A stretch of 64,000 nucleotides of DNA from Tubulanus polymorphus. Lineage: Eukaryota > Nemertea > Palaeonemertea > Tubulaniformes > Tubulanidae. Location: assembly GCF_964204645.1 (NCBI RefSeq), contig NC_134026.1:1116001-1180000 (forward strand), in the 5' to 3' direction. The position numbers and the translations under genes were made by a program. Under the pieces are notes generated by a model, which saw only the letters and a program-made list of their open reading frames with translations, did no database searches and was not told the origin of the DNA. Below, one piece after another: positions 1 to 64,000 of the stretch; positions within the stretch are counted from its first letter, which is position 1; every line of letters begins with the position of its first letter.

Positions 1-2397
1 TTTGTTTCAAGAAAAGTAATTTAATTTTTGCTGACAAGGAAAATTACTCAGCTCTTTCTAAGTTTCTAACACCAGGACTGTTCGCTTCGCTTTCTGAAAA
101 AATGTCGTCTGCAGAAGATTTCATCGGTTTATCTGTACTGGGTGTATTATCAGTAGAGGTTATCAGTCAATTGATGTGGACATTCCAGTACCGCACATTA
201 CAGTAATTTAAAACATGCGATTGTCCATTGAGAATGTGACTGGAATTTCTAGTTGCGCCGTCCACTGGCGATAACTACTGTTATCACATATCGGAGGTAT
301 TGTCAGAAATAGCCGTTCGCGGATGCCTGCGATTGATTCGCGCGACTTTTAAGTCTCGATTACCGACTGATAGAACAACGGCAAAAATGTCTGCGATCGA
401 TCTGTAAATGATCGCTCTCTCCGGTCTCGCTGCAGGTCCGGTCTTAATACATAACTATACAATACATCATAGTGATAATACATCGATTATATGGGGAAAA
501 CACGTCCTGCTCCGGTCTGCAATTTCGAACTGAAGTAACTTTTTCATTAGCGTTACTTTCCATCCACTCGATAGCGGTCATCTTGAACGCGTACTCAAGT
601 GCGGTTCTATTGCGGAAATATTTACCGGTCGCGTTGTTTGATAAATCTAGAACCGCCTGAATGAACCACCAGAACTCTAGGTTTCAGTAAATATTGCAAT
701 GATCGCAGTGCGTGACGTGTTTCAATTTCCTGAACGTTTCTGTCTTATTTTGACGTCGATGTTATTTCACCTGTCACGATTTGTTACAATTACATTTAGT
801 TTGAGTCACATTCTGTAAATACACAATTTATTCTCTTCCGATTTCATTTTTTTGACAACATAAAAATCATTAAAAGAATTCTATAATGCATGTCGCGTGC
901 GAGTTTATGTGCACTGTGTCCTCAATATCGGGGCTCGTGATTGCTGGTGGAGTTAATCCAATTCTGACCTGGAAAACCTGGAAAACTCGGGGAATCAGAA
1001 AAAGCTAGAAAATACGTGAATGAATGAATCGTAACATTTACACCTAGAACTCTCTGATTCACTCGAGGATTTTGTGGAAAAATCTGGGCGAACTTTTAGG
1101 GATTTGTAAATTTTCAACAATTTGTGAAATGTAATTTTTGGTTAGTTAGTCGTTTAGTTTGAAATGATATGAATCGATACTCTACAGAATCTACCGCGAT
1201 CAAAACTTACGTTCCACGGTGCATTTTTTTGTTCTCATAAACTGTTGCTGATTTGATAAACTCTTCTGTTTCTATCTTTATCGGAAACTGCTGGTAAATG
1301 TTTGACTAAGCGTTTTACCTGCAGTAGAAACTCGTCGGTTCGTAAGCCTAGTTAATACCAGTCTAGCCTGTATATAGACTGTAAGATCGCCGTCGATCAG
1401 ACCCTCAGTTATCAGTCAGCAGGGGCTGTGTTTGTACAAAAAATAGAAATCGTTACTCTGGCATTTGGTTGTTATTAATTCTTGATCTATTAGCTCCATT
1501 AGAACAATAGCTCAATGTCCACTGCGGTGGCAATCGTGTTATCCCCTGTAGTTTAACAGTTCGATAGCAACCACATTGAAAACCGTCCGAAGTCGTTTCG
1601 CGATGCAGTATCTGATATTGCGATATCGCGCTCAAATCTGTCATGAAAAATTTAACTGATTGAAATAAAGAAACCAGCGAAACTACAAGCGAATGTCAAC
1701 TCTTTAACGTCATAATACGGTTGCTTTTGCTTGCGATCTTCCAAATTTCTCAAAAATTCTGGCAATAGATTCTGTGTAATAATCTATCTGTGAGCATTGA
1801 GGGTATAGCATTCTATCGAGGTTTGAGGTTTAGAACGATGAGGGCCCAGTGCAGAAAACTAGCAGATTTTTGAGGAGGAGTCAATGTTCCTGTTGCTTGT
1901 ACTTAGTTTTATATTGAAATGTGTATGTGTCTGTGAAGTGATGTATTGCTATACCGAGACGAGTATGATTGAGATCAGGTTAGAGGCAGTGAGGTTATTA
2001 ACTGTACGAATAGCCGATAGAATACGAAACCGTGTGATTCTGATTTTGCTGAATATCAGGGATAACTGATAGAGAGAGAGAGAGAAAGAGTTGATTGTTC
2101 CCCGGTGACACTGACTGATACGTCTCATCTCCCTCAGGATTGTCTATTTAATCACACCGTGATCAACAGTTTCAGCTGAATTCACAGTTTTATCCCTCTC
2201 TACGAGGGACAATCAGTTTATCTGTTGATTGTCGTTTTCGCTGATAGCGAGAGGAATATTCCTACTGTTTACTTTTTATTATCATTGACCAGAAGGTTTC
2301 TGGCTCGGCTCCAGTTCTGACATAACTGGAGGCTTAACATTCATCATTCACAACATCACTGGTTACGATTGGTAGAACACTATATCCGTGTTGACGC

Positions 2398-2636
2398 GAT
2401 GAGGAGAGAATCCCACAATGATAATAAAAAGTCCGAAAATGAAACTTCGAGATTTCAACCTTTATTTCAACGTTTCGACTATATCCTAATAGTCATCTTC
2501 AGGAATAATTCCTGATAATAATTCAGTTTATTCCTGAAGATGACTATTAGGATATAGTCGAAACGTTGAAATAAACTACTATCTCGAAGTTTCATTTTCG
2601 GACTTTTTATTATCATTGTGGGATTCTCTCCTCATC
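2398..2636. mobile_element. Large near-perfect inverted repeat (foldback element)
   Basis: Two arms of about 105 bp face each other around a short AT-rich spacer (about 2506-2530). The outer ends read GATGAGGAGAGAATCCCAC and its complement. Each arm contains the block CTGAAGATGACTATTAGGAT followed by ATAGTCGAAACG. Degenerate relatives lie at 14696-14790 and 46738-46930, so this is a dispersed family. Its class is not certain; Penelope-like retroelements and foldback DNA elements are both possible. Confidence 0.75.
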
Positions 2637-2639
2637 ACT

Positions 2640-2860
2640 GGTTAGTCCATTACCTGAAATGGACCAATTTAGAAAGGACCAATTCAGTGCTGTGCGTTCA
2701 CACATGTTTTTTAAATCCGCTGTTGGTCCAGCTAGATTCAACGCTGTGATTGTCAGGCAAAATAGTTTACACAAAGAAATGGTTCATTCTAAAATTCAGA
2801 ACAGACTTGGATCGTCTTTTGGTCAGTGGAACAGACTTTTTTGCTAGAGTGAACGCTGGA
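2640..2860. repeat. Dispersed inverted-repeat element, family A, copy 1
   Basis: It contains GGACCAATTTAGAAAGGACC, a GTTCACACATG block, GGTCCAGCTAGATTCAACGC and TGTGATTGTCAGGC. The same blocks recur in order or inverted at about 7562-7870, 8337-8620, 9290-9420 and 11698-11995. No coding capacity is seen. It is probably a non-autonomous DNA element (MITE). Confidence 0.5.
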
Positions 2861-4261
2861 CCCCTTATTAATTGGATTTAAAATCTTGACCATTATAAGT
2901 AATTCTAAATAATGCAGTGCGAATGCAGCATATTTCATTTGTAATCTTTTGTCGATACCTGATAAAGAAAGTACCACGCTTTCAATTAATTGGCTTCACA
3001 CTGCAGTATAGGTGAAGTCTTCAGATGACTAAACAGTCATAAAAAGCCAGAAGTACCGAGCTGACTTCAATAAAAAACCATCGCATTATGCCGTACCTTT
3101 TAACTGATATCGTTTAAGTAGGTTCCAATCGAAGGGTAATGAGTAGATTACTAATTAGTACAGACTCATAACTGCCCGCCCGAACTGATGCAGGTTTTAA
3201 TATTCATAAATAATAGGACAGCTGTAACACAGAAACGCCGGTCATTAATCTATCTATTGATGATCAGATGAAGTTTTGTGAAGATGTTACCGGTAACACG
3301 TGTCTACGCGATTGTTATAGATACACGATGAATTAGTAGATATTAGAATATATCGATATAGGGCCTCGTAGATCGAAAACAGGCGAATAAAATAATGAGC
3401 AACCATCGACTTAAAAATGCTAGAGCATCATTAGTAAAACACTACACACATAGATCAGTCTCTTCGGTCTCTTGTTTGTTTCACGATGATTTCATGAATA
3501 AGAATAATTGCTCATTACCCGAGCGTCCGGTCGACGCTCATCGCGATCAGTTGCTCATTTTACGGCCAGTATTTCCTCGTTTTACTCACAATCGTAGCTG
3601 ATTAAATGATTTTTGGTTTCAGCTCGGGCGCGTGTGGAGTAATTTTGCCACAGGTCACACACGACAGTAATATTTTACTACGAATGAATCATCATCGTTA
3701 ATGTGTCTCTTCAGGCGTTGTTTTAATGATGTCATATCAGTATTTCATTGTTTTTTATCTCATTTTTGATTCGATGTATTTAAAAGATGATATCGCTATA
3801 ACAGGGATGCATCGAGATTATCACTCTAGCGCTGATACTCATCGATGAACACAGTTTAGATATAAAAATAAACATCCCCCCCAAATTCTCACGTTACATT
3901 TGAAGGTGGTAAAATTTCAAAATTTTCTGGGAGGGATACCTACAACCCATCGGCAGTACTCCGCATCCCCTCCTGCTAAACACTCGTATTATTATGAACT
4001 TATGACCATCGTTGATGGTAGATTTAATTTTTCATTGCCCCGTAGATGCACCCTACACATCTCTACCCCTTCAGGCGCAGCAGTCTAAATCAATAGGCCG
4101 AACACACATGAACCCAAATTATCTTCTCTAATATATTGATATGGTTACTGTAACTGTTCTTCTAATGGAATGTTTGTAGATGTCATTTGTACAGTTCATC
4201 TGTCACTAACAGCTTTTAGATGTTTGACGAGGCATCGAAAGAAGAATCTGTAGGGAACCGA

Positions 4262-4318
4262 TATCTGACCTGTCCACCCGACCTGTCCACCCGACCTGTC
4301 CACCTGACCTGTCCACGG
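4262..4318 (+). repeat. 13-bp tandem repeat, about 4 copies
   Basis: The unit CCTGTCCACCCGA, or a close variant, repeats about four times upstream of the first recognised ADGRA exon. It sits in non-coding sequence. Confidence 0.75.
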
Positions 4319-4665
4319 TCAAGGCTTTCTGATAAACTTGCTACTGCGGGAAAGTTCTCTGAGATGTCAAGCACAATCCTGTATATGGTTCCACTGTTTA
4401 AACCAGTATTGTTGAAACATGTTGCTGCTTAATGGAATCTTATAAACTCCTCTTGCACTATAGCCAGGATAAAGCAAAATTTACTAACAATTTTCATATT
4501 TAACAAATGTGCCTTTTCAATGATCAATAATGCCCGTAAATGTGTCTCATGACCTTCAAAAGTAAGCCTCAGGTCCGCTCTTATGGGGACAATGGTCCGG
4601 ACCACAGAGACTACCCCTTAAATATATACTATGTATTAATAAAATTGCATTTTGTATAATTTCAG

Positions 4666-7600
4666 AGATTTAAGTGATAATGATATAGAATCAATAACAC
4701 CGGGAGCGTTTAACTCATTGGATAACCTCGTTAAACTGTAAGTATTATAAATCAATCTCTCTACTATCAAACTGCCAAATATTTTTAACATCTGTTTTCT
4801 TGCCCCCAGTCTACGTACAGCGCCACGAGCAAGGCGGGTCTGCATTTTTAAGACATTTTTTTACGATCGCAAGTTCGTAAATAATGAATAAAAAACATGC
4901 ATTTTCAGTGTACGCCCAGTTGAGGTGGGAGGGGATTCGATTCTACTAGAAATATACTCCTAGAGGTTCAACAAATCTATTAACACTAACGACTCCTAAA
5001 TTAAACGGATTTCATTAAATCGAACAGAACATTTTTAAATACATCATAATATAATTGTGTAGGGATATCAGTATGCATGCATACCGGTTATGTAGCATAA
5101 TGCTAGAAAACATGTGAACAACTAGAAATTTGCTGGTACGATTCTTGTCGGGTCATTGCTGAGGGTTACAATAATTTTCTATTATGCGACTCGCGGACCC
5201 CTACTTTCTTAATCAAAATATTTCTCCTAGTTTTCCATAACTCGCCGTGAACGTGAATGAATAGCTCTGCGGAGTTCTGCGCAGTTCACGTGTATTCGTT
5301 ATGCGTTGAATATTGTATTCTATAAAGTACTAATAATAAAACCGCGAGGTTAAATGGGTACATAATTGAAAGCTCATAACGTAAGATCTGTATGAAACTG
5401 TCAGTTCTAACACCGGGAGTCTCTTTCCAGACCAGTGTGCCGTGACCTAGCTTGCTTAGTTTTTATAACCGCCGCCCAGGTGGCCCTGCGTAAACCAGAC
5501 TTCCTCATCCCCGGGTTTAAATGCCTGATTGTTTTCATAAATCTTGACTTCGTGTATTAAACCTCCTTGCATTTCATACGTCAATTAATTCTCTGAATAA
5601 AAATCTAAACGATATTTTGCGAAAAAGAATATAGAATTTTTAAACGAAGACTCAAAAGTTGCACGGATGTGGCATGGTTCATAGCGTGCCTCAGAATTGC
5701 TCAAAAGTGAGCACTTACATTTTACAAGTTCCAAAACTTTACTTTAGACTTTGGTTTTCCAAAATTATTTTTTTTACATTGTGTTATTGACAATGATGAT
5801 TAGAAGTGGTGGTCTTAAATGATAAGAAAAACTGTCACTTTTACCTCGCTAAAAATGCTTAATTTTTACTATAAAAAATCGCTTAAAAGTCCTCAATTCT
5901 GTCACAGCCTTTCTACTGTTGAACCCTGTTTGAGTATTATTTCATTTTATGATGATTAAACTCTGAGTCAAATGTGAACCCACAACTGTAGAACCTGATT
6001 CAAATTGGTAAATTTGATCCTCTATACCTTAATTTTGAGTTGATTTTACCTGAAAAATTTTGAATTCGCAAACGAAACTGCCATTGAATTCTTGTAATGG
6101 AAACTGATTCGCCGATATTATTTGGAGAAAACTTTTAATTTTGAAAGAGAAATCGTCAGTGGTTTTTATATATAAGTAATATATACACGAGTGTGACGAT
6201 GCGAAGTAAACGTGAACCACGCCCTGTTAATGATCATTAGGCAATCGCCCTGTTAATGATCATTAGGCAATTTAACTCCACAGTCAGAAGATAACCTAAG
6301 ATTGCACTCAGTCATTTCACGCGTTAATCGATCTTATCGATCTCAAAAATAAAACTCTACACGAAAATGAATAACATTTCGACGACGACGATATTAGTTC
6401 GTCGTTGTGCGTCGCCTGAAACGCTGTTTTCGAAAACGGGAAGCAACTCGCCCGGAGACAATCGAAATTCGTAAAATTCATACAACGCGGAAGATTGAAT
6501 ATGTTTTTAAAAATCGACTATAATTCGTGTAATTGATGTTAGTGTATTTCACCCGCCAGGTATTATATGCGTTATTTCTGCGTAATTCGATTTCGTTCGC
6601 CGCGTCGCGTCGTATGCCTCGCATCTTGAAAGTCATCCGACGCCCGAAAGAAGCCGATGAAATGGTTTTTTGGAACAGTAGTTAGTCATGTTCTGTATCG
6701 TATGATTTTAGCTGCCTTCACGCACCGTTTGACTGACTAGTATTATCTAATTATAAGAAGGCTTTTGATCGTGTATAGTTTGCTAAGAATATCGCGAAAC
6801 CTATCGATAAGTCGTGCTGCTCATTTAGATCTGAGCGTATAATATGATGAAGTAAGGCTCGATGAGAATCTGTATGAGTGTACTTGATGTACTTCTAACC
6901 ATTTCGATGCATCATTTCGATCAGTAACGATGACGGCTTAATTCCTGACTTTTGCTTCTTTTGTCACGGAACTAATTTATAAATTGACTATTAACCCATT
7001 CATAGAATATTCATCGGAATTAACGCTAGCTCGCGCGGAGCAGGCCTTCGGGTTTTAAAATCAAATCTAGTAGGAATTTTGTCAGTCTTATGACGAGAAC
7101 ACGCTGCCAATCTGTCAGCAATACGGATCCTGAACACTCACGCAAACCCTTCATTAATGATGAAAATAGCAAATCTCATTTAGTTTTACATCAATTATGA
7201 ATTTCCCTCGTGTAACAAAGAGAGAGATTACAGTTTCAGATCTCTAAATGTTGTTTGAGTTTTCAGATGAATCCATCTGATGAAATCTCGATGTTTAATC
7301 GCTGATATTCCGCGCGATATTTTGACGGATCTTATTTTATGATTTTCTCGTCTAGACCGAGGCTCAGACCGAGTCGGCGAGATTTCACTGATTTTACCGA
7401 TAATTGTCGCAAATTGTGCAAATATCTGATCGAAAGATGTCAGCGAAATATGTTTGATGTCTTTTCAGGGATCTATCGAGCAATAGGCTTAAAAACATCA
7501 GTCGTCCAATGTTTGAAGGCTTGAAAAAACTAACTAGATTGTAAGTATAACTGATTCTTCATAGCCACGTTCACACGTTTTTAGAACGGTCTGAATCTAG

Positions 7601-10600
7601 TCCGTCCCAAACAGACCAAGCTGGTGAAAAGTCCATTCCCAAATTGGTCCTTTCCATTTCAAACATTTTTGACTGAACTGAAAGACCAATCCAGATCCAT
7701 CAACATTTCAGAGCTGACCATTTCTCTGTGTTTGAATAGAAACCGTCATTCACAACGCTGGTTCTAGCTGGACCAGTGATAACAGGGCATTTAAAAACAT
7801 GTGTGAATGCACCACGTTTATTCGACTGGTTCTAAATTGGTCCGTTCCAAATCAAAACGGGCAATAGTGTAAAACATGGCTGATGATGAGTTCATTTGAT
7901 TGTGACATGATTTTGATATATCGTTTTTTTATGTTTCTAGGTCGTTATCGAAGAATGAAATTGCAACTATAGACGAAGGAACATTCGACGACCTGAAATC
8001 ACTTAAAAAACTGTAAGTCAAACATCTTTTATTCGATGTCGTCTTCATAATTTCAAATTTCTTTTATTCGCATCGATTTTTGCAGCGATTTTCAATCGAA
8101 TCATTTGATTTGCGATTGTAAACTGCGGTGGATATTGCGCTGGTCGAAGAATCGTAACGTGCGCATATCGGACAACACCAAATGCGCGTTTCCCAAAGAT
8201 CTTGAGAAGCGTTCAGTTCGTACGTTAAAGAAGAAATTACTCCACTGCAGTAAGTGTGTTTACTCACGTCTTCTGTCAACATATTTTCTATTCTTTTTAG
8301 TCACGGAAAATTGAGCGAGTATCGGTTGCATCAAATAAACCGCGTTCACACGGTCGCTGTTAGTCCATTTTTATTTGGTCCGTACCTCGTAAGGACCTAT
8401 CTAGAAGGGACCAAATCAATGCTGTGTATATTTGCGCGATATGTTTTAAGTCAGCTGTTATCACTCTGTTCAGCTTGATTCGATACGGTGATTGACAGGC
8501 AATTAAAGCAAAGTTCTTCATTTGAAGCAATTAAAGCAATCATTCTGTTAGGTGAGGATGAATTGGTCCCTTCTGAAATGGACCAATTTAAAATGGTGTG
8601 AACGATTGGTGCGTTCTAAATTGTAACGGAAGGTTCTAGATTATGTTATATAAAGCGGCTACAGCCTGGAAGTATTGTAGCGATCTCGCAATGATATCTG
8701 TGCTGATATTTTCGGAGTTAAGTCATACACTTGTAGCTAGATCTTTCTCCGAGTTACTGACAGTTAAATCGTGTGACAAGCGACTTTAGCGTTAAGCAGT
8801 ACCTGGGATTTAATGCAGTTACCTATAATCGATAGAGACCGTCTCTAAACTCATATATACGACTAGTGAGTGTAATAGTAAAAGACGACTGTGGCTGAGT
8901 TAATATCGATATTTATCGCGTTGATTGACGTGAACACATGTCTGTGAGTCATGTCTCTGTGAGTTGTCCGATGTATTTAATGAAGTTACCAAGTTGTCAT
9001 TGATTTCGATAAATCTGTGTTAGGAACCGATGAATGGCGTCTGCTCTGTGCTATTGATCACGTGTGTTTACGAGGCTCTGAGCGTCTGATAATTCGACGC
9101 TGTATCAATTTGTTGCACTTAACCAAAATTGTTGTATAATTGTAGCTAGTTAACGCGTGTAATTGGTTAAATGCTGTTGAGTGTGACAGAATTTCACAGA
9201 TGCAACTCTCTTAAGACCTCAATACAGTTTTCCTGATGTGAAGAGAATAGCCGCAATAAATCCCTTTTTATATAAAACGAACAGTTTTAGAGTCCATGCT
9301 GGAACTGACTGATTTAGAATGGTCCAAATTATTGCTGTGCATTCATGCACATTTATCACTGGTCCAACTAGATACAACATTGTGATTGACAGGCAATTAG
9401 AGCAAAGAGCCCATATCGATAGATTTATTCAATTCAATTGCTGATATTTTTGAAAATGGCTCATACCGAATGAGTTGAACTTTAGGCCTATAGTTTTTCT
9501 GATTGTGCATTTTTCTTTCATATGAAGATAGACAGTTGTTTGTCTGTGCAAACTGATGTCTCTCGCAAAATGTCATTTGGCTACGAGGTATGAAAACTGA
9601 TCGTACCGAATTTAAGAGCGCTCGTCGGTTTTATTGTCAAATCAATATCTCGAATGTACAGTTACTAAATCATTTGATACTAAAAGAGCAACATTAACCG
9701 ATTTGTTTCTAGCCTTCCGAAACTGTTCAGAAATTCATCATCTATAAATTCGTTTGCGATAGATGTTCAGTTCAGTTTAATTGACGTATTCATTACGCTT
9801 TCAAAAATGCGCTTTCATGAATTATGAAATAGTCGATTTCGACAAAGCAATTTACGATGCTGATTATTTTGATCGACATACGAATAAAATCGTAACGAAT
9901 GTAGCCGTGCGAGCTGTAGCGGTAACCCTGCGAGCTGTAGCGGTAACCGTGCGAGCTGTAGCGGTAACCCTGCGAGCTGGAGGGGTAACCCTGCGAGCTG
10001 TAGCGGTAACCGTGCAAGCTGTAGCGGTAACCCTGCGAGCTGGAGGGGTAACCGTGCGAGCTGTAGCGGTAACCCTGAGAGCTGGAGGGGTAACCCTGCG
10101 AGCTGTAGCGGTAACCCTGCGAGCTGTAGCGGTAACCCTGCGAGCTGTAGCGGTAACCCTGTGTGCTGTAGCGGTAACTAACCCTGCGAGCTGTAGGAAA
10201 TCAATTTCAGTCGTAACCTGTACGTGTGCAGTGATCTGATCGATACTCAGGCGTTATTCTATAGACAATTTTTCTGATAAGTATCGCATCAAAAACAATG
10301 CAGTGAATCAAATTTCATTTATAAGAGACGAAAAAATATGTATGCGCGTCGAAATCAATGATAGCTGAAAATATTGCTCGCTTACTCCTTGATTCCTCAG
10401 TTAGATATAAACAGTGGTGGATGATCAGATGGCCTGGACGAGACCCTGGGTCAAATTTAGCCCCGTGTGGGACGCACGTAAATCACTCGTTACTTGAATG
10501 CTATCAAAATGATGCTGTGGCAAGTGAGGCGATTCATTTCCAGAACCAGTTAGCATTCGCACCAAATAATTTGACTGTTGCCAAAAGTTGGCTTGGGCTT

Positions 10601-13600
10601 GGTCGGATATTTTGGTAGGGTCAAATTTGACCCTTTCCAAACAGACACAGACCAGTTTGGCACCAGTGTGGCACAGACCAGTTTGGCACCAGGCCAAATT
10701 TGGCCCTGATCGAAATAAATCGCTCCCGTGATTTCGGGTATTGTTAAGTAATAACCTTTAATGATTCGAATCGGTTTGTTTTTTTCAGATTGGCCAGTAA
10801 AACTGAAAGTATTCAAATTAATTCCGTCCAAGAACCAGGTCGTGTTTGAAGGTGATAAACTGCCGTTTGAATGTCAGGCGTCGAAGTCCGATTCATCGAC
10901 GAGAATCGTCTGGATTCGTGAAGGTCACGCCGTCGAGACTAATCGGTCGGCGGGTATCATCGTAAAAACTGCGTCGAAAGATAGATCTGTCGCCGTGAAG
11001 AGTCTTCTGCTGAAAAAATTACAAGTTAAAAACTCCGGAGTTTGGACGTGTCAGGTATTTCCTCCCTCTCTCTGCTCCCTCTTCCTCCCCCTGTGCTCTG
11101 AATGGATTCTATAACAACCTTAAGCCTAGCGCACATAGCAAGAAAAACCTTGAAACAAGAAAATGATTCTGCGTTCATTCATTTTGATGTTTAATTCACC
11201 TGCCATAGCAAGATGATTAGAGGAGTAGTAATTGTATCACATGGTATGTGATGATATCAAATGGTTCCGCGAAACAATTTGTCTCATTCTCAAGAAAGAA
11301 GCCAGAAAAATGTTTCCGTTTCATGTTTACTTCGAGTTGTTGTTAACCCTCTTTTCTCTCTTTCAGGTGCAAACTAAAACTGGTAATATTTCCAAGACGG
11401 TGAATATTGTAGTTATATCTGACGATACTCTACATTGTGATGCGGTTACTATCAGTACGAATAAAGGCACGTTTTCCTGGCCGAAGACGGTATCGGGCGT
11501 GTCTATAGAATTCCCATGCAGCGACCGAGCCACGACGTACCGCGGTAAAGCTCCGCCGCATGCGTTTTTTACGTGTAATAAAAACGGAAAGTGGGAGAAT
11601 CTCGATACAACTCAGTGTCAGTATATATACGAGATGACTCGCGTTCTCGAGCAGTATACACTGGTAAGTGTCATTAATCAGACCGAGATATTAGCCACGT
11701 TCACATGATGTTATTTAGAGTTTAGATTAAGTCTGTTCCAATATAGAACGAACCAAGCGTTCACACCTGCTTAAAGACGGTTCTAAATTGATCCGTTCCT
11801 GTTCAGACCGACCCAAAAGACTGATCTTGTTCTGTTCTAAATCTTAGAACGGACCATTTTTCTGTGTGTGAATTAGAAACTGCTTTATTTGCTTGTCAAT
11901 CACAAAGTTTAGTCTAGCCAGACTAGAGAAAACAGTATGTTTTAAAAAGTATGTGAAAGCATAGTATTGATTCGGTCCGTTCTAAATTGTTCCTAAGTAG
12001 TGATATAAAAATGTTATATATCGCTGAATATTGGCTTTCTTTGATTCTTCAGACACCATTGAACCACTCAAATGTCGCTGCTACGGCGAAAAAGTTGAAA
12101 CAATATATATCTGACGGTCGAGCGATGGTCGATAGGATGGATATTATTTTCATATCGAAAATTCTCGGAAAGCTGAGTCCATTCGTATCCGTAAATCCTG
12201 AAGTTGTTGATGTTATATTGGATATTATGAGTATTGCGATGTTGAATGTATCTGATCATTTGTTACTGGCAGCGCAGAAAGAAGCCCAAGCCTGTACCAG
12301 GTATATATAAATACACAAGGACCAAGTTTCATAGATTTTGGGGCAAAATAATCCCTGGGAACGTTTTGAAATTTGTCACTACATAGAAGATGGAAGTTTT
12401 TTTAATTCTGTCTCGATAAAACTGGTCTCAATTTCTTCAAATCTTCTGTGACTGGATGATACTTTAAGTCACAAAAAGGAAGCATTAAAACTAACTGAAG
12501 GTTTAGTTTTGAAAGATACAATCGATTTTTTCAAAAATTTTCCTAAAAAGAATCAAGTATCTCGTTTAATTCAGGATGGTTCAAGTGATCGAGCATATAC
12601 CGAATCAGATGTTGGGGAATCAGAAGACGGTGCGCCGATTCTCGACTGGAATTGCTTTTCAAGCGTTTAAACTGAAACCGACGAGTTTCGCTGGAATGAA
12701 ATGTTTAGTTGCGTCCCTGCCGCACGGACCTTTCAATCGAAGTAACTTTGTCTGTTACGTGCCGAGTAATAATTCGAATGTCTACTACGAGACAGTGGTA
12801 AATATTTTTTTTTCTACGATTTTGTTTTAATCAATAAATAGCCTGATAAATCAATTTGTAAACTTCTATTTATTCTAGACGTACTGCTGTGTCTGCGTAT
12901 AGATTTTATTCAGACCACACGCAGTAGACGTCAACTTAAATATAGATGACTAAATTATCTTTTCATAGCTACCTGCGGCACTGGTTTTATAGATCGGTTT
13001 TAACACTAAGTTGATAATGACAGAACTGATGAACTTAGTTTTGGAATGAAACTGGAGCCCGGATAAATAGTTTTTCGTTGAAAATTGACTTTAAAGTAAA
13101 AATTTGTCTCTTTCCAAAGTTTTAACCCTGGGGTCAAATTTCCGGCGAGAACTTGGGGACCGGATCCTGTAAAATAAACTTATTTTAACTATACAACTTA
13201 CTACCTGATCTATAAAATCAGCCCCTGGGGCCGGTTCCATAGTCATGACTTAGACTCTTTTAGTTATATAGCTCATCTAACAGCTTAAGACCAGTCTTAA
13301 GATTTAAGACCACTTTTGGACTTAAGTCTTGACTATGGAACTGGCCCCTAGCTGACAATTGATGAGAAATAAAATGAAATGAGACGTACAAGTATTACAG
13401 TTAACACATCCACTTCAGCACGTTTCGTATTCGCGATTTTCAGCTCGTACGAAAGTCGATTGTAATTTACACTTCATTAAACTATATTTCTATAGAAACC
13501 GGCGGCGTCTATTGAGTTACACGACGATGTGTTGAATAACGTGAAAACATCGGCGAATTTCATCAAATTACAATTCATCGTTTATAAAAATGGTCGATTG

Positions 13601-16600
13601 TTTCCGTATACGCAACCGCGCGACCCTCTCAACGGATTCATTCGTATTTCAACACCAGTTATATCCAGCAAATTTAGTAAGTGACCTCTTAAAGTTTGTG
13701 TGATAAATAAGGTGAATTTCATCTGTGAAATGCCTACGATTGAGTTCGAAAGCCTAAAGTTGACACAAAAATTTGCCACTTGACAAATTTAGAAATTTGG
13801 GGCCTGTTGCTCAAAAGTTGGTTAGAGTTATCCAGTGGATAGTCGACATAGGGACAATTAAAAGTTCATAGTTTATATGGTATATTCATCTGCCGGTTAT
13901 CTTAAACCAAATTTTGAGCAACTGACCCGAGCAATTGAAAATTTGGCGATGATATCTAGCATGTTTGATTCGTCCATACTGATGCTGACTAGAAATCTCG
14001 CATTAAGTCGCTTGGCAGACGACACAGAACGGTAAGAATGGATTCGCTGATGAAATTCATCTCATCTGTCACAGGTTTTATGAAATGAAGTGGATGAAGT
14101 TTATTCCGTGTTATCGTTTCAAACCGGGTTTATGTTCACAGCCCGGGGGAAAAACGTTAAATAGTGTGTTCCTGAAATATTAGCTTATACGCCTAGCTGA
14201 TTCGAGTTTCGTACTATTCATCTGGAGGCTGTAAAAATTAGTAATTAATTGATTCTCTTTCTCTCTGAAACGCCTGCAGCTATAAACACGTGCTGTTTGT
14301 TCATTTCAGGTGAAGGAGTCATCGGAAATCTATCGAAACCAATCGTCATTAAATTACGCGCGCAACGAGTTGGCACTAAATCATGGCCGGTTTATTGGGA
14401 TTTTACCGCTAACGGTGGGTTTAAACGAGAATCAAATAAAAGTGAATCAAATGGATGTCATTTATGAACCATCGAACAGTAGATATAATTGAACCGTAGA
14501 TATAAGAAAATGAACCTTCTTTGTCTAATTAAGATATTTTCCATATAAACTCTTTTTTCCGCCAACTTCAGAAGACTCTCAGCTGGTAGATGTTTCTAAT
14601 CAGACCAGTTTGTATGACTGTGATGAGTTAGTTGATAAATATATACTACTTTTAACCTTTGATGACACACTGTAATATAGAAAATAAATCAAGAAATAAA
14701 TGTAAATTTAGTATCCCTGAAAATGACTAAAAGAATATAGTCAAAACGTCAAAAGATAAATCATTAATCGAAGAAACCTTTTCTTTTTAATTTGAGTTTG
14801 AGTCCATATTATCAACATAATTATGTCTTTAACCTTTTGTTTGTTGTTTATATTACGTAGGTGGATTAGGAGGATGGATCTCTGATGGTTGCGCTATGAC
14901 TCTGCATAAGGATACATACTCGGAATTTGAATGTAATCATTTGACTAATTTCGCGGTAATGCAAACCGCCGCGCCGATAATGGCTATTCTATTTATGATG
15001 GAACCGATCGTCTATGCCGGAAGTCTTATGTGTGTTATGTGTCTGATGGCTGCCATTGTTACTTACATCACTTGTCACAAGTAATTATTACAATATTTCA
15101 ATATTTGATAAATTCAGATTCGAAAATCTCTCTTACCGTTGATGGCTTATAATTGAATACGAGAAAAGAATGAAATGATTTCTACCTCTTTGTTTTCTAG
15201 GTTCATCGAGATTCCGAAGAAGGCGAAACATTCAGTAGTGAATTTCTGTATCAGTTTAATGTTTCTGATAATAGCGTTTACGATGGGTATTAATCGGACG
15301 GATCATCCGTTAGCCTGTCAGATTATCGGAGTCGCTATACATTATCTATCTATATGCACTATGTTCTGGATAACTATCACAACCAGGTATGTGTATTTGA
15401 ATAAAGTGGCACAGGTACAGCCTTCAACTACCGTTTAGCTTTGTAGCCTATTTTCAATTCAAAATGTCTGGGATGAGGACCTGAACACACAATGTATGAA
15501 GCCTAGATGATAACAAATTGGAATAAATGGTGATAATATATCGAATGTGTCAGGGTTGGGGGTTTCCAGGCATATATTGATTTATTGTGAGGGATTTGCA
15601 GAGTCCGGGGAACAGATTGATACCTGATTAAAGTGTTCTTTTTAAACTTCAAATTCTACAAGTAGAATACCTATCCTCGTACTCACTGTCACTAGGAATC
15701 TAATGCTGTTTATTCGTTTCTGTTTTACAGCAATATGTATAAAAAGTTTACAAAAGTCGAGCGACCGGCTCCACCTCCTGATGAACCTCTCGAAGGACCC
15801 GTACCTCCGAAGCCGATGTTACGATTTTACTTGCTCGGTTACGGAGTTCCTATCATCGTTTGTGGTATCACTGTTGCCGTGAACATGGATCATTATTCCA
15901 GTCGTAATTATTGTTTTCTCACGTGGGAGACGAGTCTAGGCGCGTTTTACGGACCGATGGGGTTACTGCTGTTTATCAATCTGATTCTCTTCCTGTGTAC
16001 GGCGTGCGTACTACGCGGGAATACGATACTATCACCGCACGACGCCAGCGAGACGGAAGCGATCAACGCGATCGAACTAACGAGTCCCGAAGATTCGACC
16101 AATCGAACGACCGAAACGCAGGATACAGCGTCGAGTATTCTCGATACGGAGCATCGCGCGATCAGTCAGTTACGAGCGGTCGCCGCGAAATTATTCCTAT
16201 TTCTACTGATCTGGGGATGCGCCGCATTCGTAGTAGCTCGTCCGTTCGGTAACGCTATACCCTATCAGGAGTTGATATTCAGTTACGCGTATGGAGTACT
16301 CGCGTCCGTCTTGGGAATCTTCGTCGTTATTTATTACTGTTTGTCGCGGACTGATGCGCGCTCCAGCTGGAATCGTTTCTTCTGCTGTAAGAAACATTTA
16401 CCGTACGATATTCCTCCGAATCATCCACCGCCTCAGCAACTCGCCGTCATGACTAACGGGCACGTTACCCAGCAACAGCAGCTGCAGCATCATCACGACA
16501 CGACCAGTTTAGACTCGCAATCGCTGACGAGTAAATCGGCTTCGAACGCGAACGTGAATATGGGTACGTTACGATCGTTACAGAACGGTATGACCGGAAC

Positions 16601-17936
16601 GTTAACGAGTCTCGGCGGAGGACCTCGTAGCGTCGTGCCGAAACAATCGAATATAAATCTGGTTCCGTCGCAGAGCGCTCATACCGAACCATCGATTCAT
16701 ACGCAGTATAGTTACCCGGGAGCCGTACCCGATATACAGTTTCAAAACTTCTACAACGCGCGACAGAACAACTGCGCGAAAAAATACTGGGACAAACGTC
16801 ATCGGAAGCGGCAGGCGATCGCGACGCCGAATAACGATTTAGCGATGAGAGAAAATCGTAAATCGAGCAGTCAAGATCCGGGAAAACGGTTCAGTCAGGG
16901 TAACGCTAGCGACGGCAATAATACTCATTGTAGTTTAGAAATTCAGGGTTATTTAAAGGACAGGCCGAATAATACGTCTACGCCGTTTAAATCTGGAGAT
17001 GGAACTACGACGTCGTTACCCCCGACACCTCTCGGACACGGCTGCGTTCATATCGATAGAACTAGTCTATCGCCTACAGATGGCGCTATTCCCGTCTGTC
17101 CGGAGTGTCAGGACTCATCACCAGGGGGCTCTATAACGTTCCCTCCACCACCTCCGCCGATCGCGTTAGTGACGCCGTTAGGCGGCGGTAGTTTTCAAAA
17201 GTCAGCTGATTCTGCATTTACGCGGGCCGGTTCGAGGCCAGCCGGTCAACCACAACAACACGAGGTGCTATTATTAAAACACGACCAGCGACCGGGATCG
17301 CGTCGTCATTCGTCCGGTTCCGATCATTCTAATCAGAGATTACAAGAATGCGCGATCGACGAAGACTCTTGCGAAATGCATTATCACTCGATAGACAATC
17401 CTCCTCCGCGTACGAACACTGATAGATTCATGAGCGAAATCCAGCAGCGCGTTCGTCCGCTATCGCCCGCAAAATCCGATATAACTTATAACTCGAAAAA
17501 TTCGTCGTATTACCCGGATTCGGACAGTCAAATCGGTCGCCATCATCGCAATCGTAAACATAGACACCACGACCTTCATCATAAACACCGTAAACGATCG
17601 AAACAACGTTGGGAGGAAGAGTTCGCGAATAAACCGAAGAACGCGCACGCTTACGCGTATATACCGGATAAAATGCGCGCGAAGGTGAACTCGAGTCCGG
17701 CGTCGTCCGGTCACAATAAAACAGCTCCGTACGTGATAAACTCATCGTCGTCATCGAATACACCGCGTCGCGCTACGAATCATTTCCCGCGATCGGTTAG
17801 CGCTTACGAACAGATGGTTAACGGTATATTGAGCAATATGGAGGATGATTCTCTGACGAGTTCTTCGGACGGCGAGGAAAAAGAGTGGATTAAAAGCGAA
17901 AACGAATCGCAGAAGAAAGCTGAAACAAGTGTGTAA
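4666..17936 (+). CDS. ADGRA: Adhesion G protein-coupled receptor, subfamily A (ADGRA2/3 type), 5' end missing
   Basis: Thirteen exons join in frame: 4666-4737, 7469-7540, 7941-8012, 8086-8249, 10789-11054, 11367-11663, 12053-12300, 12575-12797, 13496-13676, 14310-14414, 14870-15080, 15201-15386, 15731-17936. The first three are 72-nt exons in the same phase, each one leucine-rich repeat. Then come an LRR C-terminal cap (Cys pattern CDC..C..C), an Ig domain (FEGDKLPFEC to WTCQV), a hormone-receptor domain, a GAIN domain and a GPS ending in CNHLTNFAV. Seven membrane helices follow, and a cytoplasmic tail of over 500 residues ends in ETSV, a class I PDZ ligand. LRR-Ig-HormR-GAIN-7TM order is specific to ADGRA, which in vertebrates acts in Wnt co-signalling and planar polarity. 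About 1,433 residues are visible; the signal peptide and first LRR exon are not. ADGRA2 and ADGRA3 cannot be told apart here. Confidence 0.95.
6221..6272 (+). repeat. 26-bp direct duplication
   Basis: The unit starting GCCCTGTTAATGATCATTAG occurs twice head to tail (6221-6246 and 6247-6272) with one mismatch. It contains the palindrome TAATGATCATTA. It lies in an ADGRA intron. Confidence 0.85.
7562..7870. repeat. Dispersed inverted-repeat element, family A, copy 2
   Basis: It starts at CCACGTTCACACG and contains AGAACGGTCTGAATCTAGTC, GGTTCTAGCTGGACCAGTG, ATGTGTGAATGCACCACG and GGTTCTAAATTGGTCCGTTC. The halves are partly inverted relative to each other. It lies in the intron between LRR exons 2 and 3 of the receptor gene. 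Confidence 0.5.
8337..8620. repeat. Dispersed inverted-repeat element, family A, copy 3
   Basis: It starts at AACCGCGTTCACACGG and ends near AAATGGTGTGAACG, so the ends are inverted copies of each other. Internal blocks such as GGTGATTGACAGGCAATTA and AAATGGACCAATTTAAAATG match the other copies. Confidence 0.55.
9290..9420. repeat. Dispersed inverted-repeat element, family A, copy 4 (partial)
   Basis: It shares ACTGGTCCAACTAGATACAA and TTGTGATTGACAGGCAATTA with copies 1 and 3. Only one half of the element is evident. Confidence 0.45.
9901..10194 (+). repeat. 21-bp minisatellite, about 13-14 units
   Basis: The unit GCGAGCTGTAGCGGTAACCC plus one base repeats with few changes; a variant carries GGAGGG instead of TAGCGG. 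Because 21 is a multiple of three, the array stays open in several frames, which explains the long but non-genic reading frames over it. It lies in the receptor gene's intron between the LRR-cap and Ig exons. Confidence 0.9.
10430..10720 (+). repeat. Dispersed element, family B, copy 1
   Basis: It contains GATGCTGTGGCAAGTGAG, TTCCAGAACCAGTTAGCATT and AATAATTTGACTG. The same order appears inverted at about 55320-55660. Blocks such as GGGTCAAATTTGACCC and GGCCAAATTTGGCCC form internal palindromes. It is probably a non-autonomous mobile element. Confidence 0.6.
11698..11995. repeat. Dispersed inverted-repeat element, family A, copy 5
   Basis: It starts at GCCACGTTCACATG and ends near GGTCCGTTCTAAATTG. 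It contains GGTTCTAAATTGATCCGTTC, TTGCTTGTCAATCACAAAG and TCTAGCCAGACTAG. It lies in the intron after the hormone-receptor exon. Confidence 0.5.
13229..13350. mobile_element. Small hairpin MITE, family C, copy 1
   Basis: The ends read GGGGCCGGTTCCATAGTCAT and GACTATGGAACTGGCCCC, which are inverted copies of each other. The interior carries repeated TTAAGACCAGTCTTAAG palindromes. Related copies occur at about 56314-56430 and 58340-58475, and a start is seen at the right edge of the window. Confidence 0.75.
14696..14790 (+). repeat. Degenerate copy of the 2398-2636 inverted-repeat family
   Basis: TATCCCTGAAAATGACTAAA followed by ATATAGTCAAAACGTC matches the core block of the large inverted repeat with several substitutions. 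Only one arm is recognisable. Confidence 0.5.
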
Positions 17937-20097
17937 TGATTCTAGGTGTTAGCACTGTAGAGATCACTGTGTTTATTTTTAAGTTGAGCACTTTCTCGGA
18001 CACTAATTGGTTATTGTAATATATATTTATCATGTTACATGTGGAAACTCTATGCAGCGCACAAAATCATGGCTTAAATATCCTTAAACTTCGAATAGAA
18101 AAACCCTCATCAATTATCACCGTATTGCCTATATTTATAGTTAGTCGCTTTGCTGAAGATTTCGAGGTGAAATTTTAAGGCTTTGAATACGTACAGGCAT
18201 TCACAACCTTACAGTAGTTAGAACATTATGGTGAAGGTTTATCTTTGGTGTTAAATTCTTTTAGATTTGCTGATAAACCAGATCATGTATTTCATTAAGA
18301 CTGGTTACTTATTACCTGTCACATATTCATACTGATTGAATCTATTCTCTGATTAAGTGTGTTGAACTATCATAACTGTGTAATATGGCTTGGACAAATT
18401 GACAATCAATTCATAAAGTCCGATATAGTGTGACTGAGTAATTGATCCTTTCATCCTCAGGTTCATATGATCATGTATCATAATGTTGAAATTAATATCT
18501 CTAATGATGAAATTATATAAGCATAATGAGCGTATAAATTTGTTCTACACTTGAGTCGATGAAGTAGTGATAAATAACAATCATGGTTGAAGTCTTCCAT
18601 AATTTTCAATAGTCTTCCGTGTGAATGTTGTCGCCGGTTCCTGTCTCAATCACCGGAATTCATGAGGCCAGTGCATCCATTGTTTTACGCATCGATTTTA
18701 TATCGTTTTTAAAACTACAACTTTATAAATTCTAATCTATATTTCCTGACTCCTAAATGAAATTCACAATCAACTTCATATCAAAATCTCATTCGATAAG
18801 CCAATTATCCAGTTTTATTTATTTCTTTATTTTCTTTATTTTTCTTTTAACGATGAATTTAAAACGACTAAGAAATTAAATTGTTACTGTAAATAAAACG
18901 AATGATTGATTGTATTATATATAGTTTTAACATATTTATGAATGAATGAATAAATGTTGGTATAAATTGTTTATAATGTAAATATACACAGTAGTGATTT
19001 AGATATATTTGTACATGTAAATCATGTAATTTTGTCCTCTATATTTTTTGTTGCGATTTCTGAAAATCAAATTCGACAATCTAGTACCAATCATTGTCAT
19101 TGAATCGGAGCTATTGAAGATGTGACTGAGGATCTTCTTCCAAATCATAAACTGCTAATCTCTTTCTCAATCTGGTCTTTTACAAAATTCACAGACTTGG
19201 GCAGAATTAAAATCAGGCAATGCTTCACAACTCTGCCTGGGTAGCAGGCTTGAGTTGAGTTCCTGGGTGATCATGAATTGCTCCAATTCATTGATGAGAG
19301 AGAACTTCTAATCATAAACCATCAGGGAAATTAATCCGAATCTAAACGTTGGTGCTCCACAGAAATTTCTACTGCCTTTTAATCTAATTTACTGCTCTAA
19401 TGAAATGGCTTACCAGTAGATTACTTGCTATACCCGCTATGTATTCGGCAATCATGATATAAGTTTAAGCAATCATTTCTGAATTTGTTGAGTTATTGAA
19501 GAAATTACAATGGATAGAAGTTGATAGTAGTTGTTGAACGGGCAGCGTAGGTTTTCATGGTAAATTCACTGATAGAACTGGAAACAGATTAAGTGTTTTC
19601 CTCGAAATACTCTCAGTTATTTATGAATATTGTTTTGGCATTTTAAGCTGGTATTGTGTATACGGATAGCATGCATTTTGTACAATAAAGGGCTGTTTCC
19701 CCTTTCATTCTGAACACTTTTGTCCCATTTGTTATTGGATCTGGTTGGTTTGCTGCATTGTATTGGATTATAATATGCCTGGTTCGAGTCTGGAGTGATC
19801 ATTTTGGCAGAACGGAAGAAGTCAACAGATGTTCATTTGAGCGAGGACAGACCTTAATGTTGGATTTATACTACAATATGGCTTTGTTTATAAGTATAGG
19901 TAGAGGCAATAGCAATTGTTTTCACTAAACATTCACAGCTTTTCATGTGTCATACCCCTCTAACCACACACATTAATGTCGTAAGAGCTTTTAGAATTTG
20001 GTGGAGTATCATTTAATGCATATCATGAATGGAATTTATTGGCACCACTAAGTGACATCTCTGAAGAAACATTTGTTTTCTTTTTATTTCAGGAGCC

Positions 20098-20169
20098 ATG
20101 TTGTGTACGTGTAACAGGCGACCAGCGGTTAGATACAGCTATCCTCCTCATCACTATAATCGCCATAGA

Positions 20170-20200
<31 letters not shown>

Positions 20201-20274
20201 GCGACCAGCCGACATATGTCAGCTATTTTCCGCTATTAGATAAAATCAGTACATTTAATTATGGCGAATACTAG
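20098..20274 (+). CDS. Possible small histidine-rich terminal exon (unrecognised)
   Basis: A strong acceptor (polypyrimidine tract then CAG at 20091) is followed by an ATG in a 58-codon frame that ends in TAG. The frame is Tyr- and His-rich, with a run of nine His encoded by a CAT microsatellite around 20168-20200, then a tail with PTYVSYFPLLDK. I recognise no family. It could be the last exon of a small gene whose earlier exons were not found, an alternative 3' exon, or chance. Splicing directly from ADGRA exon 12 would hit a stop after a few codons, so it is not a simple receptor isoform. Confidence 0.25.
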
Positions 20275-21359
20275 ACACCTATAACGCAGAGTTTCTATCC
20301 ATTTTCTAGTCAAATATGTTCATATATTGTAGCAGTGGGGTGTGTATATTTTGAATATTAGATGGTATTATAGATTTCTGTCCACATACAGTTCAACATG
20401 TATATATAAATACTCTAATAATAGTTAAAATTGAGAATATATTGATGATATGATTGTCTGTCATGTTTACTGATTCCATGGAGTCCAAGATCTGTGTAGC
20501 TTTGTCCGGCCATTGAAGAGAGATATGAAACATGGATCAGAAGAAAATGCATTGAAATAAGTCCAAATGTTTGGCCGTCCTGAGTAGTATTCTGTCCATC
20601 TACTAGTTCTTTTATGTGCCTTCTAGCTACTCTAATGTAACATATTGTAAGTATTACTGATAACAATGAATTCTTCTTCTTGAGATCATTTACAATTTGG
20701 ATATAACAGGGTCGTGAATCGTGTAATCTATCTCATCTGAAATAAACATTATGAGATATTGCTCTTATGTTTGTCTTGATTCAATAATGGTTTCGCTCAA
20801 GCAAAGGATTCAAAGAATTAATAGTAAAACGAGCAGATTTTAAGAACCATCTTTATTCAACAAAGATAAGCATTTTGGAATGTCAATATATAATACATGT
20901 ATAAAATCAGATAATATTCCAACAAAACCCTTTTTCTATACAATTCAACAACTAAATTTACCAAATCCACTAACGCAAGCAATAGTAGGCCTGCAGGTAT
21001 CCACCAATTCATAAAGATGCTTACCAAATACTGAATTTCAGCAATTCGCATTATCATTAGACTTAAATCAATACATCTCATAAGTTAAATAGATATCGAT
21101 CAAATTATTAGAGCACCATTTTCCCTGTTTCTTATTATTAATACACATATCATGCACATAACCTATGCACCAAGCGAATGTAACATACACAGATCTACAA
21201 CTCGATCACACAGATTTATCTCTATAACTATGTACAATCGAACTGTTAAAGAGTTGTCGCATTGCGTAAATCACCCAAAATCTATGTCCTTAATTCAATT
21301 TACAAGTGTAAGTTGACAACATTAATAATGGCCTTAGCTATATAACTGGCATACCGTCC

Positions 21360-21470
21360 AGCCCGCAGTCACTGCAGTGCGGTGTATTATTAGTCTAGCC
21401 CGCAGTCACTGCAGTGCGGTGTATTATTAGTCTAGCCCGCAGTCACTGCAGTGCGGTGTATTCTTAGTTA
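21360..21470 (+). repeat. 37-bp tandem repeat, 3 copies
   Basis: The unit starts AGCCCGCAGTCACTGCAGTG and ends CGGTGTATTATTAGTCT. Each copy can fold on CCGCA/TGCGG arms around the palindrome CACTGCAGTG. It lies in the TAPT1 3' flank. Confidence 0.85.
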
Positions 21471-21636
21471 CTAGCATTAACAATGTTTGACAGTTGCTGT
21501 CACCTTCCAGTAAACTACCGGTAATTAATAATTACACGCAGCGCCACATAGATGGCGCAATATAAGGTGGTTGGATTGATAAACGCTGCATAACAGGTAC
21601 CATACACACAGCACTGAGTTCAACTGTAATTAAATA

Positions 21637-24600
21637 TCACACAATTCTATTACTGCACATACTGAATCTATCTACGTCTGCTAACGGTGGTTTATTATCC
21701 TCTAATTCTTCGATGATTTCTTCGCCGCCGCTCTTCGAACGTTCGCGTTTGTGAGCGCTGATCTTACGTTCTTTAATCACCTGATCGCATTGTTTCTCAA
21801 CCTCTTTCTGTTTCTCTTCCGTCAAAACGTGTCCCATCAAACTCAACGTGCTGTTCGACAGTATCGGTTTACTGGATAGCGACGGTTGCCTCATCGCCAT
21901 CTGCGGCGACGCGCCTTCCGACTTCGATGGCGGCGTCGTCGCGCCAGTCGGATGATTATGTTTCGGTTTTGGCGGCGTGCCGACGTCTGAATTTCTGCGT
22001 CGGTGAGTTTTTCGTTTGATATTTTGTCGCGGTAAACTGACGCTGAATCGGCGAAGATTCATCATTTCCGACGTCGCCGTGCGTTCTCTTTTCTCCTCTT
22101 TATCTTTTTCGTGTCCTTTCTTTTCGCGTTCTTCAAAATATTCGTTCAGATAATTGCACGTTTTACCGAGCATTACGATACTGTTGAGGATTTTGAACGT
22201 CAGTAAACTGAAATTTGAAAGAATCGAAATTATAATCATTTATTCAGATCAGTTAACACAGAATTCATCTAACTGAAGAATGGGAATCTTTTATGAGGAT
22301 TCCACTTGTGGAAAAGAAGGATCCACCGCATGTGCTGGTGTTCAGTAGGATACCAAACACTTCTGGCAAACAAATCCACCGGGTTCGCAAATAGTTAGTC
22401 TGTCTGAGTGCTCTATGTTCAATTTCTTCTACATTTCAAATCAAATTGAATCAGTTTCATAACAAGACAATCATCAATGAAATTTCTACCAAACGCCGAA
22501 GAGAACAGTCAATGCGCCCATGTGTTAATATTTAGATTCGGGACCTTAAATCATGGATAGTCACTGTATCTGGTTGGATAGCTCGTGTTGTGGTTCCCTA
22601 TTGCATTTTTACGTGAAGATGGAGAAAGTAGAGAACTTACCACAAATAACCAACAAACAGAAGAAGGATTCCTAACCAACCACTAATCTTCAGAGACTGA
22701 GTGAATATTCTAATGAGCAGAACGGCAAGCGGCAGCGGAGTGAAACCCATACGACGAGATACCAAATCGGAATGGTCTGAAAATGCCTGAAAATAAATGT
22801 GAAACTCAAAATTAGAAATCAGCATATCCGGATTGAAAAAATACCTGAGTTTTACCTTTTTCATGCGACTGCAGGCCGTGTCGTAAGCTAAACTAATCGT
22901 ATATTCACGATAAACATCGGCCGATAGATTATTAAACTTAACGATGAAAGCGTGTTTTAACCAATCAACCAAGATTTCCGATAATAGCACCATCAAAATA
23001 TCCGGAATTAACTGCCACAAATGATCTGAAATCGATGATAATTACCGTACGTGAGAACTAGTGACATGAAAATCAGCGTAAATCTAAAACTCTGTTTCGA
23101 ATATTTACCGAGATCCCAGTTGAATTCGGTCATATTACGAACAACTACTATACATAAAAGAACGATATAATGAAATCTCTCGCGGACGTCGCTGCACGAC
23201 ATCTGAAATAGGTTATCTTTGGCAAACTTCTTAAACACGCTGCCTTTTATTTCAACAAACTGCAAATCAACGGCATAAGAGCGATTAGACAAAACATGAG
23301 TTTGAAAGTTGAAGATTTTCAAATCCTCATTTAATATCATCTTACATTGTTTGACATCATGATAGTGAGCAGCGCTTTATTATGAGAATTAAATGCAACG
23401 TTTAAAGTTGTAGCTTGAAATAGCACCAGCATACTGTGTAAAACTAATTTGAAGTTAAGGATAATTTTGACGGTGACCATGCGATGAAAAGATTCCGATG
23501 TTAGATTTGTATATATTGGATAACAATTAATGAAACACTGTCCGTGTCATGTAAAATCCCACCTTCAGAAAAAGAAATGTAAAATGTTTTCATATAATTT
23601 CGGAGTAGTATACAGATGATTATGAAATAAAATCATAATCATGAAGATTTTGAAAGTTGCGTTTTTCCTATTATTTGAAATGTTTTTTGAGTTAATATGT
23701 TATTCAAATGGCTATTAGGATATGTGGGGATATATATAAATTTTTTGTATAAAGGATACACACATAAATAATAGCTATGAACAGTAAAGGAATAACACCC
23801 CAATGTTCCCTCTTTCTATGTTGCTGTTCTGTCGCTGTCCAGAACAACGAATCCAATATATCCTGACCAAATGACGCGAATAACCGATCAGCTATCTGAG
23901 AAAATTAAAACAAAAATATATATTTTTTTCTATTATCAGATCTATCACACAATTCACATTCTCTGAAAAATAGCCCGTAACTGATCCTAATCTACATGTA
24001 TATTAAACGCAATAACAACCACTGCTGCTACTTCTAATGCAGTCCAGAAATACTTGTCGGCAAAGCGAAATTTGGTACTCAATAAGGATTATACATGTAG
24101 AGATAGTCAGCTGGGACAATCATCATGTGCTTAGTATTAAATTGAATTCAAAATAAGCAAATTGGGACTTAAACATAGAGACAACTTCACTGAGTTTAAA
24201 CTGGAATTCATCATATAAACAGTCTTTACCAAGAATTACCCTAAATTTTTGTGAATAACTCAAAAGACAAGTTATGATCTTACCTCAAGCATATTGAAGA
24301 ATATATAAAGCTTTATAATTGCTTGTCCTCTAATGATGTGATACATGACTGAAGTATCGACGTAATTCATCGCGAAACAACAAGCGATTAGAATAATGCC
24401 TTTGAGCAAGTCACATATTTGAGCCGGTTCCATCACGCGCTGAGACCTTCAAAAAATAAATCATAAACATCCAATAAAACACAATTTTCAAACCGCTGGG
24501 AGTCAGTCAGGGTCAGTGGGAGTCAGTCAGGGTCGGTGGGAGTCAGTCAGGGTCGGTGGGAGTCAGTCAGGGTCGGTGGGAGTCAGTCAGGGTCTGTGGG

Positions 24601-25919
24601 AGTCAGTCAGGGTCAGTGGGAGTCAGTCAGGGTCGGTGGGAGTCAGTCAGGGTCGGTGGGAGTCAGTCAGGGTCGATGGGAGTCAGTCAGGGTCGGTGGG
24701 AGTCAGTCAGGGTCGGTGGGAGTCAGTCAGGGTCGGTGGGAGTCACTCAGGGTTGGTGGGAGTCAGTCAGGGTCGGTGGGAGTCAGTCAGGGTCGGTGGG
24801 AGTCACTCAGGGTTGGTGGGAGTCAGTCAGGGTCGGTGGGAGTCAGTCAGGGTCTGTTTCACTATAAAGTTTATGCTGAGAACAGTCATTGAAAACATGA
24901 AGTAACCATACAAATAGCAGAAAGCCCATGACAAATTTTTTTGGTTAAGTTGATATTGATTACTTCATCTTTTCAATATATCTTCAACAATTAAAATCCA
25001 GTCATTGTTGGCATTTAACGTTTTCGTGAAACTGAATGCAGGCCGTTATTAGCAAGTTTTAGTTTGTTTTCTTTTTCTATATGATAGAGAGAGAAACTCT
25101 GCCGTAACCAGGATTCAAATCAATGATCCCCGGATTGATGAAACAAATCACTAAACCTCTCTAACAGATCAAACAATATTGATTTGTAGTAGAATCTGAT
25201 TTTTTTTTTTTACAGATGGATGAAGAATACTTACCCACATTGAAATATGCCACAAGGATGAGTGAATAAACGAAGAACTGCCATCAGAAATCTCGGCGGC
25301 AGAAAAGTGAATAAAAAACTGAAAGCATCGGTGCATTGTATAAAACCAAACATCATAAACTGAAAATCAAACAAAACAACAGAATCTTCAGTTTTCATTC
25401 CGGGGTTCGTTTGTTATTGGACAGCAACAGAAATATATTGGAATTCTAAATTCAAGCCGGAGGTTAACACTTACTTTTTCCATCTCTCTCGGAATCCTCA
25501 TGAAAGTATAAACTCTTTTACTTTTCTCTTCGTATTTCGCCTCATCGTGTTCGAGGAAATAGCCGCGAGTCAACTCCGATATTAAATACTGCGATATCGA
25601 AGCAGCTGGACGCGCTGAAATAATTACAAACGCACGCAATCTAGTTTTATGAAAAAGTTACAGGCCTTAGAGGACAACAATTCAAACTTCACCTTAATTA
25701 ACTTTTCAAGAAACTGGAAACTCAATGTGATAAGTAAAAAAAGGCCACGTTAAGTCTGTTACCTTTTTGAAAGGCATCATCATCTCCTTCATCATCACTT
25801 TCATCATCCTTTTCTACTGCACCATCATCCGCTGCAGCTGCAGTTTCAGTATTTACCGTCGACACACCCGGCGTTTCACAACCACCAGCTCTCGATCCGA
25901 TTGTTTCAACCGATGTCAT
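21637..25919 (-). CDS. TAPT1: Transmembrane anterior posterior transformation protein 1 (TAPT1)
   Basis: Ten exons on the minus strand join in frame: 25763-25919, 25475-25614, 25235-25359, 24284-24446, 23760-23895, 23346-23443, 23109-23259, 22856-23025, 22641-22786, 21637-22207. They sum to 1,857 nt, or 618 aa; human TAPT1 is slightly shorter. Family landmarks are the ELTRGYFLEHDEAKY block, IRGQAIIKLYIFFNMLE, FVEIKGSVFKKF, KHAFIVKFN, RRMGFTPLPLAVLLIRI and a C-terminal DRFSMCSNRIV. Several hydrophobic segments give a multipass membrane protein. Vertebrate TAPT1 is linked to ER/Golgi trafficking and the centrosome/cilium base, and to axial skeletal patterning. The start is the first ATG in frame after an upstream non-Met stretch; the N-terminus is acidic and Ser/Ala-rich, as is common for the family. 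Intron 3 holds a 20-bp minisatellite. Confidence 0.96.
24497..24858 (+). repeat. 20-bp minisatellite, about 18 units (TAPT1 intron 3)
   Basis: The unit GTGGGAGTCAGTCAGGGTCG repeats almost perfectly. Two units carry the linked changes CACTCAGGGTTGG, at about 24741-24760 and 24801-24820, which shows a 60-bp higher-order duplication. Because 20 is not a multiple of three, all three forward frames stay open, producing spurious reading frames. Confidence 0.95.
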
Positions 25920-26243
25920 ATTTTCTAATATCAGAAAAAAACGTTGGTTAATAACCCAGAAAGGCATATCAATAAAATTTACTTGATTTTTATATTTTTT
26001 GCTTTTTTTAAGATGAGATGCAACAATCACCGAACAAAATAGGTTAAAATTGACGGCGATGACGACGTATTCTGCTTATTTGATAATTACTTCCAAACCA
26101 TGTCAATATGCTTAAATTCATCGATTAATTACATGTATTACCTCTTGAGAAAAATCGCGTTTAGCTATTTTATTAGCACGTTAGTTTCTATATTTGCCGC
26201 TAGGGCTGGGGATACCACTTTCTGCATAACGAGGATTTCCCGA

Positions 26244-26251
26244 TGACGTCA
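26244..26251. promoter_or_regulatory. CRE-like palindrome TGACGTCA
   Basis: A perfect full-site CRE (CREB/ATF consensus) lies about 325 bp upstream of the TAPT1 start and about 1.1 kb upstream of DPCD. The position fits a TAPT1 or bidirectional promoter, but an 8-bp match alone is weak evidence. Confidence 0.3.
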
Positions 26252-26295
26252 CAACTATTTGACGATTACGATATTTTCAAAACAGTAGTATGCGC

Positions 26296-26647
26296 GGCCC
26301 TACGGAAGCCCCTAGGTGACATACGTACGGAAGCCCCTAGGTGACATACGAGAAAACTTTTTAAGTCGAATTTCGACTTAATAAGTCGAATTTCGAGTTA
26401 ATTAAGTCGAATTTCGAGTTTTATTTTCATGTCGAATTTCGACTTATTAAGTCGAAATTCGACTTAATTAACACGAAATTCGACTTATTATGTCGAATTT
26501 CGACTTATTAAGTCGAAATTCGACTTAATTAACACGAAATTCGACTTATTATCTCGAAATTCGACTTATTATCTCGAAATTCGACTTAATAAGTCGAAAT
26601 AATGAAAAAAATTATCTCATATGTCACCTAGGGGCTTCCGTACGGCC
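26296..26647. mobile_element. Terminal-inverted-repeat element with palindromic satellite interior
   Basis: The left end GGCCCTACGGAAGCCCCTAG and the right end CTAGGGGCTTCCGTACGGCC are inverted copies; the left one is present twice in tandem (26301-26350). The interior (about 26361-26600) is made almost wholly of alternating AAGTCGAATTTCGACTTA and AAGTCGAAATTCGACTTA palindromes joined by AT linkers. There is no coding capacity, so it is a non-autonomous element (MITE-like). The transposase family is not identified. Confidence 0.8.
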
Positions 26648-26810
26648 CGGCGGTCGGTACTGTCTATTTCAACTTTTGACTTCTCCGGAGAGCATTTCAG
26701 GCTGGGTGGCCTAGCTCAATCATTATTTTCTTGTGGTAGATACCTGATAGAAGTCTTCAGAAAGGACTGGCAGTTGAACTAAACTTTGGTTTTTTAATCC
26801 ATTCTAGCCG

Positions 26811-26945
26811 ATGATCTAATTCGCCCTGAGAGGCGAATTTAGCTTAACTGCTGATAAAGGCGACCCGGTCTGAGAAGCGAGCAGCTATATTCACCTCAGG
26901 GCGGTTATATCAACCGCCCTGAGGCGAATTTAATATTCTGCTGAT
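26811..26945. repeat. Palindromic element with a 13-bp perfect stem
   Basis: CCTCAGGGCGGTT, a 5-nt loop, then AACCGCCCTGAGG forms a perfect hairpin at about 26904-26934. A related TTCGCCCTGAGAGGCGAATT palindrome lies 80 bp to the left and GAGGCGAATTTAATATTCTG to the right. It is probably a short mobile palindrome. Confidence 0.6.
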
Positions 26946-27368
26946 ATCGACCTAAAATTATTGAAATGCCATTGCAAAACAAGACATAAAAACAACTGTA
27001 GACATAATTCAATTAAATGGTAAAAAGTTTTCCTAAAAAGATGTTTTGAGGTCTGCGTTTGAAGTATCGACGGATTCCCGAATTAGAGTAAAACCATTCC
27101 AACTCAGCGGGGCGCCAGGCCTTTAATTTAGAAAGTGGGCCAGCCTCTTCAGTACTCTACCAACTGCGTTCACCATTTGAGATTACGTTCATTTTATATA
27201 ATTAAGTTGGTTGATGTAATTTGTATTTTATTACGTAGTAGCGCTACTTTTCAGTGGTAACGAAAAAGTCCGTCCCGGACAGCCGAAATTGGCCGATCAT
27301 GCTGCGGTAAGCGAGCAGGAATCTCCCCAAATCCCGACCGTCGATAGGTCGGCTCCAATGTAAACAAT

Positions 27369-28571
<1,203 letters not shown>

Positions 28572-29585
28572 GAATCCGTTTAACATCTTGTGTTCTAAAT
28601 AAATTTATATTCAAATTTTATATATTTATAATTAAAACTAAGGTTTAATGTTTAAAATTTCTCTCGAATCATCATGTCTTCGATATCTGAAATCTTTTTG
28701 TTCCCGTGTTACAGCGTAACCTCTGGACTACAATCTCTAATGTAATGGTTTAATTACAAACCTAGAATTACGTCCCAAATAGGACAATTTTATTAATTTC
28801 ATGCTGGATATAAAGAATCATTGGTTATGAAGATATTTTCTAGTCCTCTGAAGTTAGTTGCAGTGAGGTTACGCTGTACATTTATTCCGAATGAACATCC
28901 ATTTCAGAGTTGTATCTTCGAATCCCACTAGATTTAACTTGCAGAAACAAATAATGACAACTTATTCAATTAGGAGAAATATCATCAGAAAATTTTTATT
29001 GATCATGTCTTGTCGTTCATTGTACATTAATGGCAACAATCTTTAAATTCAATGAAATAATATTTTTTTCAGACTTGCACTAACAGAAAATATTTACAAG
29101 TAAATGCAATTGATATAACTTTATTAATGAGTCCACTATCAGCCTGATCAAGAGGAGTAGAATATGAGCAGAATTAATGTGAAGAATATTGGTTTCTACC
29201 GCAACGTACCTGACTACGACTATTATTTGAGAGTAGTTTCTACTCTTCTTTTAAGAGCTCAAATCCTGGCTAAAAATATCAAAATACTCCCAAAATTGGA
29301 CTAATTTATAGTTTATTTTCAATCAAACTACTGCCCAGTATATTTGATTCAAATAAATCTTAATTTTGGGGAAAACTATTTAACTACAATTAGAGATCAG
29401 GTAGTCTGGTCTACCACATCCATCATCTGTTCATAATGTGTAATGTCTGCCTCGAATGATCATATGACACTATCAATATACAACACTAAATAGTAGTTGT
29501 CAAACGTTAAGCGTATTTTGAGAGCGGATGGGACCAGTATAATTGTTTTTTAGAGTCTTAACACATCGTCTCATCCTCGACGAGA
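28572..29585. other. DPCD/BUB3 convergent spacer
   Basis: About 1 kb of AT-rich sequence with short 3' UTRs from both sides. No open frame, RNA gene or recognisable repeat was seen. Confidence 0.5.
28598..28603 (+). terminator. DPCD polyadenylation signal
   Basis: Canonical AATAAA lies 27 nt downstream of the DPCD stop codon, followed by an AT-rich stretch. The very short 3' UTR this implies is plausible for the gene. Confidence 0.6.
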
Positions 29586-32186
29586 TTATTTCGGTTTTGT
29601 TTCCTGATCGGTGACGTTGCGTATGAATATATTGTCCTCTGGTTGATTATCGATTTTATCCTGTTCGAACATGTAAGACGACGCGATCGCCAACAATGAT
29701 CCATCGTTGCTAAAACTGAGCGATGCTATACTTGTCGGGTATCTGAAAATAGACCGCAAACCGTATGAATATAATAGTCACATTGATCTAGGGGTAGACT
29801 TTGAGTGGAGCACAAAGATAATGCTGAAAAGGGGCAAGTCAAGTATCCACACAGAGAAAACGAGGGTCTAGAAAACTTTGAAATGTGGCCGCATTCTCCA
29901 TGACCAGTCTCATTCCATGACTTTCAAGCACCTTTTGGACCCGAATTCAATGACCCGATTCGTTGATCAAATTGACAATAATAAGTTGAGATAAATTAAG
30001 ACTAGTGCGAACTAGACCTAACAATACAATGATCAGATCTGATAATGTATAATGTCGAAGCTATAGATTATCAGTGACTAAAAAGTTCATAATCTATTCG
30101 TGCATTAAGGCAGATCGCTATCAATGACCATAACCATGAATCAATGACTTAAGAGGCAATTCCATGACTTTCAAGGCCTTGAATTGACCCATTTCATGAC
30201 TTTCAATGATCGCTATGGTCCCTGTTAGCACTTGGGGGACATATAAGAGCTCAATAAACTGCAGTCTTAATAATTGCGGGTCATTTGGATCGGCTCCTGG
30301 ATATTCGAGGACACTAAACACGTGAACTCGAAAACGGGCTGAATATTTGAATAAATAAATACCTGTGGAATTGACAAAGTCTTTTCTTGTTAAAACCGTC
30401 CCAGATATTTACGAATCCATCGGAACCACCAGTAGCGAACGTATTAAATGAACTATGAAACGCGATCGCGTTCACCGGATAAATCTTCTCGATTCCATCT
30501 TCTTTGATTCGATGACATTTAAAAGCGTATTTCTTTTTCTGCACTTCCGGACTCGGATCTAGATATTCAACCGCCACACGACCTATAAAAAAAAAAAAAA
30601 CGTCGGTATTTGAGACACTGAACAGATTTGATGGTTCGTTGTAAGGTCGCGAGGTTTCTGTTTACTGTCTCACCTTCGATAGAACTCAGCACGTAACCCT
30701 GTTTATTGGGAAAACAACGAATCGATCTCGTTTGATATTTCAAACTCGATTCTCTTTTTTGTTGCACCGACATATTTCGTAAATCCCACACCATTATTTT
30801 CCGTCTCGCAGTGCCGACAATAAGTCTATCCCCGCAAACTCCTATCGTGTAAACCTAAATAAACATTACAGATTCTACAGTAAAATATGTCTCAGTCCGT
30901 AGAGAGAGCAACTGAGGTCAGTAGTGACAGGGAAAGATGGTCGCATCGCACAAAGAATGTTTTAAATTCACACTAATGGTAAGGTTGTGTGAATGAAAGA
31001 GGTTTACAAATGAAACTTATGCCATAATAATAATAATAATAATGTTTATTTCTATATAGCGTTATTCTCATTACGGACTCGTAACGCTTTACATAAAACA
31101 GGATAAGTAATATGATTAAGATATAAAACAATACGGAGCCATTACAACATTTCAATCATAAGTTTCATTAAAAAGGTGAGTTTTTAGCCTCTTCAGTGAC
31201 TCGCTATCACGAATAGATTCTGGCAATGAGTTCCACAAAGTAGGACTCTCATAAAATATTAACTTTCTAAATACCTTATCAGGTTGCGGATAGCTACCAG
31301 TGCAAGTAGGAGCTCTAGGATCCCACAGTTTAATAGTCGAATCCCAGCTTCCTGTCACCACTACATTCACATCGGGACAATATTCTACACATTTTATCGC
31401 CATCGAATGATAGCCGATCTTCGTTTCTAAAACACAAATAACATTTTCTTTAAACGACGGCAGATAACTTAAACCTGTTGCAGAATTTAGCGAAGGATGA
31501 CTTAACTTAGCAAATTGAATTGGAAACACAAATTAGGTCTCAAAACTATTGATGAATATAATTGTAGAGGTAGATAGGGCCTAGATCAGGGGTGCCTTGC
31601 ATTAGATGACTTGAAGTTTCACTTGTCATGATCATTACACTGAAATCTTGTAGTATCTGTAAGTATTCGTACCTGTATTCGAGTTGAAGTCAAACATCTT
31701 CAGGGTATTATCCAAACCTCCGCTTAAACTGTGCACGGCATCCTATTAAACAAAATGATTAAAGAAATCAGAATTCCCCGATTCAAGAATATTAAATCTA
31801 GAATCTGTTGGAACCAGGGTCATCTAAGTTCGGTCCAAGCTGAACTGAGCGGAGTCAACTCTATGTCAAAGTTTTAAGTTAATGGGGCTGAGAGGAATAT
31901 GAAGTTTTGATACTAGTTTTGATAGCTGAAAGAATCATGAATATAGGGCGGGTTGACTTACATAAAAACAACAGTCGAGAACAGGAGCGTTGTGCGTATA
32001 CTTCAATCTCATAGAATTATTCAATACATCGTAAAGACGTACAGATCCATCCCACGACGACGCTAACAGGAACTGAGTCGATTGCGCCGACGGACTGAAT
32101 TTAGCGGCTGAAATACCGTCGGACGGAGGCTGTTTCAATTTAAATTCATTCGGAGATTCACCCGACAACACCGCTCCAGTAGTCAT
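29586..32186 (-). CDS. BUB3: Mitotic checkpoint protein BUB3
   Basis: Six coding exons on the minus strand join in frame: 31962-32186, 31673-31742, 31275-31426, 30674-30854, 30363-30582, 29586-29742. The total is 1,005 nt, or 334 aa; human BUB3 is of nearly equal length. It is a seven-bladed WD40 propeller: visible blades include [40 protein letters not shown], and [22 protein letters not shown]3 binds GLEBS motifs of BUB1 and BUBR1 and phosphorylated MELT repeats of KNL1 at kinetochores. The ATG follows a splice acceptor by one base, so a 5' UTR exon probably lies in 32187-32540. Intron 3 (after exon 3 at 31275) contains a LINE 3' fragment, and the intron before exon 5 has a long T run at its acceptor. 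Confidence 0.97.
31018..31272 (-). mobile_element. 5'-truncated LINE 3' end in BUB3 intron 3
   Basis: Read on the minus strand, the frame from about 31271 to 31152 encodes [20 protein letters not shown] followed by LKRLKTHLF, the typical C-terminal end of non-LTR retrotransposon reverse transcriptases. After its stop comes about 110 bp of 3' UTR and a terminal (ATT)n tail at about 31024-31043, as in CR1/L2-like LINEs. It lies in the same orientation as BUB3. The clade cannot be fixed from so short a piece. Confidence 0.8.
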
Positions 32187-32550
32187 CCTATAAAAGTCAT
32201 ACAAAAAAACTTTTAATAAATCGCATCCCAGCGAGTTTGCAACAATAATAATTAATTTATATTGAATTGATCCTAATTTTGACGGATATCTGTTCCTCGC
32301 CGGCTGAGAATTAACTTTAATATATACCCAAATATAAAAGAAAGTCTCAATTTTATATTGTATTCACTAAAAACACTGTACCTTTAGAGCTTATGCGATA
32401 AAATGTCGATTCAAAATTCTTTCTCGATCGAATAAACCTCCACTTCTAGGCTAATAGGTGTCGCTAGTTATTAGCCGAGGCTCCACACAATAAAACCGGC
32501 GGTAGGGTGTCTCCGTCAAATATTGTATCCAGGCAACAATGGACATATCC
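32187..32550. other. BUB3 5' flank
   Basis: A splice acceptor abuts the BUB3 ATG, so this stretch should contain intron plus a 5' UTR exon and promoter. A 13-bp palindrome around GGCTAATAG...GTTATTAGCC is seen near 32451-32478. No coding frame was recognised. Confidence 0.4.
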
Positions 32551-32571
32551 GTCTCTGTGGCGCAATCGGTC

Positions 32572-32617
<46 letters not shown>

Positions 32618-32624
32618 AGGGACG
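32551..32624 (+). tRNA. trnN(GUU): tRNA-Asn (anticodon GUU)
   Basis: The 74-nt sequence folds as a full cloverleaf. The acceptor stem is GTCTCTG/CAGGGAC with one G-T pair. The anticodon stem TTCGG/CCGAA closes the loop CTGTTAA with GTT at 32585-32587. The T arm GGTGG/CCACC closes TTCAAGC, and there is one discriminator G at 32624. No intron is present. The internal A box (TGGCGCAATCGG) and B box (GGTTCAAGCCC) fit RNA polymerase III transcription. A TTTTT run soon after (32632 onwards, ATTTTTAATTTTTC) can serve as terminator. Confidence 0.97.
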
Positions 32625-32705
32625 ATTAAACATTTTTAATTTTTCATCAAATGATTGATTTATTGTTAGGTAATAATGTTATAAATGATAAAAGCACGAA
32701 ATCGT

Positions 32706-35700
32706 TCATATATAATTCTTATTGTCCCCAATTTCGTCGTTTTCTTCGACATCGGAATCTTCGTCGTCACCGATGCGAATATTAGGAGCGATCATCCCGA
32801 ATGCGACTGTTCGTTTACATTTCTTCTTTCTTTGTTTTCCTTTCTTTTTCTGCGGTTTATTCTGTACGCACGCGCCGTACATTATATCGACGACATCTTC
32901 GTTGTCTTTCTTACGCATGACCATGTAAACCTCGGCTTCATCTGCCAGATGTCTAGCATCCTCTGCGCCTTCGTAGCCGCCTTTAGGGGCCAAACCGCGC
33001 GCGTTGCACTTATGCTTTCGATATTCGATATCGGTGGAGAACACGTGCGCGCGGTCGTCCTCAAAATCTTGCAAATTGTCGCCGACTAGATTCGAAGCCG
33101 CATCGTATCCTGGCCTGTCGTCTGCGATCTTGATGTTTTTCAGCAGCTCTTCGTCGTCGTCATCGTCGCGTATCTTCCTGCGTTTCTTCTTTTTCATCAC
33201 GAAGTGTCCGGCGGCATTACCGACACCACGTTGAACGTCCAGTTCGTGAAGATGGGTGGTCTCCCACCCGCTCAAACCCATCAGCGTTTGCGCGTTGTAC
33301 AACAATTGCCCGAAGACACTGACGTCATTAGATGGACGCACTTGCTCGAGATGATCCAGATAGCTCCTTTCGGGAATCGTATTCGACTTGCAGATATCTC
33401 TGAATTGTAAAATCTCCGCCCAAATACGGCGAATTTCTGCGACGCGACATTCGTAATCTTTCAGCTGTTTGAAATCCTGACATTTTATCAGTTCACGTAT
33501 CTTACTAATGCATTCTTCCGCCTGAAAACAGAAACAACAATCTACCTAATGGTTGCATACAAAATAATCTAGTTCAAAACGTCCGTGATATTTAACCTCG
33601 TTGATAATTTCGAACGGTTTCGGGTAGTCCCACTTGTTTTCTAGTTGTTCCAAACAGTGGCGAAGTTTCTGTTCTACTCCTGTTACTTTCGTTATGACAT
33701 CAAGAGAGAACTTTAAACGAAGAAAAGAAGAACAAAAAACATTCAATGATTTGCGGCGTGAGACCGAGGAAACGACAGTGAGACTTACCGGGACAGCCGT
33801 ATTCCACAGAATATGAGATACATCCGATGAATACTTTCCGACGTTTATTCCCGGCGGTTGATGAACTAATCGCACTCGTTTCCCTTCATCTTTATTCTTG
33901 GCGTCTACTTTTGCGCAGGTCTTACGTTTCGGAATTATGTTTCTATTCGATCGCTCAATCGAATCCTGCTGGTGGTGTTTTTGGTCATCATCTTTCGGAA
34001 CAGTTTCACTATCGCGGTTTAGAGTTGTACTATTTGAACACTGGCTTACAGTGACCGTTGTATGACATTGAACTGTTGACTTGCTTACAGCAGTTTGACA
34101 CTGTTGGCTGGATGATTTACTAACAGTTATTTGACACTGGTTAACTGATTTATTACTGTTTGCCACATCTTGCTTTTCAACTGACGCTTTCTGTCTGAGG
34201 ATAGACGCTCTGTTGTTTCGCGGTGCTGGTACTGGTGGCCGCTTATGAACTGGACTCGATGCCTTTTTACCCCCGCTACCGATAACAAACGTACCCTCCA
34301 TCTTCTCAAATTGATTTTCACACTTCTGTGTCGCCGTAACATCCGTATCCGAACTTCTGGTTTTCGCTTCGGATTCATTTTTCAGAATTGTTAAGTAACA
34401 TAATGAAAATCGAACTGCCATTAATTTAATGTTGTCGTTTTCTGACCTGAACGTAATCGAAATGCTCGGTTCATTCTTACTCGAACCATTTTCAATACAG
34501 CTACTCAGACTTTCTTTCATTTTCTCTCTCTGCTGGCTGGCGCATTTGTAAACTACTTCCACGAGTTTATTAAACACGCGTCTGGATTGGTCCAACGTTA
34601 AATCGTTTTCGTTTACCAATTTCGTGATAAACTGCACCTGAGTTAAAGTCGTGCAACCTTCCTGATTCATACTCGCGTGTTTCTGTCCGGTAAGCAAGAA
34701 TCGAGGGTGCGCTTTATTGCAATACTCGCATTGAGGACTAAGAAATTGTAAACAGCTTTTTGGCCTCGTGCACGCTTCACACGATTTACAAGTCGGTAAA
34801 TCATCATCGATATCGACTGTAGTGTTGATCGATTCATCTACGGCTGCTGCTGAATTCTCTGTAATTTCGTCGTTCTTTTTTTCTGGTTTAATGGCTATAC
34901 TGTCAAAGAATGCCGCCAGATTGATATCATCTTCTGATTCATCATCCTTTTGTCTGTCCTCATTCATTTCGGCCGGGTTATCCACTTTTTCCTCCTTCTC
35001 CTTATCGGCACGCTTGACTTCATCATCGCCATTGTCATGAAGGGAACTTTCATCCTCCGATAACTGGGTGTAATTCGGTGTTTTCTCGACACGCAGATGA
35101 CGTATATTGGTCGTTGTAGATTTTCTCCGTCTTAAAACCGGACTGTTGTGAGAACGCTCTGGCAGCGTGTTCTCTTGAACTCGCACATTTGCTGGCTGCG
35201 TTTTGAAAGCCACGCCGTCATCACCACTTTCTAAGGATGCCGACTTCAATTTCTCAATAGCTGAAAGAACCGTACGCGCCGGTTACGTAAGTCAGTTAAT
35301 CCTTTCCAGATACTGGCCATAGTAACCGCCTCCCGACCCGGAGACGGCCTACATTCATTCAAGAACAAACGCTGTGAACTGCATTCTCACGGATGTACAT
35401 AGCGTAGCCTATATTTAGCAACAGCGCGAATATGGACGTATCTACGTTTATGGTGCGAATAAGTCAAATTTATATCATGAAAATCCCGGTTCTGTCGGCC
35501 ATCCCAGGTCAATGTTATTGCGACCCACAAAAGGTACATGTTTTGCCTTATTCCCAGAATTAACTTTAGAATTGAATTAGCCAAATTTTGAATCGCGATA
35601 TCCTTTGGCTAATATTACCCCCGGGCTTGCGCTGGTTTTCAGGTATTTAATCGAGAATATCTTTATACAAACCTAGTCTTTGATTTTGACCAACAACGAG

Positions 35701-35970
35701 TTGAATTCTGTCATCGGTTTCGCTTTGCACGCTACTTATGGAATTGGCATCTTCGGAAACTTTTTTCTTGCATCGATTTCCACTTCGATTATCAATCACT
35801 TCTTAATTGATACAAATATAATGTCAAGGATATTTCTTAAACAACTGATTTCTAATTTTAGTGTTACACAAGAAATGGCACGCTTACGGTCTTTGAAACA
35901 TTTCATCGAGTTCCCCATGAATTCCGACGGACGTTCAACGAGTAAATAGAAAAAGAGATTTAACTGGCAT
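32706..35970 (-). CDS. Unrecognised protein with N-terminal Cys cluster and acidic/basic C-terminus
   Basis: Five exons join in frame: 35888-35970, 35673-35801, 33789-35260, 33597-33710, 32706-33521, giving 870 codons plus stop; the true start may be in an unseen earlier exon (first Met in the visible 5' exon is at MGNSMKCF). The large exon begins with low-complexity acidic sequence, then a cysteine-rich block (TCKSCEACTRPKSC, then CEYC) that looks like a small zinc-binding module, then a helical region and a Ser/Gln-rich tail. The last exons give a helical segment, a Lys/Arg patch (KKKKRRK), an Asp/Glu run, and a second basic run (KKKGKQRKKKCKR) near the C-terminus. Both basic runs are possible nuclear localisation signals. 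I do not recognise the family; a nuclear, chromatin- or RNA-associated role is only a guess from composition. Confidence 0.7.
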
Positions 35971-36255
35971 CTGAATAAATGATTCCAAACGATAGTTTGA
36001 ACAAACGGTCAAAATGATCATGACACCATAGAAACCACAGAGTCACGTGTTTGCACAGTTTCCATGACAATTGGCGATGGCGAAAAAGAATCGAACCAAT
36101 TCGGAAGAATTTTTACCGGCGTATCTCGCAATATATGTTGATTTTTGATCAAATAACAAAATAATTAAATGGATGAATATATTTTATTTTCTATATTCAA
36201 ATGATAGAAGACAGGCGTGTCCTCATTCTGAGGTTGATTAAATAATTCGAGGCAT

Positions 36256-37395
36256 TTATTTTACTTCTGTCCCATCATTTACGCTGCATCTACTGTTACA
36301 CACATAGAAACCACCGAATTCTAGAGCTGATTGTGGAATGACTTGTTCATCAATTTTTGTGTAGCCGAGTAAACGCCTGCTGTATGCGGTTATAGTAGCG
36401 ATTGAATTAAATGATTCGACACAGGCGCGTGTGAATCCGTTAGCTTCAGGCCCATATAGACAGTCGCTGAATGTCGGTAGCGGCCCTGCGATCGAAATCT
36501 GTAACTTGTGCAACGGACTCCAAACAGTTATATTCAAATTTCCAGCGCAACCATCTCGATCTAAGTTCATAACCGAGTTATCCGGCCGAAAATCAAGTTC
36601 GATATCCTTCACCGGGTTCCGATAACCAATAAGGTGCCCCCGCACCGGGATAGGCCCGAAATCGACTGGGCCACCGGATCCCGCGAAACCGACACCGTCC
36701 TTTTCTCGAACCCCCTCGATCCAAAACCACGCCCGAGGAAACGATTTACCCCAATTTTTTTCCATATGAGCCACGCCTTTTCCGCGATACTCACGGACTT
36801 CGTCGCCATTACTTTCGGTCATTACGTAAGAAATAACAGGCGATCGAAGGCTGTATACGTACCAGTTCAATGGCAGAGGCAAATACGTTAACCAACTTTG
36901 GGGTCCGTATCCTTTCTCAGCCCAGGGCACCGGGCTTCCAATAGTAGCTCTGAAATTCACGTTCCCTACGGTGAAATTAAACACGGTTTTCTCGTTTGAT
37001 ACGTGAATAAAGCCGTATTCATTACTGCCCCAGGTGAAATCGGCATCGGGCGATCCGATATTTGGATCTTCTGTCACTGGTTGTCCATTTCTGACCGTTA
37101 CATCGATGCTGTCGGCCGGCGGGAACGCGTTGTACTGTTGAAGAAATCCATCCTTTTCCGTTTTTAAGAACGATATCATGGCCGGTTTCCCATTAGAAGT
37201 GGAGCCTGGCAGCACGAGTCCGAATAAAACAGCGACCGACCGAGAATTTGCCTCGTCAGTGATGCGGATATACCATCCTTCGAAAAATGGCCCTCGCCGT
37301 GGATAGACGTGAGGATCGTACAAATTTGAATTCACCAATACTGTAAATACTGAGAGGAAATAGAATGCGCGTAACGATTTCCGAGACTCCTCCAT
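36256..37395 (-). CDS. Tocopherol cyclase-like family protein, secreted, intronless
   Basis: A single uninterrupted frame of 379 aa starts at ATG 37395. A 37425 start used by automated calling would be TTG, so I reject it. Residues about 8-22 are hydrophobic (FYFLSVFTVLV), a signal peptide or anchor. The mature part opens with PRRGPFFEGWYIRI, the hallmark of the tocopherol cyclase fold (VTE1-like), and later has AHMEKNWGKSFPRAWFW, the second conserved block. N-glycosylation sequons such as NFT and NIT fit a secretory route. In plants this fold cyclises the chromanol ring; in animals the substrate is unknown and animals are not known to make vitamin E. The lack of introns contrasts with its intron-rich neighbours and could reflect retroposition or transfer from a microbe. 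Confidence 0.85.
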   Translation of the reverse strand: MEESRKSLRAFYFLSVFTVLVNSNLYDPHVYPRRGPFFEGWYIRITDEANSRSVAVLFGLVLPGSTSNGKPAMISFLKTEKDGFLQQYNAFPPADSIDVTVRNGQPVTEDPNIGSPDADFTWGSNEYGFIHVSNEKTVFNFTVGNVNFRATIGSPVPWAEKGYGPQSWLTYLPLPLNWYVYSLRSPVISYVMTESNGDEVREYRGKGVAHMEKNWGKSFPRAWFWIEGVREKDGVGFAGSGGPVDFGPIPVRGHLIGYRNPVKDIELDFRPDNSVMNLDRDGCAGNLNITVWSPLHKLQISIAGPLPTFSDCLYGPEANGFTRACVESFNSIATITAYSRRLLGYTKIDEQVIPQSALEFGGFYVCNSRCSVNDGTEVK

Positions 37396-37654
37396 TGCGA
37401 TTACTAGTTCTGTGCTGTTTATCAAAAATTCCCTATAATTTAATTTATATGTATTTAAGTAACTTACACAATCAGTTGTTCAAATAACTCGGTTCGTGTT
37501 GATTAGAGTGAGATCTTATCAAACAATATCCATTTTCGCATTGATAACAACGGTTTGGGTTGATACAGTTACGTGTCACATTCCCAACGGTATGGGTCAC
37601 GCTAATAAATATACAAACCTGAATATGGAAGTATGGAAGCCCTGAAACGATATT

Positions 37655-37740
37655 ACGAATTACGTTTTACGTTTTACGAATTACGATTTACGTTTTAATA
37701 ACGTTCTACGTTTTACAAATTACGAATTACGTTAACGATT
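37655..37740 (+). repeat. Irregular TTACGTTTTACGAA repeat
   Basis: Blocks of AATTACG and TTTTACG alternate for about 85 bp. It directly precedes (in genome order) the tRNA-like stretch and may be the tail of the same short element. Confidence 0.7.
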
Positions 37741-37754
37741 TACCATACGAGATC

Positions 37755-37840
37755 CCATCTTCACCCGTCAAGGGATTCGAACCCACTACGCTAAAGCTGT
37801 TCGCCGAACCCCTTGACCTCACGAGTCGTTGGAGTCGTTA
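37755..37840 (-). mobile_element. Possible tRNA-derived SINE head
   Basis: On the minus strand there is a B-box match (GGGTTCGAATCCC) about 30 nt after an A-box-like GAGGTCAAGGGG. No proper cloverleaf forms, so it is not a functional tRNA. The AT-rich TTACG repeat on its 3' side is compatible with a SINE tail. I give the class as tentative. Confidence 0.4.
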
Positions 37841-38603
37841 CTAGCCGACCAGAATCCGGTCGTACCAATCACAGCGCTTGTAACAAACGACTTTAGGCTT
37901 CTATTGGTTTTCCCGTTAAATGGACCAATCAGCGAACGTTTTACTGAACAAGGAAGTATTTCGCAAATCGATATATGACGACATGCGCAACAGCCCTAGT
38001 AATGAAATCACGCTTCGTGAGGCCAGGGGCTGGTAGAAGCGAGTTCGGGAGTGATACCGGACCCCTGGCAAGCGAGGATGACGAGATCCCTGCATTTCGG
38101 TATGTCGCACGGGGTCAATTCGGAGTAACGAATTACTATCAGAAGAACGAGTCGAAACGAATGTTCAAGGAATAGTAATTCCAAACTACCATTTTTTCTT
38201 TTAACTTTACCTAAAATGTCCTTATTTCTCGCTTTATGGCCACTACATGTACAACAGTTTTGAAAGACGAAGTAACTTGAATCGAATGATATCCTCTTTA
38301 TATCAGCGGCGGATTATATCTTCAATCCTTCTCCCATCATCAATAATAACATGACAAGAGAAATCCTTTTAATGTTGCCTTTATTCATATTATCAGTATT
38401 TGGTTACTGGCAAAAATTGCAAACATACAAAAACGTTGACAAAATGGCGGCGATTTATCATCTTTTCTAGTTAAACTCGGCAGCAGAGAAAAAGTCCACT
38501 GGAATTTTATGAATACAATTATTTGAGGAATAGTCGATACGCGGCCTGCTGTGGCATTTATACAATTAGCACACACATTATACTGGTTCCTATTTCAGCT
38601 GTA

Positions 38604-40577
38604 TTAACGGTATGAAAATTGCGTATAATTGCGAAATATGAGGATGTGTTCCTTCGTCGGCGATAAAGCGACTTCGACCCAGTCTTTTGACTTTATCTTA
38701 GGAGACGAACACACGATTCGATCTCCGATCGAGAACGATTTCGCCTCCCACAGCCCCGCGCCGTATTGAACGGTTAACCCGTCGTAGACGAAATACTGAG
38801 GTAATTCCTTTTCGGCGCCATTTTTATACTGAATTCGAACTTTAGGCGGATGCACCACGTTTCCCGTGTAGACACAGCCGATATTCACTAATTCACCAGG
38901 GTTGAATTTGATATAGTACGTTTTGTTGTCGTTCATTTTATGAATGTTCGTCCAGGATATGACAGACGGTTTTGCCTCGAGTGATTTCGTCTTGTCGTAA
39001 TTGGTTTCCGTGCACAAGTCCCGTTGCGTGATAAGGGAACTGTGCTTTTTCGTGTATTTCTGGGTATGCGATAACTGAACGCAAACTAACCAAGGATGTT
39101 CGCCTTTGAAATCGTTGTTGTTGATTCTTAAATTCATTTTAACGACGTTGCCTTTTTTTCTGCCCGTCGTTAGTTTGACATTTTTGAAACACGATTTTCC
39201 TTTACGCGTGAACCATTCGAACAAATTACAGGCAACACTCGCTTCTTTGCCGAACATGTATTCAGTAATCATATGCGTCACCCCGGCTCTCGGATCGAAT
39301 GATGAAACTGAAGTTTCGGCACTCCCCGTATGCAAAGTAGGCTCCGATTTGAACTTCATCTCGGCTTTAATATCGAATGTTGGCCGACCGCTTATATCCA
39401 TCGGGATATGACTGGTGAGCGTAGGCGCGTTCACTGCGTACGTTCCCGCGTCTAGACCGCCCCACGATATATAAAGTATATGTAATCCTCGACACGACTT
39501 CTTCCTCACTACGGCGGCGTATCGCATCGACTCCAAAAACTCATCGGATTTTATCGACGGTATTTTCACGCCGATCGAACACAGTTTTCCTTTTCGATCA
39601 AAGTATCCAGAAATTCCATCTTTATCTGTAATTAATCAAATCAAAAATTACCGCGAGACGTTTTGAAGACTACGATGACAGCAATAAGACACACAAATCT
39701 ACTTCTTCTAATTTGCCATTAGTTTTGTTTGAAACGATGTCCTGGTCATTCCTTTGTAAATTGTATACTAGACGCTTATTTCGGAAAAAGAAGTGAGGAT
39801 GTAATTTTCAGAATTAGTTAAATGCTTTTAGACAGAGAATCCCACATTGATTCTAACCTTATAGTCATTTCAATAGATTATATGCTTAATTTTCTTGTTA
39901 AATCGGTGCGGGATTCTCAACATATCGTCAGAGCACGGACACAAGTGTTTCACCAATCTATAGTTAAATGCTTTTTAAGTTTTCCTATTTTTTGGCTATA
40001 TACATTTCGTAGAAGTACGTAGTTCAGTGAATTTGGTGTGATACCTGTGTAATTCGGCGGATATGATCTGGAATACGAGTTGTTTGCCGCGGATGAAAAT
40101 CTCGTCAAAAATCCAGAAATGTCCGGTTTACAATAAAAACGCAGTTCAACTTTTCCCGATTTTCCTACTTTTCTCGTGGCGACGTCCAGAACCATGATAC
40201 CGGGTAAATCTGGCCTGCATTCATCGTCCGGTGTACTTCTCTGCAAAACAATTAAATTACGTTATTAGATCTCTTCTAAACTATCAAACTATATTCCTAT
40301 ATTGTTGTTGTTTGACAAATTTCAACACGATTCGATAAAACGAGAATATTATATTCTAATCAGCTTTATGTTGATCGCGATCGATTTTGTCCTATCACTC
40401 ACCCACCCGGGAAAAGGTTGCTTTCGGGCAATTGCTCTAGCGATGTAAGATCGTTTATCCCTGCATAGAAAAAAAAATGAATGCACTTACCGACAAAACA
40501 ATGGAAAGAACTAGAACGACGATAAACGCCAAAGACACGACTAAAAATATAGCGATTGATGTTCTTTTGTTTATCAT
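38604..40577 (-). CDS. Unrecognised type II membrane or secreted protein
   Basis: Three exons join in frame: 40491-40577, 40045-40240, 38604-39625 (1,305 nt, 434 aa). Exon 1 encodes MINKRTSIAIFLVV and continues into a hydrophobic stretch to about residue 28, with Lys/Arg just before it, which suits a signal anchor (type II). The rest is hydrophilic, with Cys scattered in a way typical of extracellular or lumenal domains, and sequons such as NNS and NDNKT. A segment around YYIKFNPGELVNIGCVY and another around VEVALSPTKEHILIF recur in beta-sheet-like spacing, but I cannot name a domain. I do not recognise the family. It lies on the same strand as the tocopherol-cyclase-like gene, 1.2 kb upstream of it; nothing shows a functional link. 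Confidence 0.75.
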
Positions 40578-42627
40578 TTTCAATCGTTACTGAAAACGCC
40601 TTCTTATAATTTGCGATACGTGGGACGACGTGCCCAGTGTCCAACACGCGCAACTATAGACAACGTTGATAGAGCTGTTCGAAAGATGTATGAAATGTTA
40701 GGTGCAAAGGGCATGTATTGTCTTGAATGTAATCTACTGCAGTAACTGGTACGGACGGAAACTAATTAAGCCATATCGTTTGCAAGCACGCGCAAGATTA
40801 TAAAAAAGATGTTTACTCTGAATATTATAAGGTTGATTGTAGTCATCATTAAGTAGGTCTCTCCGACCGTCTATGTAACGAGTGGATAAGTTATAAAAAC
40901 AATTGCGGGAAGGACTCATATAGTCCCCCAGCCGACGGCAAGCTTTATGATAATTCGGATCATAAAGAAACGGCAACTTTTGAGTAACTGAACTCATATC
41001 GTGTTAATGATAAATAACGATATGATAACTGATATGTTAGGATACGCGTTATGACTTAACCAAAAAGGAAACGGCTCGGACCTCCGCCTATAGGCAAGGT
41101 TCATCGTATATCTATAATTACACCGCAAATGAAATATTTTAGGGGATCTACCGGGATGGCAGTAGCCGCATTAAAACACCGACCGCCACCGACTGCGTCA
41201 TATTTTCCGACGAGATTACAAATTTTATTGCAGTTTTACAAAAGTGACCCGGCCATAATCTCTTATCTGGTATAAAACTGCTTATTACAAACAACATTAG
41301 ATTTAATCATCCAATGAAAAATGTTGCATCAACAACGTGAACGATCTATATAGTCGTGATTATCTCAACAATATTACTACATGTATCTCTAAATCATAAG
41401 TAATTGATCCACAAAAAAACAAAGAAATCTGACTTTGAAAATCTGAAACGACGCTCGATGACAATTCATCAAAGAACGGTTCTATATGTATCTCATGAAG
41501 ATTTTGGCGGTATAGAGAGTAAAGAGAGTATGGCGGTATAACGGGGTGTTTTACTCAGTGTTTGTATTGTGATGTACATTGAGAAAACCTGGCGGTAGGC
41601 GGGGTAGCGGTATATGGGAGGGCGGTATATCAGGGGTTGACTGTTAAATGTGTTTGTGTAATTCAATGCTTTTATTAGGGTTTTCTGACTTTCGTCGAAA
41701 ACCCTCTTGAAATTCTGTTGATTATTATTATTAGGGTTTTCTGACTTTCGTCAAAAACCCTCTTGAAATTCTGTTGATTATTATTATTATTATATATTTT
41801 CCGCCGATTTCGTCATCTTCATTCAGATTCGGCAACTGACAGCTTCGAAACGAAATGTATAAATTGATACTGTAATAACGGTCTCTCTGAACCAACAGAT
41901 TGTCTGAATGTACTTTCCATCCTATTTGAAACTTAAAATTACTTATTAGGTTACTGTAAATTAAGAATTGAATTGAATTGTTAGACAACAAGCACCGGCG
42001 AAATAACAGTTTGTGACGTCATTTAGTTAGTAAATAAAGGAGGGCTCCGATAATTTCCAAATCACGGGGACTATACTGGGGTTAGACCATTCAACCAAAA
42101 AGCGTATCTCAAGGTCGAAGAGAAACCAGGAAGTAAAACCCAAATTAAATATATTGATAAAAATTTAGTTTATCATGATAATTGCGCAGTACTACAGTAC
42201 CCTTTATTATCACGTGATGAGGTATGAATTATTTTTGATTTATTTGATGTACCGGTAAGTTTCGAACTGTTGGATATAGGCCCTAGAGTAGTGAATGACT
42301 TCCCCGAACACGGCTGCACACCCAAACCGGCGGAGGGCTTGTTTCACTTTCGATTTCAAGTCGAGCATGTCAAATGTACTTGAAGTAAGTGACAATTCTG
42401 GACCTTACCGTCCCCTAATTAAATTCGACGTCATGTCAGTGCAAAGAAGTTTTTTGATAAACATCGATAAGCTTTAAAATTTTAATAGGGCTTTTTTCAT
42501 CCCAAATCTGTGTATTTGTACAATGATAAAATAACATCAGGCATTGGTGGAAAGAAGCCAACAGTGTCTACTACAGACTCATGAAAAGAAAGAATCTATT
42601 TTGTAGAACGGAATAAAATTGTGAAAA
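40578..42627. other. Divergent spacer upstream of TMEM214
   Basis: It contains a 56-bp direct duplication (41674-41785) with an AGGGTTTT...AAAACCCT hairpin and TTATTATT tract. An 87-codon minus-strand frame at 40734-40997 starts with ATG but has no recognised features. CGGTATA-type short repeats occur around 41513-41635. No exon was confirmed. Confidence 0.45.
41674..41785 (+). repeat. 56-bp tandem duplication with internal hairpin
   Basis: The unit ATTAGGGTTTTCTGACTTTC, then GTC(G/A)AAAACCCTCTTGAAAT and TCTGTTGATTATTATT occurs twice, 56 bp apart. Each copy can fold on AGGGTTTT/AAAACCCT. It resembles the terminus of a DNA transposon, but no partner end was found. Confidence 0.7.
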
Positions 42628-45600
42628 ATGCCAAGCCGTGTAGCAAAAAGAAAGGGTGAACACCTAGCAAGCGACAGTAGCATCGACAGCAATAGTAGAA
42701 AGCTTATTCTCGATCAAAAATGGTTAACTATGGAAAATGGTTTGAAAAGGGTCAGTTTTGAAAAATCAATTTTACCGATCAACCAAATCATTGAATACTA
42801 ATTAATCGCTCATTTTAATCCTTATCTAACTACAGTTAGATGCTAATGAATTGAAATCGTGGATTGAACATTATCGCGACACAATGCCCGGTACGCCGTT
42901 GATTTGGCTGCGAGATTTAGTCGCGAGAATCAACCATAAACTGCAAGATATTCCAGATAGAGATCCTACATTTCATGGTTATCCAGTAGGTATGTACATG
43001 GTTATCCAGTAGGTATGTACATGGTTATCCAGTAGGTATGTACACGGTTATCCAGTAGGTATGTACATGGTTATCCAGTAGGTATGTACATGGTTATCCA
43101 GTAGGTATGTACATGGTTATCCAGTAGGTATGTACATGGTTATCCAGTAGGTATGTACACGGTTATCCAGTAGGTATGTACATGGTTATCCAGTAGGTAT
43201 GTACATGGTTATCCAGTAGGTATGTACATGGTTATCCAGTAGGTATGTACATTGTTATCCAGTAGGTATGTACATTGTTATCCAGTAGGTATGTACATGG
43301 TTATCCAGTAGGTATGTACATGGTTATCCAGTAGGTATGTACATGGTTATCCAGTAGGTATGTACATGGTTATCCAGTAGGTATGTACATGGGTCATTCT
43401 TCGATAATTGCGTACTGATGTCCCTGACTTTCAACACCATAGAAAAATTCTGAAAATGGATCAAATGAAATTCTTTTTGCGCTTTAGGGAAATTCTTGAC
43501 ACGATTGAGTTTTCTTTATGTCTAATAAGATGTATTTATTGATGGAATTAACATTTTTTTTAATCCCAGAAGGTCAAGAGGTATGTGAAAATGCTATGTC
43601 CCAGACATCTAGATTTTTTTATGCTTACATAGCAGAAAAGTTCTTAGTTTTTGCGATATTTCAGGAAATTACTATTACATGTCTAAAATCACTATAGGCC
43701 TATAGGATGGCTTTAAAAGAAATATGAAAAAAAATTCCATCCCTAAATTTTGTTCATTTCCGTCATGGCTGATTAATTGATCAATCTCCGACAAGCATGT
43801 TAACCGGATGAATGTATGCGATGTTGCCAGGTAATGGAAGGCACCATTTTCAAATCTCAGCATCAAGGGATGTCTGAAACGCTATTTTAGCTATTCTTAG
43901 GTCATTTTGCCCAGTTCAATGCTCCATACGTAAAATATAGATGCTTAACACAGAGGCCTAACGCTTCTACTTGTGGACGCCAGGTACGTTCAGGTTTTGG
44001 ATCTCCCCAAAATGATGTCATTGAAGCTTTATTTTGGTGTTTTCTGCATCTCTCATATAAACTCATGCTTTGATTGACGTGGAACATTGATACTCATTCA
44101 TGTGCAGAAGCAGCAGATCCTTGGACAGGGGTGGCTGATTTTCAGAGGGTTGGATGTAGAAATGCCATCACTTCCACTGTTTATGGTCTTCGTTTTCATT
44201 TATCTTCGTTATTATTTCTTAACTTTCAGATTATCCGCTTAATTTGCTGAAAGCTGATGTGAAAGTAGTTTTAGAAAATACAATAAAGACGACCGATCAC
44301 GGAACTTTGGAACACATTTTTGAACACTGTGTACAATGCATTATTAATCATACACAATGCGGTAAGTGTCGTTGTATACATTTAAAAAGAATTGAACTTT
44401 AAAACATTCTTTGATCCAGTGATTATTTGCTAGTTCATATTATAATACATGTATTACCGACAGCCTTGTGCAAGTGCTTGGCCTATATAGATTGGAAACA
44501 GGTTTTGGTCATGAATTAGTGATATAGATTTGAACAGTGATATCTACTTTTTATCTTGCGTAATTCCATCTGTGGTGTTTCTATTTTAGGTGAATCAAGT
44601 TTTGGTTATAGATTGGTGGTGCAAATTTTGGCTTCAGTTCATCCTGATGTCACGTTGACTTCTTTGTCGAAAGTAAGACATTTATTGGAATTGTTCGCTA
44701 GAGGTGATGAAGGATCTTTCGTAGGCTTTTCCTTTCTTTTCTTCACTCGATGTAAATATTGAGGTTTTATTTTCGTTTCTCGCATCATTTTTAACAACGC
44801 TCACAAATTTGCTAATCCAGTGGAAAAAGACTCTACAAAGTCGCCATGAACACATGAAAGGGATGTTTGGGGAGATGCTTATTTTCATACAGGGTATTAC
44901 GGTTATTATAAGCAGGGGTTTTGATACATGTATAAATCTTTATATATTGTCAATATTTTATTAGTATCTTGAACTGATGAAACACAATCAAACCAAACAA
45001 GAATTGTGTTTAGCAGTTATGTGGGCCACCGGGCAGTGTGGTTACAAAGATCTTTATTGCGGATTGCGAGGTAACTTTTTTAAATGTTGCTATCTATTAC
45101 TGATAAGCTACCGCAGCCAGTATTTCATGATACATATCGTAGAAGTGGGCTTTTAGTATTATTTAGCTGTAGCTTCTCCCGCATTTGTAGAATCTTCACT
45201 GTCTGAATTTTTGTAGATTATATTTTAAACATTTAGAATACATCTAGAGCTTTTTTCAAGCGACTCATTTTATAACTCATCATTTTGTGTATTTTGTTTT
45301 AACTAATAACACAGTGTCCGTCTCTTTATTCGATCATTCAGATTCTATCGATCACATTCTATTCTTCGAAAGGATAATCGCGTAGTTTTCATTTTCAGTA
45401 TGGTTAGCAGTTATGGTTCCGACGTTAGGTTTACCGGTGATGTCTGACTATGCCGTTTGGTATATAACCTACTTATTTGAGTAAGAAAACCACATAAAGC
45501 TCTTATATTATACTAAAAATTCTGATAATGATTTATACGATGAATTTATATTTGTAGGATGCACGGTGATGTACGGAGCGCTTACTCCTCTATCACATTC

Positions 45601-48600
45601 AGAGATTACTTTCCAATATTAGACATCATTATGTCCGGTTCATCGGCTCTATCGGGATATAACCAAAGGAAATTAGCTCATCTGTATCCGAAGATGAAAG
45701 TAAGTAAACACATCTTACACGTCAAACTATCATGATATGTCTCAGTTTTCTTCGATAGAAAAGTCTTTGTCTTCGTAGGAAATCGCATTTGGTGAACAGT
45801 CAGACGGGAAGTTGAAGAATTTTTTTCCATCATTCCTAGCTCGTATCAAAACATCAACGAGCGATACTTTCACTCATGAGGTATTTCACCTGTACCCCAG
45901 TAATAAGTTGCAGTTTCGCGATCGAATCCTGTCATTCAAAATAACTGATTCTTTGCAGTTACTCTCTTGTCTTGCCGCCTGCCTTGAAAGAGATATTGAT
46001 TGTTTCAATGTTTGGGAGAAGATGTATACCACGCATATTGAACAATCAAGGTACATTAAACTTACCGTTTATGAAAATAATCCTTGTTACTTTAGGGGGT
46101 AGGTGTTATCTTAAATCATCATTCGTCTCAATCAATCGCTTTATCTTATTTACAGCATATTCATCAATTACTTAGCCAAAAATTGGGAAACACTTTCAAA
46201 ACGAATTGATAAGACAAGGCTTCAAAAGACGTTGAATAAGTTAAGGGCATTTAAAGGTTATGAAGTAGCTGGGTATCAAAAATTCATCGAGGCATGTCAG
46301 GTGAGAAGGGATTAAAAATCAGCCGATGGCCAAACCTGAGTGAACTGTTTATGAATTAGGAATCCTTTTGATATTTCAGAATCTGAAAAATGAGATGAAT
46401 AAGAAAGTGGAATCTAATGAATCTGAAGAATCCACGAAAACACATTCACAAGACAGTAGAAAAACGTCAGTTCGTGTGATTATTATAGCAGTTTTTATCG
46501 GAGTTATTATAGGCTGTTTATTCTATGTGGGTTACAAATCATTGCCAGGTAAAAATCAGACATGAACAATTAACTTTGTGAATAGCTTCGTATCATCTTC
46601 ATTCAAACCTGTTATTTTTATCATAGAAGAGAAAGGCTGGATGGAACATGCATTCAGCGGTTTTAAAGGGTGAGTATTTCTATACATACTGCAGTTATAG
46701 CATGCTTTAAAACCTACATGTCTGTAATATAACAAGAATCCCATAATAAAAACGAGAAAATAATGTTAATTCAACATTTCGACCTTATTCTAATAGTCAT
46801 GTTCAGGAATACTGAAGATGACTATTAGTTTATAGTTAGAACGTTGAATAATCTACCAGCTCAAGGAAACATCTTTGGACTATTATTTTCTCATCTTTAT
46901 TGTGGGATTCTCGTTATATTATCGTCTCAACATGGATAGGCCTATAGTGTTTATCAATGGTGACTGAATGTCTGTATTTCGATACATGTATATTTCAGAT
47001 ATTTCCATGACAAAGTGTATGGACCACAGCGATTGACGTATTATGAAATGATGACGAATAAACTTCGAACCACCGGCGTTATTGTATGTTTTCTTTTACG
47101 ACTTCTATTGAAATGAAATGTACATAAGTATTATCTATGTATCATCTTGTATGGTTTCAGACGAAGGGAGTGTTGGACCAGATTTTTGAATGGTCAGGAA
47201 CATATTTATGGATTCTTGGTGATATGCTATCCGTGTGGCTGTCAGTGTTATTCTCATACATCGATATCATGTTTCAAAAAATAATGACATCAGTATTTTT
47301 GTAAGTATACATGTGTATTTAGCCTAAACATTAGTAATCATGTTCAATAAGTCATCAAGTTGTATTTTCCAGTATTCATATATTTTGTTTCTCTCATGCC
47401 TTTTAAATCTGTGTCGTAGTTTGTAAAGTTGTATAAACACCTAACTCGCACTAGGATTGGATGACATCCCGATTCCCTTTTACCTAATTCAATCTAGTTG
47501 CCTAAGTCGCAGGTCTGGACCACAGTTCCACAGTCGTGAGTTAAGATTTGACTCAGAGTTAAGTCATTGAAAATGAACTAATTTTAACTCAAGAGTTAAC
47601 TCATAACTGGAACTGGATCCTGATGATCTAAATTGAAATTCTTCTAGCAATAATCAAATTGATTGTTGAGATACATTTGTTTTCAGATTTGTAACTGAAA
47701 TGGTGCCAAATGCAGCAGATGCATCAATGGAATTCTTACATCCATACTACTTACGTCTCTGCGATTCTGCAATTTCTGCTGTAGAATATTTAAAACCTTA
47801 TTGCATCGAGGCTTTGAACTATACATACTCAATTCTTCAATATCTTTTACACAAGGTAACTTAAGTTAAGAATGAATCGGCGTGCACACTGGTACCTCAT
47901 TATAATCACCTCTGATACAAGGAATTATCAGTTACAGTTAAACTTGCATCAGTTTGAAAAGTTGGGACTGGCAAAATACGTCAGACAGAAAATTGAGCGT
48001 AAGTCGGATTTAGGGATATTTACTATAAAAATGAAACCTAGTTTAGATAAAGGTTGTCTGAACATAACGTTACCATCAGGAGAAAACTATAGAACCAGGC
48101 AATTATGTGACACTGTTGATCCTTTTACAAAAACTCTGAAAGGTCCAAGTTTTCCTTGGAAACAATTACAAAGATTTTAATAGGAAAATTAAGTGGTAAT
48201 TGCGGACCTACAAATTACTCCGGAGTTGTCTGATTTTCTGACTAACAGCGATCAGTCTTATGCAAGTTTGACTTCATTAGAAACCTAGAATTAGAAACCC
48301 AAATTATAAACATCATTGTGTTATAACAGTTAAATCAGTTAAGGTTTAGCCGCCTTCTGCACCTTATTAAGCTGAAACTAGTAGAAAGTGAGCGTCGTGA
48401 AGGTTCATAATAATAAATGCTATTTCTCGGGACGTGGTTTCGGTTTTATTGCCTTTACTCAAATGAATAGGTCGATACATCTTGAGAAATTGCATAGTAG
48501 ACCCCACCTTAACTTTGTTTCTGTCCATTCTGTGCCTAAACCGGTAAACCGTAATGGCTTATCACCTACAATACTGTATTTTACAATAGTCCACTGCATC

Positions 48601-48979
48601 ATGTACCTTCAGGACACTTCTATTGAATAACGAAGGATTAACCGATCCTGGTTTTACTGCTTTGTTTGGTTTGTTACAAATACTTTCACCTAGAAATCTT
48701 TACGGTTATTTCCAGCTTGAAATCCTCTTCACATGGTTGCTCCCACAATTAGACTTAGCTTTTCAATCATTACTTCAATTTATGGATGTGATGAATGAAC
48801 AGATATCAGTTGCTTGGTCTGTAACCCGCGATAAAGCCAGTAATATTCATGACTACATCAATATTCAATGGTAAGTGTTTCGTCTATTAATTCAGTATTT
48901 CGCCTTAATTGCTGTACTACATTTTTCAATTTCTTTTCGTTATAGGAAAAATTTTTGGGATTTGATCGTCAAACCTTAA
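42628..48979 (+). CDS. TMEM214: Transmembrane protein 214 (TMEM214)
   Basis: Seventeen exons join in frame: 42628-42750, 42836-42989, 44230-44361, 44590-44672, 44965-45070, 45399-45480, 45558-45699, 45779-45880, 45959-46050, 46156-46300, 46380-46548, 46627-46669, 46999-47083, 47161-47300, 47687-47855, 48716-48870, 48946-48979. The total is 1,956 nt, or 651 aa, a little shorter than my recollection of human TMEM214, mostly at the N-terminus. Anchors to the family are LDANELKSWIEHYRDTMPGT, IWLRDLV, ATGQCGYKDL, DYFPILDI, NFFPSFLAR, and a membrane helix VIIIAVFIGVIIGCLFYVG (about residue 410). A second hydrophobic cluster follows. TMEM214 is an ER membrane protein that anchors procaspase-4 during ER-stress apoptosis. 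Exon 1 is chosen because it joins LKR to LDANEL as the human protein does at that point; a longer N-terminus upstream is possible. Confidence 0.95.
42976..43392 (+). repeat. 23-bp minisatellite carrying 18 tandem 5' splice donors
   Basis: The unit GTATGTACATGGTTATCCAG+TAG spans the exon 2/intron 2 boundary of TMEM214. The exon ends ...GGTTATCCAGTAG, the first donor GTATGT starts at 42990, and identical donors follow every 23 nt at 43013, 43036, 43059, 43082 and so on to 43381 (18 in all). Only ACATGG to ACACGG or ACATTG changes are seen. Each unit thus has a strong TAG|GTATGT donor, preceded by CCAGTAG. Use of any donor after the first would add an in-frame stop (V-GMYMVIQ-stop). Confidence 0.97.
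46738..46930. repeat. Degenerate copy of the 2398-2636 inverted-repeat family (TMEM214 intron 12)
   Basis: It contains AATCCCATAATAAAAACGAG at the left and its near-complement at the right (CTTTATTGTGGGATTCTCG), with TTCAACATTTCGACCTTATT...AATAGTCATGTTCAGGA and CTGAAGATGACTATTAG within. The arrangement is the same as at 2398-2636, with more substitutions. Confidence 0.65.
47500..47620. repeat. Probable hairpin element related to family C
   Basis: It carries CAGTCGTGAGTTAAGATTTG and inverted AACTCAAGAGTTAACTCATAA plus AACTGGAACTGGATCC, which resemble the TTAAGACC/AACTGGCCCC blocks of the family C MITEs. It is more diverged than the copies near 13229, 56314 and 58340. It sits in TMEM214 intron 14. 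Confidence 0.35.
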
Positions 48980-49413
48980 GCTACTTGCAGCCAAGATTGA
49001 TTGTTCATTCATTCCTTCAACGGAAATAATAAAGAATAAAAAACACAGTTTGAAAAAAATGTAATTTATTCATCTGGTTGGAAGCCGACTAGAGGATTGC
49101 ACAAATAAAACCATTTCATAATTTTTTGCCAGACAATGAGAAGTAATTATGTCACAAGAAATTCACTACATTAAGTACAACAACGTAGACTACTCGCAGA
49201 TCGACCTTTCGGCAAAGACTCGTTAGTGAGATCTTAGCTACTCTCAGGCCACTCGAGATCGCGTTGAGATCCATGATCGTAAGTAAATTATAGGTCGCGT
49301 AAGATCCTATGCCGATCAGCTCATTGTAAGAAATAGAACACGTTCGATCGGCTTACGACAGGTCGACGATCTTCAGTTGGTCGGCGATCAGGGTCGGATG
49401 CGACCGTAGAGAT
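48980..49413. other. TMEM214/POMK convergent 3' flanks
   Basis: On the plus strand AATAAA at 49028 and 49035 can end TMEM214 transcripts. On the minus strand AATAAA (TTTATT at 49065-49070) can end POMK transcripts. The two sets are less than 45 bp apart, so the 3' ends may nearly meet or overlap. No gene lies between the stops. Confidence 0.6.
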
Positions 49414-50556
49414 TCATAATTCCTTGTCTTTATTAAGACTGAGATATCTTTGAACGCGTTCGTATTCATCCCTGATATGAAGAGACGACGGTCGTTTCCT
49501 GGCGACGATATTTTTACAAGTTCGATGAATACGATGCAGATGAAACTGTAAACTTTCGCTGCCGTTTCTCGAGCCGAGGAATCGCGCGCAAACGTCCGGT
49601 ATTCGCCACACGTCGATTTTCTCGTCGTAGCCCGGCATCGAATCGTCGTCGAACTCGCGATCGTCGTACGGCCACAATTGTTCGGGGGCGACGAAATCGC
49701 CGAAAAGCTGCCGTCCGCCGCATTTTACGCCCGAACCGGGCTTCGCTTCGGGTAGCGCGTCTAAATCGTTTACGACCAAACGTAGATCGGACGTTAACAA
49801 GAACTGACTTAACGTTTTATCGATGTCGTTTGAATCGCACATAACTCGCGTTCCGATCGGACTTTTATGTAAAAACGCGAGTATATCCACGTAATCCATA
49901 CATAGCTGGAACCGCGTGGATACTTTGTTATAATGAGCGACTCTTTTTAAATTGAGCACGTTTTCTAAATTATCGGCCGATTTGAACTGATGAAACTCCG
50001 TAACGATCGACGTGTCACAAAATCCGATAAGTTGCGTAAATCGTTCGTTCGTTTGGAAAGCTGTCAACATTTTCAGTCCGTGTTGAAAATCTGCGATGTA
50101 TTTCTCGTCGGTTAGTCGCGAAATAGCAACTTTTTGATTCATCCATTGCGCTAGATTCACCTAGAGAAGAAAGGATTTATTACACGTGGCGATGTCAAGA
50201 GTTTTGAGAAGGAGAAGTAAACATTTCTTAATTGATTATTGTTCTACCTGTTTAACGACGCCGCGTCCGATTTCTTCACCGATCTTAATTTCCGATTCAA
50301 TTTCATCGCAAGTCAACCACGGTCGACAGGAGTCCATTCCGGGAAGGCTGAACTGACCGTGTTCGCATTTCGGTCTGCATTCGACCTGCGCGACGTTGTT
50401 CTGCGGGTTACTGTGCAGGAAATTTTGTCGACATATTTTCGGTATCACTCGCGATTCATTGAAGTAATAGATGTATAACGTGACCATGAGTGACAGGAAA
50501 ACTGGTAGAATCACGTGAAGAAGGTCCGTCATACACAATACCGCCAATGCCTTCAT
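49414..50556 (-). CDS. POMK: Protein O-mannose kinase (POMK, SGK196)
   Basis: Two exons, 50248-50556 and 49414-50160, join in frame (1,056 nt, 351 aa; human POMK is about the same). Residues about 1-30 contain the hydrophobic signal anchor (LLHVILPVFLSLMVTLYIYY), so the protein is type II with the kinase domain in the ER lumen. A Cys-rich stem (CRPKCEHGQFSLPGMDSCRP) precedes an atypical kinase domain: the glycine loop is weak (GEEIGRGVVKQV), the Lys is in NQKVAISRLT (about residue 113), the catalytic loop is VMCDSND (about 210-215) and the metal site NDLDALPE (about 234). These are the POMK versions of the kinase motifs. It phosphorylates O-mannose on alpha-dystroglycan core M3, which allows matriglycan addition and laminin binding. 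Confidence 0.97.
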
Positions 50557-53500
50557 CTTCTTTCGATTGATACAAGATCTTTTAATCTTTGAAAAATTAA
50601 ATCATAATCGTTGATAAAGTGAAGAATAAGTTATTCATGTTTTAAATATACATTAACGCATCAGAATATTGCAGTGTAAAAAAAGTTTGTTAAAAAATCA
50701 GCCCAAAATTTAATCAAATATATTTTTTTATAAGAAAAACGTTTTTCTAGCATTCTTAATTTCCAGATACATACACATATATTTACAACACGACGTTCGC
50801 TAAAAGACGGAGATTGTCAATTCTTCCAGGGAGGAACAGGCGGGTTATTTTTGGAACGATTCAATAATTTTTTTACAAACGTCAAAAGTGCTCAACGACC
50901 TTCAGTCTGAGGTACTCCTGGTACCGAAATGTGTTTTTACTCGCTCGCCACAGCAAGAATACGATCGATATGCAGTTCGAATCCCATAATTCTACACGTA
51001 AACCGCGATGGCATGGAGCAGTCAGTCCAAATCCTGATTTTACCGAAATGACGTCGGAAAGCGAAGCTCCTCATTTTACACTCCGTGAGAACAAACCCGG
51101 AAGTCAATTTTCTCACCGAGCCCAGGCCCAAAATGTGAAACATTGGATTAAATTTTACATGGAATCTTGTTGAGATTGAAGGGAAAATACAGCCAACCTA
51201 TAATGGATAATTGATGCATTTTTGAAGATTCTTCTTTCGTGAAGCCTGAGCGGAGGAGTGAACCCTGGTACAACCAAAACAAGAAGGTAACTATCTCTGC
51301 TTTTGCCTTTAACTTAGTTTTTGCTGGGGTAATTGGCCACGGACTGCTCTATATTTAAGTAGTCATGATGACAGAAGCGTGTTAGGTTGGTGGGAAACGT
51401 TACGTTGTTGTTTTACCTTTTGGTTTGTAGTCAAATTCAATCATAATGTAGAGAAGGACAATATGAAAAAATGGCTAATGAAATGACATTGTAGTACTGT
51501 ATGTAGGCTTGATTGTTCGAACTGAAAAATTATTTGATTTTGAAATTGGACTTGGTAAATCAATCAACAAGGCTTTAGAGGGCTCTAGGCCTAGATGATG
51601 AATAATAACCCTTCTTTGTGTTTTTTTGGCATTTAATTCCGTTCAGTTTCTCCTCTCTAAATTCTAACCTCTTCTTTTTGTTCTTTTGTGTATTCGCTTG
51701 TAAGCCATGATATCAGCATGAATTACATTTCAATTTATTTCATATTTAGGTCAGGAATGACTGAGTCTAGGCCCGCTAATTGATAGTTTTTATTTTCACA
51801 GTTGGATTTTGTGATATATGAAATTCATGCAGAATTGTAATTAGTTAATTTCTATCAGTTTAGGCAATAAGTGCATTTGAGGTTGGATGATAGTATTTTA
51901 AGGGCTGTAAAATGGTTAGTTTATGTGATGTATAGCAACTGAAATAAGGTTATAACAGGGTCCCTACAACTCCTTGAATCCTTGAAAACTCCTTGATTTT
52001 TGAAAATAATAATAACATTTGATAAAACACACTTTTGGAAGCCAGACAACTAGAACTGAACAGTCGGACATAGACAGCGCCTAATTATAAGTTACAAAAT
52101 AGCCTCTCATTGAGTCGCGTATGGTTACAATACGATACACTCTCTGGGTTGTAACGCTGATGTAAAATTCCCACTTTGAAAATGAAAAAAATAAAGTCCA
52201 AACTAACAGTAACAGTTTCGTTGAGCTAGTTGCCCAACTGTTCAATCAAAATTAACGTTGATATTCAACATTTGTTTTGAGGAGTTTTCAAACCCTCAAA
52301 CTTACACAAAAAGTAAAGCTCAATAAATGCAGCTCGTCTAAAATCCCGTCATGTATGGAGAGCTATCATGAATTGGATATAAAAAGGTACTGTGGATACA
52401 ACCTGTTGCTATTCGAGCACTCTGTTGCTATTCGAGACTGATTTCATGAAAATCTCAACTAATTACTAGTTTATCGAACGAACACGCCCGACACCGCGAC
52501 AGGTAATCGACTGGTTTATTATTTTTTTTCGCGACTAGGATACAATCATCAATTCAGCCACACCCACTCAAAAGATTTTTGTCTCTCCGGTGGCAGTGTG
52601 TACCGGTGGTGTACTGACAGCAGTATTACGTCGATTTCTCATAACCATCAATATTAGTCTGTGAATTATGCGTGGAATGTGAATGTTCTGTCTATATGTA
52701 TTGTGTATATACGATGACTATAGTTTGATCGGCATCTTGAGGATTAAGTTCATTCGTTCGTTCATTCGTTCGTTCGTTCTGTTTATTAATGAAGTATTAA
52801 GCTCTGGTTCCGATTGAATGATGACGATGACGACTGTAAAGTCTTCAACGATACGACAGGAAATTCTCATCGACTCATCTGCTATTTCTAATCAGTGCGG
52901 TAGGTTTTGGGGGCCACTGTTGTTTAACTGCAATTAAGTCAGGGCGGCCACTTACTTGGAAATCAGGGAATTTTCTTTTCTTTAAAAAAGTCAGGGAATT
53001 ATGTAAAAAAAAGCTAAAAGTCAGGGAAATATGATGAGATTGTTTGATCGCACATAGAATCAAACAGTTTACATCAATGTTTTACGTATTTGACTGTGTT
53101 AATTGATTGGATTCGAGTCAGGAAAATCAATGCGCATGTCAGGGAATAGTCAGGGGAAAAAGCAAGTCAAATGATATTGTGAACGATGGCTTAAACGAGT
53201 CTGGTCCACTTCGCTTATCTGGAGCTTGATTTTGATATGTTGTTGATGTGATGGAAATTTCAGGCCATCATTTGATTGACACCTAGGTGTTAGTTATACG
53301 ACATCACGTATAGACATTTGAATACCTAACACTAGTGACTGAAATATTAAATCCAAATATGGAGAATGCACACACATCCCGTAGAGACTTAATTCGTTAT
53401 ATTTAGTTAATATCAGATGATGTATCGTTGTTTAGAGAGTTCAATGAAACGCATCCGAAGCGGATTTCGAGCCGTTTTTTTTAAAGCTGGATCATTTGTT

Positions 53501-54452
53501 TTTCATTTCCGCGACGTTCGATCGCTTCAGTTCGATGAGCGCTTTTCCATTTGAAAATCAGTTTTTACCGATGAAACTACAACGATATCGTCGTCGCTTT
53601 TGTTAGCTCAATCGTTAAATAGGCAATTTACATTTAGTTTCCGCAATTAAATTTTCAGCGCTGCTTGCGCAGTGTCGAGAGACCATTATTGCGTTGCTAA
53701 TGAGAATCTTGGAGTTTGTACGACCGAGCGTCAATTAATAATACATTATACACAACACACTCCGAACTGTTCGCGTTGTCTTATGAAAAATGACTCAATT
53801 CTTATTTTGATGATCTTTATTTGCCGATGACATTTGTTGATTTAGTCAAATACTCGTAGATATCTCGGGAATAGAACATATCATTTCGGCCTATTTATAG
53901 ATGATTTTTAAACACTACTCATAAGAAAGTATGTGTTCTCTGTGCGCATTACTTCGTAGCAGGGAGGTAACTGCTGCCGCGTAATACATACTACAAAGAA
54001 AGTTCTGTGTTGCTCGCGATTTTATCCATTGTCGATGGGAAGAAAGTATTTAATGGACGAAAATCGTATAAATGTCGCCGTATAAATGGAATATGCAGTG
54101 TTTAGCCGGGCGGATAGAAAAAGATCGTAGTTTACCGTATGGCTTCGATAAGAGTTTATTATCGGCTTGGGCTGCCGAGAACGCCAAACTGGAAAAATCA
54201 CAAGGTTAAAAATGATAATTATTCGATGCAGACAGCTCTATTTTTAGGTTAACTACGCACTTGTATTATGTTTTAATGTTTTTATAAACAACTGTTGCGT
54301 GTTATTGTTTTAAATACGGCCGAGGGATAGATTTCATATTCCGATATATGATCAACGCGTTATGATTGGAATTTCATTCGTAATTAATAGAGAAGGGTCG
54401 TCCACTTAGTTTATCCTTTATATACGGTTTGCGTTATTTCATTTCAGCTAAG
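50557..54452. other. POMK/FAM135 divergent spacer
   Basis: This is about 3.9 kb of AT-rich sequence. It holds a CATTCGTTCGTT simple repeat near 52751-52778, repeated TCAGGGAA blocks at about 52936-53160 (probably a mobile element), and a 5' exon candidate for FAM135 at 54093-54209 (donor AAG|GTTAAA). In that exon an ATG at 54093 is in frame with the conserved FAM135 start, so an N-terminal extension of about 38 residues is possible. No other gene is recognised. Confidence 0.5.

Positions 54453-64000
<9,548 letters not shown>

Follow-up and report, generated by a model that had tools for sequence, protein, structure and literature searches.

How is a gene spliced when one of its exons ends in 18 identical 5' splice donors, and does such an array act as a switch or is it simply carried away with the intron? 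This question is raised by a window of 64,000 nucleotides (C2:1116001-1180000) from one assembly of Tubulanus polymorphus (267.8 Mb, 77 contigs). The answer that we prefer, with a probability of about 0.75, is a near-neutral minisatellite spanning a donor (a 'mirage'), with splicing from donor 1.

The array lies in a TMEM214-like gene. Indeed, the joined exons, including exons 2 and 3, gave one continuous match to PF10151 (TMEM214) with 146.1 bits, the Pfam gathering cut-off being 27. Over the first exons examined, the gene is intact and its frame stays open. The features of this part of the gene are as follows, in window coordinates.

42628-42750, plus strand: putative exon 1 (MPSRVAKRKG...NGLKR), donor GTCAGT at 42751; from open frame and splice phase, start codon and extent putative
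42836-42989, plus strand: exon 2, 154 nt, LDANELKSWIEHYRDTMPGTPLIWLRDLVARINHKLQDIPDRDPTFHGYPV plus 1 nt; from the PF10151 match, with length and phase as in the second gene copy
42974-43387, plus strand, with a terminal CATGG to 43392: minisatellite of 18 units of 23 bp (CATGGTTATCCAGTAGGTATGTA); from unit-by-unit reading
42990-42995, plus strand: 5' splice donor 1 (GTATGT), the first of 18; from frame, Pfam continuity and an exon 2 as long as in the second copy
42990-44229, plus strand: intron 2, 1240 nt, starting with the array and continuing as ordinary intron for about 840 nt, with TTTCAG as acceptor; from splice signals
43013-43386, plus strand: 17 identical decoy donors, GT at 43013 + 23n (n = 0-16), last GT at 43381; from sequence
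43388-43392, plus strand: terminal CATGG; from sequence
44230-44361, plus strand: exon 3, D-YPLNLLKADVKVVLENTIK..., donor GTAAGT at 44362; from the PF10151 match and a phase matching exon 2
44965-45071, plus strand: exon 5 (YLELMKHNQTKQELCLAVMWATGQCGYKDLYCGLR); from the PF10151 match in a search of the own genome, boundaries from splice sites

The exon 2 boundary is independently supported by the phase of exon 3 at 44230 after TTTCAG, by the continuous Pfam match and by the corresponding exon of the second copy. Both the assignment to TMEM214 and the end of exon 2 at 42989, as given in the first-pass annotation, are therefore upheld.

Tandem Repeats Finder reported 42974-43392 as a repeat of period 23 with 18.2 copies, 98% matches, zero indels and a score of 810, and chance cannot explain an array of such length and identity. 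The unit spans the exon-intron boundary, with 16 nt from exon 2 followed by 7 nt from intron 2; only the first 16 nt of the minisatellite are coding, the remainder belonging to intron 2. The nine-nucleotide donor TAG/GTATGT (the slash marks the junction) is invariant in 18 of 18 units, and single substitutions occur outside it, at the third or fourth base, in units 4 and 9 (T>C) and 13 and 14 (G>T). The 23-bp spacing of TAGGTATGT had no second occurrence in the 267.8-Mb genome (77 contigs). The first-pass annotation had described 18 identical donors with the first GT at 42990, which agrees with our reading, and had placed the start of the array at 42976, 2 bp later than the true start at 42974. 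It is highly improbable that the animal carries only one or a few units that were multiplied during assembly, an error to which assemblies are prone at tandem arrays, because the 419-bp array is far below long-read length, the assembly has only 77 contigs for 268 Mb, and the four variant internal units lie at distinct places.

The array is bounded at both ends by CATGG (42974-42978 and 43388-43392), a 5-bp direct repeat that, around a single ancestral copy, would be the usual seed for slippage. The 23-bp segment between two CATGG repeats, in which the donor of intron 2 follows the final 16 nt of exon 2, would have been duplicated, probably via slippage, and then expanded to 18 copies. Splicing at the first, ancestral donor would keep the gene functional, and the remaining 17 copies would leave with the intron.

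Among the 18 donors, only donor 1 keeps the frame open. Splicing from it lets the frame read on (HGYPV-D-YPLNLL), and each of donors 2-18 gives a predicted protein ending in ...HGYPVGMYMVIQ-stop through an in-frame TAG, as the first-pass annotation had stated for any donor past the first. Predicted U1 pairing is equal at all 18 donors (-8.1 kcal/mol each), stronger than at the putative donors of exons 1 and 5 and weaker than at the exon 3 donor; about 1.4% of GTs on the plus strand, the array's own donors counted, score equally well. In the predicted RNA fold, the mean unpaired probability is 0.21-0.25 per donor, except for unit 16 (0.34). Since the 18 donors are equal in U1 pairing and predicted fold, position rather than strength must set the choice. 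The fold of the array RNA gave a z of -6.75 against dinucleotide shuffles. RNA structure as a signal was rejected, because 13-18% of the arrays built from shuffled units folded equally well and the donors are about equally paired.

In each unit TAG immediately precedes GTATGT, and each unit was for this reason first taken to resemble a zero-length (recursive) exon, by which the intron would be removed stepwise. This reading is scarcely credible. The units have AG/GT but no polypyrimidine tract, the 20 nt ahead of the unit CAG being 50% pyrimidine, which makes the units poor acceptors; the real acceptor of exon 3 reaches 75%, and another array in the genome 82%. Moreover, a step of 23 nt falls short of intron length, and the whole intron spans only 1240 nt.

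A stop codon with exon junctions downstream is a target of nonsense-mediated decay by an established rule, which favours a second role for the array. Donor 1 might be dominant while some transcripts use donors 2-18, run into the stop and are degraded, and the number of units would then set the TMEM214 dose. We consider this unlikely. Every decoy matches donor 1 exactly and is followed by a stop, but no regulatory mark was found in the sequence. Decoy donors 2-18 show no decay, a comparison without power, as the array holds just four substitutions (Fisher P = 0.16).

The same contig carries, at 29.96 Mb on its minus strand, a second TMEM214 copy, which is the better match of the two. There, exon 2 likewise measures exactly 154 nt and has the same phase, 21 of 51 residues are identical between the copies, and the donor is CAG/GTAGTT; no array is present on this corresponding exon 2 boundary. 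As exon 2 length and phase are common to both copies and the second has no array, the 42989/42990 junction is ancestral and the array a later addition. Judged by this comparison of two gene sequences, donor 1 (GT at 42990) is the ancestral donor, and we infer that it is also the one used. The second copy (C2:29957000-29966500) has a minisatellite of its own, 13 copies of 24 bp at 3275-3588 of that locus, inside a later intron and off the exon boundaries.

In vitro, the intron-proximal site is often favoured among duplicated strong donors. Such a preference counts against the use of donor 1, since under it the last copy would be spliced and a stop would follow. If intron-proximal donors won, the TMEM214 copy would be silenced in this allele and tolerated thanks to the second, better-matching copy. 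Such a poisoned gene is very unlikely: the proximal preference and the existence of the second copy speak for it, but the first exons examined are intact with an open frame, and the other array-bearing genes of this genome would need to be silenced too.

Comparison with known systems suggests that the TMEM214 donor array most likely belongs to an already described class, the boundary-spanning minisatellites. In amphioxus, minisatellites over exon-intron boundaries, termed 'mirages', were found in Adh3 and the globin genes BflGb6 and BflGb9; they lie at 5' as well as 3' boundaries, have variable lengths, frequently include AG/GT signals and seemingly leave regular splicing undisturbed (PMC3087553). 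At Adh3, the repeat units are 10-72 bp long and regular mRNA is reported to be made (PMC3087553). The TMEM214 unit likewise spans the boundary and has AG/GT signals in 18 of 18 units; it differs in the gene affected, in the 23-bp unit and in the identity of all 18 donors. In intron 7 of human F7, as described in PMC6627357 (first reported by Borensztajn et al. 2006), a donor is present in every one of the 37-bp repeats, whose number varies, and normally only the donor of the most upstream repeat is used, by 'oriented scanning'. Both loci have a near-identical donor in each unit of a minisatellite directly at the exon end, but F7 has a few highly homologous 37-bp units rather than 18 identical 23-bp units, and donor use was measured in F7 whereas here it is deduced. 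Donor 1 of TMEM214 may similarly be chosen by exon definition or by 5'-to-3' scanning, as reported for F7. In its sequence, the TMEM214 array thus fits the defining features of the amphioxus mirages and the F7 repeats.

Two further systems are less close. Repeats at the boundaries of human duplicated genes are also tandem, lie over boundaries and can yield extra splice sites, but they alter intron structure between recent paralogues, whereas the TMEM214 intron is ancestral and its structure the same in both copies (PMC2812944). Intron gain by AGGT tandem duplication (the Rogers model; PMC4974935) likewise involves tandem copies of an AGGT-bearing segment. In contrast to that model, no new intron has arisen at TMEM214: both copies share intron position and phase as well as exon length, and the intron is not new at this place. 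Published cases also bear on the possibility of leaky decoys. An allele of the human TERT intron-6 VNTR tilts splicing to truncated isoforms, though via a G-quadruplex and not via repeated donors (PMC11830802), and alternative transcripts often accompany exon-intron boundary repeats in human segmental duplications (PMC2812944); against this, regular splicing is reported for the amphioxus mirages and for the F7 repeats. The array looks like a harmless, expandable repeat and not a dedicated switch.

A partial census of the genome, in which three donor motifs were sought in tandem and the flanks were then read for exon ends, found at least four further donor arrays, of about 5 to about 80 units, that begin where an exon apparently ends, and one acceptor array. 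Exons in this census were called from reading frames and splice signals, in part also from weak homology.

C1:31781000-31786500 (31.78 Mb), minus strand: donor array L060, 81 donors, units of about 37 bp, about 3 kb
C1:811500-814500 (812 kb), minus strand: donor array L063, five 39-bp units that take up the greater part of a short intron, following a 197-nt coding exon
C6:144800-149800 (146 kb) and C6:164800-168000 (166 kb), plus strand: donor arrays L068 (75 units) and L069 (47 units), each unit about 26 bp long
C6:22540800-22545800 (22.54 Mb), minus strand: array L075 and L078, more than 60 units of 45-51 bp
C9:12092500-12096000 (12.09 Mb): acceptor array L061, five 22-bp units with TTTTACAG, directly before an exon

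The implied novelty of the TMEM214 array is accordingly lower than the first-pass annotation suggested, given these arrays and the precedents in amphioxus (PMC3087553) and human F7 (PMC6627357). At C1:31.78 Mb, the array stands between an exon ...ARLGCSCI(R) and an exon HALLSAGVLFTECMW, and its unit, a polypyrimidine tract followed by TGTATCAG/GTATGTTT, has the look of a textbook recursive splice site. Its gene has a weak database match to a Sec7-domain protein (E = 0.0015), with no Sec7 domain found near the array, and presumably resembles ARFGEF3-type proteins. The core TGTATCAG/GTATGTTT is unsubstituted in the 81 units while the C/T tract varies (naive count P = 1.5e-10), which is not proof of selection, as the units are mutual copies and the tract is slippage-prone. 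At C6:146 kb and 166 kb, in two copies of a mucin-like secreted gene, the array follows a signal-peptide-like exon MDLYVLAVCLLLVVLPLKT(G); here donor position +6 is either T or G and is more variable than the rest, a trend opposite to that at C1:31.78 Mb. In both C1 arrays and in the C6:146-kb gene, use of a later donor would break the frame, either through a stop or through a frameshift. The C6:22.54-Mb array starts at the exon end ...SLPVSLVNIGE with the donor GAG/GTGAGT, and its first few added units are in frame; it could be either intron or coding repeat. The exon after the C9:12.09-Mb acceptor array has a weak PG_binding_1 match, and we take it to be MMP-like. Donor-like arrays L064-L067 and L071 have no visible exon in their flanks.

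Genome-wide, tandem donor-like 8-mers showed no consistent excess of the real over the reversed pattern (200 v 55, 55 v 178 and 59 v 404). Tandem Repeats Finder detects about six arrays of at least four copies per 64 kb. A rough uniform-birth estimate from this density, an order of magnitude with donor numbers assumed, predicts about 5-50 arrays over the three motifs, against some five or six observed next to apparent exons; this estimate gives no ground for invoking selection. It would be a long shot to hold that donor-born minisatellites are recurrent in this lineage and that unit number tunes dosage through leaky decoys ending in decay; for that view, the invariant core TGTATCAG/GTATGTTT over the 81 units at C1:31.78 Mb would be a sign of selection on donors in some arrays. 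The TMEM214 array lends support to the view that mirages form again and again at exon-intron boundaries and that they are tolerated since splicing conceals them. Moreover, the 18 equal donors, which differ only in position, make up a natural series with the other arrays of this genome, whose copy numbers run from about 5 to about 80. The series bears on 5' splice-site choice, namely on whether the spliceosome picks the first site, the last site or a mixture among equals.

The genome is rich in arrays with periods of about 20 bp. In the window, further minisatellites with periods of 20-21 bp lie at 24497-24854, 9901-10196, 26356-26600 and 58206-58332, that at 26356 being built on the near-palindrome ACTTATTAAGTCGAAATTCG. 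We do not claim a minisatellite family sharing GGTATGTACA: two other 23-24-bp arrays, on C8 and C1, match at about 70%, possibly by chance among many arrays of similar period, and the C8 array sits on the opposite strand in a cathepsin-B-like intron. In addition, the minus strand of the window has an uninterrupted 343-codon frame without a Pfam match at 38604-39635. An intact 248-codon frame on the same strand at 49414-50160 has a weak match to FAM69-type protein kinases (PF12260, 19.5 bits, below the cut-off), and we take it to be POMK-like.
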